This document shows, piece by piece, positions 1 through 64,000 of a stretch of DNA of 64,000 bases (positions are counted from its first letter, which is position 1; each line of letters starts with the position of its first letter). A program made the position numbers and the translations under genes. The stretch comes from Myceligenerans salitolerans. GTDB lineage: Bacteria > Actinomycetota > Actinomycetes > Actinomycetales > Cellulomonadaceae. A model generated the notes under the pieces. The model worked only from the letters and a program-made list of their open reading frames with translations, searched no databases and was not told where the DNA came from. The stretch covers positions 1-64,000 of the forward strand of contig NZ_JAFMPK010000047.1 in NCBI RefSeq assembly GCF_017349295.1, given 5' to 3'.

Positions 1-26
1 GGGGCTTCCCCCTGAGTAGTGGACAC
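1..26. repeat. Left terminal inverted repeat of the IS3 element
   Basis: Starts GGGGCTTCCCCC and ends GTGGACAC. It matches the reverse complement of 1318-1343 at 23 of 26 positions. Because it starts at base 1, the true tip could lie just outside the window. Confidence 0.9.
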
Positions 27-73
27 GCGAGAGACTGGACCTGGTTTGGTCCGGAGGAAGCGAGTTCACCGTC

Positions 74-418
74 ATGGTGCGGAAGTTCTATCCGGAGGAG
101 TTCAAGGCCGACGCTGTCGAGCTGTACTCCTCCACGCCGGGGGCGACGATCAAGGAGATCGCTGCTGACCTGGGAGTTCACGAGGGAACCCTGTCGAGGT
201 GGTTGCAGGCCGCTGGTGTGACGTCGCCGACGGCGGCTGGTCGGGCCGATGACGGCGGTGGGTCGAGCGGGGCGGGGGTGCCTGAGACGGCGGCTGAGGA
301 GCTGGAGCGGCTGCGCGCGGAGGTCAAGCGGTTGCGGGCGGACAAGTCACTGCTGGAGACCGAGCGGGAGATCCTGCGCAAGGCGGCGAAGTATTTCGCG
401 GGCGAGACGACCTGGTGA
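74..418 (+). CDS. IS3-family transposase OrfA (DNA-binding subunit)
   Basis: This 114-residue protein has an N-terminal helix-turn-helix (about residues 5-50, including IKEIAADLGVHEGTLSRWL) that would recognise the element ends. A leucine-rich coiled coil follows (about 72-105, LERLRAEVKRLRADKSLLE) of the kind that lets OrfA and OrfAB oligomerise. The length is normal for IS3 OrfA proteins. The stop codon overlaps the GTG start of the downstream frame, which lies in the -1 frame. That arrangement fits either the -1 frameshift used by IS3 elements or translational coupling; I see no obvious A-rich slippery run near the overlap. Confidence 0.93.
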   Translation: MVRKFYPEEFKADAVELYSSTPGATIKEIAADLGVHEGTLSRWLQAAGVTSPTAAGRADDGGGSSGAGVPETAAEELERLRAEVKRLRADKSLLETEREILRKAAKYFAGETTW

Positions 419-1308
419 GCCGTTTCCAGTTCGTCGCCGAGTTCCATGACACCTACGGGGTGAAGCGGCTGTGTGAGGTCCTGCAGATCGGCAGGTCTTC
501 CTACTACAAGTGGCGTGATGGCGCTGATCGTCGGGCCGAGCGTGTGGCGGCGGACGCCGATCTGGCCGCGAAGGCGTCCGCGATCACCGCGCAGTTCGAT
601 GGGACCTATGGGTCCCCGCGGGTGACCGCTGAGCTGCGCGACGCCGGGGTCGTGGTGAACGCCAAGCGCGTGGCCCGGGTGATGCGCGAGCACGGGGTTG
701 TGGGGGTCCACCTGCGCAAGAAGGTCCGCACCACGGTCCCGGCCAAGGACGCCCCGAAGGTCCCTGACCTGCTAGAACGCGACTTCACGGCCGACGCGCC
801 GAACCGGAAGTACGTCGGTGACATCACCTACCTGCCGATCGGGGATGGGCAGTTCCTCTACTTGGCCACGGTGATCGACTGCTTCAACCGGCGCCTGGTC
901 GGCTGGCAGATCGCCGACCACATGCGCGACACCCTGGTCATCGAGGCCCTCGATGCGGCCGCCCGCGAACGAGGCTCGTTGGCTGGGGCGATTTTCCACT
1001 CCGACAACGGCCGTCAGTACTGCTCGGACGACTTCCTCGCCGCGGCCGGGCGGCACGGGTTGACCCTGTCACGCGGCGCGGTCGGGACCAGCGCCGACAA
1101 CGCGCTGGCCGAGAGCTTCAACGCCGCGCTCAAGCGCGAGACTCTCCAGGGTGAACGCCGCTGGAACGGGGCCCGGGAGTGCAGGAAGTCCGTGTTCCGG
1201 TGGGTCACCCGCTACAACACGCGACGACGACACTCCTACTGCGACTACATGAGCCCAATCGATTTCGAGAATACTCACCTCGCCACTACAATGCCGATTG
1301 CTGGTTAA
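415..1308 (+). CDS. IS3-family transposase OrfB (DDE integrase catalytic subunit)
   Basis: This 297-residue protein has the IS3 OrfB layout. An HTH_21-like N-terminal region (YGSPRVTAEL near residue 65) is followed by an rve integrase core. The DDE residues are visible: Asp in VGDITYLP, Asp in FHSDNGRQY and Glu in ADNALAESFNAALKRE. The usual HSDRGSQY box reads HSDNGRQY here, but the acidic residue is kept. The start is a GTG overlapping the OrfA stop by four bases. Nothing suggests decay. Confidence 0.95.
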   Translation: MSRFQFVAEFHDTYGVKRLCEVLQIGRSSYYKWRDGADRRAERVAADADLAAKASAITAQFDGTYGSPRVTAELRDAGVVVNAKRVARVMREHGVVGVHLRKKVRTTVPAKDAPKVPDLLERDFTADAPNRKYVGDITYLPIGDGQFLYLATVIDCFNRRLVGWQIADHMRDTLVIEALDAAARERGSLAGAIFHSDNGRQYCSDDFLAAAGRHGLTLSRGAVGTSADNALAESFNAALKRETLQGERRWNGARECRKSVFRWVTRYNTRRRHSYCDYMSPIDFENTHLATTMPIAG

Positions 1309-2961
1309 CACACCGAGGTGTCCACCATTCGGGGGGAAGCCCCACCGTACTGTTCGTCGCGTTGCATTGGTGGCCTCCACGTCGCATCGGCCGGGTGGGG
1401 TCTGCTGGTTGCGGGTGGCTTCCAGCTCGCCGGACAAGATCAGTTCAGCCAGCGTGTTCAGTTCCTGGTCGAGCGGGCGATCGACGTCAAGGAAGGTCAC
1501 GTGCTCGCGCACCAGAGTCCAGACCTCCTTGGTGGCTGGGCTGAGTCGGTCGACGCCGCGCAGTTCGACGGCCTGGCACAGTGCGTGCAGGACGGCGGCG
1601 GTCACGTGGGCTGTCAGTTCCACGACGGTCCGGGCGTCCCTGGCAGCGATCGATCCCATACTCACCTTGTCCTGGTTGTGCGCCTCGGTCGAACGTGAGA
1701 ACACGGTGGCCGGGCTCGCCTGTTTCAGGGCTTCGGCCGCGAATGATGAGCAGGCGATCTGCAGGCCCTTGTAGCCATGGGTGGTGCGTCCCTCGGGGAC
1801 CAGGTTGGGCGGCAGGCCGCCGCTGAGTTTTTCGTCCACGACCTGGGCCAGTTGGCGGTCCAGCAGATCGGCGATGCTGGCCAGCGCAACCTTGAGGGAA
1901 TCCATTGCCTGGGCGATATGGCCGCCGTAGAAGTTCCCGCCGGAGAACACCTCCCCTGAGCCGGTGTCGAACAGAGGGTTGTCGTTGGCAGAGTTGATCT
2001 CTCGCTCCACCCAAGGCTCTGCCCATGCCAGCGTGTCGTGTAGCACTCCGATCACCTGGGGAGCGCAGCGCACCGAGTACCGATCCTGGACCCGGCGCTC
2101 CACCGCCGGCGATCCGATGCGGTCCTCGATCGCCGACACCCCGGTAAGCGCCGAGCCGGTCAGGAGCCGGTGAATGTGCGAGGCGCTGCCGGCCTGGCCG
2201 GGGTGAGGCTTGTGCTCGCCGAGGAACGCCGCGAAGTGATGCCCGTTGCCGCCAAGCGCCTGCGAGGCCAGGGCAGTGCAGACCTCAGCGGCGAACGCGA
2301 GCCGATGGGCGTCGTGGACCGCCAGCGCCGCGTAGGCGGTCATGAAAGAGGTGCCGTTGACCAGCGCCAAGCCCTCCTTGGCGCGTAGCACCAGAGGCTG
2401 GAGGCCGCAGGCGCGCAGGGCTTCGGCGGCGGGCACGGTCTCGCCCCGGTGCCGCGCTGATCCCTCGCCGACGAGGGCAGCGGCGAGATAGCTCGACGGC
2501 ACCAGATCGCCACTGGCGCCGACCGATCCTCGCTCGGGCACCTCGGGCAGTAGGTCGTGCTCGAGAAGCCCGACCAGCAGCTCGGCGACCTCCGGCCGGG
2601 TGCCGGATACGCCCCGAGCCAGGCAGTTGGCTCGGATGGCGATCATCGCGCGGACCACCTCGTCGGGACAGCGGGAACCGGCGCCGGTCAGGAGGAACTG
2701 AATGAGGCCGTCCTGCAGCGTACCCGTCTGACCGGCGCTGACCACCCGATGGGCGCTGTCACCGAACCCCGTGGTGACGCCGTAGATAACCGCACCTTCA
2801 TCTACCAGCCGATCCTTCAAGCCGGCGCTGGCGCTCATCCGCCCGGTGCTCTGGGGATCGAGGGTGACGTGGGTGTGGGAAGGATCGCGGGCGAGCCGGG
2901 CCAGTGCGGCCACGTCGAGCGTGAAACCATCGATGAGCACTGTGGGCCTGTCGTCGCGCAA
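1069..2961 (-). CDS. MIO-dependent aromatic amino acid ammonia-lyase/2,3-aminomutase, C-terminus replaced by IS sequence
   Basis: This protein belongs to the HAL/PAL/TAM family, which eliminates or shifts the alpha-amino group of aromatic amino acids with a 4-methylideneimidazole-5-one cofactor. The cofactor triad Ala149-Ser150-Gly151 lies in GSVGASGDLVP. Also present are the catalytic Tyr60 loop (YGVTTGFG), NGTS, NSANDNPLF, and the HNQDKVSMGSIAARDA segment. The substrate-pocket pair is Phe89-Leu90 (LIQFLLTG), as in plant phenylalanine lyases, not the Ser-His of bacterial tyrosine aminomutases or histidine lyases. Residues 1-539 are native; after base 1343 about 90 codons run antisense through the IS element. 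Known aminomutases of this family are about 530-540 residues, so little native sequence may be lost. The start is TTG at 2961, with GTG at 2940 possible. It is divergent from the NRPS genes and probably feeds them. Confidence 0.85.
   Translation of the reverse strand: MRDDRPTVLIDGFTLDVAALARLARDPSHTHVTLDPQSTGRMSASAGLKDRLVDEGAVIYGVTTGFGDSAHRVVSAGQTGTLQDGLIQFLLTGAGSRCPDEVVRAMIAIRANCLARGVSGTRPEVAELLVGLLEHDLLPEVPERGSVGASGDLVPSSYLAAALVGEGSARHRGETVPAAEALRACGLQPLVLRAKEGLALVNGTSFMTAYAALAVHDAHRLAFAAEVCTALASQALGGNGHHFAAFLGEHKPHPGQAGSASHIHRLLTGSALTGVSAIEDRIGSPAVERRVQDRYSVRCAPQVIGVLHDTLAWAEPWVEREINSANDNPLFDTGSGEVFSGGNFYGGHIAQAMDSLKVALASIADLLDRQLAQVVDEKLSGGLPPNLVPEGRTTHGYKGLQIACSSFAAEALKQASPATVFSRSTEAHNQDKVSMGSIAARDARTVVELTAHVTAAVLHALCQAVELRGVDRLSPATKEVWTLVREHVTFLDVDRPLDQELNTLAELILSGELEATRNQQTPPGRCDVEATNATRRTVRWGFPPNGGHLGVLTSNRHCSGEVSILEIDWAHVVAVGVSSSRVVAGDPPEHGLPALPGPVPAAFTLESLALERGVEALGQRVVGAGPDRAA
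1318..1343. repeat. Right terminal inverted repeat of the IS3 element
   Basis: Starts GTGTCCACC and ends GGGGGGAAGCCCC. It is the inverted partner of bases 1-26 with three mismatches. The base after it (1344) is the first base of the interrupted aminomutase-like gene. Confidence 0.9.
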
Positions 2962-3549
2962 CGTTCTACCGCCTCTGCCGAGTCAGTACTGATTGGGACT
3001 TCGGCGACAGTGCCGATTTATCCTACGGTCTTCCGTCCGCGAGCTTCAAGGGGACGCTGCCCTGGCCGGGCGAGGAGTGCGACGTGATCGACCCCGGATC
3101 CTGCTGCACGCGGCCCGATGAAGAGGACTACCACGGCTCCAGATCCGCCCGGCGGCATGGGGGACCCGCCCGAGAGGGCGTGTGCCGCCGTTCTCGTTGC
3201 TCACGGGTGTGATGAGGGGCCACGGGCCACGCTCCCTCGGATCCGATGTGCCGGGAGCCGGGAAAGGTTCATGTCCCGCCCGCAGACCGGTCCGGCCGGT
3301 ACTTGCGCGGCGACATGGCCCCAAATGAGCGACCGGCCGGGGCGACGTGGGCTTGCGCGATCTGTCCGTAAAGTCTGCGCATTCTGTCTTGTCTCGCCTG
3401 CTCGCGCGTCGCGATGCTGGGAGCCGCGCCTGTGGGACCGGCGCACGGATCCGGGGGGATCGGCGGCAGGAGCCGCGATGTGCACCCGCTGTCTCGCCCA
3501 AGTGCCCGCCTCCGTTCGGGGAGCGGCAGACACGAAGGGAAAGCGATAC
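2962..3549. other. Divergent intergenic region between the MIO enzyme and the NRPS operon
   Basis: These 588 bases should hold the promoters of both divergent units. A perfect 10-bp palindrome, TCAGTACTGA, lies at 2983-2992, about 20 bases upstream of the MIO start. It shares the ACTGA/TCAGT half-sites, in the opposite arrangement, with the operator candidate at 13323. An open frame continues upstream of the adenylation gene (from 3118), but it has no recognisable domain and poor start signals, so I do not count it as coding. No RNA gene is apparent. Confidence 0.5.
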
Positions 3550-5340
3550 ATGAGAACGCAGAGCGTCACTGTGACCGGCATGCTCGCAGCCAGGGCGCAG
3601 GAACGGCCCGAGGCAACCGCGATCGAGCTCGTTGGTGCGGGAGGACTCAGCTATGCAGCGTGGAATCAGCGTGCCCGCGCCGTCGGTCATGGCCTGATCG
3701 CCAGGGGTGTGCAGCCTGGTGACCGTGTCGTGGTCCAAGCTTCGGGTGACTGGATCGCTTTCGCGATCGGATACGTCGGGGTGCAGGCCGCCGGGGCGAT
3801 CGCTGTTCCCGTCCTGGCATCCGGTGGTGATGAGCACATTGCTCGCGTCCATGCGGAGGCGGGGGCGGTCGGTGTCATCGCGCATGCGCCCGTGGGCGGG
3901 TGCCCGGGGTGGTCCCAGGCGGTCCACGAGATCGAGGCGGGCCAGCCAAGTGGACCGACCGGGGTGGAGGTCCGTGGCGAGGACGACGCGGAGATCCTCT
4001 TCACCTCCGGAACGACCGGGCGGCCCAAGGGCGTCGTGTCCACGCACGACAACCTCACGCACGCGGTCCGCGAGCGTGGTGGAGGCGTGTCGGCGCCGCT
4101 CGCGGCGGTGCGTTCCGTGCTGCATGCGTTGCCGCCCGCGTCGAATGCGGGGCAGAGCCTGATGGTGCAGACGCTCAGCGCCGTGCCGCACACGATGATC
4201 GTGCCCGAGAAGTTCGATGCCGAGGGTTTCCTGGACATCGCGCAGGAGTCCAGGCCGGACGATGTGGTGCTGGTTCCCGCACATGCGCTGGCGCTGTTGC
4301 GTGTCAAGGCGCGGTTCGACCTGAGCGGCGTACGGCAGGTGCGGACCACGAGCGCGCCCATCTCGGCCGCGACGCTGGCCCGGCTCGCGGAATTGTTCCC
4401 GGAAGCGAGCATCGTCAACATGTACACCTCGACCGAGAGCTGGCCGGCGCGTCTGCGGATGCGTTTCGACCTGGATCGGCCGTTCTCCCTCGGCCGGGCA
4501 CACGGCGGCAGCGAGGTGCGCATCGTCGACGAGGCCGGTGAGCCGGTCCCGGCCGGCGTGTCGGGCTCCGTGCAACTGCGGGCAGAGGGGGTACGTCCGC
4601 GCCGCTACTGGAACGACACAGGTGCAAGCACGAGCGTCTTCGGGGCGGGCCAGTGGGTGAGCACAGGCGATATAGGCCGTCTTGACGACGCGGGGTACTT
4701 CTACCTGGAAGACCGCAGCGCCGACACGGTGAACGTCGGCGGGCGCAATGTGTCGACCCTTGCCGCGCAGGGTGTGCTGGAGGAGCATCCTGACGTGGAA
4801 GAGGCGGCCGCGTTCGGCCTGCCGCATCCGACACTCGGGGAGTACCTGATCGCCGCGGTGATCGGTTCCGACGACCTCGACTCCGACCAGGTTCGTTCGT
4901 TCGCCGCTGCGCGGTTGGGGGAGGCCGACGCGCCAAAGCGCGTGGTCCGGGTCGAGCGGTTTCCCCGCAACGTGCTGGGCAAGGTCGTCAAGCGTGAACT
5001 GATCGAGTCGATGTCCGCGCTGCTCGCCCAGCATGGCGATCACGACGAGATGGCCAGTGATACGGAACGCGCGGTGGCGGCCATCTGGGCGCGGGTGCTG
5101 GACGTGGCCCCCGCCATGATCGGCCCGGGAGCCGAGTGGGTATCGTTGGGCGGATCCTCTCTCGAGGCAGCGGAGGTCGCGTTGCTCGTCAGTGATGAAC
5201 TCGGGCGCGAGGTGCCCGAGAGGGCACTGAACGTCAACCCGACCGTGCGCGCCTTCGCCGCTGTGGTGGACGGGGCGCCGCTCGTGAACGACGGCGAGCT
5301 GCGGTCCATCAGGCGTGTCTCCCGCGGGGCGGCAGGATGA
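3550..5340 (+). CDS. NRPS adenylation-thiolation didomain protein (loading module)
   Basis: This 596-residue protein would activate a carboxylic acid as acyl-AMP and load it on its own carrier domain. Adenylation motifs are A3 FTSGTTGRPKG (151-161), A5 NMYTSTES (290-297), A7 STGD (371-374) and A10 NVLGKVVKR (474-482, catalytic Lys). The C-terminal carrier domain carries the phosphopantetheine serine in LGGSS (Ser537). In the A4 region the sequence LPPASNAG places Asn near the position of the alpha-amino-binding Asp of ordinary A domains, as in aryl-acid enzymes such as DhbE. This suggests a substrate without a normal alpha-amino group, such as cinnamate or a beta-amino acid. The ATG at 3550 follows GAAGGGAAAG and starts at the domain edge. 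The stop overlaps the next gene by four bases. Confidence 0.88.
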   Translation: MRTQSVTVTGMLAARAQERPEATAIELVGAGGLSYAAWNQRARAVGHGLIARGVQPGDRVVVQASGDWIAFAIGYVGVQAAGAIAVPVLASGGDEHIARVHAEAGAVGVIAHAPVGGCPGWSQAVHEIEAGQPSGPTGVEVRGEDDAEILFTSGTTGRPKGVVSTHDNLTHAVRERGGGVSAPLAAVRSVLHALPPASNAGQSLMVQTLSAVPHTMIVPEKFDAEGFLDIAQESRPDDVVLVPAHALALLRVKARFDLSGVRQVRTTSAPISAATLARLAELFPEASIVNMYTSTESWPARLRMRFDLDRPFSLGRAHGGSEVRIVDEAGEPVPAGVSGSVQLRAEGVRPRRYWNDTGASTSVFGAGQWVSTGDIGRLDDAGYFYLEDRSADTVNVGGRNVSTLAAQGVLEEHPDVEEAAAFGLPHPTLGEYLIAAVIGSDDLDSDQVRSFAAARLGEADAPKRVVRVERFPRNVLGKVVKRELIESMSALLAQHGDHDEMASDTERAVAAIWARVLDVAPAMIGPGAEWVSLGGSSLEAAEVALLVSDELGREVPERALNVNPTVRAFAAVVDGAPLVNDGELRSIRRVSRGAAG

Positions 5341-6686
5341 ACCAGCTGCACACCGCCACGCACTATCAACGTTCCCTTTACAACGCGACGGGCGGGCAGG
5401 CGTCCGGCGTCAACGTCGGCGCCGCCATCCGGATGCGCGGCCCCGTCGACCCTGAGCGCATTCGCGGGGCGCTGGACGCGCTCACAGCCCGGCACGAGGC
5501 CTTGCGCACGACGCTGATGCGGCAGGACACCACCGACACCGCACATCAGGTCATCAGCGATCAGTTTCCGCTGGAATTGCGCGAGGTCAGCGTTCCCGAG
5601 CCCGACGAGGAGCAGCGGGAGACAACCTATGCCGCGCTCCTGCAAGCGGAGCTGCGGCGGCCGTTCGTGCTGGAGAGCAGCCCTCTTGCCCGGGCAGCGT
5701 TGGTGACACTCGCACACGACGACCAGGTGTTCGCGTTGATCGCGCACCACGCAGTCATGGACGGCTGGTCCGCCGGCGTGATTCGCGACGAGTTCCCGCG
5801 CCTGTACGAGTACGGCACGAGCGCGGCGCTTGCGCCTCCCATGCTTCATCTCGTCGACTACGCCATGTGGGAGGCCGGGCTGGCCGACGACCCGGCCACG
5901 CGAGAGCATTGGCGCGCGGCTCTGGCCGATGCCAGCCCTCGTCTCACCTTCCCGCCCGGGATGCCGGCCATCGGGGCCATCGTCCGCACCACACCGCATC
6001 CGCTCCCACTTGACCAGGGTCCGACGCTCAGCGCGTTCCGTTCGCTCATGGTCGCCGAGCAGGCGAGCCCCACCGCCGTCCTGTTGGCTGCGCTGGCAGC
6101 GTCCTTGAGCGATCACGCGACGAGCGAGAGGATCACGTTCGGCGTCATGCGGTCAAACCGCCAGCAGCGAGATATCCGCGGCACGGTCGGGTTCCTCGCC
6201 GGGCACGTTCCGGTCACGGTGGACCTGTCCGGCGACCCGTCGTGCGAGACGCTGGTCGGCCGTACGGCCCATGCCTACGACCGGGCGATATCGCGCCCGG
6301 CACCGCTCAGCGTGCTGCGTTCGGCACTGCCCGATAACCGCCCAGGACCGTTGTTCGACGTGTCGCTGAACTACAGCCACCAGCAGGCGCGCCACCAGAC
6401 GGACGCGATCGTGATGAGCGGCGGGGTCATGTTCTCCCCGTTCGACCTCGCGCACTCCGAGCCGACGGAGCACCCCTGGTGGGACGGGGCCTCGCTGCTG
6501 GACTTCCAGATCAGATCCGATCCGGCCGGGAGGCTCTCCGGAACCCTCGTGGCAGATGCCCACATGTTCGGTGGCACGCCGGCGGCGCGGTTCGGTGAGC
6601 GTTTCGCCGCCGCGCTACGCGGGTTCGCCGATCGCCCCACGGATCGCCTCAGCGATCTTCTCACCCCGAAGGAGTGGGCCCTGTGA
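5337..6686 (+). CDS. Free-standing NRPS condensation-domain protein 1
   Basis: This 449-residue protein covers one condensation domain and no other module. The catalytic motif HHAVMDG lies at 137-143 with the second His and the Asp intact. The C5-like segment is RDIRGTVGFLAGHVPV. Condensation domains form amide bonds between carrier-bound acyl and aminoacyl groups, so this one would use the acyl group held by the preceding thiolation domain. It starts at an ATG overlapping the preceding stop (ATGA) and ends overlapping the next start, so translation of the three genes is coupled. It could also transfer to a free amine, since no partner module is visible. Confidence 0.85.
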   Translation: MNQLHTATHYQRSLYNATGGQASGVNVGAAIRMRGPVDPERIRGALDALTARHEALRTTLMRQDTTDTAHQVISDQFPLELREVSVPEPDEEQRETTYAALLQAELRRPFVLESSPLARAALVTLAHDDQVFALIAHHAVMDGWSAGVIRDEFPRLYEYGTSAALAPPMLHLVDYAMWEAGLADDPATREHWRAALADASPRLTFPPGMPAIGAIVRTTPHPLPLDQGPTLSAFRSLMVAEQASPTAVLLAALAASLSDHATSERITFGVMRSNRQQRDIRGTVGFLAGHVPVTVDLSGDPSCETLVGRTAHAYDRAISRPAPLSVLRSALPDNRPGPLFDVSLNYSHQQARHQTDAIVMSGGVMFSPFDLAHSEPTEHPWWDGASLLDFQIRSDPAGRLSGTLVADAHMFGGTPAARFGERFAAALRGFADRPTDRLSDLLTPKEWAL

Positions 6687-8113
6687 GCACGGACGCGAGC
6701 ATGGAGGCGGATCCCACTATTGCTGCGCATACCAATGCTGTGGACGCCACCGAGGCCGGGACAGGCGTGTTACCGGTCACCTATCTCCAGCAGGAGTGGG
6801 TCGAGGCGGTCGGTGGAGACCAGTCCAATCACAACATCCCGCACGCCATCGAGATCACGGGGCCCTTGCGCCTGGGCGACCTTGCCGCCGTGCTGGCGGC
6901 ACTGGTGGAACGTCACGAGACCATGCGCATGGCGTTCACCCGTACCAAGACCGGGATCGCGCAGCACGTCATCGCACCGTTCGACCCCGCGTGGAGTTTC
7001 GAAGACCTCTCAGGCCTTCCGCAGCCGGCGCAGCGCGCCGCGCTGGAACACCTCGCGGTCGAACGTTGCGAGCAGATGATCGACCTCTTCGCTCCACCGC
7101 TCTGGTCGGCGGTGCTGGCCCGGCTGAGCTCTGACCGCCACGTCCTGCTGACCATCTGGCACCACGCCGTGTTCGACGGATGGTCCAACGCGGTGTTCTT
7201 CCGCGAATTCCACCAGCTCTACCGCGCCCGGCTCGACCCCAGCCGCCCGCCCACACCAGCAGCGACGATCCACCCCGGCGACTACGCCGCGCACGAGAGG
7301 TCCATCGGCCTCGGGGAGCATACGCAGTTCTGGCGCGGACAGTTCCCGGCCGATCCGCCACGCCTACCTGCAGAGCCCGGCGTGCAGAGCGGCCCGCTGT
7401 GGCTGCAGGCCCACCCACTCCCGCGGATCGGGAGAGACACGGTCAGCGCGCTGCTGCGGCTCGCCGCACAGCGCGGTGCCAGACCCGGCAGCGCCATGCG
7501 CGCCCTGGTCCTGGCCTCACTCGCGCCCTACCTCGGCAACCACGTGATGATCGGGAGCGTCACCGCCAACCGGGACGCCCCCGAACTGACACACATCATC
7601 GGCCTCTTGAGTGACCACGTGCCCGTCCGGGTCGACCTGCGCGGTGGGCCATCGTTCGACGAACTCGTGGTGCGCGTCCAGGAAGCGACCAGACAGGCGC
7701 ACCTGCACCGCGTCCCGGTCGGGGTACTGCGTCGCGAGCTACCGCTGGCGGCTCAGGAGGACGGTTCGTTGTTCGACATATCGGTCAACTACATGCCGCA
7801 TACTCCTGGCAAGATCGCAACGGTTACGGCACAGGACGGCAGCCGCCTTACGATGCGGCCCGAGACGCTGCCCACCAACCTGCTCCGGCCGAGGATGAGA
7901 TCAGCATTCAGCGGCGCCGTGAGTCTCGGGTTCCAGCTGCGCCATGCGCACGAGGGTCATATTTCCGGTGACCTGTGGGCGCATCACCCGGCATTCACCA
8001 CAAGGACCCTCGACCAGCTGTGCCGAAACCTCCCCCGCACGGCGCAGGCAGTACTCGCCGATCCTCAGTGCCGAATTCAGGACCTTGCCGCCAAGGGGGC
8101 GGCTCGGGATTGA
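6683..8113 (+). CDS. Free-standing NRPS condensation-domain protein 2
   Basis: The 476-residue product is a second condensation-family protein with the catalytic motif HHAVFDG at 160-166. The start is taken as GTG at 6683, which overlaps the previous stop and has AAGGAG at 6669-6674 with eight-base spacing. The N-terminal ~25 residues are a non-conserved extension before PVTYLQQEW. It differs strongly from the first condensation protein, so the two are not a recent duplication. Two condensation proteins for one visible carrier imply additional carriers encoded elsewhere, perhaps beyond the IS element, or release by condensation with a soluble nucleophile. Confidence 0.85.
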   Translation: MSTDASMEADPTIAAHTNAVDATEAGTGVLPVTYLQQEWVEAVGGDQSNHNIPHAIEITGPLRLGDLAAVLAALVERHETMRMAFTRTKTGIAQHVIAPFDPAWSFEDLSGLPQPAQRAALEHLAVERCEQMIDLFAPPLWSAVLARLSSDRHVLLTIWHHAVFDGWSNAVFFREFHQLYRARLDPSRPPTPAATIHPGDYAAHERSIGLGEHTQFWRGQFPADPPRLPAEPGVQSGPLWLQAHPLPRIGRDTVSALLRLAAQRGARPGSAMRALVLASLAPYLGNHVMIGSVTANRDAPELTHIIGLLSDHVPVRVDLRGGPSFDELVVRVQEATRQAHLHRVPVGVLRRELPLAAQEDGSLFDISVNYMPHTPGKIATVTAQDGSRLTMRPETLPTNLLRPRMRSAFSGAVSLGFQLRHAHEGHISGDLWAHHPAFTTRTLDQLCRNLPRTAQAVLADPQCRIQDLAAKGAARD

Positions 8114-8131
8114 TTATCGCCGCCACGCCGG

Positions 8132-8764
8132 TTACGTCTCGAGCGCAAGCCGCTGCTGGGCCGCCCACGCCTTCGCGGTCTCGGCGACCGGGAGTTCGGG
8201 GTCCAGTAGCCAGGCGGTCTCCAGGCCGTTGACAAAGGCGATGATCTCGATGGCCTTCAGATGGGTGTCGACGTCGGCTCGAACCTCACCGCGGTCTTGG
8301 GCGGCCGCGAGCACCGCGCCAAGCCGGTCGGCCGTCAAGTGGTATCGGCTGGTCAGCCGAGGGTGGAGGACGCCGTCCTCGCCGAGGTTCTCGACAACCA
8401 GCACCGTGTGCATGCCTACCGCGTGTGAATGGCTGGCCCATCGGGTGACGTTGTCCGCGATGACATCGAGAATGCCCAGACCTGCGTCGGCGTCGTGCCA
8501 CAGCACCTCGTCCTCGTCCTCGTCGCGGCGATCCAACACCGCATTGAGCAGCGCCTCCTTGCTCGGGTAGTGGTAGAGGAGGCCGCTTTGCGAGACCCCC
8601 GCCGCGGTGGCGATCTGCGCGAGATTGGTGCCACGGGATCCGTTGCGGGCCACGAGCCGGGTCGCGGCATCGACGATCAGCTGCCTGCGGGCCTCGCCCT
8701 TCGCGGACAAGGTCTTCGTGACGCCGCCCGGCTCCTGCGTCGCTTGATGGTCATCCCGTCTCAT
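8132..8764 (-). CDS. TetR/AcrR-family transcriptional regulator
   Basis: This 210-residue protein has an N-terminal TetR helix-turn-helix (about residues 25-72, IATAAGVSQSGLLYHYPSKE) and a helical ligand-binding C-terminal half. It is convergent with the NRPS operon (18-bp gap) and lies just downstream of the leftward esterase/ABC-transporter operon. The 16-bp palindrome at 13323-13338 before that operon is a plausible target. An internal GTG (codon 15) could be an alternative start. Ligand unknown. Confidence 0.88.
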   Translation of the reverse strand: MRRDDHQATQEPGGVTKTLSAKGEARRQLIVDAATRLVARNGSRGTNLAQIATAAGVSQSGLLYHYPSKEALLNAVLDRRDEDEDEVLWHDADAGLGILDVIADNVTRWASHSHAVGMHTVLVVENLGEDGVLHPRLTSRYHLTADRLGAVLAAAQDRGEVRADVDTHLKAIEIIAFVNGLETAWLLDPELPVAETAKAWAAQQRLALET

Positions 8765-8841
8765 AACCCGATCCTATGCAGTCGTCTAAGTGCGCGGTCA
8801 TTGGCCCGTCGTTCATGGATGCCGATCGCTCAGAGCGTGAG

Positions 8842-9672
8842 TCACTTGACAGCTCCTTGCAGGAGGGCCTTCACGAAGTGGCGCTGAAGGATCAGGAATA
8901 CCGCCAGGGACGGGGCGATGATCAACAATGAACCGGCGCACAGGAGAGCGATGTTGGTGCCATGTTCACCCTGGAAAGCTCCCAGGCCACCGGCAACGGT
9001 ACGCATGGATGGGTCATCGATGAGCACGAGTGGCAGCAGGTACTGGTTCCAGGTCGCGAGGAAGAACAAGATCGTGAGTGCCGACAAGGCGGGCACCGCC
9101 AGTGGTAGCTGGATCCGGCGGAAGATCTGCCATGCGCTGGCGCCGTCGAGCTTGGCAGCCTCCGTGAGGGCCGTCTCGGCCTTGAGGAAGCTTGCTCGCA
9201 TCCAGAACACGCCGAAGGGCATGAGCAGCCCGATGAGCGGCAGGATGACAGCCCAGCGCGAGCCGAGCAGCCCCATGTCGCGAAGGTTGTAGTAGAGGGG
9301 TGTGATGAGCGCTTCGAACGGCAGGGTCAGGCCGACCAGCAGGATGGCATTGATGAGGCGGCCGCCGGGCACGGCAAGCTGCGCCAGGCCGTATCCGGCC
9401 GCGGTGGCCATCGCGACGGCAGCAGGAACGACCCCTAGCACGATCAGGACGCTCGACTGGAACAGAGTGAGAAAGTTCGCTGCGGTCCATGCGTCGACGA
9501 AGTTGTGCCACTGAGGATCCGCGGGCCAGGCAAGCCCGGGAGGCGTGCTGTTCTGTGGCGCGAGCGCCGCGGTGAACATGCTGAGCAGCGGGATGACCGC
9601 GAACATCATCAGCGCCATCAGGATGGCGACGCGAGAGATGCGGTCGACGAGGGTTGACGAGGCGGCGCTCAT
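8842..9672 (-). CDS. Carbohydrate ABC transporter permease (MalG-like)
   Basis: A 276-residue inner-membrane protein with six predicted transmembrane stretches. The first is near residues 12-35 (ILMALMMFAVIPLLSMFT). The cytoplasmic EAA loop reads TEAAKLDGASAWQIFRRI; it docks to the shared ATPase. It belongs to the MalG/CUT1 family and would pair with the permease encoded immediately upstream, whose stop overlaps its ATG by four bases. No ATPase gene is nearby, which is common in actinobacteria where one MsiK-type ATPase serves many sugar importers. Confidence 0.9.
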   Translation of the reverse strand: MSAASSTLVDRISRVAILMALMMFAVIPLLSMFTAALAPQNSTPPGLAWPADPQWHNFVDAWTAANFLTLFQSSVLIVLGVVPAAVAMATAAGYGLAQLAVPGGRLINAILLVGLTLPFEALITPLYYNLRDMGLLGSRWAVILPLIGLLMPFGVFWMRASFLKAETALTEAAKLDGASAWQIFRRIQLPLAVPALSALTILFFLATWNQYLLPLVLIDDPSMRTVAGGLGAFQGEHGTNIALLCAGSLLIIAPSLAVFLILQRHFVKALLQGAVK

Positions 9673-10751
9673 TCGTGCCTCCCGATTCGTTGAATGGGCC
9701 AGATGACGAGCAGCACGAGGGCCGCGAGGAAAACGGCGAGAGCTGAGGCCTGCCCGACCTGCTGCTCCAGGAAGGTGAGCCGGTAGATCTCGACGCCCGG
9801 CACCATCGTCTGATAGCCAGGTCCGCCCTGGGTGGCGATCTGGACGACGTCGAAGCTGGCCAGGGCCGCGATCGTCGTGATCGTCGCGCAGACGGCGATC
9901 TCTTGACGAAGCCCAGGCAGCGTGACTGCGAAGAACTCGCCGACGCGGCCGGCCCCGTCCAGGCGGGCCGCCTCATACAGCGATGGGTCGATCTTCCCGA
10001 TACCCGACAGCAGCAGCACGGTGCAGAAGCCGAGTGACAGCCAGAAGCCGATGATGCCGACGGCCGGCAACGCGAACGTGAAGTCTCCGAGCCACGCGCG
10101 TGTGAAGGACTCCAGGCCGACCGCCCTGAGGGACTGGTTGACGAGCCCGTCGGTGGAGAACATCCACGTCCACGCGATGCCGGCCGCCACCGGCGGCAGC
10201 ACCTGCGGGATGAACAGCACGACCCGAGCCGCAGTGTTGAACGGACCCACCCGAAGCTCTCGGATCAAGCTCGCGGCGACAAGCCCGATACTGACCGGCA
10301 GCACGGTGTAGAAGAGGATGAGGACGAACGCGTGGATCACCGATCCGAACAGCTCGGGCTCGGTGAAGATGGCCTTCCAGTTGTCCAGCCCCGCAGGCGT
10401 TGCCGGCCCGATGCCGTCCCACTCGTAGAACGAGAACTGCACGGACTGGCCCAGCGGATACAGCACGAACACGGCATACATGACCAGCGCCGGCGCCACC
10501 CACACCACACCGCTCCATCGGTCTGCGCGACGCCGTCGGCGGGCCGGGCGTGGCACGGGGAGCGACTTTCGGGAGTCGAGATCGGGCTCCACGAAACTCG
10601 GCTTCTTCACCACCTTGCCGGTTGATGCCGTTGCTGCGTTCAGTGTCATGGCTCCGCCCGTGGAAATCTTCGTGGTGGCGCCGGTCTGCTGTGCGTCTGC
10701 GGTTCTCGGCGGAGCGTGACGGGCGTTCGGGTGCCTACTGTTCGGTGTCAT
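9669..10751 (-). CDS. Carbohydrate ABC transporter permease (MalF-like)
   Basis: Membrane subunit of the importer, with an EAA loop YEAARLDGAGRVGEFF. The 360-residue reading starts at 10751 and overlaps the binding-protein gene by 17 bases. Its first ~90 residues are hydrophilic and arginine-rich, so the internal ATG at 10649 (326 residues) is an equally reasonable start. The first membrane segment begins at about residue 83 (GVVWVAPALVMYAVFVLY). It should form a heterodimer with the downstream permease. Confidence 0.88.
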   Translation of the reverse strand: MTPNSRHPNARHAPPRTADAQQTGATTKISTGGAMTLNAATASTGKVVKKPSFVEPDLDSRKSLPVPRPARRRRRADRWSGVVWVAPALVMYAVFVLYPLGQSVQFSFYEWDGIGPATPAGLDNWKAIFTEPELFGSVIHAFVLILFYTVLPVSIGLVAASLIRELRVGPFNTAARVVLFIPQVLPPVAAGIAWTWMFSTDGLVNQSLRAVGLESFTRAWLGDFTFALPAVGIIGFWLSLGFCTVLLLSGIGKIDPSLYEAARLDGAGRVGEFFAVTLPGLRQEIAVCATITTIAALASFDVVQIATQGGPGYQTMVPGVEIYRLTFLEQQVGQASALAVFLAALVLLVIWPIQRIGRHE

Positions 10752-12102
10752 TTTCGTAGTCCTCCTGGAGCGCCGCAGAGAACTCGGACGGCGACGTCTT
10801 TCCCGCCACGAGAAGTTGCGTCTGCGGGATCAGGGTGTTCGCATGCATCGACGCCGTCGAGTTCGACATGAAGTCGACGAGGCCGTCGCTCTCCAGCAGC
10901 GTCTGAAATGACTCGACGGTGGCTGCGACAAGGGATCCAGGCTCCGAGTCGGGCATGGGCGCGTCCGCGGGCCCGGCGGGCGGGAGCCCGAGAAGATCCA
11001 GGGTGCTCTGGCGGGCTTCGGCATCTGTCTGGATGAAGTTCAAGAACGCAGCTGCCGCATCGGGCTCGGAGGACCTGGCAGGAATGGCCAGGACGCCGGC
11101 GGCGGTCATCGCGGTGAAGGGATCACCGGCCTCCTCGGGCGGGAAGAGGAAGAACCCGATCTCGCCGCGGCCTGTTTCCTGAAGCGTTGGCGCCTGCCAG
11201 TTCCCGCTCGGGAAGAAAACGCCCTCGCCCTGCGCGAACCTGGCGGGAGCCTGTGTCTGATCGATGCTGTTGACGTCGTCGGGCAGATATCCCTTCGCCC
11301 CCCATCGTTGAAGCGTCGTGGCGGCCTCGACCAGCGCGGACGTGTCGATGTCCGCGCCCGGCTTGTTGTAATTCCAGTCCTGGATCACCTGTGTGCCGCC
11401 CGCATAGTTCATTTGGAGGTTCTGCAGCGGATACGCCAGTCCGCCGTCCTTGCCGTTGACCATGATCGGCAGGAGACCCGCGCTCTTCGCCTCGTCCAGA
11501 CTCCGCTCGAGGTCGCCGAGCGTGGCCGGCGGCTCGGTCATCCCGATCTGGGCCGCAAGTTCCTTGTTGTAGTACACGCCCGTCAACCCGAAACCAGGTC
11601 CGGCGCCGTACAGATGCCCGGTGCCACGCTGACGACCGTCATCGGCGACACGGGTGGAAGCGAACTGCGACTGCGGCCACTCGGTCCATCCGTATGCCTC
11701 GGCGTACGGATCCAGATCGGTCAGGAGATGGTCCTTGACCAGGTTGCCGAAGGACGCGAGCCGGACCAGGTCCGGCACCTCGGTGCCGGAAATCAGGCGG
11801 GGCACGTTGGTCGTGAGATTGTTGAAGTCCTCGCCGGTCACCTCCACCGTGACATTGGGATGCTCGGCATGGAAGGCGGCGCCGAGTTCCTCGTACAGCG
11901 GCACATCCGGTGTCGACACAAGCACCTCGACAGTGACCGGCGCGTCACCGATGCTCGTGCTCACGGCTGCTGGCGTGACAGGCGGAGCACTCGGCGTGCC
12001 CGGGGCAGCGCACGATGCCACGAGGGCGGCAAGTAGGGCGGGCAGGATGAATGGGGCGACAGCCCGCCGACGTCGCCGAGACTGAGCATTGCTGGTACGC
12101 AT
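10735..12102 (-). CDS. Extracellular solute-binding lipoprotein of a sugar ABC transporter
   Basis: This 455-residue protein is the substrate-binding component of the importer. It has an arginine-rich n-region, a hydrophobic stretch and a lipobox LVASC with Cys31 as the acylation site. The mature part has SBP_1 (MalE-like) features, such as the YYNKELAAQIG segment where such proteins grip sugars. The ATG at 12102 is preceded by GAGGAG. It is the second gene of the leftward esterase/binding protein/permease/permease unit. Substrate unknown; the adjacent esterase suggests an acylated or ester-linked carbohydrate. Confidence 0.92.
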   Translation of the reverse strand: MRTSNAQSRRRRRAVAPFILPALLAALVASCAAPGTPSAPPVTPAAVSTSIGDAPVTVEVLVSTPDVPLYEELGAAFHAEHPNVTVEVTGEDFNNLTTNVPRLISGTEVPDLVRLASFGNLVKDHLLTDLDPYAEAYGWTEWPQSQFASTRVADDGRQRGTGHLYGAGPGFGLTGVYYNKELAAQIGMTEPPATLGDLERSLDEAKSAGLLPIMVNGKDGGLAYPLQNLQMNYAGGTQVIQDWNYNKPGADIDTSALVEAATTLQRWGAKGYLPDDVNSIDQTQAPARFAQGEGVFFPSGNWQAPTLQETGRGEIGFFLFPPEEAGDPFTAMTAAGVLAIPARSSEPDAAAAFLNFIQTDAEARQSTLDLLGLPPAGPADAPMPDSEPGSLVAATVESFQTLLESDGLVDFMSNSTASMHANTLIPQTQLLVAGKTSPSEFSAALQEDYENDTEQ

Positions 12103-12211
12103 GACAACTCCTCAAGAACGATGTTCGCGCGACGATGGGCCTGGCCATGTCGCTCCACAGGTGATCGAAGGAGGCGATCCGTATCGGGCGTCCGACACGG
12201 AGCCCGACAGA

Positions 12212-13186
12212 TCAGGTGTTGATCGCCGAACTCGCGCGATCCGATTCCTGATTGGCGAACGCCTGCCGTAGTGCCGAGCCGGCCTTGTCGACGGCGTCTG
12301 CCGCGTCCGGCATGACGCCGAGCTTCTCGATGAACCCGTGGATCTGACCGGCGTAGTCGTGGATCTCGACAGCGACCTGATCCCTGCGCAACCGCCGGGC
12401 GTACTCGATGGCCTCCCCACGCAAGAAGTCGTGCTCGGCGGTGATCACGATCGCGGGAGAGACACCGCGCAACGTCTCGGCATGCAATGGCGAGGCGAGG
12501 GGAGACCGCCGCATCAGCTCGTCCGGGACGTAGGCGTCCCACAGATACGCGATCCGCTCATACGTGGTCCTGCCGTAGTCGCCACGGCCTGCGAAATCCG
12601 AATACGACTCCACGAAGCGGAGCTTGGTCGTGGTGTCCATGGTGCTGTCCAGCACCGGGTACACCAACAGCTGCAGCGTCAGATCAAGCTGGACGTCCCT
12701 GGCTCTGAGGGCGGCCGCTGCCGCGAGGTTTCCGCCCGCGCTGTCACCCCCGACCGCAACCCTGGAGAAGTTCTGCCGGGCCCAGCTGATGGCGGCCCAT
12801 GTGTCGTCGAATGCCGCCGGAAATGGGTGCTCGGGCGCGAGCCGGTAGTCGATCGTGAGGACGGCACATGCGGCACGGTTCGCCAGGGCACGCGCGACCC
12901 CTTCGCAGGCGTCCAGGTCGCCCAGCATCCAACCGCCGCCATGCATCCAGACCAGAACGTCCTCTTCGCCGCCGTGCGGCCGGTAGAGCCTCGAGGAAAC
13001 ACCCCCGGCGTCGACCGTCTCCACGGAGGCCACGTGCTCGAGCGGGCCACGGCAGGCCAGCGCGTGATCGTGGGCCTGCTTGCGCAGTGCGGCGATGTCG
13101 CGACCCCAGTAGTTCACCTGAGGTGCGAGAGACTCGAAATACCTGCGCACCTGCGCGCTAGGTACTGGGGAAATCGGCGTCGTCAT
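12212..13186 (-). CDS. Alpha/beta hydrolase of the hormone-sensitive-lipase (HSL) esterase family
   Basis: A 324-residue cytoplasmic esterase. The oxyanion-hole motif is HGGGW, the nucleophile elbow is GDSAGG, the acid lies in TAEHDFLRGE and the histidine in GQIHGFIE. The start at 13186 is chosen because AAGGAGGAG lies just upstream and the longer reading adds only unrelated residues. It is the first gene of the transporter operon, suggesting hydrolysis of the imported ester. No signal peptide. Confidence 0.9.
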   Translation of the reverse strand: MTTPISPVPSAQVRRYFESLAPQVNYWGRDIAALRKQAHDHALACRGPLEHVASVETVDAGGVSSRLYRPHGGEEDVLVWMHGGGWMLGDLDACEGVARALANRAACAVLTIDYRLAPEHPFPAAFDDTWAAISWARQNFSRVAVGGDSAGGNLAAAAALRARDVQLDLTLQLLVYPVLDSTMDTTTKLRFVESYSDFAGRGDYGRTTYERIAYLWDAYVPDELMRRSPLASPLHAETLRGVSPAIVITAEHDFLRGEAIEYARRLRRDQVAVEIHDYAGQIHGFIEKLGVMPDAADAVDKAGSALRQAFANQESDRASSAINT

Positions 13187-13633
13187 CGAGCTCCTCCTTG
13201 AGCTGAGTGGGCCTGCGGTGCCATCAAGCACCAGGTCGAAGCGTCCGCTCCTTCGCAAGCGCTTCGGGTACCGATGTGGATCAGCCGGACCGGTGCCGCG
13301 AGTCGTAACGGCACTCAATACCGACTGACTAATCAGTCTGTTTCGGTGAACGTACGCCCGCGCTTGGTCGGGTGTCCAGTAGGTTGCAGAATCGTTACCA
13401 GCAGGTGAATCCCCTTCACCGCTCGGTATGCTTCTCTGACCTGTGATGACGTTGATCAGGCGTGATCTCAAGGGGCATCGGTGCGCTAGGGCAGACGATC
13501 GACGCCACCGGTGGATCGAAGCCCTGAGCGGGCCCCGCCATCGGCGGCCCGATCGTCACCGTGCCGACCGCGCGGCTGCCGCGCATGGGTCTCGCGATCG
13601 GGCTTGGCGTCCGAAGGTCCGGGCACCCGGATG
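13187..13633. other. Promoter region upstream of the esterase/transporter operon
   Basis: A 447-bp non-coding stretch between the esterase start and the end of the next leftward gene. It contains the perfect palindrome listed at 13323-13338, and the base composition changes across it from the GC-poorer left island to the GC-rich right part. No gene or convincing terminator was found. Confidence 0.6.
13323..13338. promoter_or_regulatory. Perfect 16-bp palindrome, candidate TetR operator
   Basis: GACTGACTAATCAGTC has perfect 6-bp arms with a 4-bp spacer, 137 bases upstream of the esterase ATG. Size and symmetry are typical of TetR-family operators, and the only TetR gene close by is at 8132-8764, at the far end of the same unit. 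I did not find a second copy by the TetR start. Confidence 0.55.
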
Positions 13634-14578
13634 TCAGGCTGCCGAGATAGCCGTTCTGGTGAGTCGTTCCGAGACCTCCCAGACGCGTGCGGCCTCGCCG
13701 GCGCTGCGCAGCGGGGAGTACATCCGCTGCTCGGCCGGTGCGCCGCTGGTGTTGCCGAACCCGCTGGGGCTGTATAGGACACCCGGCTCGGCCTGGGGGC
13801 CGGTGGCCGCCATGAGCGCGGGCAGCGCCGCGGTCTCGACGGTGCCGGCCAGGATGCCGCGGGCCGAAAGCCAGCGGATCATCCGGCGTCCGGTGGTCTC
13901 CTGGGTGCGGCCGATCTCGGGGCGGGCGGCCAGGAGGTTGGTGGGAGCGACGCCGGGGTGGGAGATGTTGCTCGTGATGCCCCACCCGTGCGCCTGGCTG
14001 CGGCGTTCCAGCTCGAGGCCGAACAGGCCGAGGGCGATCTTGGACTGGCTGTAGGCGCGCATGCCGTCGTAGCTGCGTTCCCAGTTGAGGTCGTCCCAGT
14101 GGATCCTGCCGCTGCGGGCGGCGACGCTCACCTGCGACGTGACCCGTGCGCCGCCGGCGCGCAGCAGCGGCATCAGGTGCGCGACGAGGGCGAAGTGGCC
14201 CAGGTGGTTGGTGCCGAACTGGAGCTCGAACCCGTCGGCGGTCGTCCGGCGGTCGGGCGGGGTCATCACGCCGGCGTTGTTGATCAGGAGGTGAATCGGG
14301 TCGCCCTCCGCGCGCAGGGTGTCACCGAGGGCGGCGACGGACGCGAGGGAGGACAGTTCGAGGTCGCGCAGTGAGACGTTCGCGCCGGGCACGGACTGCT
14401 TGATCCTGGCGATCGCGGCCTCCCCCTTGGCCGGGTTGCGAACGGGGACGACGACCTCGGCCCCGGCCGCGGCAAGCCGTCGGGCCATGACCAGGCCCAT
14501 GCCGTCGCTCGCCCCGGTGACGACGGCGCGCCTGCCGGTCAGATCGGGGATGGTGATGTCGATCGGTGTGCGGGACAT
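13634..14578 (-). CDS. Short-chain dehydrogenase/reductase (retinol-dehydrogenase-like)
   Basis: A 314-residue NAD(P)H-dependent oxidoreductase. The Rossmann motif is TGASDGMG (21-28), the NNAG motif lies in [12 protein letters not shown], and the active-site Tyr/Lys lie in AYSQSK. Its length and the extended C-terminus ([10 protein letters not shown]) fit the protochlorophyllide/retinol dehydrogenase-like subgroup. It is divergent from the XRE-type regulator at 14835, and such SDR/regulator pairs are frequent in actinobacteria. Substrate unknown. Confidence 0.9.
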
Positions 14579-14602
14579 GTGGTTCGCTCCTCGGTGTCGT
14601 GC

Positions 14603-14613
14603 GTTGGACCAAC
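14603..14613. promoter_or_regulatory. Palindrome in the SDR/XRE divergent promoter region
   Basis: GTTGGACCAAC is a perfect palindrome around a central A, 25 bases before the SDR start and 220 bases before the regulator. It is a reasonable operator for the divergent regulator but is short. Confidence 0.3.
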
Positions 14614-14834
14614 ACTCGCTGAAGGCCGGCCCCTTATTCAGGGCCTGACGATCCGCCCTTACGCGGGGCGGGGCTCGACCGGATCCGCCGCGAGGCCGCC
14701 GCCGGAATCAGGACCTCCCGATCACAGGCTTGCCGGGGTCAGGGCCGCCGTCCGCAACGGGGGATCGCCAGGCCGTGGCTATCTCCTGCCGCGCGGGATA
14801 GAAACGAGGCAGTACTTCCAGAAGGGGGAGCGTC

Positions 14835-15674
14835 ATGATCGATCGCACCGGGCTGGCGAGCTTTCTCCGCAAGCGGCGTGCGGCACTGCAGCCGGAGGAC
14901 GTCGGCATGCCTCGGGGTCAGCGCCGCAGGACCAGCGGGCTGCGGCGCGAGGAGGTCGCGACGCTGTGCAACATGTCGGCCGACTACTACGCCCGGCTGG
15001 AGCGGGAGCGTGGGCCGCAGCCGTCGCAGCAGATGCTCGCCTCGATCGCTCAGGGGTTGCACCTGACGATCGACGAACGCGACCACCTGTTCCGGCTGGC
15101 CGGACACAACCCACCGCCCCGGGGAAGCTCCAGCGAACACATCAACCCGGGGCTGCTGCGCATCCTCGACCGCTTGGAGGACACACCCGCCGAGGTCGTC
15201 AACGAGCTCGGTGAGACACTGCGGCAGACGCCGATGGGCGTCGCCCTCACCGGCGACACGACCCGGTACACCGGGCCCGCCCGCAGCATGGGTTACCGGT
15301 GGTTCACCGACCCGGGCGCCCGGGACCTCTACGCCCCGGAGGAACACGCGTTCATGACCCGGATGTATGCCGCCGGGCTGCGCGGGCTCGTCACCCTCCG
15401 GGGCCCGGACTCCCGGGCCGCCTACCTGGCCGGGCTGCTCCTGGACAGCAGCGAGGAGTTCCGGCGCGTGTGGGAGGACCACGAGGTCGGGATACACCCC
15501 CACCAGGTCAAGCACTTCGTTCATCCCGAGGTCGGCGCCCTGGAGCTCAACTGCCAGCGGCTGATCGACCCGGGCCAGGCCCACGCCCTGATGGTCTACA
15601 CCGCCGTACCCGGCAGCGAGAGCTACGAGAAGCTCCAGGTTCTGTCGGTCATCGGAGCGCAGGCGCTGCGCTGA
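14835..15674 (+). CDS. XRE-family regulator with MmyB-like ligand-binding domain
   Basis: This 279-residue protein has an N-terminal XRE helix-turn-helix (about 30-78, LRREEVATLCNMSADYYARL). The C-terminal domain is of the MmyB type (about 105-270, ending with HPEVGALELNCQRL), a fold that can bind small aromatic or fatty ligands. It is divergent from the SDR gene and most likely represses it. A second member of the same family is encoded at 51357-52214. Confidence 0.9.
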   Translation: MIDRTGLASFLRKRRAALQPEDVGMPRGQRRRTSGLRREEVATLCNMSADYYARLERERGPQPSQQMLASIAQGLHLTIDERDHLFRLAGHNPPPRGSSSEHINPGLLRILDRLEDTPAEVVNELGETLRQTPMGVALTGDTTRYTGPARSMGYRWFTDPGARDLYAPEEHAFMTRMYAAGLRGLVTLRGPDSRAAYLAGLLLDSSEEFRRVWEDHEVGIHPHQVKHFVHPEVGALELNCQRLIDPGQAHALMVYTAVPGSESYEKLQVLSVIGAQALR

Positions 15675-15698
15675 GGCGCCGGTGACCGGTCGAGGCGT

Positions 15699-16481
15699 TC
15701 AGCGGATCCACGATGCGAGGACGGTGGGCCGGATCTTGCCGCCGGCGAGAGGGTTGGCCTGGTATCGCACGATGATGCGCTCCCCGCGGTGGCCGGTGCT
15801 GCGTTCGTTGCGTCTGCCCGATGAGGGATCGGCCACGACGTCCGTGTCGATGTACCAGCCCGTGTCCCAGGAGGCTTGGAGCGGGAGGTGTCCGCCCCAC
15901 TGGTTGACGAGCGAGCGGATCGGCCAGATGACGTCGCGGGACTCGAGCCCTGTGTCGGCCAGACGGGTCCAGACCGGTGGGCGGCGTGAGTCGACGGGCT
16001 TGTCGCCCGCAAGGACGAGTCCGGCCTGGAGACACAGGTACACGCTCAGCGGCGGGTCGAGGCGTGCCGGGCCGTCGTGGCCGACCATGGACCGCAGTGC
16101 CGTCATCACGTGTGTGGGTCCCTTGCCCGCGCCACGGGCGCTGATCACGGCCACGTCCCACAGGGAGGGGACCGTGACGAAGCGTTCTTCGTCGCACGAC
16201 CAGGTGATCTCACGCATGGTGGGGACGCCGAAGCGTCCGGCGAGCGGCCCGTTCTCGTAGGCTCGCCCGAGCATGTCGTCGAGGGCCGCCGCACCGATGG
16301 CCGGTACGAACACCAGCCTGGGCTCGAGCGCCTCGCGGCGCATGAGCTCGAAAGCGGGCAGGACCTTTCGCAGCGAGGCGTCGAATGCTTCCAGCGGCGG
16401 CAGCGGGGCCGGCCCGTCGGGTCGATGGTCGACCAACGCGGCCAGCCTGCGCGCGGTGGCGTGGGCGGCGCCGGGCTCCAT
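15699..16481 (-). CDS. Uncharacterised protein
   Basis: A 260-residue protein that I do not recognise. It has no signal peptide, membrane segment or clear catalytic motif. Notable segments are AIGAAALDDMLGRAYENG and a Trp/Asp-rich region NQWGGHLPLQASWDTGWYI near the C-terminus. The start at 16481 is the first ATG in the region with coding-like character, but it lacks a good ribosome binding site and longer readings reach 16682. It is convergent with the XRE regulator (24-bp gap). Confidence 0.55.
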   Translation of the reverse strand: MEPGAAHATARRLAALVDHRPDGPAPLPPLEAFDASLRKVLPAFELMRREALEPRLVFVPAIGAAALDDMLGRAYENGPLAGRFGVPTMREITWSCDEERFVTVPSLWDVAVISARGAGKGPTHVMTALRSMVGHDGPARLDPPLSVYLCLQAGLVLAGDKPVDSRRPPVWTRLADTGLESRDVIWPIRSLVNQWGGHLPLQASWDTGWYIDTDVVADPSSGRRNERSTGHRGERIIVRYQANPLAGGKIRPTVLASWIR

Positions 16482-16763
16482 CGTCGAGGTGTGCGGTATC
16501 GAACCGGCCACGCCAGCCTCCCGGTGATCGTCGTCACGTGAGCATAGGTCGGGCCCGGGGTCTGGTACGAGGATGAAAACACTGGTCGGAGGCATCGACC
16601 TCCTCGACCTCGCGCGTCCACGTTTCCGCGGCGTCGGCCTCCGGCACCTTGCGCTCCGGCGCCTTGCGACGAGCGAGGGCAAGGCCGTGCGGGCGTCCTG
16701 GCCGGGACGAGTCGATCGCGAAGCAGGTGTCCCGTGGGACGATGCCGGCCCAGCGATGCGCGG

Positions 16764-17870
16764 TCATGCCGTCCGGTAGTCGGTGTACCCGGCAGCGCCC
16801 CCGCCGTAGACGAGATCGAAGTCGGTCTCGTTGAGCGTGAGCCCCGCGGTCAGCCTGGTCGGCAGGTCCGGGTTGCTGATGAAGGGGCGGCCGAACGCCG
16901 CTGCGTCGACGTACCCCTTCTCGATCAGCGTGCAGGCCTTCTCCGCGTCGTAGTTCCCGGCGCCGATGATCACCCCGGGGAACGCGCCGCGCAGGGCGGC
17001 GCGGAAGTCCTCGTCCAGCGCGGGCCCTCCGGCCCAGTCCGGTTCGCACAGGTGCAGGTACCCGAGATCGCGCTCCGCGAGCCGAGCGGCGAGGTACAGG
17101 CCCATCTCGAGGCCGTCCGCGTCGTCGAGGCCACCGAACTTGATCATCGGGGAGATGCGGATCCCGACGTGCTGCGCATCCCACTCGGACACGACGGCGT
17201 CGACGACCTCGAGGGGGAAGCGGGCGCGGTTCTCCAGGCTCCCGCCGTAGGCGTCGGTCCGGGCGTTGGAGGAGACCGACATGAACTGCTGGAGCAGGTA
17301 GCCGTTCGCGCCGTGGATCTCGACCATGTCGAACCCCGCGCGGCGGGCGTTGGCGGTCGCGCGCCGGTAGTCCTCGACGACGCGGGCGATCTCGTCCGTC
17401 GTCAGGGCCCGCGGTGTCGGGCTCGGCACCGACTCCACCTGCCCGGCGGCGTTCTTGACGGTGGCCTTGCCGTCGAACGGCAGCGCGCTGGCGGACACAC
17501 CTGGGCCGCCGCCCTGGTAGGACTCGTGCGTGACTCGTCCGACGTGCCAGAGCTGGAGCGCGATCCGCCCGCCCGCGGCGTGGACGGCGTCCGTGACCCG
17601 CTTCCAGCCGGCCACCTGTTCCGCGCTGTAGATTCCGGGGGTGTCGGCGTACCCCTTGCCCTCGGGCGAGATCTGGGAGCCTTCGGTGACGATGAGGCCG
17701 GCGCCGGCCCGCTGGCGGTAGTACTCCACCATGAGGTCGGTCGGGACGTCCCCGTCGCCGGCGCGGCTGCGCGTCATGGGTGCCATGAACACGCGGTTGC
17801 TGGTCGTCAGTGCCGGCAGGGTCAGTGGCTTGGTCAGGATCGAGGTCGTCTGGGTCGGCATCGTGGGCAT
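16764..17870 (-). CDS. Old Yellow Enzyme family NADH:flavin oxidoreductase
   Basis: A 368-residue FMN enzyme of the NemA/OYE class that reduces activated C=C bonds. Family signatures are MAPMTRSRAG, the HGANGYLLQQF strand, RTDAYGGSLENRARF and the phosphate-binding GRPFISNPDLP near the C-terminus. The length is standard. Upstream on the same strand are two alpha/beta hydrolases, so the three may be cotranscribed leftward (149-bp gap to the nearer one). Confidence 0.94.
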   Translation of the reverse strand: MPTMPTQTTSILTKPLTLPALTTSNRVFMAPMTRSRAGDGDVPTDLMVEYYRQRAGAGLIVTEGSQISPEGKGYADTPGIYSAEQVAGWKRVTDAVHAAGGRIALQLWHVGRVTHESYQGGGPGVSASALPFDGKATVKNAAGQVESVPSPTPRALTTDEIARVVEDYRRATANARRAGFDMVEIHGANGYLLQQFMSVSSNARTDAYGGSLENRARFPLEVVDAVVSEWDAQHVGIRISPMIKFGGLDDADGLEMGLYLAARLAERDLGYLHLCEPDWAGGPALDEDFRAALRGAFPGVIIGAGNYDAEKACTLIEKGYVDAAAFGRPFISNPDLPTRLTAGLTLNETDFDLVYGGGAAGYTDYRTA

Positions 17871-18018
17871 GGTGTTCCTCCTGCGGGCATGCCGGAGCGG
17901 GCCCGCGTCTTGATGGTGTGTACGGCGTCTCGTGGCGCCTCGGACGGTCGCCGGGCGCTGCCCGGCGACGACGGGAGGTGGGCGGTCCCGGAGCGGCTGG
18001 GCCGCTCCGGAACGCGCG

Positions 18019-18834
18019 TCAGCGGACGGTGGTGCGGGCGGCCCGCTCGATCAGGTCGGAGACCACGTGGGGCCTGGAGACGGCGACCGCGTGCGAAGCC
18101 TTGATCTCCGTGGTGTGCGATCCTGCTCGCTCGGACATGAACCGCATGGAGTCGGCGGGAATGGTCAGGTCCTCGGTGGTGATCAAGGCCCAGCTCGGGA
18201 TCGTCTTCCACGCCGCGCGCGTCGCCGTGTCGTTGAGTGCCGACTCGGCGATGGGCCGCTGGGTCGCAGCCAGCAGCGTGGTGGTCCGGCGGGGAACGTC
18301 CGCTGCGAACACCCGCCGGAACTCGTCCTGCTGGACGTAGAGGTCGGTGCCGGTCGTGCCGTCGGCCGCCGGGAACGGCACCGCGTCCAGGGCCGGGCCC
18401 AGTTCACCGCCCGGATACTTCGCGGCCAGCTCGGCGGTGCTCTCGCCGGCGTCGAGCTGGAAGCTGGCGATGTACACGAGCGCCTTGACATCCCGGTCAC
18501 CGGCGGCCGCCTGGGTGATCACCGACCCACCGTAGGAGTGGCCGGCGAGGATGACGGGACCCTCGATGCTGTCCAGCACGCTGCTGAGGTACTCCGCGTC
18601 GCCGTGCAGCCCGCGCAGCGGGTTGGCCGGGGCGATCACGGGGTACCCCGCACGCCGGAGGTCGGTGATGACGCCGTTCCAGCTCGAGGAGTCGGCGAAG
18701 GCGCCGTGCACCAGCACCACGGTCGGCTTCTCGGGCCCGGTGTGCGGACCCTGGGCGGCGACCGGGGCGCCGGCGGTGGTCACCAGTGCGGTCAGAGCCA
18801 CGCCGGCCGCCAGGAGTGTGCGCTTGAGGTTCAT
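18019..18834 (-). CDS. Secreted alpha/beta hydrolase
   Basis: A 271-residue EstC-like alpha/beta hydrolase with a signal peptide (residues 1-27, cleavage after PVAA or PVAAQ). The fold starts at VVLVHGAFADSSSW, and the nucleophile elbow is GHSYGG. The C-terminal His is in KASHAVAVSRP. It is very similar to the next gene upstream (18869-19615), which lacks a signal peptide, indicating a duplication followed by change of location. The gap between the two is 34 bp, so they are probably one operon. Confidence 0.9.
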   Translation of the reverse strand: MNLKRTLLAAGVALTALVTTAGAPVAAQGPHTGPEKPTVVLVHGAFADSSSWNGVITDLRRAGYPVIAPANPLRGLHGDAEYLSSVLDSIEGPVILAGHSYGGSVITQAAAGDRDVKALVYIASFQLDAGESTAELAAKYPGGELGPALDAVPFPAADGTTGTDLYVQQDEFRRVFAADVPRRTTTLLAATQRPIAESALNDTATRAAWKTIPSWALITTEDLTIPADSMRFMSERAGSHTTEIKASHAVAVSRPHVVSDLIERAARTTVR

Positions 18835-18868
18835 GACAGAGATTCCGTTCTGTGTGTGATCGGTCGGA

Positions 18869-19615
18869 TCAGCGGGTGGTGGCGCGTGCGGCGGCGTCGA
18901 TGATGTCGGCGACCGCTGCCGGCCGGGACACGGACACGGCGTGGGACGCGTCGATCTCGGTGGTGTGAGATCCGGCGCGCTCGGCCATGAAGCGCATCGA
19001 GTCGGCGGGGATGGCGAGGTCCTGGGTCGTGATGAGAGCCCAGCTCGGGATCGTTCGCCATGCGGCCTTCGTCGCCTTGTCCTCCAGCGCGGCCGCGGCG
19101 ATCGGCCGCTGCGTGGCGGCCATCAGGTCGGTCACGTCGGGGTCGACGTCGGCCGCGAAGACCCGGCGGAACTCGTCGGGCCGGATGTAGAGGTCGGAGC
19201 CGACGCTGCCGTCGTCCGCGGGGAACGGGCGGGGGCCCAGCGCGGGCCCCAGCTCTCCGCCGGGATACTTCGCGGCGAGCTCGCCGGTGCTCTCGCCGGC
19301 GTCGAGGTGGAAGCTGGCGACGTAGACCAGGGCCGTCACGTTCGCTGCGCCGTCGGCGGCCTCACCCATCACGGAGCCGCCGTAGGAGTGGCCGGCGACG
19401 ACCACCGGGCCGTCGATGCTGTCGATCACGCTGCGCAGGTAGGCGGCGTCCTGGGCCAGGCCGCGCAACGGGTTGGCCACGGCGACGGATCGGTATCCGC
19501 GCCTGCCGAGGTCCGCGATGACGCCGTTCCAGCTGGCGGACTCGGCGAACGCACCGTGGACGAGGACCACGGTCGGGGTCGTGGGGGAGGAGGTGGTGCG
19601 GGGTGTGTTGCTCAT
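18869..19615 (-). CDS. Cytoplasmic alpha/beta hydrolase, paralogue of the secreted one
   Basis: A 248-residue alpha/beta hydrolase with VVLVHGAFAESASW, nucleophile elbow GHSYGG and the C-terminal His in DASHAVSVSRP. Most of its length aligns with the secreted neighbour, but it starts MSNTPRTTSS with no export signal. The start at 19615 is preferred because the longer reading runs through the operators in the intergenic region. It is divergent from the GntR gene, and two palindromes (19659-19672 and 19719-19730) lie between them. Confidence 0.9.
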   Translation of the reverse strand: MSNTPRTTSSPTTPTVVLVHGAFAESASWNGVIADLGRRGYRSVAVANPLRGLAQDAAYLRSVIDSIDGPVVVAGHSYGGSVMGEAADGAANVTALVYVASFHLDAGESTGELAAKYPGGELGPALGPRPFPADDGSVGSDLYIRPDEFRRVFAADVDPDVTDLMAATQRPIAAAALEDKATKAAWRTIPSWALITTQDLAIPADSMRFMAERAGSHTTEIDASHAVSVSRPAAVADIIDAAARATTR

Positions 19616-19658
19616 GATCGGTCCTGTCGGTGTCGGAGGGCTGCCGTTGTCAGCAGGA

Positions 19659-19672
19659 TGCAATATATTGCA
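19659..19672. promoter_or_regulatory. GntR operator candidate 1 (hydrolase side)
   Basis: TGCAATATATTGCA is a perfect 14-bp palindrome, 43 bases before the hydrolase start. Such an AT core is very unusual in this GC-rich DNA, and two more copies occur nearby. Confidence 0.75.
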
Positions 19673-19718
19673 CGGAGGCGTCAAGGTGTGGCGGCTTGCG
19701 TTTATTCCCGGCGGCGGA

Positions 19719-19730
19719 CCAATATATTGG
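19719..19730. promoter_or_regulatory. GntR operator candidate 2 (autoregulatory)
   Basis: CCAATATATTGG is a perfect 12-bp palindrome directly abutting the GntR start codon at 19731, so binding would block translation initiation sequence or transcription of the regulator itself. Confidence 0.7.
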
Positions 19731-20378
19731 ATGCCCATCCCGCAGAACGCCCCGCTCATCAACCGCCGTCTTCTCCGGGACGACGTCTACCACCGCCTGC
19801 GCGACGCCATCGTCGACGGCACCCTCGCTCCTGGTGAGCAGCTGCGGGACGTGGACCTGGCCGCGTGGCTCGGGGTCAGCCGCACTCCCGTCCGGGAGGC
19901 GTTGCTGCGCCTGGCGGAGGCTGGGTTGGTCGCTGCGCAGCCGGGGCGCTCCACCAGCGTGACCTCGTTGACCGAACGCGGGGTGCGCGAGGCGCGGGAC
20001 GTCGTGGCGGCGATGCACCAGCTGGCCGTCCGCGAGGCTGTCGGCAGCCTCACCGAGGCCGACCTGGACACGATGCGCGCGGCCAACGCTCGCTTCCGCG
20101 CGGCGATCGCGGACGGTGACATCGAGGCCGCGATCGCCGCCGACGACCAGCTGCACGCCGTCCCGGTGGCCGTCGCCTCCAACAGTGCGCTGAGCACGGT
20201 GCTCGACCAGTTCACCCCGGTGCTCCGGCGCGCAGAACGCCTCCGCTTCTCCTCGGTGGACGCCGACGCGTCCGCGAACCGGCACGACGAGCTCATCCAG
20301 GCCTGTGCGGACGGCGACACCGAGCGCGCCGAACGGATCGCCGTCGGTACCTGGAGCACCCTTCCGACGGTCGAGTGA
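19731..20378 (+). CDS. GntR-family (FadR subgroup) transcriptional regulator
   Basis: A 215-residue regulator with an N-terminal winged helix (about 10-75, LGVSRTPVREALLRLAEAGLV) and a C-terminal helical FCD-like ligand domain. The ATG at 19731 is chosen because it follows the AATATATT palindrome immediately and starts just before the DNA-binding domain. It lies between the hydrolases (divergent) and acdS (same strand, 109-bp gap), and the same palindromic core precedes all three transcription units. GntR-type regulators beside acdS are known in actinobacteria. The ligand might be ACC or a related amino acid. Confidence 0.9.
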   Translation: MPIPQNAPLINRRLLRDDVYHRLRDAIVDGTLAPGEQLRDVDLAAWLGVSRTPVREALLRLAEAGLVAAQPGRSTSVTSLTERGVREARDVVAAMHQLAVREAVGSLTEADLDTMRAANARFRAAIADGDIEAAIAADDQLHAVPVAVASNSALSTVLDQFTPVLRRAERLRFSSVDADASANRHDELIQACADGDTERAERIAVGTWSTLPTVE

Positions 20379-20441
20379 TCCGCTGACGTGTCGGCGGTCC
20401 GCTCCGCGCCGATGGCCGGCGGTCGGGACTCTTGACCGCAT

Positions 20442-20453
20442 GTAATATATTGC
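20442..20453. promoter_or_regulatory. GntR operator candidate 3 (acdS side)
   Basis: GTAATATATTGC has the same AATATATT core as the other two sites with imperfect flanks, 34 bases before the acdS ATG. Confidence 0.7.
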
Positions 20454-20487
20454 GCGCAGCGGTATCGCCCGACGACGAGGAGAGCTC

Positions 20488-21507
20488 ATGGCCCTGTCCG
20501 ACTTCCCGCGCCACCCCCTCACCTTCGGGCCGAGCCCGGTCCACCCGATGCCCCGGCTCACCGCGCACCTCGGTGGTGCCGAGATCTGGGCCAAGCGCGA
20601 GGACTGCAACGCGGGCCTGGCCTACGGCGGCAACAAGACCCGGAAGCTGGAGTACCTGGTGCCCGACGCACTCGCGCAGGGGGCGGACACCCTGGTGTCG
20701 ATCGGGGGGTACCAGTCCAACCACACGCGTCAGGTCGCGGCCGTGGCTGCGTCCCTGGGACTCCGGGCGGTGCTGGTGCAGGAGAACTGGGTCGACTGGC
20801 CCGACTCCGTCGCCGACCGCGTCGGCAACATCATGCTGAGCCGGATCATGGGCGCCGAGGTGCGGCTCGACCCTGCCGGATTCGGCATCGGCTTCAAGGA
20901 TTCCTGGGCTCGCGCGATCGAGGACGTGCGGGAGAGCGGCGGCACGCCCTACGCGATCCCGGCGGGTGCCTCCGACCACCGGCTGGGCGGCCTCGGGTTC
21001 GCGCGCTGGGCCTACGAGGTCCGGGAGCAGGAGCGTGCCCTGGACGTCTTCTTCGACACCATCGTCGTGTGCGCCGTCACCGGGTCCACGCTGGCGGGCA
21101 TGATCGCCGGGTTCGCGGCACTCGAGGAGGCCGGCGGGCCCTCGCGCCGGGTGATCGGCATCGACGCCAGCGCCAAGCTCGACGAGACGCGTGACCAGGT
21201 GGCCCGGATCGCCCGTGCGACGGCCGAGCTCATCGGCGTCGGACGGCCTCTGCGGGACGACGAGATCACCGTGCTGCCGGGGTGGGCCGGGGACGACTAC
21301 GGCATCCCGGTCGAGTCGACGCTGGAGGCGATCCGGCTGACCGGCCGCCTGGAGGGCGTGATCATCGATCCCGTCTACGAGGGCAAGTCGATGGCCGGCC
21401 TGGTCGACCTCGTGGCCGGAGGCGGGATTCCCGCCGACAGCACGGTGCTCTACGCCCACCTGGGCGGTCAGCCGGCCCTGAACGCCTACAGCGGTCTGTT
21501 CACGTAG
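20488..21507 (+). CDS. acdS: 1-aminocyclopropane-1-carboxylate (ACC) deaminase
   Basis: A 339-residue PLP enzyme that opens ACC, the plant ethylene precursor, to 2-oxobutyrate and ammonia. The PLP lysine is Lys50 in [11 protein letters not shown], followed by [15 protein letters not shown]. The residues that separate true ACC deaminases from D-cysteine desulfhydrases are kept: Glu298 (in VYEGKS, equivalent to Glu295) and Leu325 (in YAHLGG, equivalent to Leu322). The length matches AcdS (about 338). The ATG has GAGGAG upstream. A GntR regulator precedes it, and a strong hairpin at 21546 follows. The gene suggests a life close to plant roots. Confidence 0.93.
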
Positions 21508-21545
21508 GCCCGGGGCCCGTCCCGGGGCGGCCGGGCGTCGGAAAT

Positions 21546-21574
21546 GGGGCCCCTACCGCACCGGTAGGGGCCCC
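21546..21574. terminator. Strong hairpin between convergent acdS and xylanase genes
   Basis: A perfect 13-bp stem (GGGGCCCCTACCG paired with CGGTAGGGGCCCC) closes a 3-base loop. It lies 39 bases after the acdS stop and 117 bases after the xylanase stop on the other strand. There is no T-run, but such hairpins commonly end transcripts in actinobacteria and can work in both directions. Confidence 0.8.
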
Positions 21575-21690
21575 GTTCCATGGTGACCGGCGTCAGTCCC
21601 GGCCAGGACGGCCGCCGCGGTCGCGTCCTGCCCGGTGCCCGCCACCATCGCGAGGGCACCGAGGAGGGACGCGCGCCGCGTCGGCGACGG

Positions 21691-22707
21691 TCAGGTGCAG
21701 GAGACCGTCGCCGACGACGGTGGGCTGCCGTTCGCGACGAAGCCGTAGGTGGTCGACTGGCCGGCGCCGAGACTGCCGTTCCAGCCGACATCGGTCACCG
21801 TGTTCCCGCTGGCCGATCCGTTCCAGATCTGTGAGATCGAGATGCTCGACGGCAGTGTCGTGGTCCAGCCGTCGATCCCGCCGGACCCGGCCGTGACGGT
21901 GACGTTCGCCTGATAGCCCGAACCCCAGGAGTTGACGATCTCCAGCGCGGCCGTGCAGCCGCCGTCGCCACCCGGGGGAGGAGTGGTCGGCGGAGGCGTC
22001 GGATCGCCCCCGGAACCCTCGCTCACGGTGACGTTGGAGGAGCCGGAGGACTGGTAACCCTCGGTGGCGAAGATCTGGTAGTAGTGGTTGCTCCCCAGGT
22101 TGAGGCCGTGTTGTGCCCAGGCGTTCACGTGGTTCTGGAAGGTGATCGTGCCGCTCGTGCGCTTGCTCGTGCGGACGCTCCAGAACTGGGAGAACGTCGC
22201 GGTCCCGTCGATGGACGGCTTCTCCACCCGCTCGGTGCGGTAGATGTCGTACGTTCCGCCGTCCGACGTGACGGTGCCCAGCGAGTTGGCGCCCGGCGGA
22301 CGCCAGGAGCCCCACGACTCGACCACGTAGTACTCGATCAGAGGGTTGCGCGTCCAGCCGTACAGAGTGAGGTACGAGTTCCCGTTCGGGTTGTACTGCG
22401 CGCTGTAGTCGACCACGCGGCTGGTGGTGCCGGGGTTCCACCCCTTGCCCGCCACGAAGTTGTTCGTGTTGCCCCACTGCGTGGAGTAGCTCCCGCCGGG
22501 TAGGAGGTCCATCGAGACGGAACCCTCCGTGTCGGTCCAGAACGAGTAGAAGTACCCGTCATGGGTGCCCTCGTCGTTGGTGTCGACCGCGGCCGCGGGG
22601 CCGGCTCCGCTGACGACCAGGGTGAGTGCGGCGCCCGCGCTCATCAGGGCCGTGGCCATCCGGCCGCGGCGCCGTGGGCCGGACCGTCGTTCAGCAAACG
22701 ATTTCAT
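21691..22707 (-). CDS. Secreted endo-1,4-beta-xylanase, GH11 with C-terminal CBM2
   Basis: A 338-residue exported xylanase. A signal peptide (about 1-40, ending GPAAA) is followed by a GH11 jelly-roll (about 45-232). The catalytic nucleophile Glu lies in [13 protein letters not shown] and the acid/base Glu in [12 protein letters not shown] Pro/Thr/Gly linker ([18 protein letters not shown]) leads to a CBM2 module (about 250-338) with terminal Cys residues, starting at [12 protein letters not shown], which binds cellulose or xylan. It lies next to an LPMO gene on the same strand, 42 bp away, probably as one degradative unit. Confidence 0.95.
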
Positions 22708-22749
22708 CGTGACACTCCTTCGTGTGATCCGATGGTGCGGACGCCGGGG

Positions 22750-23502
22750 TCAGCAGGTGCCCACCTGCTGCCAGACCTCCCACTGGTCCGACCAGTCGGC
22801 CGGGCTCTGGTTCTGCGTCCACCACTGGGCCTCGTACACGGCACCCTGGAAGGAGGCCCGGTCGCCGGCGTGGTAGACGGTGTTCATGCTCCATTCCGCT
22901 ACGGAGCACTCGCCGGGCTCCGGCTCCTCGGGCTCCGGTGCCGGCGTGCCGCCGGGGGTGATGTACGCGTCGATGCAGGCGTAGAACGCGTTGACCGTGT
23001 CGGCGATGTTCCACCGGACGAAGATCTTGTGGTTGCCCTCCGGCAGGTTGGAGATGTGGTGCGTGACGGTGTCGGGCGGCAGGGCGCCGCCGTCGTCGAT
23101 CGTCGCGTGCAGCCGGCCGTCCACGAAGTACTCCCAGGTGGACGTCGAGTGGTTGGCCACGATGTCCCAGGTGAACGTCTGGTTGGTGCTGACCGCCTGG
23201 CGCGGCCAGCTGATCGACTCGTTGTCCAGCTCGCTGAAGCGGCCGCCTCCGGAACACTGCATCGAGCCCTTGGGGGCCTCCACGCTCCACGGCTCGTACT
23301 GGACGGGGCCGCAGTTCGGGACCGCACCCGTGTAGCACAGGTCCTGACGGCTGGGCGGGTCGACGATCCAGCCGTGCGCCTGCGCCGACGGCACGGGGGC
23401 GGTCACGAGGACGGTGAACGTCAGCGCCAGGGTGGCGAGGACGGACAGGAGAAGTCGACCGACGGCCGATCGCGGCATTCTGGGCAGGGCGATGGATCTC
23501 AT
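22750..23502 (-). CDS. Secreted AA10 lytic polysaccharide monooxygenase with C-terminal CBM5/12
   Basis: A 250-residue copper enzyme that oxidatively cleaves crystalline chitin or cellulose. The signal peptide ends SAQA so that His43 (HGW) becomes the N-terminal copper ligand; His118 (VANHSTSTW) completes the histidine brace. The NAFYACID stretch provides the axial aromatic residue. A Pro/Glu linker leads to a CBM5/12 module (about 200-250, with EAQWWTQNQSP), a type usually linked to chitin. It lies upstream of the xylanase and may be cotranscribed with it. Confidence 0.93.
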   Translation of the reverse strand: MRSIALPRMPRSAVGRLLLSVLATLALTFTVLVTAPVPSAQAHGWIVDPPSRQDLCYTGAVPNCGPVQYEPWSVEAPKGSMQCSGGGRFSELDNESISWPRQAVSTNQTFTWDIVANHSTSTWEYFVDGRLHATIDDGGALPPDTVTHHISNLPEGNHKIFVRWNIADTVNAFYACIDAYITPGGTPAPEPEEPEPGECSVAEWSMNTVYHAGDRASFQGAVYEAQWWTQNQSPADWSDQWEVWQQVGTC

Positions 23503-23586
23503 GTTCGGGTCACCTCGATCAGGTATCGAATGGATGCGCGTGCTCGACGACCGTACGGTCGAGGCGGCCGGTACCGGCAGGGGAGA

Positions 23587-23594
23587 AAACGTTT
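23587..23594. promoter_or_regulatory. AAACGTTT palindrome upstream of the LPMO gene
   Basis: AAACGTTT, inside GAAAACGTTTC, lies about 85 bases before the LPMO start. Similar AACGTT-centred sites are used by LacI-family regulators of polysaccharide genes. It overlaps the end of the MerR gene, and the short length limits confidence. Confidence 0.25.
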
Positions 23595-24049
23595 CAGTTC
23601 GACGGCTCGGAGGTGGGCGCGGCAGGTTCGAGCGCCGCCGCGCCGTCGTCGGCGACGTCCGTGTACGGCGCCCACGGCGGTTCGCGGAGCGCAGGGCAGT
23701 GCTCAGGGGTCGGATGGTGTGCGATCTCGATCATCCGGTCGAGGGCGTCGCGTGTGGCGGCGAGGTCGGCCATGGTGGCCGTGATCCGGTCACGCTCGGC
23801 CGCCAGCAGCTCGAAGGCGTCGGGGGAGCCCTGCCCGGCCTCGATGAAGGGCAGGAGCTTCCGGATGGTGCGGCTCGGCAGGCCGGCCGTGAGGAGCTGC
23901 TGAATCAGCCGAACCCGTTCCACGGCCGATCCCGGGTACGTGCGCTGCCCGCTGTGGGTGCGGTCCGGCGCGAGCAGACCCCGTTCCTCGTAGTAGCGCA
24001 GAGCCCTCGTGCTGACGCCCGCCTGCCGCGCGATGTCACCTATCCGCAT
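23594..24049 (-). CDS. MerR-family transcriptional regulator
   Basis: A 151-residue regulator with the N-terminal MerR winged helix (residues 1-70, IGDIARQAGVSTRALRYYEE) and a dimerising coiled coil (about 78-118). The C-terminus is short and has no metal-binding cysteine cluster; its one Cys is in TPEHCPAL. It resembles regulators of SDR or oxidoreductase genes more than metal sensors. It is divergent from the SDR at 24186, and a typical MerR operator lies between them. Confidence 0.92.
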   Translation of the reverse strand: MRIGDIARQAGVSTRALRYYEERGLLAPDRTHSGQRTYPGSAVERVRLIQQLLTAGLPSRTIRKLLPFIEAGQGSPDAFELLAAERDRITATMADLAATRDALDRMIEIAHHPTPEHCPALREPPWAPYTDVADDGAAALEPAAPTSEPSN

Positions 24050-24094
24050 CCGCGTCCTCCTCCGTTCCTCGGTCCCGCGAGCTTCGACTTGCCC

Positions 24095-24110
24095 TTGACG
24101 TCAACGTCAA
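24095..24110. promoter_or_regulatory. MerR-type operator in the divergent promoter
   Basis: TTGACGT-CA-ACGTCAA is a perfect inverted repeat that also contains a -35-like TTGACG, as in MerR-controlled promoters where the regulator sits between -35 and -10. It lies 46 bases after the MerR start and 75 bases before the SDR start. Confidence 0.7.
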
Positions 24111-24185
24111 CTTTTACCGTAGCCGACGCGGGGGCCGCCACGGCCCACGCGACCGGAGAAGACCCGTACAAGGAGCAGGCACCAC

Positions 24186-24911
24186 ATGAAGATCGCCGAC
24201 CAGGTCGCCCTCGTCACCGGATCCAACCGCGGTATCGGCCGCCAGTTCGTCCTCGAGCTGCTCGAGCGCGGGGCGAGCAAGGTGTACGCGACCGCCCGAC
24301 GCCCCGAGAGCATCGACGTCGACGACAGCCGGGTCGTGCCGCTGCGACTCGATCTGCTCGACCACGGGTCCGTCGCCGCGGCCGCGGAACGCGCGCGCGA
24401 CGTGACGCTTCTCGTGAACAACGCCGGCATCGCAACCGGCGCCCCGCTCGTCACGGGCGACCTCGCCGAGGCGCGCCGCGAGATGGACACGCACCTGTGG
24501 GGCACGCTGGACGTGATCCGTGAGTTCAGCCCGGTCCTCGCCGCGAACGGCGGAGGCGCGGTCGTGAACGTGCTGTCGGCGCTGTCGTGGTTCGCCGCGC
24601 CGGGCACCGGCTCGTACTCGGCCGCCAAGGCCGCCGAGTGGAACATGACGAACGGCGTGCGTCTCGAGCTCGCTGACCAGGGCACCCTGGTGCAGGGCGT
24701 CCTCCTCGGAGCGGCCGACACCGACATCTCGGCAGGCTACGACGGTCCCAAGATCGATCCGCGCGACGTCCCGCGCCGATCGCTCGACGGTGTGGCCACC
24801 GGGTCGATCGAGGTGGTCGTGGACGACTGGACCGCCATGGTGAAGGCGTCTCTCGCGACGGACCCCGCTGCGTTCTACGAGCAGATCACGGAACTGCTCG
24901 CCGCCGGCTGA
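24186..24911 (+). CDS. Short-chain dehydrogenase/reductase
   Basis: A 241-residue SDR with cofactor motif TGSNRGIG (12-19), NNAG in LLVNNAGIATG and the active-site pair in YSAAK. The length is classical. It is the likely target of the divergent MerR regulator. Substrate unknown. Confidence 0.92.
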   Translation: MKIADQVALVTGSNRGIGRQFVLELLERGASKVYATARRPESIDVDDSRVVPLRLDLLDHGSVAAAAERARDVTLLVNNAGIATGAPLVTGDLAEARREMDTHLWGTLDVIREFSPVLAANGGGAVVNVLSALSWFAAPGTGSYSAAKAAEWNMTNGVRLELADQGTLVQGVLLGAADTDISAGYDGPKIDPRDVPRRSLDGVATGSIEVVVDDWTAMVKASLATDPAAFYEQITELLAAG

Positions 24912-25057
24912 GCCTCTCGTGAAGGCCGTCCGGAACCTCATCGGCCGGCCTCGTCGTCGCCCGGACGTGAGCGGCACCGCCGCGAGCGGTCCCGGAACCA
25001 CGGCGCCCGGGCGGGGACCGAGGTGCCGGGACCGGCGCGGGGTCCGGGAGCCGGGCC

Positions 25058-25543
25058 TCAGCTCGCCGGGTAGGGGGCGGCGACGTCGAGGATCCAGGTG
25101 ACGCCGAAGCGGTCGGTCAGCATGCCGAACGCCGGGGCCCACCGCGCCGGCCCGTACTGCTCGACGACCGTCGCGCCGTCGGCCAGCTTCTCCCAGAGCT
25201 TTCCGACCTCCTCGACGTCGTCGCCTCGGACGGACACGAAGAACGGGTCGGTGGTGACCGTCATACCGTTCTCCCGGCGGGTCGACGACCCGGCCCCGGA
25301 CGTCTCGCCGGACGTCGGGCCGTCGCCCGCCGAGCTCGGCACGTCGTAGGCCATCACGCGGAAGCCGTTGCCGGAGACGACCTGGCCCCAGACGACCTTG
25401 CCCGCGTCAGGCAGCTGCGCCGGCATGCCGAAGTCGCCGTAGGTGATGATCGTCGCCGTGCCGCCGAACACCTCCCCATAGAACTCCAGGGCCGCGCGGG
25501 CCTCGCCGTGGAAGTTGAGGTGGGTCACCGTGTTCACAGCCAT
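25058..25543 (-). CDS. VOC-family protein (PhnB/YjdN-like glyoxalase fold)
   Basis: A 161-residue protein of the PhnB-like VOC type. The N-terminal strand is VTHLNFHGEARAALEFYGEV, with FGMPAQ and the C-terminal DRFGVTWILD strand. The ATG at 25543 has AAGGAG upstream; longer readings are spurious. It is divergent, with a 93-bp gap, from a WYL-domain regulator that probably controls it. Function of these small proteins is generally unknown. Confidence 0.88.
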   Translation of the reverse strand: MAVNTVTHLNFHGEARAALEFYGEVFGGTATIITYGDFGMPAQLPDAGKVVWGQVVSGNGFRVMAYDVPSSAGDGPTSGETSGAGSSTRRENGMTVTTDPFFVSVRGDDVEEVGKLWEKLADGATVVEQYGPARWAPAFGMLTDRFGVTWILDVAAPYPAS

Positions 25544-25636
25544 GTCGTGCACTCCTTGTCGTGGATCGCCCGGGGAACCCGGACGCATCCGAACGATGGC
25601 AGCAGTACAGGACAGAGATCGTCCGCTTCCTGCGGC

Positions 25637-26653
25637 ATGATCGAGATCGTGCCCACCAGTTCCGCATCCACCACCTCGCGCCGCCTCCTGTCGCTCCTGT
25701 CGCTCCTGCAAACCCGCCGGGACTGGCCGGGCGGCCTGCTCGCGGAGCGCCTCGAGGTCAGCGAACGAACCGTGCGCCGAGACATCGACCGACTGCGTGG
25801 GCTCGGGTACCCGATCCGCGCGGCCAAGGGGCCCGACGGCGGCTACCGGCTGGACGCCGGCAGCAACCTGCCCCCTCTCCTGTTCGACGACGAGCAGGCG
25901 GTGGCCCTCGCGGTCGCACTGCGCGTCGCCGTCACCACCGGCGCGGCGATCGACGAGGCGGCCGCCCGGGCGCTGGCCACGGTACGGCAGGTCATGCCGG
26001 CCCGCTTGCGCGCTCGCGTCGATGCGCTCGAGGCGACCGCGGCGGTCCCGGCCGCTCGCCCTCAGGTCGACGCCGAGGTGCTGCTCGCGATCGGTGCCGC
26101 CATCCGCGCCAACGAGGAACTGCGCTTCGACTACGCCGGTGCCGGCGGGAACGACGGCACGGACCAGGCAGTCGCGCCGCCGCGCCAGGTGCAGCCCCAC
26201 CACCTGCTCGCGCGCGCAGGCCTCTGGTACCTGGTCGCCTGGAGCCCGCGGCACCAGGACTGGCGTGTCCACCGCGTCGACCGCATGACGCTCCGTGTGC
26301 CGAACGGGCCCCGGTTCACGCCTCGTGAGCTTCCCGGAGGCGACGCCGGTGCCTTCCTGTCCGCACGGTTCAAGGGCTCGGACGACGCCGGCACCTGGCC
26401 GTGCGCGGGCGAGGTGATCATCGAACTGCCGGCCTCCCGCGTCGCGCCGTTCGCCGGTGACGGCCTCGTGCAGGATCTCGGCCCCACGCGGTGCCGGCTC
26501 CGTGCCGGGTCCTGGTCCTGGGCAGGGCTCGCGGCCCACCTCGCGCGCTACGACGCCGACGTCACCGTCGTCGGCCCGCCCCAGCTTCGTGCCGCTTTCG
26601 CCGACCTCGCCCGACGCGCCGAGCGCGCGGCCCGTCCGGCGTCCGCGGTGTGA
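25637..26653 (+). CDS. HTH/WYL-domain transcriptional regulator (YafY-like)
   Basis: A 338-residue regulator. An N-terminal DeoR-type helix-turn-helix (about 15-68, LLAERLEVSERTVRRDIDRL) is followed by a WYL domain (about 145-225, including WYLVAWSPRHQDWRVHRVDRM) and a WCX-like C-terminus. The start is the ATG at 25637 just ahead of the HTH. It is divergent from the VOC gene. WYL proteins sense ligands or nucleic acids; the ligand here is unknown. Confidence 0.9.
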   Translation: MIEIVPTSSASTTSRRLLSLLSLLQTRRDWPGGLLAERLEVSERTVRRDIDRLRGLGYPIRAAKGPDGGYRLDAGSNLPPLLFDDEQAVALAVALRVAVTTGAAIDEAAARALATVRQVMPARLRARVDALEATAAVPAARPQVDAEVLLAIGAAIRANEELRFDYAGAGGNDGTDQAVAPPRQVQPHHLLARAGLWYLVAWSPRHQDWRVHRVDRMTLRVPNGPRFTPRELPGGDAGAFLSARFKGSDDAGTWPCAGEVIIELPASRVAPFAGDGLVQDLGPTRCRLRAGSWSWAGLAAHLARYDADVTVVGPPQLRAAFADLARRAERAARPASAV

Positions 26654-26876
26654 CGGCGGCCGGCGTCTCGGATGCGGTGGTGCCGCCGGGGCCGACGCCG
26701 GACCCGGGTAGAGGCCGCTCGGGACCGATGTACCCATCGCGGGTGAAAATGGATTTACTCGTAACCAAATTGTGGGACAAGGCTGACTTTTGGTGCCAAG
26801 CTGACTGACCGGGCCGCCGTGTCGCCGGTAAGGACGCGGTCGTGCCACGAGCTGCTCGCCAAAGTCAGGAGTGACG
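26654..26876. other. AT-richer promoter region before the secreted-protein locus
   Basis: A 223-bp gap. Bases 26735-26800 are markedly richer in A+T than their surroundings, with TTTACTCGTAACC and two copies of GCTGACT (26781 and 26800). It is the probable promoter of the 26.9-36.3 kb genes. No palindrome stands out. Confidence 0.4.
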
Positions 26877-27413
26877 ATGGGATACCTGTCCAGGGCCGGC
26901 ATCGCCGCGGGGGTGGCTGTCGCCGCGACCGCCACGTTCCTCGGTGCCCCCACGATGGCGGAAGCGGTACGGGGGGAGGCCGCCGCCGACCTTCCCCCGT
27001 TCGCGGTGGAAACGTTCGACTACCCGCGGTCGGACGAGATCCTCGCCGAGCACGGCGTCCTGCTGGAGCGGGGCGACGGCCGCATCGTCGCCGACCTCGA
27101 GTGCGCGACGGAGCCGGATGAGGACGGTGTGGGTGCGATGAGGGTGAGGTACACCGTGGAGTCGGGTGGGGCCCGCACGCTCTGTCTGGTGGTGCGCGGT
27201 GACTCGGGCCGTATCGACCTGCGTGTGCCGAACGTGTTCTCGATCCGTGGGGACGGGTACGAGACGGGGGTCGGCCACGATTTCACGGCGGTCGTGGACA
27301 CGCCGTCGGACGACCCCGTCGAGATCACCGGGGACGGCGACTCGTACACGCCCGTGGGCATCGGCGCTGATCCTGACTCCGAGCCGACGGTTCTCCTGCA
27401 GATCACGGTCTGA
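26877..27413 (+). CDS. Small secreted protein of unknown function, first copy of a shared C-terminal domain
   Basis: A 178-residue protein with a signal peptide (about 1-30, ending APTMAEA) and one globular domain (about 45-178). The domain has a conserved Cys pair (LECAT and TLCLVV) and the blocks MRVRYTVESGG, GRIDLRVPNV, SIRGDGYETG and GIGADP. Nearly the same domain closes the 1076-residue protein encoded next. I do not recognise it as a named family. The ATG at 26877 has AGGAG at 26866-26870; a GTG at 26871 is less well placed. The region beyond the signal peptide is likely a beta-rich binding domain. Confidence 0.85.
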   Translation: MGYLSRAGIAAGVAVAATATFLGAPTMAEAVRGEAAADLPPFAVETFDYPRSDEILAEHGVLLERGDGRIVADLECATEPDEDGVGAMRVRYTVESGGARTLCLVVRGDSGRIDLRVPNVFSIRGDGYETGVGHDFTAVVDTPSDDPVEITGDGDSYTPVGIGADPDSEPTVLLQITV

Positions 27414-27510
27414 GGCAGCGAAGAGTTCACGGTATGCGCCGTCAGTCCGTGGTGCGCCGAACGATCAGAAATCGACCGTAGGTCCGGTCACTGGATGGAT
27501 GGAGGCTGGG

Positions 27511-30500
27511 ATGGTGCGACGTCTGTTCGCCGCGCTGGCAGGTGCGGCGACGATCATGGCCGGTGTGGCGGCCCCGGCGACGGCGGTGACCGGTGGGGAC
27601 CCGGTCACGTCGGGGAGCGCGCCGTACCTGGTGAAGGTCCGCTCCGGTGACGACCGCTCCTGCTCCGGTGCGCTCGTGCGTCCGCAGTGGGTGCTGACGG
27701 TGGCCTCCTGTGTCGCCGGTGACGGTGGTTCCCTTGCCACCGGTAGGCCGCCGGTGGCCGCGAAGGTGGTCGTGGGCGGCGCACACGCGGATACCTCGGC
27801 GCGCACCCTGGAGGCCGACCGAGTGGTGCCGCACCCTGACCGCGACCTGGCCCTGCTTCGCCTCGTCCTGCCCGCAGAGGGCGTCGGGGCGGCCACCATC
27901 CCCTCGACGGCCCCCGTCACCGGCCTCGCGTCCGTCCTGGCCGGATTCGGTCGCACGGCCGACACCTGGGTGCCCGACGCCGCCGAGCGCTCCACGGGCG
28001 CCGTCGGCGAGGTGGGCGCGGCGACCTTCACCTGGTCGGACGCGGCCGGAGCGGTGGGCGCCTGTCTCGGCGATGCCGGTGCCCCCGTGACACGCGCTGG
28101 TGGGGCGGTGCTGCTGGGGCTCGCGGTCGGTTCCGACCGGGCGCGGTGTCTCGCCGAGGAGTCGGAGCCCGCGGCGGTGACGACCGTGGTGCGCGTGGAC
28201 GGCCTCGAGGACTGGGTGGACCGAAACGCACCTGCTCTGAGCACGCAGTTCGGCTGGGAGTACCGGAGCACGACGGCGGGCATCGGCGGCTACGACCTCG
28301 CGTCGGCGGCCGACGAGGTGATCGCCTTCGACTACGAGAGCAGCGGGCGAGCGGACCATCTCCTGCTGTACCGGCCCGGTGGCAAGGCCCTCCAGGTCGT
28401 GCGACGCGACGCGGACGGAACGTACACGAGGGTGTTCCGGAGCGCGACCGGCCTCGGTGACTGGGTGCTGGACAACCCGGTGGACAAGATCATCGCGTTC
28501 GACCTCGAGGGCAGCGGCAAGCTCGACGATCTGCTCGTGTACCGGGTGGGTGTGGGCTCGCCGGAGGTGCCGAACTACGCGGTGTTCAGCCGGAACGCCG
28601 ACGGGGACTTCGTGAGGAAGCGTGAGAACGCCTGGGGCCTGGTGCGGAACCATCCCGACGCGCAGGTGGTCGCGATCGACTACGAGGGCACGGGCAAGCT
28701 GGACGACCTCCTGCAGTACGCGCCCTCCTCCGGAGGGACGGCGGCGGTCGTGGACCCGCGGACCTGGGGATACTCGTTGCCGCACGCCACGTCGCTGGGT
28801 GGCTGGACGTTCGGCGCCGGTGACCGGGTGGTCCCGTTCGACCGGGAGCACGACGGCATCACCGACGACCTGTTCGTGTACCGGCCCGGAGCGGCGAAGA
28901 AGTACGAGGTCCTCAGCCGGAGCGAGAACGGCGGCTATGTCACGGTGGACGCCGCCACGTGGACGCCGCTCGCGAACACGAGCGACCGGGTGGTCGCCAT
29001 GGACTACGACCACGACGGCCTGGACGACGACCTCGTGGCCTACCGCCCGGTGAACGGCGGTATCGGGATGGTCAGCGTGATCACGTGGGACGCGGCGACC
29101 GACACCTACGAGCCGCTCGCCGGCCCGCGCGCCGGCGGGCTCGGCGGGTTCGACCTGACGAGGGCCGCCGATCGGCTGGTTCCGTTCGAAGGGCAGGGCA
29201 CCGGCTCGCGAACCCTGGTGCTGGGGTACCGGCCCGGGGCGAGGAGCGCCTGGGCGATCAAGCGGCTCGACCACGCCGAAAGTCAGTACGAGAACGCGCA
29301 CACCAGCTATGCGGGCATCGCAGGGTTCGACCTGTCGGACACCCGCGACAGGGCGATCGCGTACGACTTCGACCACGGCGGCCGGGCGGACCACGTCCTC
29401 CTGTACCGGCCCGGCGGCCGGCTCGTGGTGATCGCCGAGCGCCACGCGGACGGTACGTACACGGAGGTGTTCCGTGGCTCGGGCATCGGCGACTGGCCGC
29501 TCGCCGACGCGGCCGACAGGATCGTCGCGTTCGACTTCGAAGGCGACGGCAAGCTGGACGACCTTCTCGTGTACCGGCCGGGCGTGGGATCTGCCACCGT
29601 ACGCAACGTCGCGGTGTACGGCAGGGACGCGTCGGGCCAGTTCGTCAAGAAGTACCAGAACGCCTGGGGCCTCGTACGTGGCGGCGACGATCCGCAGCTC
29701 GTCCCGGTGGACTTCGACGGTGACGGCAAGCTCGACGAGGTCATGCAGTACGACCCGAGCGCGGGCGGCACGGCGGCCGTGGTGTCGGCCCCGGAATTCG
29801 GGTACGTGATGCGGCACACCACGTCGCTGGGCGGCTGGACGTTCGCCGCCGGCGACCGCGTGACGCCGTTCGACGGCGACCACGACGGGAAGCCGAACGA
29901 CCTGCTCGTCTACCGGCCCGGCACGGCCAGGAAATACGCGGTCGTCAGTCGCGACAGCTCCTCGGCCTACGCCAAGCAGACCGAGGGTACCTGGTCCGCC
30001 CTGGGCAGCACGACCAGCCGGGTGATCGCGACCGCCTACGACGACGGGAAGCTCGACGACCTGCTCGCCTACGCGCCGGGCGCGACCACGACGGCGATCC
30101 GGACGGCCACCGCGAGCGGGTTCACCACGGTCCGCCCCGACCGGTCCGGCGGTCTCGGCGGTTTCACCATCGCCTCCACGCGGGACCGGCTGGTCAGCGT
30201 GGAGGCAGCCGACGGCGGCAGGGCCCACGTGTTCGGATACCGCCCGAGCCAGAAGGTCGCCGTGGTCCTGGACCGCACCCGAACGCCGGACGCGACGGTC
30301 ACGGTCTCACGGCCGGCGGGGGACACGTCGCTGGTCGAGAGGTTCGCCTACCCGGACGCGGAGCGGATCGGGGCGCAGCTCGGCATCGAGCTCGTCTCGG
30401 GCGACGGGAACATCGTGGTCGACGTCGAGTGTGCGACGCAGCCCGACGCGGACGGCGTGGGCGCGATGAGGGTCAGATACACCGTCGAGTCCGGCGGGGC

Positions 30501-30741
30501 GCGCACGCTCTGTCTGGTGGTCCACGGTGAGTCGGGGCGTATCGACCTGCGCGTGCCGAACGTGTACTCGATCCGCGGCGACGGCTACGAGACCGGGACG
30601 GGCCACGACTTCACCGCGGTGGTCGACACGCCGTCGGGCGAGCCGGTGGAGATCACCGGGGACGCCGATTCGTACACGCCCGTGGGGATCGGTGCCGATC
30701 CGGGTTCCGAACCAACGGTTCTGCTGCAGATCACGGTCTGA
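27511..30741 (+). CDS. Secreted trypsin-fold pseudoprotease with 12 FG-GAP-like repeats and the shared C-terminal domain
   Basis: A 1076-residue exported protein. A signal peptide (1-25) leads to a trypsin (S1)-like domain (about 26-235) in which two catalytic residues are gone. The His motif reads LTVASC (Ser66) and the nucleophile motif GDAGAP (Ala189), while the Asp (RDLALLRL, Asp112) remains. Twelve repeats with the core PFDxxxDGxxDDLLVYRPG follow in two related sets of six (about 240-590 and 590-930), suggesting one or two beta-propellers. The last ~130 residues match the preceding small protein closely. The ATG at 27511 has GGAGG six bases upstream. It probably binds a surface or partner instead of cutting peptides. 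Confidence 0.88.
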   Translation: MVRRLFAALAGAATIMAGVAAPATAVTGGDPVTSGSAPYLVKVRSGDDRSCSGALVRPQWVLTVASCVAGDGGSLATGRPPVAAKVVVGGAHADTSARTLEADRVVPHPDRDLALLRLVLPAEGVGAATIPSTAPVTGLASVLAGFGRTADTWVPDAAERSTGAVGEVGAATFTWSDAAGAVGACLGDAGAPVTRAGGAVLLGLAVGSDRARCLAEESEPAAVTTVVRVDGLEDWVDRNAPALSTQFGWEYRSTTAGIGGYDLASAADEVIAFDYESSGRADHLLLYRPGGKALQVVRRDADGTYTRVFRSATGLGDWVLDNPVDKIIAFDLEGSGKLDDLLVYRVGVGSPEVPNYAVFSRNADGDFVRKRENAWGLVRNHPDAQVVAIDYEGTGKLDDLLQYAPSSGGTAAVVDPRTWGYSLPHATSLGGWTFGAGDRVVPFDREHDGITDDLFVYRPGAAKKYEVLSRSENGGYVTVDAATWTPLANTSDRVVAMDYDHDGLDDDLVAYRPVNGGIGMVSVITWDAATDTYEPLAGPRAGGLGGFDLTRAADRLVPFEGQGTGSRTLVLGYRPGARSAWAIKRLDHAESQYENAHTSYAGIAGFDLSDTRDRAIAYDFDHGGRADHVLLYRPGGRLVVIAERHADGTYTEVFRGSGIGDWPLADAADRIVAFDFEGDGKLDDLLVYRPGVGSATVRNVAVYGRDASGQFVKKYQNAWGLVRGGDDPQLVPVDFDGDGKLDEVMQYDPSAGGTAAVVSAPEFGYVMRHTTSLGGWTFAAGDRVTPFDGDHDGKPNDLLVYRPGTARKYAVVSRDSSSAYAKQTEGTWSALGSTTSRVIATAYDDGKLDDLLAYAPGATTTAIRTATASGFTTVRPDRSGGLGGFTIASTRDRLVSVEAADGGRAHVFGYRPSQKVAVVLDRTRTPDATVTVSRPAGDTSLVERFAYPDAERIGAQLGIELVSGDGNIVVDVECATQPDADGVGAMRVRYTVESGGARTLCLVVHGESGRIDLRVPNVYSIRGDGYETGTGHDFTAVVDTPSGEPVEITGDADSYTPVGIGADPGSEPTVLLQITV

Positions 30742-30776
30742 GGCGACGAAGTCAGATGGACGAGGAGGGTCCGACA

Positions 30777-33700
30777 GTGGGAAGCATCTCCGTTCGAAGG
30801 CCGTGGCGCACGACGTCGAGACGAGGAGCCCGTGCGGCTCTCGTCGTTGCCGTGGCCGCGGGTCTGACAGTTCCCGGTATCGCGCCGCAGGCCGGTGAGG
30901 CCCAGGCTGCCGAGACGTCGCAGGTCTGCTCGCGAGCCGGCGTGCTCGCGGCACGCGACGCCGGCGGACCGCAGGTCAGGGAGGCCGCCGAGGCGGCCCT
31001 GGTCGGTACCGAGGAGGAGGTGTGCGCCTTCGTCCACGACCAGTGGAGCACGCTCGAACTCGTCGACCGTGAGATCGTCGCGACCCAGATGTTCGCGAGC
31101 GGCGGTCCAGCGATGCAGGCGACCCTTACCCCGCTCCTGGACGCGGAGGATCCCGAGGCTCTTCGCACCTTTCTCACGGACGGCTGGAACGACCCGTGGC
31201 TGGCCGACCAGGAGATCCGGATCAACCAGTTGGCCGCCACCGGCGGCCCTCAGGTGAGGTCCGCCGCTCGCGCCGCCCTGGACGCGGGCACGCCCGAGGC
31301 CATGCGCGAGTTCCTCGACGGCGGCTGGCTGACGGCTCACCAGACGGACCGCGAACTGCAGGTCAACCAGGCGTATGCGGCGGGCGGACCGATCGTGAAG
31401 GATACGGCCGCCGCGGCACTCGATGACGGTAGCCCCGACGCGATCGCCCGGTTCCTGGAGATCGACTGGGGCGTGGCCGCTGCCAGGGACCACGAGCAGG
31501 AGACCGTCGCCGGCCTCCTGCAGGCGGCCGAGGCCGCGGGCAGCGAGGCGCAGGCCGCGACCCAGGCTGCGACCGACGACGCTGATCGGGCCGTCGCAGC
31601 GGCGGCGTCCGCGAAGGCGGCGGCGGCCAAGGCGCGGGACGAGGCACAGGCGGCAGGCAGCGACCGGAGGCGGGCCGAGACCGCTGCGGCGAATGCAGCA
31701 CGTGCGGCCCAGCAGGCGGCAAGTGCCGCGGGAGCAGCGGTCGGCGCGGCCAACGACGCCGCTGCCGCGGCACGTACCGCGGCCAACGCCGCCGTCCGGG
31801 TCGCGATGGCAGCCGCTCTGGCCGAGCGGAAGGCGGCCGAGGCGTCCCGTGCCGCCGCAGAGGCGCGGAGCGACCGGGAGGCCGCTGACGCCGCCCGGCA
31901 GAAAGCGGGAGAGGCACGTGCGGCGGCTGACGCCGCAGGCGATGCCGAGGAAGCACTCCAGGAAGCTCTCAGCGCGGCGCAGCAGGTGGAGGCTGCGTCG
32001 GAAGCGGCGATCTCTGCGATCGGCAACTCGAACGACGCGGCACGCGCGGCCCAGGAGGCGGGCGAGGCAGCGGCTGCCGCCGGTGCCGACGCGTCGGAGG
32101 TGTACGCGGCGGCCGAGCGTGCGCGGGCTGCGGCGCTGCGCGCGCAGCGGGCCGCCCAGGAGGCCGTGGACTTCGCCAGGTACGCTCGCGATCAGGCGAT
32201 CGTCGCCCGCAACGCGGCCCGGTCCGCGGCGGCCCATGCGCGCGCAGCGGCCGATGCAGCCGAGGACGCAGCGGAGCACGCTGGCGAGGCCGTGGACGCG
32301 GCGCGCCTGGCCAGAGAGCACGCGGATGCCGCGACACAGGCGGCACGGGCCGCACGGCTCTCTGCCCAGCAGGCTCAGGAAGTCTACGAGGAAGCACGTC
32401 GCCAGGACCGGCTCCGTCTTGCTCGCGAGCACGAGCAAATGATCGAGTCCGCGCGGGACGCGGCCCGGGTGGTCGAGGAGGCGCGGCAGGTCGACGCGCC
32501 GACCGTGAACACACCGAGATCGCAGTGGCGCCCACCTACGGTCGAGGCGGCACTCGTCGTCGCGAACGACTCGGGCTCGTCCCGGGAGGCGGCTGTTGCC
32601 GGTGCGCGTGAGGCTGCGCTCGGCCTCGTCGACTCGGGAGGAACGTGGACTCGGGAGGCGGCGCGCGCGGCGCTGGTCGGTGACGAGGAGCAGGTTCTCG
32701 CGTTCGCCCGCGGCGGGCTGCAGTCCGCGGAGGGCATGGACGACCGGACCACGTTGGTCGGACTGTCGACCGTCGGCACGGCGGCGATGCGCGACGCCGT
32801 CGAGGACGTGCTGGAGGGTTCGGACGCCGAGGTCGCTGAGTTTCTGGAGCACCCGGACTACCCGGAGCGGCGGGGTGAGGACGAACTGGAGACGACACGG
32901 ATTCTTGCCGCAGCGCGCGAGGCCGGGGACTCGCACACGGTCGACGCCGCGACGGCCGCGTTGGACGACGGTTCCTCCGCCGCCCTGCGTGAGTTCGTCG
33001 AGACCGGACAGCTCGCTGCGCGGGAGGCCGACGCCGAGATCAAGGTCACCCAGATCTTTCAGAACGCACCCGAGGGCAGCGAGCTCAGGATCAACGCCGA
33101 GGTCGCTCTCGAGGGACCGCCAGCATTCCGGGAGCGCTTCCTGGCTACCGGCCGCCACGAGGCCGCCATGCGCGACCATCGGACCGCCGCCCACGTGGAG
33201 ACGATGAGCTCCCTGGTTCTGCAGGTTGTCGAGGTGGCGGCACGAGCGACCGAGAACGAGAAGCGCGCATGGGAGGAGGCCGCGCGCGCTGCTGGAGCGG
33301 CCCAAGAGGCCGCGAACTACGCGGACCAGGCCGCCGAGGCCGCGGACGAGGCCGACGCGCACGCTGTTGCAGCGACGGACGCCGCGCTTCGGGCCAGCCG
33401 CTCCGCGGCGGACGCGAAACGGTCTGCGGACACGGCGGTGGACGCCGCCGCCAGGGCAGGGCGCTCGGCGGATGCGGCGGCGCAGTCGGCGACCTGGGCG
33501 ACCGTCTCCCTGGCGAGGGCGGTCAAGTACGCACAGGAGGCGACGGACAGCGCGAACCAGGCGTGGCACGATGCCAACGCGGCTGGCCAGAGCGCGATCG
33601 ACGCGGCAGCAGAGTTCGAGGCCGCGTATCAGGCGGCGTACGACCTGATGCTTGGCGACCTCGTCGTGGAGGCGATGGAGATCGCCGAGACGAAATGGCC

Positions 33701-34613
33701 CGTGGGGTGCCTTCTGCCCTCAGGCGAGCATGACCAGGACTGCCTGAACCGGGTCGCCGACACGATCATCGCCCTGGATGAGCAAGGCCTCGACCCGACA
33801 CGCCTCGCGTACATCAACGGCATGACGTGCGAAGCGCTGTTCGGCAACGGGGGCAAGCTCTTCGACGAGTGCATCGCGAACGTCCTGAACCTGAACTTCA
33901 TCGGTGCGCTTCAGACGGACCTGGCCTGGGCCGTGTACTGGCCCATCCTGCACACCCTGGAACCGATCCTGGGACTGGAGCTCGAGATACTCACCGGCGG
34001 TGCCACGAGCCAGTACTGCAAGCGCACCCCGAGTGACGCCTGCGAGGAGATCCTCGGTGAGATCTTCGGGGGGCTCACCGAAGAACTTCCGGACTACACC
34101 TCACTGGAGTACTGGCACGGCTGGTTCGAGGCTTGGCGGGAGTACTGGGAGGTCCCCAGCCTGCAGAGCGCGGCCCTGGACAACTTCACGATGGTCTCGG
34201 AGTACTTCGCCAACACGTGCCTCGCCGCGGGCAGCGGCGGAGCGGTCTCCCTGTGCGCGGAGGAACGCGTTCGGGAAGCGCTCGACGACCTGGCCTGGAC
34301 ACCGCCCAGCTTCAGCGTCGGCGGGCACACCGTCAGGATGACGACAGAGCAGATGGTGCACGTGGTGAGCCGTCAGACCTGGGATTACTTCGGCGCCATG
34401 CCGACGAACGTCCAGGCCTACTTCGCGCCGACCGACACCGTCGCCGACCTCGACCGCTACCTGGCGGCGGTCGTCCAGCACAACGAGGCACAGATACGCG
34501 ACTACCTGGAGGGGAGACGCGCGAGTTCCCAGTTCAGCCTGGAGATGGACGGCCACGTCTATGTGATCGGCCTGCAGCGAGACGGGACGATCGTGCAGTT
34601 CTACCGCCAATGA
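30777..34613 (+). CDS. Giant secreted ALF-repeat/coiled-coil protein with toxin-like C-terminus
   Basis: About 1278 residues, exported by a signal peptide ending GEAQA. Four ALF-type repeats (pattern GGPxVRxAAxAALxxGTPEAxxxFLxxGW) are followed by ~300 residues of Ala-rich coiled coil, four more ALF repeats, a second coiled coil and a Cys-containing globular C-terminus from about residue 960. The last ~95 residues (MTTEQMVHVVSRQTWDYF, ending GTIVQFYRQ) resemble the H-x-x-x-R pattern and terminal strand of small RNase-like polymorphic toxins, though this is only a visual match. No immunity-like gene follows. The GTG at 30777 has GGAGG at 30764; an in-frame ATG at 30756 is an alternative. Confidence 0.8.
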   Translation: MGSISVRRPWRTTSRRGARAALVVAVAAGLTVPGIAPQAGEAQAAETSQVCSRAGVLAARDAGGPQVREAAEAALVGTEEEVCAFVHDQWSTLELVDREIVATQMFASGGPAMQATLTPLLDAEDPEALRTFLTDGWNDPWLADQEIRINQLAATGGPQVRSAARAALDAGTPEAMREFLDGGWLTAHQTDRELQVNQAYAAGGPIVKDTAAAALDDGSPDAIARFLEIDWGVAAARDHEQETVAGLLQAAEAAGSEAQAATQAATDDADRAVAAAASAKAAAAKARDEAQAAGSDRRRAETAAANAARAAQQAASAAGAAVGAANDAAAAARTAANAAVRVAMAAALAERKAAEASRAAAEARSDREAADAARQKAGEARAAADAAGDAEEALQEALSAAQQVEAASEAAISAIGNSNDAARAAQEAGEAAAAAGADASEVYAAAERARAAALRAQRAAQEAVDFARYARDQAIVARNAARSAAAHARAAADAAEDAAEHAGEAVDAARLAREHADAATQAARAARLSAQQAQEVYEEARRQDRLRLAREHEQMIESARDAARVVEEARQVDAPTVNTPRSQWRPPTVEAALVVANDSGSSREAAVAGAREAALGLVDSGGTWTREAARAALVGDEEQVLAFARGGLQSAEGMDDRTTLVGLSTVGTAAMRDAVEDVLEGSDAEVAEFLEHPDYPERRGEDELETTRILAAAREAGDSHTVDAATAALDDGSSAALREFVETGQLAAREADAEIKVTQIFQNAPEGSELRINAEVALEGPPAFRERFLATGRHEAAMRDHRTAAHVETMSSLVLQVVEVAARATENEKRAWEEAARAAGAAQEAANYADQAAEAADEADAHAVAATDAALRASRSAADAKRSADTAVDAAARAGRSADAAAQSATWATVSLARAVKYAQEATDSANQAWHDANAAGQSAIDAAAEFEAAYQAAYDLMLGDLVVEAMEIAETKWPVGCLLPSGEHDQDCLNRVADTIIALDEQGLDPTRLAYINGMTCEALFGNGGKLFDECIANVLNLNFIGALQTDLAWAVYWPILHTLEPILGLELEILTGGATSQYCKRTPSDACEEILGEIFGGLTEELPDYTSLEYWHGWFEAWREYWEVPSLQSAALDNFTMVSEYFANTCLAAGSGGAVSLCAEERVREALDDLAWTPPSFSVGGHTVRMTTEQMVHVVSRQTWDYFGAMPTNVQAYFAPTDTVADLDRYLAAVVQHNEAQIRDYLEGRRASSQFSLEMDGHVYVIGLQRDGTIVQFYRQ

Positions 34614-34665
34614 CGGCCGCCTCTGGCTTCGCGTTCCTCAACGACATCCCACTGGAAAGAGAGAC

Positions 34666-36264
34666 ATGACCACGGAACCTCACCACCGCCGCGCGGCCGT
34701 CGGCGTCGCCGCCGCGCTGACCGCCGCCCTGCTGACGGCGCCCCTGCTCGTGCCGGCCGCCACCGCCGTCGTCGGGACGACGACGGCGGACGAGGACTAT
34801 GCGTTCACCGCGCGGCTAGCGATCGGTGACGAGGAGAACGGGCGTGCCTGCTCCGGTGCGCTGATCGCGACGTCGTGGGTGCTCACGGCCGCGAGCTGCT
34901 TCGCGGAGGACCCGGCGACGGGCACGCCGCCCGCGGCGGGGGCACCGCCGATGACCACGGTCGCCACGATCGGCCGCGCCGACCTGACGACCGACTCGGG
35001 GCAGGAGCGCGACGTCGTCGAGCTGGTCCCGCACGAGTCGCGTGACCTCGTCCTGGCGCGCCTGTTCGGCCCGGTCCCGGAGATCGCGCCGGTCGAGGTG
35101 GCGGCCGGGCCGCCTGCGGCCGGGTCCGAGCTCGTCGTGCCCGGCTACGGCAGGACGGCGACCGAGTGGGCTCCGCTGCGGCGGCACGCCGGCACCTTCG
35201 TCGTCGACGCCGTGTCGGGCGGCGACATCGCCGTCACCGGGCAGGACGGCGCGGCCGTCTGCGCCGGCGACACCGGCGGGCCCGCCTTGCGGCTGACGGC
35301 TGACGGCCCCCGGCTCGTCGCGGTGAACAGCCGGTCCTGGCAGGGCGGCTGTTTCGGGAGCGACCCGGCCGAGACGCGCACCGGCGCGATCGAGGCCCGG
35401 GTCGACGACGTCGCCGGCTGGATCGAGGGGGTCGTGCAGCGTGAGGAGCCCGAGCCGCCGCCGGCCACCCCGGCGATCTGCGATCCGTCGCGGTGCCTCC
35501 CCGACTTCAGCGGCGACAAGAAGGCCGACGTCGTCGGCGTCGATTCCGACGGCTACCTCTGGCACTTCCCCCAGGCCGCGGGCAACCGGCTCGGCTCCGG
35601 ACAGCGGTTCGGCCCTGGCTGGGACACCTGGGAGTCCGTCATGGCCGCGGACTGGAGCGGTGACGGCACCGATGACATCGTCGGGGTCGACGCCGACGGC
35701 GACCTCTGGTACTACCCGCACCAGCGGAACGACGACGGCGTGAACTACTTCAGCCCTCGGACCCAGATCGGGCACGGCTGGGACCGCATGACCACGGTGA
35801 TGGCGGCGGACTGGACCGGCAACGGCCGCGCCGACATGCTGGCGGTGACCGGCGCGGGCGACCTGCTGCTCTACGAGCGTCGTGGTACCGGCAGCGCCAT
35901 GGAATCACCGGTCCGGATCGGGCACGGCTGGGACCAGATGCGCCAGGTGGCCGCGGAGGACGGTACCCGGGACGGCCGCGCCGACATCTTCGCGCTCGAC
36001 GGCTCGGGGAAGCTCTGGCTGTACCCGCACACCGGGAGCGGCAACGGCTTCGGCAGCCGCGTCGAGATGGCGTCCGGCTGGGGCGACCACACGACGATCG
36101 TCGCCGCCGACTGGAGCGGTGACGGCACGGCGGACATCATCGCCCGCAACACCAACGGCGACCTGTACTACTACGCCCACTGGTACAACGCGACCGACGG
36201 CCACTACCTCGCCGACCCGGTGAAGATCAGCCAGGGCTGGGGGAGCTGGCTCCATATCGTCTGA
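34666..36264 (+). CDS. Secreted trypsin-fold pseudoprotease with FG-GAP/VCBS repeats
   Basis: A 532-residue exported protein. A signal peptide (about 1-35) is followed by an S1-like domain (about 40-255) with LTAASC in place of LTAAHC (His to Ser77) and GDTGGP in place of GDSGGP (Ser to Thr203), so normal protease activity is unlikely. Then come about five repeats of ~48 residues with VMAADWSGDGTDDIVGVD-like cores and WYYP strands, a calcium-binding propeller type. It has the same overall plan as the protein at 27511 but lacks its C-terminal domain and its repeats are of a different subtype. A hairpin follows directly. Confidence 0.9.
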   Translation: MTTEPHHRRAAVGVAAALTAALLTAPLLVPAATAVVGTTTADEDYAFTARLAIGDEENGRACSGALIATSWVLTAASCFAEDPATGTPPAAGAPPMTTVATIGRADLTTDSGQERDVVELVPHESRDLVLARLFGPVPEIAPVEVAAGPPAAGSELVVPGYGRTATEWAPLRRHAGTFVVDAVSGGDIAVTGQDGAAVCAGDTGGPALRLTADGPRLVAVNSRSWQGGCFGSDPAETRTGAIEARVDDVAGWIEGVVQREEPEPPPATPAICDPSRCLPDFSGDKKADVVGVDSDGYLWHFPQAAGNRLGSGQRFGPGWDTWESVMAADWSGDGTDDIVGVDADGDLWYYPHQRNDDGVNYFSPRTQIGHGWDRMTTVMAADWTGNGRADMLAVTGAGDLLLYERRGTGSAMESPVRIGHGWDQMRQVAAEDGTRDGRADIFALDGSGKLWLYPHTGSGNGFGSRVEMASGWGDHTTIVAADWSGDGTADIIARNTNGDLYYYAHWYNATDGHYLADPVKISQGWGSWLHIV

Positions 36265-36273
36265 CCAGGTACC

Positions 36274-36300
36274 GGACGGCCCTGGCCGGCGGGGCCGTCC
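36274..36300 (+). terminator. Hairpin after the second pseudoprotease gene
   Basis: GGACGGCCC pairs perfectly with GGGCCGTCC across a 9-base loop, 10 bases after the stop codon. No T-run follows, but position and stem fit a terminator for the secreted-protein locus. Confidence 0.65.
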
Positions 36301-36310
36301 CACCGTCGTC

Positions 36311-36358
36311 CGGGGCCGTCCGGGGCCGTCCGGGGCCGTCCGGGGCCGTCCGGGGCCG
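36311..36358. repeat. Tandem 10-bp minisatellite
   Basis: The unit CGGGGCCGTC is repeated four times exactly plus a partial fifth. It lies between the terminator and the end of the convergent dehydrogenase gene. Its unit resembles one arm of the adjacent hairpin, so it may have arisen by slippage there. The copy number may vary between strains. Confidence 0.9.
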
Positions 36359-36359
36359 G

Positions 36360-37559
36360 TCAGCCGGCGTCGACCGCGACGCGCAGGATGCGGTCGTCGC
36401 CGGGACGCGGTTCGGTGCCGCCCCAGGTGGCGCGGTCCGTGTTGGAGGTGACCAGCCAGAGGGCGCCGTCCGGAGCGACCTCCACCGTGCGGATCCTGCC
36501 GTAGGTGCCGACGAGGTGCGGGATCGGATCGGCCGTCGCGCGAGGTCCGTCCACGGGCAGCTGCCACAACCGTTGCCCGCCGAGCGCGCCGATCCAGAGC
36601 GACCCCGCCGCGAAGGCCATGCCGGACGGACTGGCGTCGTCGGGGTGGATGGTGGCGATCGGTGGTTCCCCGGTGTCGCCGGCGATCCCTTCCGTCTGCG
36701 GCCAGCCGTAGTCGCGTCCCGGGCGCAGGGCGTTGACCTCGTCCCAGGTGCGGTGGCCGAGTTCGGAGGCGTACGGCGTGCCGTCGGGGCCGAAGGCGAT
36801 GCCCTGCACGTTGCGGTGACCGCTGGACCAGATCGGCGAGTCGGCGGGGTTGTCGCCGGGGATGGAGCCGTCGACGGCGATCCGCAGGATCTTGCCGTTG
36901 AGCGAGCGGTCCGCGGCCGCGTTCGCCGGCTCGAAGGCGTCGCCCGTGCCGATCCACAGATGGCCGTCGGGCCCGAGGGCGAGCCGTCCGCCGTGGTGGC
37001 GGTCGGCCGTCCGGATGCCGTCCAGGAGTGTCCTGTCCACGGTGAGTGACCGGAAGCCCTCGTCGACGGTGAGCGCGAGGACCCGGTTCTCGTCGCTCCC
37101 GGAGACCGACGCGTAGACCGTGCGGTCGGTCTCGAACTCGGGGGAGGCGACGATGCCCAGCAGGCCGCCCTCCGAGCTGACCTCGACTCCGGGTACGACA
37201 CCGACCGTCCGCGGGTCCCCGCCCGATGCGGGGACCCGCAGGATCTGGCCGCTGATCCGCTCGGAGACGAGGGCAGATCCATCCGGGAGGAACGTCAGGC
37301 CCCATGGCGCCTCCAGCCCGGAGGCGATCTCGACCGGATCGCCGAGCACCGCGGCCCCGGCCGGAGCCGGCCTGTCGGACGGCGCCGTGGATGCCGGCGC
37401 CACCGGCGACGCCGACGCCCCGGGAACGGCGTCCGGTGCGGTGGTGGAGCACGCGCCGAGCCCGAGGGCGAGCGCGGCCACCAGTGCGGTGGTGCCGAGA
37501 GACGGCGGATCCAGGCGTCGCACGAGTCTTCCGGGTGCGGTGGTCGCGGCGGCGGACAT
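36360..37559 (-). CDS. PQQ-type sugar (glucose/sorbosone) dehydrogenase lipoprotein
   Basis: A 399-residue exported lipoprotein of the soluble glucose dehydrogenase/GSDH beta-propeller family, which oxidises sugars with pyrroloquinoline quinone. The lipobox is LGLGAC (Cys37), followed by an Ala/Pro linker and blades such as [20 protein letters not shown]. The catalytic histidine region is [13 protein letters not shown], then LWIGTGD and a [13 protein letters not shown] strand. Cytoplasm-facing electron partners are not encoded nearby. Two 19-bp operator candidates lie directly upstream of its start. Confidence 0.9.
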
Positions 37560-37586
37560 GGCCTTCTCCTCGGGGATCGCGGAGCA

Positions 37587-37605
37587 TATGGACTACTGGT
37601 TCACA
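37587..37605. promoter_or_regulatory. Operator A1 upstream of the sugar dehydrogenase
   Basis: TATGGAC-TACTG-GTTCACA is a near palindrome with a 5-base spacer, 27 bases before the gene start. It is paired with A2 and matches the pair at 39790/39818. Confidence 0.65.
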
Positions 37606-37621
37606 TGTGACGCTACCACTA

Positions 37622-37640
37622 TATGAACTTCGGGTCCATA
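37622..37640. promoter_or_regulatory. Operator A2 upstream of the sugar dehydrogenase
   Basis: TATGAAC-TTCGG-GTCCATA is a 19-bp near-perfect inverted repeat 35 bases from A1, centre to centre. Confidence 0.65.
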
Positions 37641-37698
37641 AAAGGTCCGGCCGACGCCCGCCCTCACGCCGCCGAGGGGCATGGCCCCGAACCCTGTC

Positions 37699-38097
37699 TC
37701 ACCGGGACGGTGCGGCGGCGTCGTACTCCGCCCGCGCGGCGTCGACCGCCGGCATGTGCTCCTGGGCCCAGTCCTTGAGCTCGTGGAGCAGCGGCAGGAG
37801 CGAGCGCCCCAACGGCGTCAGCTCGTAGTCGGTGCGGACCGGGACCGACGGGGTGACCGTTCTGGTGACCAGCCCGTCCCTTTCCATCCGGCGCAGCGAC
37901 TGGGTGAGCATCTTCTGGCTCACCCCCTCGATCTGCGCCGCCAGCTCGCCGTACCGCAGCGGCCCGTGCACACCCAGGGCGACGATCGACAAACTCACCC
38001 ACTTGTTCCCGATCGCCTCCAGCAGGCGCCGGCTCGGGCAGTCGGCCGTGAACGCCTCGTACGCGCACGACATTCCTGGTTCCACGCGTGTTCCCAT
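37699..38097 (-). CDS. HxlR-family transcriptional regulator
   Basis: A 132-residue winged-helix regulator typical of HxlR proteins, which respond to electrophiles and quinones. The region CPSRRLLEAIGNKWVSLSI holds a conserved N-terminal Cys (Cys20, with Cys11 also present), then YGELAAQIEGVSQKMLTQSL for DNA recognition. It is divergent from an SDR gene (38174), a common redox-responsive pair. It is also just upstream of the sugar dehydrogenase on the same strand. Confidence 0.92.
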   Translation of the reverse strand: MGTRVEPGMSCAYEAFTADCPSRRLLEAIGNKWVSLSIVALGVHGPLRYGELAAQIEGVSQKMLTQSLRRMERDGLVTRTVTPSVPVRTDYELTPLGRSLLPLLHELKDWAQEHMPAVDAARAEYDAAAPSR

Positions 38098-38117
38098 GAC
38101 TTACCTCCGGGTGCCCT

Positions 38118-38135
38118 CGGCACGTTGAAGTGCCG
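38118..38135. promoter_or_regulatory. Palindrome in the HxlR/SDR divergent promoter
   Basis: CGGCAC-GTTGAA-GTGCCG has perfect 6-bp arms and lies 20 bases before the HxlR start and 38 bases before the SDR start. It is flanked by GGTGCCC and GGGCACC. A site for the HxlR protein is likely. Confidence 0.6.
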
Positions 38136-38173
38136 TCTTCCCCGAGGAGAGTAGGGCACCGATAGTGGTGCGC

Positions 38174-38890
38174 ATGAACGACACGAAGACCGCGCTGGTG
38201 ACCGGCGCGAACAAGGGAATCGGCTTCGCCATCGCCCAGGGTCTCGGGGCCCAGGGGTTCAGGGTCGCGGTGGGCGCCCGTGACGAGGCCAGGCGCGAGG
38301 AGGCCGTCGGGAGGCTGCGCGCGGGCGGCGTCGACGCGTTCGGCGTCGCCCTGGACGTCACCTCGGACGACAGCGCCGTCGCCGCGGCGGAGGAGATCGA
38401 GCACGCGGCCGGGCGGCTCGACGTGCTCGTCAACAACGCGGGCATCGGAGGCAAGCTCGACGAGGGGGCGCAGGACCCCACGACGCTCGACCTCGACGTC
38501 GTGCGTACCGTCCTGGACACCAACGTGTTCGGCGCCGTGCGGGTGACGAACGCGATGCTCCCGCTGCTCCGGCGCGCGGACTCGCCGCGCGTCGTCAACA
38601 TGTCGAGCAACATGGGATCGCTGACGCTGCGGACGGGACCGGTGCTGGCCGCCTACGCGCCGTCGAAGACGATGCTCAACGGCGTCACCGTCCAGTACGC
38701 CCGCGCACTGGCCGGCACGAACGTCATCGTGAACGCCGCCTGCCCCGGCTACGTCGCGACCGACTTCACCGGGCACGCCGGAACCCGGACCCCGGAACAG
38801 GGCGCCGCGATCGCCGTCCGCCTGGCCACCCTGCCCGACGACGGCCCCCGCGGCGGGTTCTTCGACGACGACGGCGTCGTGCCCTGGTGA
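38174..38890 (+). CDS. Short-chain dehydrogenase/reductase (carbonyl-reductase-like)
   Basis: A 238-residue SDR. The cofactor motif TGANKGIG near the N-terminus is typical of carbonyl-reductase-like SDRs; NNAG lies in VLVNNAGIGG. The catalytic pair Tyr and Lys is in AAYAPSK. The C-terminus (GGFFDDDGVVPW) matches SDR229C-like proteins. The ATG at 38174 is assumed; GTG codons at 38165 and 38168 are possible and no strong ribosome binding site is seen. It is divergent from the HxlR gene. Confidence 0.9.
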   Translation: MNDTKTALVTGANKGIGFAIAQGLGAQGFRVAVGARDEARREEAVGRLRAGGVDAFGVALDVTSDDSAVAAAEEIEHAAGRLDVLVNNAGIGGKLDEGAQDPTTLDLDVVRTVLDTNVFGAVRVTNAMLPLLRRADSPRVVNMSSNMGSLTLRTGPVLAAYAPSKTMLNGVTVQYARALAGTNVIVNAACPGYVATDFTGHAGTRTPEQGAAIAVRLATLPDDGPRGGFFDDDGVVPW

Positions 38891-39044
38891 ACCTCGGCGC
38901 CGCCGACCCTCGCCGCGGCTTCGGGAAGTGGGTGCGCTGCACCCAGGAGCGGCCCGGCCTGGGCGGCGCCGCGCCGGATCTCGCACCCTGGTGGTGCAGC
39001 AGCCGTCGTGACGAGGTCGACGGCGTGAGACCGTGGGAGCGGCG

Positions 39045-39743
39045 ATGAGCGAGACAACGAGCGGATCCGGTCCGGCGCCGGCCGGCCCCCGGGACGCGCG
39101 AGCCGGTGAACTGGCCGTCGTCGACGCGGTCGTCCACGCGACGCCGTCACGGGCCGTCCGCGGCGAGCTGTGGGCCTCGGGCGGGCGCATCACGCACGTC
39201 GGCCCGTGTGCCGGTGCGGCGCGACCGGCGCACGCCGAGCCGATCCCGGCCGACGGTGCGGCAGTGGTCCCTCTGCTCGTGGACAGCGCCGTGCGTGCCC
39301 TCCCGGACGAGCGGCGTGGCGCCTTCGACCTCGTGCCGGGCAATCCCGCGACCTTCGCCGTCGTCAAGGGGCGGGTCGGCGAGAGCCGCATCCGGCAGAT
39401 GCTCGTCGTCCAGCCGCGCGACCTGGTCGCGGTCGTCACGGCCGGTCACGTGGAGGTGCGGCGGGGGAGGCCGACGCGGCCACCGGGTTCCGACGGCTCC
39501 GAGGGCACGGGCCGGCGATGGCACGGGGCGTGGCGCGACCCCGGCCGGGACATGACCCAGTACCTGTTGCCCGGCGGCCGGTACACCGAGACGCGCCAGG
39601 GCCGCCCGGACGCCTGGACCGGCAGCTACTGGGTGCGCTCCGACCGCATCACGTACCTGGACGACACCGGGTTCTGGGCGTTCGGACAGCTCGTCGACGG
39701 TGTCCTGCACCACGCGGGCTTCGTCCTTCGCCGGCACGCGTGA
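39045..39743 (+). CDS. Atu4866-domain protein with an amidohydrolase-like N-terminal fragment
   Basis: A 232-residue protein. The C-terminal ~75 residues (WHGAWRDPGRDMTQYLLPGG, later YLDDTGFWAFGQ and HHAGFVLRR) match the small Atu4866 beta-barrel domain, function unknown. The N-terminal ~145 residues resemble the composite beta-sandwich ends of metal-dependent amidohydrolases (VVDAVVHATPSRAVRGELW and NPATFAVVKGRVGESRI), but the catalytic barrel is absent, so this could be a remnant fused to Atu4866. ATG at 39045 has GGGAG upstream. It precedes the SDR at 39858. Confidence 0.8.
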   Translation: MSETTSGSGPAPAGPRDARAGELAVVDAVVHATPSRAVRGELWASGGRITHVGPCAGAARPAHAEPIPADGAAVVPLLVDSAVRALPDERRGAFDLVPGNPATFAVVKGRVGESRIRQMLVVQPRDLVAVVTAGHVEVRRGRPTRPPGSDGSEGTGRRWHGAWRDPGRDMTQYLLPGGRYTETRQGRPDAWTGSYWVRSDRITYLDDTGFWAFGQLVDGVLHHAGFVLRRHA

Positions 39744-39789
39744 CGGCGCGACCGGTCTGCCGGTCGTCGGGCGGTCGGCACCCTCCAGA

Positions 39790-39808
39790 TATGGACTACC
39801 CGTTCACG
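39790..39808. promoter_or_regulatory. Operator B1 upstream of an SDR gene
   Basis: TATGGAC-TACCC-GTTCACG almost repeats operator A1 (37587-37605). It lies about 50 bases before the SDR start. Confidence 0.65.
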
Positions 39809-39817
39809 ATGTGCTTA

Positions 39818-39836
39818 TATGAACTTGTCGTTCATA
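39818..39836. promoter_or_regulatory. Operator B2 upstream of an SDR gene
   Basis: TATGAAC-TTGTC-GTTCATA is a perfect inverted repeat with a 5-base spacer, 28 bases from B1 and 21 bases before the SDR ATG. Confidence 0.7.
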
Positions 39837-39857
39837 ACATGAGCCAAGGAGGAAGTC

Positions 39858-40601
39858 ATGAGCACCACGCAGGCGCGGGACCGGGTCGCCCTCGTGACGG
39901 GCGGGTCCGGTGGTATCGGCCGGGCCGTGGTCGAGCGGCTCGCCGCCGACGGTGACGCGGTGGCCGTCCACTACGCCGGTCACGAGGCACGTGCCAAGGA
40001 TCTCGTCGACCAGGTGGTCGCCGGCGGCGGGCGGGCGATCGCGGTCGGCGGTGACGTGGCCGACGAGGTCGCGATGGCCGCGGCGTTCGACGCCGTGACG
40101 GAGGCGTTCGGCGCGATCGACGTCGTCGTCAACACCGCCGGGATCATGCTGCTGTCGCCGATCGCGACTCTGGACCTGGCGGATCTCGACCGCATGCACC
40201 GGACCAACGTCCGTGGCACCTTCGTGGTCTCCCAGCTCGCCGCCACCCGCCTGCGGGCGGGCGGCGCGATCGTCAACTTCTCGACGTCGGTGACGCGGAC
40301 GAGGTTCCCGGCCTACGGCGCGTACGCCGCGTCCAAGGCGGCGGTCGAGACCCTGACCCCGATCCTGGCGCGCGAGCTGCGCGGCCAGGACATCACCGTC
40401 AACGCCGTCGCGCCGGGGCCGACGGCGACGCCCCTGTTCCTGGAGGGCAAGAGCGAGGAGCTGATCGCGAGCATCGCGTCCGCGAACCCGTTCGACCGTC
40501 TCGGCACCCAGGAGGACATCGCCGAGGCCGTCGCGTTCCTGGCCGGCCCGGCGCGCTGGGTGAACGGCCAGACCCTTTTCGCCAACGGCGGCATGGCCTG
40601 A
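39858..40601 (+). CDS. Short-chain dehydrogenase/reductase (3-ketoacyl-ACP-reductase-like)
   Basis: A 247-residue SDR with TGGSGGIG, the segment VVVNTAGIM (NTAG instead of NNAG) and the active-site Tyr/Lys in AYAASK. The C-terminus WVNGQTLFANGGMA is typical of FabG-like oxidoreductases. AAGGAGG lies just before the ATG. The TetR gene follows by 85 bp. Its promoter carries operators B1 and B2, so it is probably repressed together with the sugar dehydrogenase. Confidence 0.92.
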   Translation: MSTTQARDRVALVTGGSGGIGRAVVERLAADGDAVAVHYAGHEARAKDLVDQVVAGGGRAIAVGGDVADEVAMAAAFDAVTEAFGAIDVVVNTAGIMLLSPIATLDLADLDRMHRTNVRGTFVVSQLAATRLRAGGAIVNFSTSVTRTRFPAYGAYAASKAAVETLTPILARELRGQDITVNAVAPGPTATPLFLEGKSEELIASIASANPFDRLGTQEDIAEAVAFLAGPARWVNGQTLFANGGMA

Positions 40602-40686
40602 CCGGCTCGGCCGTGACCGTTCGCACGTTCCGAACACAGGAGCGTCCTCCGTCGTAGACTCCGCCCGAGGGAGGCGACCACCAGCG

Positions 40687-41325
40687 ATGCAGACCCACGA
40701 CGCCGCACCCGCCGGTGCGGTCACGACCGCCACCGGCGCACCACCTCACCGCGGCCGCGGCCGCCGCCCGGCCGAGGAGGTTCGCGCCGACGTGCTGCGC
40801 ACGGTCGGCGACCTGATCCTCTCCGAGGGTCTGGCGGACCTCACCTTCGAGCGCGTCGCCCGGTCGTCCGGTGTCAGCAAGACCACGCTCTACAAGTGGT
40901 GGCCCTCGCGGGGGGCCCTCGCGCTGGACGGCTACTTCCACGCGGTCGAGCCGGCCCTCGCCTTCGACGACACCGGCGACGTCCGCGCGGACCTGAGCCA
41001 CCAGCTCCACTCGTTCGCCGAGGTGATGGGGACGCCCGGCGGCCGGGCACTGCTCCAGCTGGTCGGCGGGTCGCAGACCGACCCCGATCTGGCCGCCGCG
41101 CTCAGCGACCTGTACACCTCGGCCCGCCGCAGGCTGGCCGAGGAACGCCTGGCACGCGCCCAGGAGGCGGGACAGATCCGCGGCGACGCCGACGTCCGGG
41201 TCCTCGTGGACCAGCTCTGGGGCGCGATCTACTACCGTCTCATGGTGCCCGACGGGGTGACCGTCGACGCCGCGTTCGTCGACGCCCTCGTGGACCACCT
41301 GTTCGACGGCGTCACGCCGCGCTGA
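40687..41325 (+). CDS. TetR-family transcriptional regulator
   Basis: A 212-residue regulator with TetR helix-turn-helix (about 38-82, TFERVARSSGVSKTTLYKWW) and TetR_C-like C-terminal domain (QTDPDLAAALSDLY). It follows the SDR on the same strand and is a strong candidate to bind the TATGRAC-N5-GTYCAYR sites upstream of that SDR and of the sugar dehydrogenase. Ligand unknown. Confidence 0.92.
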   Translation: MQTHDAAPAGAVTTATGAPPHRGRGRRPAEEVRADVLRTVGDLILSEGLADLTFERVARSSGVSKTTLYKWWPSRGALALDGYFHAVEPALAFDDTGDVRADLSHQLHSFAEVMGTPGGRALLQLVGGSQTDPDLAAALSDLYTSARRRLAEERLARAQEAGQIRGDADVRVLVDQLWGAIYYRLMVPDGVTVDAAFVDALVDHLFDGVTPR

Positions 41326-41386
41326 CAGCGGCCGCGGCGCGGGCGGCGACGCGTTCCGTGATCCTTCCGGTTCCGGTCCGGCCCCC

Positions 41387-41400
41387 GGGGGAAATCCCCC
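41387..41400. promoter_or_regulatory. GGGGGAAATCCCCC palindrome upstream of the MFS/monooxygenase operon
   Basis: Perfect 6-bp arms with a 2-base spacer, 113 bases before the MFS start. The same palindrome recurs at 44148-44160 before the two-component genes, so the response regulator is the obvious candidate ligand. Confidence 0.7.
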
Positions 41401-41513
41401 GTGCCCGAGGCGGTATGCACCATTCCTGAGCCGGGGACGGAAACCTAGGTTCGAGGGCATGGACATCAGACCCACCTCGCTCGTGTCCCCGGCCACCGCG
41501 GAAGGGGGCCGAG

Positions 41514-42932
41514 ATGCTCGTCGCCCCTGATTCCCCGGCTCCCGTCGAGCGGCCGACGCCCGCGCGTATCGGAAGGCCCGCGATCGGTGCGCTGGGAGTC
41601 CTCGCGCTCGCTCTCGGCACGCTGCAGACCGTGGTCGATCCGGCGCGCCCCCTGCTGGAGCGCGAACTGGGCATCGACTCGGCCGGTGCGGCGCTGGTCG
41701 TCAGCACGCTGCTGGTCACCGGCGCGATCGTGGCCCCCATCGCCGGGAAGCTCGGTGACCGCTACGGCGGAAAACGCGTCCTGCTCGTCCTGATGGCACT
41801 GGTCTCGGCAGGTGGTGTGCTGTCGAGCACCGCGCCGAACCTGCCGGTGCTGCTGGCCGGTCAGACCCTGCAGGGGGCGATGGTCGGTGCGCTGCCGCTG
41901 TCGTTCATCCTGGTTCGCAAGAACCTCCCGAAGGGGCAGACGCAGGTGGCCGTCGGTGTGGTCAGCGCACTGTTCACCGCGGGTGGCGTCGTCGGGACGC
42001 TGGCTTCCGGGCCGCTGGCCGAGAACCTCTCCTGGCACTGGATCTTCGCGGCGCCGACGGCCGTGGTCGTCGCGGCGACCGCCGCCCTCCTCCGATTGAT
42101 GCCGAACGACGTGCCGAGCGAGCAGGGCACCACGATCGACTGGGCAGGCGTGGCCCTGCTGAGCGCCACGTTGGTGGCGCTCATGCTCGGGCTGCTGCTG
42201 GTGACCGGGAACGCTGTCCCGCCGGCGGCGGTCGGCGGAATCGCGCTGCTCGTCGCCGCGCTCGCCGCGTCGTGGGTGGCCGTCGAGCGGCGGGCGGTCT
42301 CGCCCATGGTGGACCTGCGCATGCTGGCGGCGCCCGCCATGTGGAGCGCGAGCGTGCTCACCGTCGCCGTCGCCGCGGTCTCCGCGATGCTGCAGACGTT
42401 CGTGCCCAAACTGTCCGCGGTCTCGGGCGACGGCTACGGCCTCGGGCTCGGCACGACAGACATCGGACTGCTCATGATGCCCGCCTCCATCGCCGGCGTC
42501 CTGGCGGGCTCGGTGGGCGGGCTCGCGGTCCGGCGCCACGGTGCCCGCTCGGTGGTGACCTTCGGTACCGCGGCCACCGTGGTCGTCCTCCTCGGCGCCG
42601 CGGCCCTGCACGACACGGCGTGGCAGCTCGTCGTCGTGCGTGCGCTGGCCGCCTTCGCCGGGGCACTGGCCACGACGGCCCTGCTGGCGAGCACCGCTAC
42701 CGCGGTCGCATCCAAGGACACCGGTATCGCCACCAGCCTCCTGGTGGTCATCCGGCTGATCGGCGCCGTCGCGGGGGGACAGGTCGCGGGCTCGATCCTC
42801 GACGCGGGCAGCGACCCGGCTTCCGGGGTTCCCGCCGAGCCGGCCTTCGTCGCGGGCTTCCTGGTCGCGGCCCTCGTCGCCGGACTCTCACTGCTCGTCG
42901 TTCATCACCTGAAGAAGGAGGTCCAGCCATGA
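41514..42932 (+). CDS. Major facilitator superfamily exporter (multidrug type)
   Basis: A 472-residue membrane protein of the DHA2/EmrB-like group. It has many hydrophobic segments, the motif-A loop GKLGDRYGGKRVLLV between helices 2 and 3, and the segment LVTGAIVAPIAGKL. It would be a proton-driven exporter of a drug or metabolite. It overlaps the downstream FAD monooxygenase start by four bases (ATGA), so export and oxidation of the same compound is likely, as in resistance pairs. Substrate unknown. Confidence 0.92.
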   Translation: MLVAPDSPAPVERPTPARIGRPAIGALGVLALALGTLQTVVDPARPLLERELGIDSAGAALVVSTLLVTGAIVAPIAGKLGDRYGGKRVLLVLMALVSAGGVLSSTAPNLPVLLAGQTLQGAMVGALPLSFILVRKNLPKGQTQVAVGVVSALFTAGGVVGTLASGPLAENLSWHWIFAAPTAVVVAATAALLRLMPNDVPSEQGTTIDWAGVALLSATLVALMLGLLLVTGNAVPPAAVGGIALLVAALAASWVAVERRAVSPMVDLRMLAAPAMWSASVLTVAVAAVSAMLQTFVPKLSAVSGDGYGLGLGTTDIGLLMMPASIAGVLAGSVGGLAVRRHGARSVVTFGTAATVVVLLGAAALHDTAWQLVVVRALAAFAGALATTALLASTATAVASKDTGIATSLLVVIRLIGAVAGGQVAGSILDAGSDPASGVPAEPAFVAGFLVAALVAGLSLLVVHHLKKEVQP

Positions 42933-44137
42933 CCGCACCGTCCGGCACCGCCCGGCGCAAGGTCCTGATCGCGGGTGCCAGCATCGCCGGTCCCACGCTG
43001 GCGTACTGGCTGCACCGGTACGGGTTCGCCGTCACGGTGGTCGAGAAGGCGCGCGCACCCCGCGGGGGCGGCTACCCGATCGACGTGCGAGGCACCGCGG
43101 TCGACGTGGTCCGGCGGATGGGCATCCTGCCGCGGCTGCGGGCCGCGCACCTCGACACCGGTCGGTTCACCTTCCTCGACGCCCACGGCGGTGAGATAGC
43201 CTCCCTCCACCCCCACGCGGTCGCCGGGAGCGCCGGCGGACAGGACCTCGAGATCGGGCGCGGGGACCTGACGGCCGCCCTGTACGCCACGGTCAGGGAC
43301 GACGTGGAGTTCCTGTTCGACGACTCCATCGAGGCCCTCGACCAGCACGGACACGTGGTCGACGTCACCTTCCGCAGCGGTAGGCAACGCACCGTCGACG
43401 TCGTGGTCGGCGCCGACGGGATGCACTCGGGCACCCGGAGGATCCTGTTCGGGCCCGAGGAACGGTTCCACCGATACCTCGGCTACGCCTTCGCGGTGTT
43501 CACCATGCCGAACGTCCTGGGACTCTCCCGTGAGCTCGTGATGTGGAACGCCCCCGGTGCGGCCGCCGCGCTCTACGCCACCGGGGGAGCCGACGACGAA
43601 CTGCACGCCTTCCTGAACTTCCACCGGCCGGAACCGCCCTCGGACGTCCTGCGGGACACGGACGCCCAGCGCGAACTGGTCGCCCGGACCTATGCGGGTG
43701 CGGGGCGGGAGGTCGCCGGCATCGTCCGGGCGATGCGCGAGGCGGACGACCTGTTCTTCGACACGGCCGGCCAGATCCGCATGCCCAGCTGGTCGAGCGG
43801 CCGGGCGGCGCTCGTCGGCGACGCCGCCTACGCGCCGTCGTTCCTGACCGGCCAGGGCTCCAGCCTCGCCCTGGTCGGTGCCTACATGCTCGCCAGGTCG
43901 TTGGCCGTCCACGAGGATCCCGTGGAGGCGTTCGCCGCCTACGAGCGCGACACCCGCGAGTTCGTCACGACAAACCAGGCACTCGTCGACGCGGGCGGCG
44001 CCAGGCTCTTCCCCACGACGGCCGAGGCACTGGAACGGCGCAACGCGATGCTTCGTGACCTCGTCGCCATGCCCGCGACGACGCCGCGGCCCGCGCACTC
44101 GGCCCTCGCGCTGCCGGAGCCCCCGCCGGCACCGTGA
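42929..44137 (+). CDS. FAD-dependent monooxygenase (PHBH/TetX-like)
   Basis: A 402-residue class-A flavoprotein hydroxylase. The FAD Rossmann motif is GASIAG (GxSxxG); the second motif is VVGADGMHSGTR and the third is ALVGDAAYAPSFLTGQG. TetX-type enzymes of this group inactivate antibiotics by hydroxylation, and the coupling to an exporter suggests a detoxification role, not proven here. The ATG at 42929 has AAGGAGG upstream. Confidence 0.9.
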   Translation: MTAPSGTARRKVLIAGASIAGPTLAYWLHRYGFAVTVVEKARAPRGGGYPIDVRGTAVDVVRRMGILPRLRAAHLDTGRFTFLDAHGGEIASLHPHAVAGSAGGQDLEIGRGDLTAALYATVRDDVEFLFDDSIEALDQHGHVVDVTFRSGRQRTVDVVVGADGMHSGTRRILFGPEERFHRYLGYAFAVFTMPNVLGLSRELVMWNAPGAAAALYATGGADDELHAFLNFHRPEPPSDVLRDTDAQRELVARTYAGAGREVAGIVRAMREADDLFFDTAGQIRMPSWSSGRAALVGDAAYAPSFLTGQGSSLALVGAYMLARSLAVHEDPVEAFAAYERDTREFVTTNQALVDAGGARLFPTTAEALERRNAMLRDLVAMPATTPRPAHSALALPEPPPAP

Positions 44138-44147
44138 CCTCGGCCGC

Positions 44148-44160
44148 GGGGGAAATCCCC
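44148..44160. promoter_or_regulatory. GGGGGAAATCCCC palindrome upstream of the histidine kinase gene
   Basis: Second copy of the site at 41387-41400, 22 bases before the kinase start and between the monooxygenase stop and the kinase ribosome binding site. Arms GGGGA and TCCCC with AA between. Confidence 0.7.
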
Positions 44161-44182
44161 ACCCGCTCCGGAGGAACGCACC

Positions 44183-45595
44183 ATGTCGCGCCGGGCGGTC
44201 ACACGGCACCCTGGCAGTATGACCACCATGACCCTCGACCCCGGGGCGCGGCAGTCCGGTGCGACGCGCGGTGGGGTCCGCCTCCTGAACGCGCCGCTGT
44301 CCTCCGCCACGTGGCGCTCGTACGCCTACCTGTGGCTCATGCTGCTCCTGGCCCCCCTCGCGTTCGCGTATGTGCTGGCCACGGTCGTGTTCACGGTCGG
44401 GGCCGCGGTGACGGTCGTCGGACTGTTCGTGGCGGGCGCACTGGTGACGGGCGGGCGGTGGTGGGGCTCCGTCTACCGCGGCCTGGCCGGGTACCTGCTC
44501 GGCACGGAGGTCGCGTCGCCGGCGGCCCGCCCGCCACGTCAGGGATTCTGGCCGCGGGTCGGCGGAGCGCTCGGCGACGCGGTGGGCTGGCGAGCACTGC
44601 TGTTCATGATCACGACACTGCCGGTGACACTCGCCGGGCTGATCGTGAGCACCGCGTGCCTCGTACTCGGGATCGGTGGCGTGACCTACTGGACCTGGTT
44701 CTGGTCGCTGCCGCCCGAGCTGGCCATGGACGGCTCGTGGCACACGCCACCAGGGTTCGCGCTGGTGGCGGCCGGCGGCCTGGGGGCGCTGGTCCTGTGG
44801 CCGGTGCTGCAGCGGGGTGTCGTCGCCGTGCCGCAGCTCCTGACCAGGGTGCTGCTCGGGCCCACGGCCGTCAGCCTGCGTCTCGCCGAGCTCGAGCGCT
44901 CTCGCGCGGGCACGGTGGAGGACGCCGACGCCCGGCTGCGCCGGATCGAGAGAGACCTGCACGACGGCACCCAGGCGCGCCTCGTCGCCGTCGGCATGCA
45001 ACTCGGCGAGGCGCGCCAGCAGCTGGCATCCGGTGACACGGTCACCGTGGGCGAGCTCCTCGAGGTGGCGCACACGTCGACGAAGGACGCGCTCGTCGAA
45101 CTTCGCGAGCTGGCTCGCGGCATCCATCCGCCGGCCCTGGACAGCGGGCTCGCGGTCGCCCTGGAGACACTCTCGGCGCGCGCGCCGCTCCCGGTCACCG
45201 CGCAGGTCGATGCCGCCGTCGAGGCACGTGGCCGCCTGGCGCCGGCGATCGAGTCGATCGTCTACTTCTCGATCGCCGAGCTGGTCACCAACGCGGCGAA
45301 GCACGCGCACGCGTCCAGGGTCCACGTGCTGGTCGAGGCGCTCTTCGAGGAGAAGGACGGCATCCTGCGCATCCAGGTGCTCGACGACGGCGCCGGGGGC
45401 GCGACCGTCGTCCCGCACGACGGGTCCGGACTGCGATCAGGCCTGGCGGGACTCGCCGAACGGGTCCGGTCGGTCGACGGCACGTTCGGCCTGTCCAGCC
45501 CTGTCGGTGGGCCGACGGTCGTGACCCTGACCCTCCCGGCCGTGCCCGCCGTCGCCGAGGGTGGTCGCCACACGGGTACCGGTGGCGACGCATGA
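44183..45595 (+). CDS. Membrane sensor histidine kinase (HisKA_3 type)
   Basis: A 470-residue sensor kinase. About four membrane segments (48-80, 145-175 and 190-215 regions) form the sensor. The HisKA_3 dimerisation helix has the phospho-acceptor His260 in ERDLHDGTQARL, and the HATPase domain has the N box in ELVTNAAKHAHAS and G box DDGAGG. A sensor domain of the same DUF1707/YdaF-like membrane type is common in such kinases. The ATG at 44183 has GGAGG eight bases upstream, better than the later ATGs at 44219 and 44228. It overlaps the response regulator by four bases. Confidence 0.92.
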   Translation: MSRRAVTRHPGSMTTMTLDPGARQSGATRGGVRLLNAPLSSATWRSYAYLWLMLLLAPLAFAYVLATVVFTVGAAVTVVGLFVAGALVTGGRWWGSVYRGLAGYLLGTEVASPAARPPRQGFWPRVGGALGDAVGWRALLFMITTLPVTLAGLIVSTACLVLGIGGVTYWTWFWSLPPELAMDGSWHTPPGFALVAAGGLGALVLWPVLQRGVVAVPQLLTRVLLGPTAVSLRLAELERSRAGTVEDADARLRRIERDLHDGTQARLVAVGMQLGEARQQLASGDTVTVGELLEVAHTSTKDALVELRELARGIHPPALDSGLAVALETLSARAPLPVTAQVDAAVEARGRLAPAIESIVYFSIAELVTNAAKHAHASRVHVLVEALFEEKDGILRIQVLDDGAGGATVVPHDGSGLRSGLAGLAERVRSVDGTFGLSSPVGGPTVVTLTLPAVPAVAEGGRHTGTGGDA

Positions 45596-46299
45596 CCGGG
45601 CCGGGGGACACGCCGCCGGACGGACTGCGAGTGGTGCTCGCCGAGGACTCCGGGATCCTGCGTGACGGGCTCGTCGCACTGCTGGCACGCCAGGGGCACG
45701 AGGTGAGTGCCGTCGCGGACGCCGAACTCCTGAGGCGTGAGGTCGCGCGCCTCGCGCGGGAGTCGCTGCCCGACGTCGTCGTGGCCGACATCCGCATGCC
45801 ACCCACCTCGACCGACGAGGGACTGCGCGCCGCGGTCGAGCTCCGGGAGCAGTTCCCCGGGCTGCCCGTCCTGCTGTTCTCGCAGTACGTGGAGACGCGG
45901 TACGCCGATGTGCTGCTGAGGGGCGACGCGCGGGGCGTGGGATATCTGCTCAAGGACCGCGTCGTGGACGTGGAGGACTTCACCCGGGCGCTCGCGCGCG
46001 TGGCCCGGGGCGAGACCGTGCTCGACCCGGAGGTGGTCTCGCAGCTGATGGGTGCGTCCGAGCGAGACCTCGGCCAGGCGCGGCTGTCCAGCAGGGAGCG
46101 TCAGGTGCTGGACCTGATCGCGCAGGGGCGCTCGAACAACGGCATCGCGGAGACACTGTTCCTGTCGCAGGGCGCGGTGGAGAAGAATGTCGCGGCGATC
46201 TTCCAGAAGCTGGATCTGCCGCACGACGGTGCGAACAACCGCCGGGTTCTCGCAGTGCTGCGCTACCTGGGCGCCGGAGGCTCCGGTCCGAGGCCGTGA
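45592..46299 (+). CDS. NarL/LuxR-type response regulator
   Basis: A 235-residue regulator with a receiver domain (about 12-135; phospho-acceptor Asp66 in VVVADIRMPP, Lys in YLLKDR) and a LuxR helix-turn-helix (about 165-220; LSSRERQVLDLIAQGRSNNG). It pairs with the kinase and probably binds the GGGGAAATCCCC palindromes upstream of both its own operon and the exporter/monooxygenase operon. Confidence 0.94.
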   Translation: MTGPGDTPPDGLRVVLAEDSGILRDGLVALLARQGHEVSAVADAELLRREVARLARESLPDVVVADIRMPPTSTDEGLRAAVELREQFPGLPVLLFSQYVETRYADVLLRGDARGVGYLLKDRVVDVEDFTRALARVARGETVLDPEVVSQLMGASERDLGQARLSSRERQVLDLIAQGRSNNGIAETLFLSQGAVEKNVAAIFQKLDLPHDGANNRRVLAVLRYLGAGGSGPRP

Positions 46300-46341
46300 T
46301 GCGATGCTGAGATATGGGTGGTTGTTCCGTAAGATCCCGGC

Positions 46342-49300
46342 ATGCCTGAGTTCGAGACGGAGATGCTGGACGGTACACGGTGGACGCCCGCGGGCAGACT
46401 GGCGCTCGACATCCGTACGGATACCGGCGGTGACCCGGCGGAGGTGGCATGGCGATCGGCGAACGGCGCGGAGGCCACCATCATGATCGACGCCGACTCG
46501 GGCGACTTCCGCGGCATGCGCCGCTCGGCGGGCGCCGTCGTCCGGCCGTACCGCGGGACCCGGGCCCTCATGACAAGCGGCGAAGACCTGGGGGCCGTCG
46601 TCCTCACCACGTCGGAGGGTGAGGACGGCACCGCCCCTCGCGGGCGCCTGAGCCTGCTGGTGAACGACGGCGAGGGTCCCGTCGAACGCGTCACGTGGCG
46701 TGACCGTGCCGGCACGGTCGCCTCGGTGCACCTCGCGGTGGAGCGCCCGCCGGACATGGTCCCGGTCCGGATCCGTGACATCGTCGCAGACGGCGAGCAC
46801 CCGGGCGCGGGTGAGGTGGCCCGGAACCTGCTGGAGTCCGTGAGCTCCAAGTGGCTCACGTTCTCGGACACGGCGACGATCGACCTGGAACTCGCCCACC
46901 CGGCCCCGGCCACCGCGTACCGCCTGACGTCCGCCGACGACTTCCCTGATCGCGATCCCCGTGACTGGGAGCTTCTCGGTTCCATGGACCGGAGTGCCTG
47001 GTTCACGGTGGACGTCCGGTCCGCCCAGGACTTCCCCGCCCGTCACCAGACACGCGAGTTCCTCGCACAGGCGGCGATCCCGTACCGGTTCTACCGTCTC
47101 GACGTCCGCCGCAACCGGGGGTCCGCCCGCGAGACCCAGCTGCAGCGGATCGAGCTGCTCACCACCCGTGACCCGGGTGGGACCGGCATTCCGGTCGCCG
47201 CCACGACTGCCCGGGGCAGCCGGGAATACCGTCGGGCCGGTGAGGTGGCGGTCAACGTGCTCGACGACGATCACGGCAAATGGCTGTCCTGGGACCCCGC
47301 GGCCCACAACACCGGACGCGCTCACCTGGACCTGGAGCTTCCGCGGCCCGCGGTGGTCAACGCGTACGCGCTCGCGTCGGCGAACGACTTCGTGGCCCGT
47401 GACCCCCGGGACTGGACGTTCGAAGCATCCCACGACGGGGCCTCCTGGACGGTCCTCGACGCCCGCGCCGGAGAACTGTTCCCCGAGCGCCACCAGCTAC
47501 GGGCCTTCACCGCCGTCAACGCCGTGGCCTACCCGCGGTACCGGTTGAACGTGACCGCCAACGCGGGCGGCGAGACGGCGATCCAGCTCAGCCGCGTGGC
47601 GCTGCTCCGCCGTGACCCCGGCGCGGGGACCGGCCTGACGTTCTCCGGACTCATCAGGCACGACGGCGGGCCCGCCCGCCCGTATCACGGCTGGACCGGA
47701 TCCGGGGCCGGGACGGCAGGCGGTGCCCCCGTCCTCACCGCGGCCGTACGGAATTCGCTCGCCCCGCTGAAGGCGCTGGACATGCTCGTCCCGGCGATGG
47801 AGTTCGTCCTGCGGGACACGGGGCCGGAGGTGCTCACGACGCTACGAGAACTCGATGCCGACGGCGTGGGTCGGGTCTTCGACCCCGTCGAGTGGTGGTG
47901 GTCCCCGCGTGTCGCGGCCGTGACGGCCGACCTGAACCCCGGCTGGAGCCAGGAGACCGCCGCCGCCGGGCGGCTCACGCTCTACGGGGCGGCGCCGGTG
48001 GACGTCCTGGCCCGGTTCGGGCAGGTGCTGCACGCCGTGACCCGCCCCGGTGTGCCGGACACGCCCGACACGGACCCGTCCTGGCTCCTCGCCCTGGCCG
48101 ACGACGTCATGCGGGTCGTCCGGAACGCGCAGACGGCGGGGGAGCAGGTGCGCAGGAGGTGGACGCCCGACGTCCTCACCGAGATCGCCCGCGCGGGCGG
48201 CGCGACCAGGAGGCCACCGGTCCACGACACGATCACGGCCCTGCTCCACGAGGACGGGCGGAACCGCGCGTACCGACGCCACGAGCTCCTGGACAGCGCT
48301 GCCGGCACGGCCTTCCTCGCACGGTACGCGGACGTCGTCGCCGAGGTCGTCCCCGGGCTCGGGGCCGGTGGACGCCGGTACGCGTCGATGGTGTGCGGAC
48401 GCCGACCTCACGCGCATCTCGCCCTGATCGGCGGGCTGATCGCCGACCCCGAGGCCGCCGTGCGAGCCCAGGCACTCACCGCGCTCGCATGGGCGGACGT
48501 CCCGGCGCAGGTCGACGTGCTACGCCGGCATCTGCGCACGGCGCCGACGGACCGTCTGCCGGCGATCGTGGACCGACTCGCCGACATCGGAGCGACCGCC
48601 GTGATCGAGGAAGCGCTCCAGGACGTCGACGACGGCAGGCGGGCCGAGCTCCTGCGGCGGGTGCTGGACCGGCAGACGCGCCTGCGGGTGCCCGAGCCCG
48701 TCCCGCCGCCCGTGCCGTCGGTGGACCCGGACCTCGCGGCCGACCTGCGCGCGAGCCTGGCGGCGGCGCGCCGGAAGGGGCAGGACGTCTGGCCGGACGT
48801 TCGCCGGAGGCTGGAGCAGGTGCCCGACGTGCGGGTGCTGCGCGACGTGTTGCGCGATGCGGGGAAGTCCGACGCCGATCGCAGGATCGCGAGGCTGTTG
48901 GTCACCCTGACGTCCGGCGGCGCCGGCCGGAAGAACGGCTCCGCCCTGACACCTGAGGGTGCGCGGCGGTGGTGGCCGCTGTTCGCCGAGCGCCTGGACC
49001 TGGCCGACGAGTATCTCGACGGCATCTGCGAGAAACGTGACGTCGACGACGACCCCGTCGACACGGCCGCGACGATCCTGACCGTCCTCGAACAGTTCCC
49101 GCAGCCGCCGGCGCCGCTCGTACGGCGCCTGACCTCGATGGCTCTTGGCTCGGGCCGGCATCGCCTGGCCGCACGCCGCGTGCTCGCCGACCGCCCCGGG
49201 GCGCGGGACTCCGCGACCTCCGCCCTGGCCCACGGAGATCCGGTGGAGCGGGCGTCGGCCGCCGAATGGCTCGCGGGCCTGGGCGAGCCGGGCGTGGTCG

Positions 49301-50187
49301 CTCCCGAACCGGGCTGGGAGTTCGGCGACGGCGTACTGCCCGCGGCGGTGCGGGAGCTGCCCGCGGAGACGCTCGGGTGGCTCGACCGGTTCGCGGACCA
49401 GGCGCGCGCGGACGGCGTCTCCCCGGAGGAGGTCGACCGGTGGCTCGGCCTCGCCCGGCCGGCGCTGCGGACGTCGGCGGACGGGAGCGGGCCGGTGATG
49501 GGCCGGCTCGGCGGCCCGTTGATGCTCCCCGTGGACGCCGGGGCGACACCGGACGGAGAGAGCCATCTCGAGCACCAGCTCATCCTGACGCTCGACCTCT
49601 CCGCGATCCCGGAGGGTGCGACCGACCTCGCCCTGCCCCGGGACGGGCAGCTGCTCCTGTTCGCGAATGCGGAGCTGGACACCCGGCTCAGGGGCGGTGC
49701 CCGGTACGTCCCGGCCGGCGTTCCCGTCGAGGAACGGCGGCAGTCCCTTCCCGACTTCGACGTGTACGGGTACGGGACGCCGGAGAAGCTGGACGCCCGC
49801 TTGAGGGCAACGGGTGACCTCCGGCTCGTCCACGGGGTGTCGCTGCCTTCCACGCCGCCGGACGATGACATGCTCGCGCGCCATCCCCGCGCGGAGACGC
49901 TGAGGGACGTCTGGTCCGAGCAGACCGACGGTGGCGGTACCTGGCAGATCGGTGGTCACGCCGCCAACTTCGACGACTACGGCGATCCGGTGCCGGCATC
50001 GGCGAGGAAGGATGCCTGGGACGGCGATCCTGGTGTCCCCGACGGATTTTCCGCGCCGGAGGACTGGGTGCTGCTCGCGCAGTGGGCCGGATTCCCGATG
50101 GCGATCGTGTACTGGACCATCACCCGCCAGGATCTGGAAGCCCGTCGTTTCGACCGGGTCGTGGTGCACATGCACGCCAACCCATGA
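46342..50187 (+). CDS. Large cytoplasmic protein with two discoidin-like domains, HEAT-like region and C-terminal DUF1963
   Basis: A 1281-residue protein with no signal peptide or membrane segment. Two F5/8-type-C (discoidin)-like domains lie at about 150-280 and 290-430. They share NDFxxRDPRDW, SxDGxxWTxLDxR and RHQxRxFxxxNxxxYRxYRL features, and align with each other, so one is a duplicate of the other. Helical HEAT-like repeats (about 690-790, PEAAVRAQALTALAWADV) follow. The final ~205 residues (from about 1076) match DUF1963/YwqG. I do not know a function; carbohydrate or protein binding by the discoidin parts is inference. It begins 42 bp after the two-component genes but is probably independent. 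Confidence 0.8.
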   Translation: MPEFETEMLDGTRWTPAGRLALDIRTDTGGDPAEVAWRSANGAEATIMIDADSGDFRGMRRSAGAVVRPYRGTRALMTSGEDLGAVVLTTSEGEDGTAPRGRLSLLVNDGEGPVERVTWRDRAGTVASVHLAVERPPDMVPVRIRDIVADGEHPGAGEVARNLLESVSSKWLTFSDTATIDLELAHPAPATAYRLTSADDFPDRDPRDWELLGSMDRSAWFTVDVRSAQDFPARHQTREFLAQAAIPYRFYRLDVRRNRGSARETQLQRIELLTTRDPGGTGIPVAATTARGSREYRRAGEVAVNVLDDDHGKWLSWDPAAHNTGRAHLDLELPRPAVVNAYALASANDFVARDPRDWTFEASHDGASWTVLDARAGELFPERHQLRAFTAVNAVAYPRYRLNVTANAGGETAIQLSRVALLRRDPGAGTGLTFSGLIRHDGGPARPYHGWTGSGAGTAGGAPVLTAAVRNSLAPLKALDMLVPAMEFVLRDTGPEVLTTLRELDADGVGRVFDPVEWWWSPRVAAVTADLNPGWSQETAAAGRLTLYGAAPVDVLARFGQVLHAVTRPGVPDTPDTDPSWLLALADDVMRVVRNAQTAGEQVRRRWTPDVLTEIARAGGATRRPPVHDTITALLHEDGRNRAYRRHELLDSAAGTAFLARYADVVAEVVPGLGAGGRRYASMVCGRRPHAHLALIGGLIADPEAAVRAQALTALAWADVPAQVDVLRRHLRTAPTDRLPAIVDRLADIGATAVIEEALQDVDDGRRAELLRRVLDRQTRLRVPEPVPPPVPSVDPDLAADLRASLAAARRKGQDVWPDVRRRLEQVPDVRVLRDVLRDAGKSDADRRIARLLVTLTSGGAGRKNGSALTPEGARRWWPLFAERLDLADEYLDGICEKRDVDDDPVDTAATILTVLEQFPQPPAPLVRRLTSMALGSGRHRLAARRVLADRPGARDSATSALAHGDPVERASAAEWLAGLGEPGVVAPEPGWEFGDGVLPAAVRELPAETLGWLDRFADQARADGVSPEEVDRWLGLARPALRTSADGSGPVMGRLGGPLMLPVDAGATPDGESHLEHQLILTLDLSAIPEGATDLALPRDGQLLLFANAELDTRLRGGARYVPAGVPVEERRQSLPDFDVYGYGTPEKLDARLRATGDLRLVHGVSLPSTPPDDDMLARHPRAETLRDVWSEQTDGGGTWQIGGHAANFDDYGDPVPASARKDAWDGDPGVPDGFSAPEDWVLLAQWAGFPMAIVYWTITRQDLEARRFDRVVVHMHANP

Positions 50188-50371
50188 CGTTCGCCGGGTG
50201 CGCGGGAGTGGTCGTACGGATGCCCGTGCTCGGCGTCGTCGAGCCGCAGCGCGCCTGACAGGCCTGTCGGGCAATCCGGGCGCCGGACGTCGCACCCTGG
50301 TACGGACGGGGCCTGGATGCGGCGGGCGGTGTCCGGGATCCTGGCGGAGCCGTGCCGCCAGGAGGAACCAG

Positions 50372-51328
50372 ATGGCTGTCGAGGTGACCGTGCCCATGGG
50401 AGCGGCCGCTACCCATCGGGCCGTTCGCGTGCTCGGGTACATGATCGGCCACGATCCGGTGCGCGAGGAGGTGGTGGCCCGAGGACTGGGGCTGAGCGTG
50501 GAGGACGTGCGGGAGACGCTCGTGGCCCTGGAACGGGACCGGCTGGTCGAGCGTTCTGCCGGCGGTCTCCCGGATGCCGGTGCGCACGGTGGACGATGGA
50601 CCGCGCTTCCTCCCCAGGCGTTGCTGACCGCCCTGCTGGCCCGGCGAGCCCCGGACGCCGCCGGCTGGCCGAAGGACCTGGACGTCCCGGACGAGCCCCG
50701 GCCGCTGTCCCCGTGGCCCGAGGACGGCGCTCCGATCGACGTCGTCTCCGGCACGGAACAGGTGGGCACGGTGCTGCGCGGACTGCGGGTGATGGCCGCC
50801 CGGGAACTGCTGTACCTGGTGACGCCGTCGTTCCCGCCGGCCGTGGGCCGCCCGCGCGGGGGCGACGCCGCCGTCACGACACGCGCGGTCCACGAGATGT
50901 CGGTCCCGCCCACGACCACGCCGGCCCACGGCCGGCCGGGGGTGCGGCTCGCGCCCCACCTGCCGATCGGCCTCATGGTGGTGGACCGGAGCATCGCGAT
51001 CCTTCCCTCGGCCGGCGGCGCGGCGGACGGACCCGACGAGGTGCTGGTCGTCCACGCCCCGCCGGTGGTCGAGGCGCTCGTCGAGGTGTTCGAGCGGGAG
51101 TGGCGCGAGGCGGTTCCGCCTCCGGGCCGGCGACCGCCGGAGGCGGGGGAGCGCCGGCGGAGGGTCCTGACGATGATGGCCGCCGGGCTCACCGACGACG
51201 CGATCGCCCGGGCGCTCGGCGTCGGCACGACGGACGTCGAGGAGGAACTGGCCACGCTGGCCGGCGAACTGGGTGCCCGCACCCGTTTCCAGCTCGCGCT
51301 GCTGGCGGCGAGGCAAGGCCTCGTGTGA
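50372..51328 (+). CDS. TrmB/LuxR-like regulator with two DNA-binding elements
   Basis: A 318-residue protein. The N-terminal winged helix (about 12-62, IGHDPVREEVVARGLGLSVED) resembles TrmB-like domains, and the C-terminus (about 262-310, MMAAGLTDDAIARALGVGTTDVEEEL) is a LuxR-like helix-turn-helix. The middle part resembles the effector region of actinobacterial helix-turn-helix LuxR proteins often encoded near secondary-metabolism genes. The ATG at 50372 has AGGAGGAA upstream, and longer readings are spurious. It is convergent with the XRE/MmyB gene. Confidence 0.82.
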   Translation: MAVEVTVPMGAAATHRAVRVLGYMIGHDPVREEVVARGLGLSVEDVRETLVALERDRLVERSAGGLPDAGAHGGRWTALPPQALLTALLARRAPDAAGWPKDLDVPDEPRPLSPWPEDGAPIDVVSGTEQVGTVLRGLRVMAARELLYLVTPSFPPAVGRPRGGDAAVTTRAVHEMSVPPTTTPAHGRPGVRLAPHLPIGLMVVDRSIAILPSAGGAADGPDEVLVVHAPPVVEALVEVFEREWREAVPPPGRRPPEAGERRRRVLTMMAAGLTDDAIARALGVGTTDVEEELATLAGELGARTRFQLALLAARQGLV

Positions 51329-51356
51329 GGCGGGCCGCTGCACGGTGCGGCTCGCG

Positions 51357-52214
51357 TCAGGCGGTCACCCGGTGGCCGGCGCCGACGCGCAGCGCATCGA
51401 GCTTGTCCCGGGCGTCCGTCCCGGCGGTGGGGAAGTAGGCGATGACCTTGAGCCCGGGTTCCGGGGTGATGATCTCGCACGTGAGTGCCAGATGCCCGAC
51501 TCGCGGATGGACCATGCGCTTGTCCTCGGAGAGGCGGACCGCGACCTCGTGACGGTCCCACAGCTCGCGGAACTCCCGGCTCCGCGACCGCAGGTCCGTC
51601 ACGAGCTGGTCGGCGTACGCCGTGTCCCCGCCGCCGGCGTTCCGGGCGCAGGCCGCGCGCAGGTCGTTGACCTGTACGGCGGCGTAGCGCGGCCAGTCGT
51701 CTCCGGCGAAGCGTCCGCGCACGCCCGGATCGGTGAAGCAGCGCCACGTGTAGTTGCGCGCCAGGCCGGCGTGCCGGTCGAGGTCCATGCCGAGCACGGT
51801 CTCCGCCAGGTCGTTCAGCCAGAGCACCTCGTGCAGGTCGGTCGCGATGCACACCGGCACGTCCCCGAGGTGCTCGACGAGGCTCATGACCCCCGGACGG
51901 ATGCGCCGGCGGTTCGGGCGGGCGGGCGCGACGAAGCCCGCCAGGCGGAACAGGTGGTCGCGCGCGTCGTCGTCGCAGCGGAGCGCCCGCGCGAGCGACG
52001 CGACGATCGTCTCGGAGGGGTTGGCGCCGCGGGCCTGCTCCAGCCGGGTGTAGTAGTCGTTCGACATGCCCGCGAGAAGCGCCACCTCGTCCCGCCGCAG
52101 TCCCGGCGTGCGGCGCCGGCCCCCCGGCGGCAGCCCGACGTCGGGAGGGTTCAGCTGGGCGCGTCGCCGGCGCAGGAAGTTGGCGAGTGCGAGCCTGTCG
52201 ATCATGTCGGTCAT
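51357..52214 (-). CDS. XRE-family regulator with MmyB-like ligand-binding domain
   Basis: A 285-residue regulator with the same plan as 14835-15674. The N-terminal XRE helix-turn-helix covers about residues 30-78 (LRRDEVALLAGMSNDYYTRL) and the MmyB domain about residues 105-270 (WLNDLAETVLGM, then HPRVGHLALTCEII). The two proteins are paralogous members of a family, not a local duplication. It follows the GT-C genes leftward; regulation of them is possible but not shown. Confidence 0.9.
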   Translation of the reverse strand: MTDMIDRLALANFLRRRRAQLNPPDVGLPPGGRRRTPGLRRDEVALLAGMSNDYYTRLEQARGANPSETIVASLARALRCDDDARDHLFRLAGFVAPARPNRRRIRPGVMSLVEHLGDVPVCIATDLHEVLWLNDLAETVLGMDLDRHAGLARNYTWRCFTDPGVRGRFAGDDWPRYAAVQVNDLRAACARNAGGGDTAYADQLVTDLRSRSREFRELWDRHEVAVRLSEDKRMVHPRVGHLALTCEIITPEPGLKVIAYFPTAGTDARDKLDALRVGAGHRVTA

Positions 52215-52268
52215 TGTCGTCCCGGCCCCCGGGGGTTTCCAGAACCGGTACCGAAACGTGACGGCGCC

Positions 52269-53825
52269 TCACGGCCGCCCGGCCGGCACTCGCGGCACGT
52301 ACGTGCGCGTCGTGGCCCAGGTCGCGGCGACCGCGGCGGCGACGCCGACGGCGCCCGCCACGACGGCCGGCGCGGTCGGCTCCGCGTAGAGTCCCGGCTG
52401 CGCCGGCGTGGTCAGCTCGGCGAAGAGCCAGCTGACGAGATCCGCCGTCGCGACGGCCGCCCAGAGCGGCACGAGCAGCCGTGGCCGCCACGCGAGCCCT
52501 GAGGCCACGGCGAGGAACACCGGGAGCGCCACGGGGAGCAGGTAGCGCGGGTACATCCCTCCGCTGGCGGCCGTGTACAGCACCTGCGTGGTCACGGAGA
52601 CGGCGACGGCCGCCCAGGGCAGGAGGGCGACCAGCAGCCGGTCGGCCGGATGCGTGCCGCCGGCCACCCGGGCGGTGTCACCGGCGACTCGCGCGCCGAC
52701 GGCGTCGAACCGGTCCGGCCTGCCGGGGCGTTCGCCTCGTGGCGGCGGGGAACCCGCCGTCCGGGAACGTCCGGGAAGCACTCCGGGCCACACCCGGGCA
52801 CGCCGGCGCACCCGGGCCAGCAGTGCGATGACCAGCGGTGCCCAGACGAGCAGGATCGCCGTGACCGTCAGGGTGGTCGCGGAGTACGGCGTGGTCGGGG
52901 GTACGCGGCCCGCCCACCAGAAGAAGTCGGGCAGGCGGGCCCACGTGACCGGGTCGAGCACGACCGCCCAGACGGGCCGCACCTCGCGGACCTGGTTGGC
53001 CAGGGCCCAGTCGAAGTGCGAGCCGGGGATGTTCCCGGTGAGCGCCACGTTGCGGGCGTAGAACCAGCCGGCGGCCCCCAGCGCCGTCGCCGGGCCGCCG
53101 ATCGCCAGCCCGAGCACCGGTCCCCACCGGCCCCGCCCCTGCGCGGCCCGCACGGACCCCGCCAGCACGGCGAACCCACCGATGACGACGGCGATGAGCG
53201 CGGCCGAGAGCCGGGACAGCGCGCAGGCCGCCGCCAGCAGGCTCAGGAGGACGACGAGCCGCGCGTCCAGCCCGCGGCGGATCGCCGTGGCGCCCACGCC
53301 GAACATCGTGGTGACGCAGAGCGTCGCGACCAGGTCGTTGAACGCGTTCCCCCCGGCGTGCGCGACGGCGGCCGCCAGGCCCGCCACCAGCGCCACGAGC
53401 TGCGGCAGCGCGCTGCCGGGCCGGCAGATGCGGCCCGCGCTCCACCAGCACACGAGCACGAACACGCCGGCCAGCAGCATGTTGACCGCGCGGGCGGCGT
53501 ACACCGCCGCGACGGGCCGGCCGGCGTCGGCCAGCGGCCCGACGAGCCACGAGACGAGCAGGTAGAACAGCGGCGGATGCTGGGCGGTCCACTGCACGGG
53601 AGGCAGCACGGCGCCGTCGGGCCGGAACTCCAGGCCTTCCTCGAAGACGGGCAGCTCGCCGTGCCACACCTGGTAGGCGTAGTCCATGTGCGGCGGCTCG
53701 TCGCCGGTGACGTAGGGCGGGTCGGTGAGCAGGACGGTCAGGGACAGCAGGACCGCGCAGAGGGCCGCGGCCCCGACCGCGGTGCGACGCGAGCCGGCCA
53801 GGACGCGTGCGAGGACGGACGTCAT
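52269..53825 (-). CDS. Polytopic GT-C-type glycosyltransferase (DUF2142/PMT-like)
   Basis: A 518-residue membrane protein with about 11-12 hydrophobic segments. The first extracytoplasmic loop carries DEPPHMDYAYQVWHG and then WTAQHPPLFYLL, the acidic and PPLFY signatures of lipid-phosphate-sugar-dependent GT-C enzymes. It would transfer a sugar from a polyprenyl-phosphate donor to a cell-wall glycan or lipoglycan. Its ATG overlaps the preceding gene stop by four bases, so the two GT-C genes are translationally coupled. Confidence 0.85.
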   Translation of the reverse strand: MTSVLARVLAGSRRTAVGAAALCAVLLSLTVLLTDPPYVTGDEPPHMDYAYQVWHGELPVFEEGLEFRPDGAVLPPVQWTAQHPPLFYLLVSWLVGPLADAGRPVAAVYAARAVNMLLAGVFVLVCWWSAGRICRPGSALPQLVALVAGLAAAVAHAGGNAFNDLVATLCVTTMFGVGATAIRRGLDARLVVLLSLLAAACALSRLSAALIAVVIGGFAVLAGSVRAAQGRGRWGPVLGLAIGGPATALGAAGWFYARNVALTGNIPGSHFDWALANQVREVRPVWAVVLDPVTWARLPDFFWWAGRVPPTTPYSATTLTVTAILLVWAPLVIALLARVRRRARVWPGVLPGRSRTAGSPPPRGERPGRPDRFDAVGARVAGDTARVAGGTHPADRLLVALLPWAAVAVSVTTQVLYTAASGGMYPRYLLPVALPVFLAVASGLAWRPRLLVPLWAAVATADLVSWLFAELTTPAQPGLYAEPTAPAVVAGAVGVAAAVAATWATTRTYVPRVPAGRP

Positions 53826-55273
53826 GCGACCGTGACGGGGTCGGCCTCGGCGATGTTGCGGATCCGTTCCCGGCCGTGGCGGGACAGCAGCAGCACCGCC
53901 ATCAGCCCGGCGACGGACATCGCGCCCACCATGATGACCAGGTAGGCGCCGTGCAGCGACGAGTCCAGCGGTGCCACCAGGCCGGTCAGGACCGAGACGG
54001 CGACGACCGCCATGGCGCCGGTACGCGGAAGCCTGAGGGGCGCCACGAACGGCACCAGCCAGAGGAAGTACCACAGGTGCACCACGGGACTGAGCAGCAG
54101 CGCGGCACCGACGAGCAGAGCGGCCCCGCGCACCCCGTCCGCGGGGTCCCCGGTGCGCCGGCGCAGTGCCGTCCAGGCGGCGAACCCGAGCAGGCCGGCC
54201 ATCGCCGCAGCCCGGACCAGGTCCCGGAACGTGTCCGGCTCCAGGCCGGTCCCGAGGAGCGCGGCCGCCCGGTCGAGGGCGCGGCCGAGCAGGGTCGGCG
54301 GCGAGAGCAGCGTGTCGATGCTGGCCGGGACGCTCAGCGCCTCGATCCACCCGGTCCCCAGACCCCACAGCACGCCGGTCCCGACCAGTGTCCCGACCGA
54401 GACGGCGGCCACCTGCGCCAGGCGGCGCAGGCGGTCGACGAGCAGCGCGCCCGCCGGGAGCGACACCAGGACGACCAGCACACAGATCAGCCCGCCGGGA
54501 AGCTTCACGGCCGCGGCCAGCCCGCCGAGCACGGCCCCGGCGAACCAGCCGTGCTCGACGGCGGACACCAGCGCCGCGGCCATCAGGCCCACCATCAGCA
54601 GATCGTTGTGCAGGCCCCCGACGCCGTTGGCCATCATCAGCGGCGAGACGAGGACGACGGCGGAGGCCAGGGCCGGGTTGACGCCCGTCCACCCGGCCAT
54701 CCGCGGCACGGCCCAGGCCAGCAGCGCCAGTCCGGCCAGCGCCACCAGCCTGTGCCCTACCACGAGAACCCACGGGTTACCGGTCAGACTCGCTCCGAGG
54801 TCCCCGAAGATCAGCGGGAGCGGACCGTACGGCGCGGGCGTCCCCATCCAGCGGGGGTCGACGGCCTCCTCGATCGGGCCGGCGAGCACCCCCGGCCCGA
54901 ACTCGTACGGCGACAGGCCCACGTGCACCAGCATCCCCTGCGCCGCGTACGACCAGCCGTCGCGGGAGAAGAGCGGCGGCGCCACCAGCAGGGGCAGGCA
55001 CCAGAGCACCGTGGCGCGCCGCACCAGGGCGAGAGCCGCGGCCCGCTGCGCTCCCTCGGCACCCGCGACCGCCCGGCACAGCGCGAGCCACGCGCCCGCC
55101 AGCAGGCCCAGCCCGAGCAGCACGACGCCCAGCCCCACCATCCGGCCCGCGGTGTGCGCGCGCAGGGCGGCCAGCGGGCCGCCGTCCAGGATCGGCGCGG
55201 ACTCGGGCAGTGCGGAGACCACCAGCCCCCCGAGCAGGACCAGCACGCTTCCGAGGACGCCACGGGTCAGCAC
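53822..55273 (-). CDS. MptB-like polyprenol-phosphomannose-dependent alpha-1,6-mannosyltransferase
   Basis: A 483-residue GT-C enzyme of the MptA/MptB group, which extends the alpha-1,6-mannan core of lipomannan. Family features are LPLLVAPPLFSRDGWSYAAQG near the N-terminus, PYGPLPLIF and many membrane helices. The start is uncertain: GTG at 55273 begins near the first membrane segment, but no clear ribosome binding site precedes it. It is encoded just upstream of the second GT-C gene, so both probably build the same envelope glycan. Confidence 0.82.
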   Translation of the reverse strand: MLTRGVLGSVLVLLGGLVVSALPESAPILDGGPLAALRAHTAGRMVGLGVVLLGLGLLAGAWLALCRAVAGAEGAQRAAALALVRRATVLWCLPLLVAPPLFSRDGWSYAAQGMLVHVGLSPYEFGPGVLAGPIEEAVDPRWMGTPAPYGPLPLIFGDLGASLTGNPWVLVVGHRLVALAGLALLAWAVPRMAGWTGVNPALASAVVLVSPLMMANGVGGLHNDLLMVGLMAAALVSAVEHGWFAGAVLGGLAAAVKLPGGLICVLVVLVSLPAGALLVDRLRRLAQVAAVSVGTLVGTGVLWGLGTGWIEALSVPASIDTLLSPPTLLGRALDRAAALLGTGLEPDTFRDLVRAAAMAGLLGFAAWTALRRRTGDPADGVRGAALLVGAALLLSPVVHLWYFLWLVPFVAPLRLPRTGAMAVVAVSVLTGLVAPLDSSLHGAYLVIMVGAMSVAGLMAVLLLSRHGRERIRNIAEADPVTVA

Positions 55274-55519
55274 GCTCGAAACATAGGTCCGGACGGGGAC
55301 GTGACGCCGACGTCCGCGCGAACACCACGCCAACGGTCCGTGTCCGGAGCGAGAACCGCGGACACGGCCCCGGCCTGCGTCGTCACGCGGCCCCGAACGT
55401 GGGGATGCGAGTGGCGAGTCGCGGTGACGACAGTGGTGATGCCGCTCACCGTGGTGCACGGGCCGTGCCTCACGGTGAGCGGACCACACCACCGACGAGT
55501 CATCGTGAGGGAGCCCACC

Positions 55520-56401
55520 ATGTTCTTCCACCGTCAGGAGTTGCAGCACGCCGCCAAGCCGGAGAAGCCCGACGCCGTGTACGCCCGCAAGCTGCAGGAG
55601 GTGCTCGGCGGCCAGTACGGTGAGATCACCGTGGCCATGCAGTACGGCTTCCAGTCGTGGAACGCGCACCTGCCCGGCAAGTACCGCGACCTGCTCTACG
55701 GGATCGGCGCCGAGGAGATGGGCCACGTGGAGATGCTCGCGACGATGATCGCGCAGCTGCTGGAGAAGGCGCCGCTGGGCGTCACCGAGGGGGCCATGCA
55801 GGACGACCCCGCGGTGGCCGCGATCATCGGCGGGACCGACCCTCAGCACGCGATCGTGGCCGGTGCCGGTGCCCGGCCCGTCGACTCCAACGGCAACCCG
55901 TGGACGGCCGGGTACGTGACCGCCAGCGGCAACCTGCTGGCCGACTTCACCGCGAACGCGAACGCCGAGATGCAGGGCAGGCTTCAGGTGGCACGGCTGT
56001 ACCACATGACCGACGACCCGGGCGTGCGTGACCTGCTGTCCTTCCTCCTGGCCCGGGACACGATGCACCAGAACCAGTGGATCGCTGCCGCGCGGGAGCT
56101 GCGGGAGGAAGGCGTCGAGGAGCTGCCCGTGCCGAGCACCTTCCCGCTCGGCAAGGAGGACCGGGAGGCGTCCTACCAGTACATCAACTTCTCCGACGGG
56201 CAGGCCGCGAGCGAGGGCAGCTGGGCGAGCGGGCCCACCCCGGACGGCAGGGGCGAGTTCGAGTACGTCGCCGAGCCGCCTGCGGGAGTCCCGGCACCGC
56301 CCCCCACCACGCCCGACGCCCGCCTCCACGGGACCACCGGAAAGCCCGGGATCGTGGAGAAGGCCGCAGGCGCCGCCCAGGACGCCCTCCACAAGGAATG
56401 A
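55520..56401 (+). CDS. Manganese (dimanganese) catalase
   Basis: A 293-residue non-haem catalase that dismutates hydrogen peroxide. The four-helix ferritin-like bundle shows the manganese ligand motifs GEITVAMQYGF, AEEMGHVEML (Glu/His), NANAEMQGRLQVARLY and DTMHQNQW (His). The C-terminus is long and disordered (PPAGVPAPPPTT) as in actinobacterial members. ATG at 55520 follows GAGGGAG. It is divergent from the mannosyltransferase. Confidence 0.93.
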   Translation: MFFHRQELQHAAKPEKPDAVYARKLQEVLGGQYGEITVAMQYGFQSWNAHLPGKYRDLLYGIGAEEMGHVEMLATMIAQLLEKAPLGVTEGAMQDDPAVAAIIGGTDPQHAIVAGAGARPVDSNGNPWTAGYVTASGNLLADFTANANAEMQGRLQVARLYHMTDDPGVRDLLSFLLARDTMHQNQWIAAARELREEGVEELPVPSTFPLGKEDREASYQYINFSDGQAASEGSWASGPTPDGRGEFEYVAEPPAGVPAPPPTTPDARLHGTTGKPGIVEKAAGAAQDALHKE

Positions 56402-56516
56402 GCGGTTCCACGCCCCGCGAGCCCCGGCCGGCGGACCCCTCGGACCCGGGCGACGAGGCACGACCTCGGCCCGGCCAGGGCCTGCCGACGGGGACGGGGT
56501 GGGGCACACTGTCGTC

Positions 56517-57719
56517 GTGACGTCGCAGAGCACCGTCCCACCGGCAGCCGGCGACCCGGTCCCCGACTGGCTACGCACCGGGGCCGGCTGGTCGTGGCGG
56601 CTCATCGTCCTGCTGGCCGGCGTCGCCGCCGTGTTCTGGCTGACCTGGCAGGTACAGCTCGTCTTCGTCGCGCTCTTCCTCGCCCTGGTCTTCACGGCCG
56701 TGCTCAACCCGGTCACCGACCTCTACGAGCGCGCCATGCCCCGCCCGCTCGCCACCGCCCTGGCCATCCTCAGCGGCGTCGTCGTGGTCGGCGGCCTGCT
56801 CACCTACGTCGTCGCGTCCGTGGCGGGACAGTGGGAACGGCTCGCTCTCCAGTTCAGCAGCGGCGTCGACCAGCTCGTCGAACTCGTCGAGTCCCTGCCC
56901 GGCCCCTTCGAGGTCGAGGTGGGCCGGCGCAGCCAGTGGCTGTCGGACGTGTCCGGCTGGGTCCGCGAGAACAGTGAGGAGCTCGCCGCCCGCGCCGCAG
57001 AGGGCGCCGGCTCCGTCGTCGAGGCGTTCGCCACGTTCGCGCTCGCCATCTTCTGCACCGTGTTCTTCCTCGCGTCGGGCGCCTCGATGTGGCACTGGTT
57101 CCTCGCCCAGATCCCCGCCGTCCACCGGCGCCACTGGCGCGAGGCCGCCGGCGCCGGCTGGTACACCTTCTCGGGCTACACCCGCGGCACGGTCATCGTC
57201 GCCGTCACCAACGGCGTCCTCGCCGGCATCTTCCTCGCCGTCCTCGGCGTCCCCCTGTCCGCCCCGCTCGCAGTCCTGGTATTCATCGGCACGTTCATCC
57301 CCATCATCGGTGCCCCGCTCGCGATGATCATCGCCGCCGTCGTCGCGCTCGCCGCCGAAGGACCCCTCACGGCGCTCTTCGTCATCCTCGGGATCGCCGG
57401 CATCGGCCAGCTCGAGGGCCACGTGCTGCAACCGCTCATCATGGGCAGGCAGGTGTCCCTGCACCCGGTCGTGGTGGCGCTCGCGGTCACGTGCGGGACA
57501 CTGGTCAGCGGGGTCCTGGGGGCGGTCGTCGCGGTCCCGCTGGTGTCGGTCGCGTGGGCGGTCTTCTCGGCGATGCGGCGCGGGCCGGGCGACGACGACG
57601 GCCGTTCCCCGGACGCCGGAGCCGTTCCCGCGCAGGACGCGGCCGCCGCAGGTGCCGCACCGGGTGGCCACGACGGCCCCGCGGGCGGGGAGCCACGGTC
57701 GCCGGCCGGCACCGAGTAG
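56517..57719 (+). CDS. AI-2E family (PerM/TqsA-like) membrane transporter
   Basis: A 400-residue membrane protein of the AI-2E transporter family, with about eight membrane segments. Signatures include LALVFTAVLNPVTDLYER near the N-terminus, GTVIVAVTNGVLAGIFLAV and FIGTFIPIIGAPLA, and then LEGHVLQPLIMGR. Family members act as exporters or sodium/proton antiporters; a quorum-signal role cannot be assumed. GTG at 56517 is the start. The hydrophilic C-tail (residues 355-400) is low-complexity. Confidence 0.88.
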   Translation: MTSQSTVPPAAGDPVPDWLRTGAGWSWRLIVLLAGVAAVFWLTWQVQLVFVALFLALVFTAVLNPVTDLYERAMPRPLATALAILSGVVVVGGLLTYVVASVAGQWERLALQFSSGVDQLVELVESLPGPFEVEVGRRSQWLSDVSGWVRENSEELAARAAEGAGSVVEAFATFALAIFCTVFFLASGASMWHWFLAQIPAVHRRHWREAAGAGWYTFSGYTRGTVIVAVTNGVLAGIFLAVLGVPLSAPLAVLVFIGTFIPIIGAPLAMIIAAVVALAAEGPLTALFVILGIAGIGQLEGHVLQPLIMGRQVSLHPVVVALAVTCGTLVSGVLGAVVAVPLVSVAWAVFSAMRRGPGDDDGRSPDAGAVPAQDAAAAGAAPGGHDGPAGGEPRSPAGTE

Positions 57720-57776
57720 TGCATGCCGAGGCATGAATGTGCAGGTCAGTAGGCCTGTCTATGGCAGGGTAGGCGC

Positions 57777-58424
57777 GTGGAACCCTTCGTCCTCGCCAAC
57801 GAGACCGTCCGGCTGTCCGTCCCCACCGAGGAGGACGTCGACACGATCACGGCCGCCTGCCAAGACCCGGACATCTCGGACTGGACCGTCGTGCCGTCGC
57901 CCTACCTGCGGTCCGACGCCGAGGTCTTCGTGAGGCGGTTCGTACCCGACGGCTGGGCCCGCGGCAGCGAGTTCAACTGGGCGGTGCGCGAACCCGGCGA
58001 GACGGACGGCCCCCTGCTCGGCATGGTCGGCCTGCACTTCGAGGGACGCGCGGGCGCACCCGACGAGGAGCGGTCCGCGGAGATCGGCTTCTGGACCGCG
58101 CCCGCCGCGCGTGGCAAAGGGCTCGCGACGGAGGCGGCGCGGCTCGTCGTCGACTGGGGTTTCGACCCCGAGGGTCTTGGCCTGGCGGTGATCACCTGGG
58201 TCGCGTACGTGGGCAACTGGGGGTCACGCCGGGTGGCGTGGAACCTCGGGTTCCGCGTCGAGGGCACGCTGCGGCGGTACGGCCTGCAGCGCGGGAAGCG
58301 GCGGGACGCCTGGATGGGCACCCTGCTCCCGCAGGACCCGCGCGAACCGAACGAGGAGTGGCCGGGCCCGGCCGCGTCCACCGGCCTCAGCCGGCGTCCC
58401 GGGGCGCGAGTGCCCGGTCGATGA
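57777..58424 (+). CDS. GNAT-family N-acetyltransferase (RimJ/RimL-like)
   Basis: A 215-residue acetyltransferase. The acetyl-CoA loop is ARGKGLATEAARLV, and the fold has WVAYVGNWGSRRVAWNLGF, as in RimJ/RimL-type enzymes that acetylate protein N-termini or small amines. Start GTG at 57777. Its last 38 bases overlap the convergent PEP-mutase-like gene, so one of the two stops may be extended. Confidence 0.9.
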   Translation: MEPFVLANETVRLSVPTEEDVDTITAACQDPDISDWTVVPSPYLRSDAEVFVRRFVPDGWARGSEFNWAVREPGETDGPLLGMVGLHFEGRAGAPDEERSAEIGFWTAPAARGKGLATEAARLVVDWGFDPEGLGLAVITWVAYVGNWGSRRVAWNLGFRVEGTLRRYGLQRGKRRDAWMGTLLPQDPREPNEEWPGPAASTGLSRRPGARVPGR

Positions 58425-59184
58425 CCACCCGGGCCTCACCGGCCCGCTCGTGGAAGGCGGTCCCGCCCGCCAGGAGTTCGCGGGCGGCCTCGATCAGACC
58501 CGCGTAGGCGGCCCAGGCGAACGTCCCGCCGACGGACACGCGCGCGACCCCGGCCTCGGCGAGCTCGGCCGGCGTGGGGCCGCCCGGCCGGAGCAGCACG
58601 TTGACGGGCCGGTCCACGGCGCGCACCAGCGTCGCGATGTCCTTCAGGGCGTGGAGCCCCGGAGCGAACAGCACGTCCGCGCCGGCTTCCTGGTACGCCT
58701 GCAGGCGCGTGATCGTGTCCGCGAGGTCCGGCCTGCCGTAGAGATAGTTCTCGCAGCGGCCGGTCAGCACCAGGCCGCCCGACGCCTCGGCCGCCGCCGC
58801 GATCCGTTCGGCGGCGAGCGTGGCGTCGTGGACGGGGGCATCGGCCCGTCCCGTGGCGTCCTCGATCGAGAAGCCCGCCAGGCCCGCACCGCGAGCACCT
58901 TCCGCCGTCCGGGCGACCTCGTCGGGGGTGTCGCCGAACCCGTTCTCCAGGTCCGCGCTCACGGGCACGTCCACCGCCGCGGCGACCGCGGCGGCGTGGC
59001 CGAGCGCCTCGGTGCGCGAGACGCTGCCGTCGGCCCGGCCGAGGGTCGCGGCGAACCCGCTGCTGGTGGTCGCGACGGCGGCGTAGCCGAGCTCGGCGAG
59101 GATGCGTGCCGAGCCGGCGTCCCAGGCGTTCGCCAGCAGCAGCGGATCGCCGGGACGGTGCAGGTCGAGGAACGTGCGTGCCAT
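58387..59184 (-). CDS. Isocitrate lyase/PEP mutase superfamily protein
   Basis: A 265-residue TIM-barrel protein of the ICL/PEPM family. Signatures are LLANAWDAGSARILAELG, the metal-binding VSADLENGFGDTP and SIEDATGR, and VLTGRCENYLYG. Members include oxaloacetate hydrolases and 2-methylisocitrate lyases. It lies 39 bp after hpaI on the same strand and may be the last gene of the aromatic degradation operon, handling the C4/C3 end product. Confidence 0.88.
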   Translation of the reverse strand: MARTFLDLHRPGDPLLLANAWDAGSARILAELGYAAVATTSSGFAATLGRADGSVSRTEALGHAAAVAAAVDVPVSADLENGFGDTPDEVARTAEGARGAGLAGFSIEDATGRADAPVHDATLAAERIAAAAEASGGLVLTGRCENYLYGRPDLADTITRLQAYQEAGADVLFAPGLHALKDIATLVRAVDRPVNVLLRPGGPTPAELAEAGVARVSVGGTFAWAAYAGLIEAARELLAGGTAFHERAGEARVVIDRALAPRDAG

Positions 59185-59223
59185 GCCGGGACCGTAGCAC
59201 CGGGCCGCCGGTCCGGTCGCCGC

Positions 59224-60036
59224 TCAGCCGGTCGCCGCTCGGCCGGACGTCGTGCGGAACCGTGCGGCGAGGGCCTCCGAGCCGCGTGCGAGGAGCGTCA
59301 CATCGGCGCCCACCAGGACGAACGACGCACCGGCCGCCAGGTACGAGTCCGCCACCGCCGGGTCGAAGGCGTTGACGCCGACCGGCTTGCCGGCGCCCCG
59401 GACGGCGTCGACGGCGCGCAGCACGGCCGCGGTGACGTCGGGGTGGGTCTGCTGCCCGAGCAGTCCCATCGACGCGGCCAGGTCACTGGGGCCCACGAAG
59501 ACGCCGTCGACGCCGTCGACCGCCGCGATCTCCGCGGCGTTCTCCACCCCGGCTTCCGACTCCACCTGGACCAGCAGGGAGACGTGCTCGTCGCCGTCGG
59601 TGAGGTAGTCCTCGACCCGGTTCCAGCGTGCGGACCGCGCCAGGGCGGAGCCGACGCCGCGGAACCCGCGCGGCGGGTAGCGCACCGCTCGTACGGCGGT
59701 CTCGGCCTGGTCCGCGGTGTCGATCATCGGCAGCAGCACGTTCTGCGCGCCCAGATCGAGGACCTGCTTGATCATCACGGGCAGCAGGCCGGGCAGGCGT
59801 ACGACGACGGCCGGCGGGTACGCGGCCGTCGCCTGCAGCTGGGGGAGCACCCCTTCGATCCCGTTCGGCCCGTGCTCCATGTCGACGAGCAGCCAGTCCA
59901 GGCCGCTGCCCGCGCAGATCTCGGCCACCAGCGGGCTGCCCGTGCTCACCCACATGCCCGCGAGGGGCCGGCCCTCGCCGGCCTGCGCCCGGTCGGCGAG
60001 GATCTCGCGGAAGGTCGGCTTCAGCTGAATCGGCAT
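59224..60036 (-). CDS. hpaI: 4-Hydroxy-2-oxoheptanedioate aldolase (HpaI type, HpcH/HpaI family)
   Basis: A 270-residue class II aldolase that splits 4-hydroxy-2-oxoheptanedioate to pyruvate and succinic semialdehyde in homoprotocatechuate degradation. Family features are the DWLLVDMEHGPNG strand, VVVRLPGLLP, the metal-binding VQVESEAGVENAAEIAAV and FVGPSDLAASMG. The ATG at 60036 gives a length typical for HpaI; longer readings overlap hpaH. It overlaps the end of hpaH by 16 bases, so the genes are tightly coupled. Confidence 0.9.
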   Translation of the reverse strand: MPIQLKPTFREILADRAQAGEGRPLAGMWVSTGSPLVAEICAGSGLDWLLVDMEHGPNGIEGVLPQLQATAAYPPAVVVRLPGLLPVMIKQVLDLGAQNVLLPMIDTADQAETAVRAVRYPPRGFRGVGSALARSARWNRVEDYLTDGDEHVSLLVQVESEAGVENAAEIAAVDGVDGVFVGPSDLAASMGLLGQQTHPDVTAAVLRAVDAVRGAGKPVGVNAFDPAVADSYLAAGASFVLVGADVTLLARGSEALAARFRTTSGRAATG

Positions 60037-60809
60037 GTCACGGTTCCCATCGGTCCGTAGTCGCACAGCACGGAGTCGCCCGCGCCGACCCACATCGGCC
60101 GGGTGAACGACCCGGCGAGGATGATCTCGCCCGGCTCCAGGCGGTCGCCGTGCGACGCGAGTTTGTCGGCCAGCCACGCCACGCCGGTGGCCGGGTGGTT
60201 CAGGACGCCCGCCGCGACGCCGGTCTCCTCGATCGTCTCGTTGCGGTAGAGCAGCGCGGACACCCAGCGCAGGTCGACGTCGTGGGGCGGGGTGGGGCTG
60301 CCGCCGAGCACCATGCCGCCGTAGGCGGCGTTGTCGGCGATCGTGTCGACGATCGTGCGGCCCTCGAGCTCGATGTGGGAGTTGAGGATCTCCAGCGCCG
60401 GGGTCACGTACTCGGTGGCGCGCAGCACGTCGAACAGCGAGCAGTGCGGGCCCTGCAGGGCGTCCTTGAGCACGAACGCGAGCTCGACCTCGATGCGCAC
60501 GTTCGAGAACCGCTCGGCCGGGATGACCGAGCCGCTGTCCCAGACGGTGTCGTCGAACATCACGCCGTAGTCGGGCTCGGTGATACCGGTGGCCGCCTGC
60601 ATGGCACGCGACGTCAGGCCGATCTTGCGTCCCACGAGCCGCCTCCCGGCGGCGAGCCGGCCGTCCCGCCACACCCGCTGGATCGCGTACGAGTCCTCGA
60701 CCGTGGCGCCGGGATGGCGGGCGGTGATGCGGGGGACCACCGTCCGGCGGCGGTCCGCGTCGGCGAGCTCGGCGGCGAGAACGGAGATCGTCTCGGGCGA
60801 AAGGGTCAT
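60021..60809 (-). CDS. hpaH: 2-Oxo-hept-3-ene-1,7-dioate hydratase
   Basis: A 262-residue hydratase of the fumarylacetoacetase-related family. It hydrates the 2-oxo-heptenedioate made after ring cleavage. Signatures are [24 protein letters not shown], the metal-binding [13 protein letters not shown]-like region (IEVELAFVL), and [14 protein letters not shown]. The ATG at 60809 overlaps the RraA-like gene by four bases. Length is normal. Confidence 0.9.
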
Positions 60810-61606
60810 GACGCACCGCCTGCCCGGTCCGACGCCGCTGCCCGCCCTGGGGCCGGGAGCCGCGTGTGCCTGGTGGCGGCGCGGGTCTCGAACCTCGCCC
60901 GCCACGCGTCGTTCATGGGGAACAGGCCTTCGACCGGGTGCCCCTCCGCCACCCGCTCGGCGATCCACGCGTCCTCGTCCTCCTTGGCGAGTGCCGCGTC
61001 CGCGACGTCCTCGGCCACGCCGGGAGGAATCACGACGACGCCGTCCGCGTCACCGACGACGACGTCACCCGGCTGCACCGTGGTCCCGCCGCAGGCGATC
61101 GTGACGTCCGAGTCCCAGGGCACGTGCCGCCGGCCGAGTACGGCGGGGTGCGGGCCGGCGCAGTGGACGGGAATGCCGGCCGCGGCGACGGCGGTCACGT
61201 CGCGTACGCCGCCGTCGGTCACGATTCCGGCCGCGCCGCGGGTACGGGCACGGATGGCGAGGATGTCGCCGAGTGTCGCCGCGGTCGTCTCGCCGCGGGC
61301 CTCGATGACGATGACCTCGCCGGGCCCGACGGCGTCGAACAGGCGCTTCTGGGCGTTGAACCCACCCCCGTGCCGCGCGAAGAGATCCTCGCGATGCGGG
61401 ACGAACCGCAGCGTGCGCGCGGTACCGACGAGTTTGGCGTCGGGCCGCAGCGGGGTGAGGCCGTCGATGCTGACGTCGTTCAGGCCGCGGGCGCGCAGCT
61501 GCGCGGAGAGTCCCGCGACGGGCGCGCGGGTGAGCTTGTCGCGGAGGGAGTCGGTGAGCGCGGGCGGCGTGGTGCCCGCGGGCGGTGGCGCGGTACTCGA
61601 TGGCAT
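60806..61606 (-). CDS. RraA-like/HMG-aldolase family protein in the hpa operon
   Basis: A 266-residue member of the RraA/HMG-CHA aldolase family. Family features are the DGLTPLRPDAKLVGTA strand, GAAGIVTDGGVRD and GDVVVGDADGVVVIP. Enzymes of this fold cleave or decarboxylate 2-oxo acids such as oxaloacetate, so it may replace the HpaG-type decarboxylase that is missing from this operon. It lies between hpaD and hpaH. An N-terminal Ala/Pro-rich extension of about 15 residues is present. Confidence 0.82.
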   Translation of the reverse strand: MPSSTAPPPAGTTPPALTDSLRDKLTRAPVAGLSAQLRARGLNDVSIDGLTPLRPDAKLVGTARTLRFVPHREDLFARHGGGFNAQKRLFDAVGPGEVIVIEARGETTAATLGDILAIRARTRGAAGIVTDGGVRDVTAVAAAGIPVHCAGPHPAVLGRRHVPWDSDVTIACGGTTVQPGDVVVGDADGVVVIPPGVAEDVADAALAKEDEDAWIAERVAEGHPVEGLFPMNDAWRARFETRAATRHTRLPAPGRAAASDRAGGAS

Positions 61607-61650
61607 GAGAGTCCTTCGTCCTTGCGGTGATGAGTCGTGGCGACGTGACG

Positions 61651-62646
61651 TCAGTGCAGGGCCAGGTAGTCCTCCAGCGTGGCGGGGGTCGCGGTGAGCA
61701 GCGGCTCACGCACCGGCTCACCGGGGAACTCGCTGGCCTCGAAGAACCAGCGGCGGCTCGCGGGCATGCCCCACTGCTGGGCGCGGCGGGGGTCGCTGAC
61801 GTCCCAGCGGATGGGTTCGTCCTCCAGGTCGATGAACTGGTAGTGGGTGGTGAACAGTTCGATGCGGTGCTGGTCCGGGTCACGCAGGTACAGGAAGAGG
61901 GCGTTGCTCAGGCCGTGACGTCCCGGGCCCCGGTCGATCTCGTCGCCGAAGCCCAGTGAGCCGGCCACGTCCGCGGCGTGGATCAGCGAGGTGGCGTCCG
62001 GCACGGTGTAGGCGAAGTGGTGCAGGCGCGGGCCGCGGCCGTTGGTGAAGACGAGGTCGTGCGTGTTGCCCTTGACCTCCATCCAGGTGCCCCACAGCTC
62101 GTCCGTGCCGTCCTTGGCGGTGTACTCGGACAGGCGCATGCCGAGACCCGCCCAGAAGTCGGTGGCGGTCTGCACGTCGTGGGTGGCGACCTGGTAGTGG
62201 TCCAGGCGCTGGGGCGCGCCTGCCGTGAACTCGTGGAACGCGGCCATCCTGCGGGGCACCACCTCCATCGAGGAGGTGAGCTCGATGTGCGTGCCCACGC
62301 CGTCGCGGAACCGCAGGGTGGGGCCCTGGTGGGGAACCTCGACGCGTTCGTGGTCGATGCCGCGGCCGGCGAAGTACCGCTCGGCGGCGGTGATGTCGTC
62401 GTCGGTGCGCACGCGCAGCCCGATACGCAGTGCCCTGGCCTCCTCGGCGCGGTGCAGCACGAGGCTGTGGTGCGCCGACTCCTCGAGGCCGCGCAGGTGG
62501 ACGACGTCGTCGGACTCGTCGGTGACGACCAGTCCGATGACGTCGCGGTAGAAGTCGCGGCTGGCCGCGAGGTCCGTGACGGACAGCGCGACGTGGCTGG
62601 CGCGCGTGATCGTGAACGGCGGGGCGAAGTTCGTGGTGGGAAGCAT
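61651..62646 (-). CDS. hpaD: Extradiol ring-cleavage dioxygenase, homoprotocatechuate 2,3-dioxygenase type
   Basis: A 331-residue type I (VOC) extradiol dioxygenase. The iron ligands appear as His150 (RLDHYQVATH), one of the His209-His210 pair (RLHHFAY) and Glu263 (HRIELFTT). The distinctive ERGPGRHG-like motif of Brevibacterium homoprotocatechuate dioxygenase is present as RGPGRHGLSNAL. It cleaves 3,4-dihydroxyphenylacetate between C2 and C3 to the yellow semialdehyde. The ATG at 62646 is preceded by GGAG. First gene of the leftward operon; the divergent LysR gene is the likely regulator. Confidence 0.9.
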   Translation of the reverse strand: MLPTTNFAPPFTITRASHVALSVTDLAASRDFYRDVIGLVVTDESDDVVHLRGLEESAHHSLVLHRAEEARALRIGLRVRTDDDITAAERYFAGRGIDHERVEVPHQGPTLRFRDGVGTHIELTSSMEVVPRRMAAFHEFTAGAPQRLDHYQVATHDVQTATDFWAGLGMRLSEYTAKDGTDELWGTWMEVKGNTHDLVFTNGRGPRLHHFAYTVPDATSLIHAADVAGSLGFGDEIDRGPGRHGLSNALFLYLRDPDQHRIELFTTHYQFIDLEDEPIRWDVSDPRRAQQWGMPASRRWFFEASEFPGEPVREPLLTATPATLEDYLALH

Positions 62647-62710
62647 CGTCGGCTCCAGGTGCGTGGGTCGTCCGGCGGGCCGGCTGCTGCCGGCGGTGCC
62701 GTCAGGTTCG

Positions 62711-62793
62711 CACCGTGGGCATCCTGGCGGAAGAACGGATGTCCACTGGTAGCCATACATGCGGTGTATACCGCTGTCACCGTGGGTATCCTG
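62711..62793. repeat. Direct repeat in the hpaD/lysR intergenic region
   Basis: CACCGTGGGYATCCTG occurs twice at 62711-62726 and 62778-62793, 67 bases apart, with one C/T difference. The second copy ends just before the LysR start codon. It may be a partial duplication of the regulator translation start region. Confidence 0.6.
62761..62774. promoter_or_regulatory. LysR operator candidate
   Basis: GCGGT-GTAT-ACCGC is a perfect 5-bp-arm inverted repeat containing TATAC, 25 bases before the LysR start and 115 bases before hpaD. The spacing fits a LysR site that would also act on hpaD. Confidence 0.5.
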
Positions 62794-62798
62794 AGCGT

Positions 62799-63707
62799 AT
62801 GGAGCTGCGGGAGCTGCGGTACTTCGCGGCGGTGGTCGAGGCCGGGTCGCTCACCGCCGCGGCCGAGCGGCTTCACCTGTCCCAGCCGCCGCTGAGCGTG
62901 GCGGTCGCCAAGCTGGAGCGCGAGGTCGGCGTGCCGCTGCTGGTGCGTACGTCGCGCGGCGTCGAACCGACGAGCGCCGGGAGCTTCCTGCGTGACGCCG
63001 CCGCGCGAATCCTCGACGAGGTCGACGACGTGACCGCCGCTCTGCGGCGGTTCGGCGCCGGGGTCGCGGGGACGATCACGCTCGCGGCCGTCCCCGTGCT
63101 CATGTGGCACCGCGTGCCCGGGCTGCTGCGCGAGCATGCCGCCGAGGCGCCGAGCCTGGAGATCCGCCTCGTCGACCCGCCACCCTGGACGGCGATCGAC
63201 CTGCTCGCCCGCCGCCAGGTGGATCTCGCCGGCGTCGTGGTCGCCGACCACCGCCGGTTCGCTGCGCGCCACCGCCCCGCGTTCGACGTCGCCGACTGGG
63301 GCGAGGTCCCGCTCGTCGCGGTGCTGCCGCCGGACGGGTCCGATGCGCCGGACCCCTACCCGTTGCGCGCGTTCGACGGTGAACAGCTCGTCCTGCCGCG
63401 GCGGGCGAGCGCCGTGCCGAGCCTGCCCGAGGAGGTCGAGGCGGCGTTCCGGCGGCACGGGATCACGCCCGGCTCCGTGCGCACCGTGGAGACCATCCAG
63501 GCGGGGCTGCCGCTGATCGAGGCGGGGGTCGCCCGGGGGATCCTCCCGGACCCCGACCGGGCGAGCCTGGCACGGTTCGACGTCGTGGTGCGTCGCCTCG
63601 ATCCCGAGCCACGGCCGCTGCGGGCCCTCGTGCTCTCCCGGGCGGGCAGCGACGACCCCGGCGTACGGCGCGTGCTGGAACGGATCTCTGGGCACAGGGA
63701 CCGGTAA
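62799..63707 (+). CDS. LysR-family transcriptional regulator
   Basis: A 302-residue LysR regulator with an N-terminal winged helix (about 1-60, AAAERLHLSQPPLSVAVAKL) and a periplasmic-binding-like effector domain (about 90-295). Such regulators usually sense an aromatic intermediate. It is divergent from the hpaD operon with a 152-bp gap. The ATG at 62799 has a weak ribosome binding site. Confidence 0.92.
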   Translation: MELRELRYFAAVVEAGSLTAAAERLHLSQPPLSVAVAKLEREVGVPLLVRTSRGVEPTSAGSFLRDAAARILDEVDDVTAALRRFGAGVAGTITLAAVPVLMWHRVPGLLREHAAEAPSLEIRLVDPPPWTAIDLLARRQVDLAGVVVADHRRFAARHRPAFDVADWGEVPLVAVLPPDGSDAPDPYPLRAFDGEQLVLPRRASAVPSLPEEVEAAFRRHGITPGSVRTVETIQAGLPLIEAGVARGILPDPDRASLARFDVVVRRLDPEPRPLRALVLSRAGSDDPGVRRVLERISGHRDR

Positions 63708-63736
63708 TCATGTGCGATCTTCGATAGGATTACCGG
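63701..63736. promoter_or_regulatory. Operator candidate before the terminal GntR gene
   Basis: CCGGTAATC (63701-63709) and GATTACCGG (63728-63736) form perfect inverted arms separated by 18 bases, 56 bases before the GntR start. The left arm overlaps the LysR stop codon. An autoregulatory GntR site is likely; a hairpin end of the LysR transcript is an alternative. Confidence 0.5.
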
Positions 63737-63791
63737 GACGATCGACGGCGGGCGACGGGGCACCGCCGGATCCGGACAGGAGACGCGAATC

Positions 63792-64000
63792 GTGGGGAAG
63801 AGCAAGGCGGACGAGGCCTACGAGATCCTGCGCAAGGGGATCATGGAAGGCGCCTTCGGGCCCGGCCACCGGCTGGTCATCGACCAGCTGGTGCGCGACT
63901 ACGGGATCAGCTCGGTGCCGTGGCGGGAGTCGTTGCGGCGGCTGGAGGCCGAGGGGTGGGTCGAGATCGTGCGCAACGCCGGGGCGGTCGTGAAGACGTT
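63792..64000 (+). CDS. GntR-family transcriptional regulator, 5' part only
   Basis: The first ~69 residues of a GntR protein run to the window end. The reading begins at GTG 63792 with AGGAGA upstream and contains a winged helix (KADEAYEILRKGIMEG, then LVRDYGISSVPWRESLRRLE). The PWRESLRRLEAEGWV segment is the recognition helix with a Trp in place of the usual Val-Arg (PVREAL). The rest of the gene lies outside. It probably controls the next rightward genes. Confidence 0.85.
   Translation, partial: MGKSKADEAYEILRKGIMEGAFGPGHRLVIDQLVRDYGISSVPWRESLRRLEAEGWVEIVRNAGAVVKT

Follow-up and report, generated by a model that had tools for sequence, protein, structure and literature searches.

Gene content and the insertion at the locus

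The window, a 64,000-nucleotide stretch at the start of contig NZ_JAFMPK010000047.1 of Myceligenerans salitolerans, opens with an IS3-family insertion sequence (1-1,343, plus strand) that carries orfA (74-418) and the transposase gene orfB (415-1,308; PF00665 rve and HTH_21). Beside it lies a MIO ammonia-lyase gene (1,345-2,961, minus strand; PF00221), separated by a shared divergent intergenic region (2,962-3,549) from the gene of an A-T didomain, an acyl-AMP ligase with a fused carrier (3,550-5,340, plus strand; PF00501, PF13193 and PF00550). Two genes for free-standing condensation proteins follow on the plus strand, C1 (5,337-6,686), whose start overlaps the A-T stop, and C2 (6,674-8,113), which overlaps the end of C1 as listed. 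These genes were found to be genuine, with intact signature motifs, and the MIO and A-T genes are on opposite strands and transcribed apart. The minus strand beyond C2 encodes a TetR-family regulator (8,132-8,764; PF00440), two ABC importer permeases (8,842-9,672 and 9,669-10,751; PF00528 in both), a sugar-type solute-binding lipoprotein (10,735-12,102; PF13416/PF01547) with orthologs in relatives, and an alpha/beta hydrolase of the hormone-sensitive-lipase type, an esterase (12,212-13,186; PF07859, E=1.8e-63). Labels of neighbouring genes that have no Pfam or NCBIfam support were assigned by eye to the output of a rough gene caller based on codon composition.

The intergenic region was aligned with that of Myceligenerans pegani. 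Blocks at both ends are conserved, and the middle is longer in the window. A promoter scan of this region returned no promoter-like site and no sigma-70-type match; further scans gave one terminator-like site and one palindrome, and nothing usable came from either.

The MIO reading frame had been described as covering 1,069-2,961. This end proved to be wrong, as the frame runs into the 1,343-bp element, which adds 91 residues up to position 1,069. The native product is 539 residues long (to base 1,345), like the intact 539-residue ortholog of M. pegani. The insertion sequence is the reverse complement of positions 1-1,343 of contig C27 (1,343 of 1,343 bases identical), with inverted ends and a 3-bp target duplication, GGT. 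Its insertion site is the MIO stop codon, which also falls directly after codon 8 of an overlapping methyltransferase gene. Inspection of the genes beyond the element, as advised in the preliminary description, located this SAM methyltransferase on contig C27 and, intact, in M. pegani. In the latter the MIO and methyltransferase reading frames overlap, so the two form a unit of their own. Since the element separates the methyltransferase from the lyase in the window strain, the lyase arm may be altered there.

The MIO enzyme and its probable substrate

The MIO protein (PF00221, E=5.3e-162) has the triad ASG at residues 149-151, the selectivity pair Phe89-Leu90 and an NQD motif, and is 89% identical to its M. 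pegani ortholog. It scored 581 bits with the BagA tyrosine-ammonia-lyase model NF041222 (cut-off 1000), 442 and 452 bits with two histidine lyase models (cut-offs 539 and 524), 378 bits with a phenylalanine lyase model, 362 bits with the phenylalanine aminomutase model TIGR04475 (cut-off 800) and 358 bits with the tyrosine aminomutase model TIGR03832 (cut-off 501). Histidine ammonia-lyases are marked by a Ser-His pair and a QED segment. This assignment was rejected for an enzyme with Phe-Leu, NQD and scores below both cut-offs, and tyrosine aminomutase was rejected on its score.

The protein grouped with BagA-type lyases, a group of 24 rows. Tyr-His occupies positions 89-90 in 15 of the 24, including L086, the one relative above the BagA cut-off (1145 bits; 53% identical to the window protein). 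Phe-Leu is found in four (the window, L026, L057 and L105) and Gly-His or Gly-Phe in another four (L098, L100, L101 and L103); L093 is in the tree but is unaligned at the pair and gives no information on it. Six more distant MIO rows all have Ser-His. Phe-Leu occurs at two places in the tree, in the window, M. pegani and L105 and again in L057, and therefore is not a clade mark. The closest relative is L105 (support 0.964), whose neighbours, labelled by eye, resemble ThiF and nitroreductase genes and are not of NRPS type.

Phe89-Leu90 aligned with the His-Leu of 2o6y and with the Phe-Leu of 2o78, which we take to be the H89F variant. The window enzyme thus has Phe at the His89 position followed by Leu, as expected of a phenylalanine-selective lyase. 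According to the available parts of PMC9002059 and PMC8773403, the His89Phe exchange turns a tyrosine lyase to phenylalanine, and the former ties the outcome, lyase or mutase, to loop flexibility. The window enzyme shares the ASG triad and an EAHNQDKVSM segment with the actinobacterial tyrosine ammonia-lyases BagA and FevV (bagremycin, ferroverdin) and with Tal of S. clavuligerus, but it has Phe-Leu instead of Tyr-His and falls below the BagA cut-off, and its neighbouring ligase is an A-T didomain, whereas theirs is the phenylacetate-CoA-ligase-like FevW/BagE, as far as described in the accessible text of PMC6692506. Because Phe-Leu stands where most BagA-type members have Tyr-His, the enzyme is most likely, judged by its sequence, a phenylalanine ammonia-lyase giving cinnamate. 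The earlier proposal that phenylalanine, and not tyrosine or histidine, is the substrate is supported by this pair and by the low histidine-lyase scores.

The A-T didomain and the condensation proteins

The A-T protein matched AMP-binding (E=4.9e-51), AMP-binding_C and PP-binding with the motif LGGSS. Its residue numbers follow P0002, which starts one codon earlier than position 3,550. The Asn of LPPASNAG, described previously as lying near the Asp that holds the amino group in standard domains, is N200 and was confirmed at that very position: it aligned with an Asn of EntE from E. coli K-12 and with the Asp235 of amino-acid domains, and is invariant in five A-T orthologs. Asn200 in place of Asp argues for a substrate acid that lacks an alpha-amino group, in line with the earlier suggestion. 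In the available portion of PMC11253843, the beta-amino-acid domains VinN and HitB retain the Asp (VinN D230 = GrsA D235), which binds the beta-amino group. Since these domains keep Asp where the A-T protein has Asn, beta-phenylalanine, the other acid proposed earlier, is disfavoured. A placement of VinN Asp230 at an alignment position other than that of GrsA Asp235 was dropped on the same source. As a separate observation, the part of that review available to us names Asp235 in EntE, and the K-12 EntE sequence has Asn there. The parallel drawn with DhbE held for Asn235, which the A-T protein shares with DhbE and EntE, but not for Tyr236, which is Ala201 here, nor for the aryl-acid A5 motif QQVxFMAEGL, in place of which we found VNMYTSTESW; the likeness is weak.

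TIGR01733 gave 135 bits, far below its cut-off of 317, and the best NCBIfam matches were fatty-acyl-CoA ligases. Among solved structures the full protein matched linear gramicidin synthase, an amino-acid NRPS, first (3.7e-45), narrowly before FadD5 (9.6e-45), and the A-domain part matched, in order, FadD5, oxalyl-CoA synthetase, a fatty acid CoA ligase, FadD13 and 4-coumarate ligase. These matches would suit an A domain specific for a fatty or dicarboxylic acid, or else for a standard alpha-amino acid, with the MIO gene only a neighbour. We consider this very improbable, although Asn200 and the TIGR01733 score speak only against its alpha-amino acid version. AlphaFold2 models built from five-row alignments were unusable, with mean pLDDT of 33.7 (A-T) and 32.2 (C1).

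C1 and C2 matched PF00668 (E=3.6e-47 and 1.2e-44) and are single-domain proteins with intact HHxxxDG motifs, HHAVMDG and HHAVFDG, which supports the earlier description of two stand-alone condensation proteins. The best single-domain solved match of C1 was SgcC5 (4ZNM, over residues 27-434 of 449). VibH (1L5A), an amide synthase of the free-standing type, matched C2 weakly (3.7e-08) and was not among the C1 matches at 1e-5.

In its architecture the locus varies a known theme, acyl transfer by an A domain, a carrier and free condensation enzymes. The beta-tyrosine unit of C-1027 consists of SgcC4 (MIO enzyme), SgcC1 (A), SgcC2 (carrier) and SgcC5 (free condensation enzyme), the last working with a beta-amino acyl carrier. 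The window has the same kinds of parts but a fused A domain and carrier, two condensation proteins, Asn for Asp and a lyase-type MIO enzyme. OaaA, OaaACP and OaaC, with which gut bacteria make fatty acid amides according to the available text of PMC13142362, likewise combine an acyl-activating A domain, a carrier and a free-standing condensation enzyme using a free amine. By motif comparison only, C1 and C2 differ from the OaaC clade in keeping HHxxxDG, not (D/H)HxxxDS, Gly being at the last position in only 17% of that clade (same source); the window also has a fused A-T, a second condensation protein and a MIO neighbour. In congocidine (pyrrolamide) biosynthesis, by the description of the Cgc proteins in the accessible part of PMC4047045, a single carrier (Cgc19) is served by two free-standing condensation proteins (Cgc2 and Cgc16), whereas here the A domain is fused to the carrier. 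The parts of the locus are known and their arrangement is new: the earlier statement that no such cluster was described stands for the exact combination, which we did not meet in the literature searched, and not for its components (PMC4047045 and PMC13142362, as available).

Two condensation proteins would also make sense if the unit on the carrier offered an amine as well as a thioester, as in the described part of PMC4047045, and C1 resembles SgcC5. The MIO enzyme might then be a phenylalanine aminomutase and beta-phenylalanine the loaded acid; in a congocidine-like manner, the carrier-bound beta-phenylalanine would be acylated on its amine by C1 and released with an amine by C2. We regard this as unlikely, given Asn200 at the VinN/HitB Asp (PMC11253843, in part) and the aminomutase scores of 362 and 358 bits against cut-offs of 800 and 501.

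Distribution and a possible acyl-transfer pathway

The A-T, C1 and C2 genes were found together in five genomes, two of Myceligenerans and three of the Promicromonospora group (G549, G555 and G567). The A-T proteins of these three are 77-83% identical to that of the window and differ at one of ten inferred pocket positions, in what we take to be GrsA numbering: His246 versus Phe/Tyr, a difference between the genomes that have the dedicated lyase and those that lack it. Their MIO genes are only 37-39% identical to the window gene and look like histidine lyases (Ser-His, QED). No MIO/methyltransferase match was present in the stretches fetched, and no BagA-type MIO gene in the whole genomes. Among 149 relatives, BagA-type MIO genes occurred only where the A-T gene does, in the same two (2/2). 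Among 19 named loci with C1 relatives, each taken with up to 10 kb of flank, only that of M. pegani held a MIO match; L041-L056 match C1 at 26-34%. A more distant A-T protein (37-38%; G379) sits with multi-domain NRPS proteins, and the 32 kb fetched around it held no MIO match. All five genomes retain the TetR gene, the sugar-type importer and the esterase (253 bits with the LipP1 model, cut-off 350) next to the synthetase genes. Another genome, G086, keeps importer, regulator and esterase, and of C2 only a 206-residue remnant.

Taken as a whole, this small gene set probably converts phenylalanine to cinnamic acid and puts a non-amino acid on a carrier for two condensation enzymes. As one compact pathway, the MIO enzyme would deaminate L-phenylalanine to trans-cinnamate, as its family and residues suggest. 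The A-T protein, after phosphopantetheinylation (two PPTase-family matches were found in the genome), would adenylate a carboxylic acid without an alpha- or beta-amino group and load it on its own carrier; in the two Myceligenerans this acid would most likely be cinnamate or a form changed by the methyltransferase. C1 and C2 could then hand the acyl group over to a small soluble amine or alcohol; they might modify a single acceptor at two positions or use two different acceptors, and the outcome would be a cinnamoyl amide or ester. More speculatively, the conserved importer, TetR regulator and esterase might handle the product or a sugar-like acceptor. We favour this pathway tentatively, at slightly less than an even chance.

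Counted for this pathway were the MIO model scores and selectivity pair, Asn where alpha- and beta-amino-acid domains use Asp, the occurrence of BagA-type MIO and A-T genes in the same genomes, the SgcC5 match of C1 and the two PPTase-family matches. Counted against it were the opposite strands of the MIO and A-T genes, the absence of NRPS neighbours at L105, the non-aryl-acid A5 motif and the gramicidin-synthase top match. Because three of the five genomes with the synthetase block have no BagA-type MIO gene, the suggestion that the MIO product is loaded on the A-T protein is no more than plausible, and this for the two Myceligenerans. The same three genomes argue for two independent arms, in which the A-T, C1 and C2 proteins with importer and esterase would be an acyl amide or ester synthase using a common primary-metabolism acid in all five genomes, and the MIO enzyme, the methyltransferase and an AraC-type regulator would be a separate Myceligenerans cassette, for example from phenylalanine via cinnamate to a methylated product. 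Transcription of the MIO gene away from A-T, its own unit with the methyltransferase and the differing genes upstream of A-T in the Promicromonospora group (labelled by eye) fit this arrangement. The restriction of BagA-type MIO genes to genomes with A-T and the conserved intergenic blocks speak against it, although adjacency alone could explain both. We hold the two-arm arrangement to be quite possible, if doubtful.

Within the single-pathway reading, it is conceivable, though very unlikely, that the cinnamoyl carrier and two non-redundant condensation proteins make a doubly acylated conjugate that is exported, re-imported by the sugar-type importer and opened by the esterase, with G086-like genomes as non-producing users. 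If true, such a conjugate would be a shared metabolite that is not a siderophore.

Small systems of an A-T protein and free condensation enzymes need only a handful of genes to make amides or esters and can easily be reconstituted. This one exists in nature both with its own lyase and lacking one, the two versions differing at a single pocket position, and comparing them could reveal how a new acid is acquired. The synteny also links the synthetase with an importer and an esterase, which hints at the kind of product to look for.

Layout of the locus and the IS insertion

The window forms the start of contig C42 in the 4.58 Mb genome of M. salitolerans, and an IS3-type element occupies its left end (1-1343). 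The gene for the MIO enzyme lies next to it on the minus strand (1345-2961), followed on the plus strand by an adenylation-carrier didomain protein (A-T, 3550-5340) and then by C1 (5337-6686) and C2 (6674-8113), single-domain condensation proteins whose frames overlap. Next to C2, all on the minus strand, are a TetR regulator (8132-8764), two permeases (8842-9672 and 9669-10751), a solute-binding lipoprotein (10735-12102) and an esterase (12212-13186). The genome contains two PPTase-family matches.

The listed MIO frame (1069-2961) stops within the IS. The native gene was found to end at residue 539, where CGG is followed by TGA, just like the gene of M. pegani TRM65318 (proteins 89% identical), and the IS sits inside this stop codon. 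Contig C27, the other flank, opens with the same IS (reverse complement, 1343 of 1343 bases identical) and then reads GGTGAAGAAC. GGT flanks the IS on both sides, and the order is that of the uninterrupted ACAGTACGGTGAAGAGC of M. pegani, a junction joined from two draft-assembly contigs rather than taken from a read through the IS. Past the IS, where the preliminary description had left the genes to be inspected, a SAM-dependent methyltransferase was found (PF13489, E = 3e-16), followed by a convergent AraC-type regulator. In M. pegani the methyltransferase frame overlaps the MIO 3' end; in the window strain the IS separates it from its first seven codons, and judging from the sequence, translation could start at an in-frame ATG or GTG inside the IS. 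Further copies of the element were seen at the ends of contigs C26, C27, C36, C40 and C43, and therefore other genes of this genome may be split there as well.

Predicted substrate of the MIO enzyme

The best model for the MIO enzyme was the BagA/FevV tyrosine ammonia-lyase (581 bits, cut-off 1000), with lower scores for histidine lyase (452 and 442), phenylalanine lyase (378) and aminomutase models (362 and 358). We aligned it with the M. pegani protein, 21 matches from 18 of 297 genomes in the family of genome G492 (row L057 included), row L058 (drawn from a class sample in which 3 of 296 genomes gave matches, the window's own counted) and six distant MIO proteins. At selectivity positions 89-90, 15 of the 24 BagA-type rows carry Tyr-His, among them L086, the sole row above the BagA cut-off. 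Four carry Phe-Leu (window, M. pegani, L057 and L105), four Gly-His or Gly-Phe, and one was unaligned at the pair. All six distant rows carry Ser-His, including L002, which exceeds the tyrosine aminomutase cut-off. The S. clavuligerus enzyme, described as a genuine tyrosine lyase, is reported to carry Tyr at the selectivity position (PMC8773403), and a His89Phe change to shift a tyrosine lyase to phenylalanine (PMC9002059). Because of these reports and the pair counts, we predict from the sequence that the window enzyme is a phenylalanine ammonia-lyase. Lyase versus mutase outcome has been linked to loop flexibility (PMC9002059) and is not readable with certainty from sequence.

Some relatives lie in other surroundings, with neighbours labeled by eye. 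The tree-nearest MIO protein (Phe-Leu, 53%; L106, G1066:C58, 9534-13348) adjoins ThiF-like and nitroreductase-like genes, and no A-T, C1 or C2 match was found within that stretch. Another Phe-Leu relative (54% identical; L060, G492:C19, 11496-15985) directly precedes an acyl-CoA-ligase-like gene in an NRPS region that also has MbtH-like and alpha/beta-hydrolase-like frames, a candidate cinnamoyl-starter cluster. A Tyr-His relative (L062, G960:C458, 7778-12856) lies beside phenylacetate-CoA-ligase-like and asparagine-synthetase-like genes.

Elsewhere in the M. salitolerans genome, an open frame of 1058 aa (C44:72040-75216; L111:10040-13216, minus strand) joins an amino-acid adenylation domain (residues 52-445, 214 bits, below the cut-off of 317) to a tyrosine 2,3-aminomutase (779 bits, above the cut-off of 501). 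Within 20 kb are a large PKS-like protein (C44:84407-89884), a thioesterase-like frame and a PPTase-family gene, and by eye the region looks like an enediyne-type cluster. In genomes G002 and G003, too, an MIO gene of this kind is surrounded by long open frames.

Adenylation and condensation proteins

The top NCBIfam matches of A-T were fatty-acyl-CoA ligases, and the amino acid adenylation model TIGR01733 scored 135 bits, far below its cut-off of 317. Among solved chains, whole A-T matched linear gramicidin synthase first (3.7e-45) and FadD5 second (9.6e-45); the A domain alone matched FadD5, oxalyl-CoA synthetase, fatty acid CoA ligase, FadD13 and then 4-coumarate ligase. Following the GrsA numbering of the pocket, the alignment gave ten inferred positions (N200, A201, S204, H246, R266, T268, M292, P300, A301 and K479). 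Nine are identical across the five A-T orthologs, and position 246 is His, His, Phe, Tyr and Tyr. In the printed alignments Asn200 aligns to the Asp of linear gramicidin synthase, and with MAFFT it pairs with Asn in E. coli EntE and with Asp in an amino-acid domain from genome G379. VinN and engineered TycA use this same Asp to hold the beta-amino group as well; HitB has beta-type motifs, and DhbE lacks such an Asp (PMC11253843). Since Asn200 replaces the Asp used for both alpha- and beta-amino groups, an amino acid would be an unlikely substrate. The suggested likeness to DhbE held only in part: the Asn is shared with EntE, but Tyr236 is replaced by Ala201, and A5 reads VNMYTSTESW in place of QQVxFMAEGL.

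C1 and C2 are 30% identical, and HHxxxDG is intact in both. With a five-ortholog profile, the best single-domain solved match of C1 was 4ZNM (SgcC5, E = 2.5e-29), third in the list behind Txo1 and bacitracin synthase. C2 matched the same chain more weakly (1.1e-16). SgcC5 is the free C of the C-1027 system, which combines an MIO enzyme, A, carrier and free C. The DHxxxDS mark of a fatty-acid-amide C clade described in PMC13142362 was absent from C1 and C2.

Conservation and the possible link between lyase and synthetase

A-T was found in 2 of 149 relatives at E<=1e-60, M. salitolerans counted, and the BagA-type MIO enzyme in the same two. In a phylum sample at E<=1e-65, 2 of 396 genomes matched A-T (M. 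salitolerans and G379, 38%). C1 at E<=1e-40 was present in 5 of 397 relatives: M. salitolerans, M. pegani, G549, G555 and G567. A genome-contig search gave 3 orthologous loci out of 19, those of M. pegani, Promicromonospora sp. AC04 (G567) and Promicromonospora sp. MEB111 (G555); G549 belongs to the same genus group as the latter two. A-T, C1 and C2 are adjacent in all five genomes, and the genes for TetR, the permeases, the binding protein and the esterase lie beyond C2; in G567, C2 and TetR are about 6 kb apart, with other genes between them. The BagA-type MIO gene is absent from G549, G555 and G567, where the best MIO matches are 37-39% identical and the genes upstream of A-T differ from one another.

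In G086, of the same genus group, the importer, TetR and esterase are kept at 81-90% identity. It was absent among the A-T matches (E<=1e-60, 149 relatives), and its C2 is reduced to the C-terminal 206 residues, which adjoin a ParB-like gene (label by eye; L084, G086:C5, 11569-13013). A similar gene lies upstream of A-T in G567 (L023:12989-14347), and the two may possibly mark a recombination unit. At E<=1e-80, 21 of 149 genomes had a match to the binding protein: three of them (M. salitolerans, M. pegani and G086) at 86-100% identity and the remaining 18 at 35-45%. The importer-esterase-TetR set, which had gone unmentioned in the preliminary description, is tied more firmly to the synthetase than the MIO enzyme is.

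Of the two products proposed earlier for loading, cinnamate fits both the predicted lyase activity and an A domain unlikely to take an amino acid, and beta-phenylalanine is opposed by both. The weak point is the step joining the MIO product to A-T, because the synthetase block is more widespread than its MIO neighbour. The Myceligenerans lineage may have recruited the lyase to feed A-T, with the difference at His246, a reading we hold tentatively; nearly as likely, the two are separate units with a common divergent intergenic region.

Congocidine-type clusters are described with one carrier and two free C proteins (PMC4047045), OaaA/OaaACP/OaaC as A, carrier and free C (PMC13142362), and bagremycin with a lyase and a ligase (PMC6692506). 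No account of such a locus appeared among the Myceligenerans titles found, and the exact A-T + C + C combination, put forward earlier as undescribed, was not met among the papers that the searches listed, subscription journals being sparsely covered in both cases. We place the locus among the free-standing A/T/C acyl-transfer systems, as a variant that is new as a combination.
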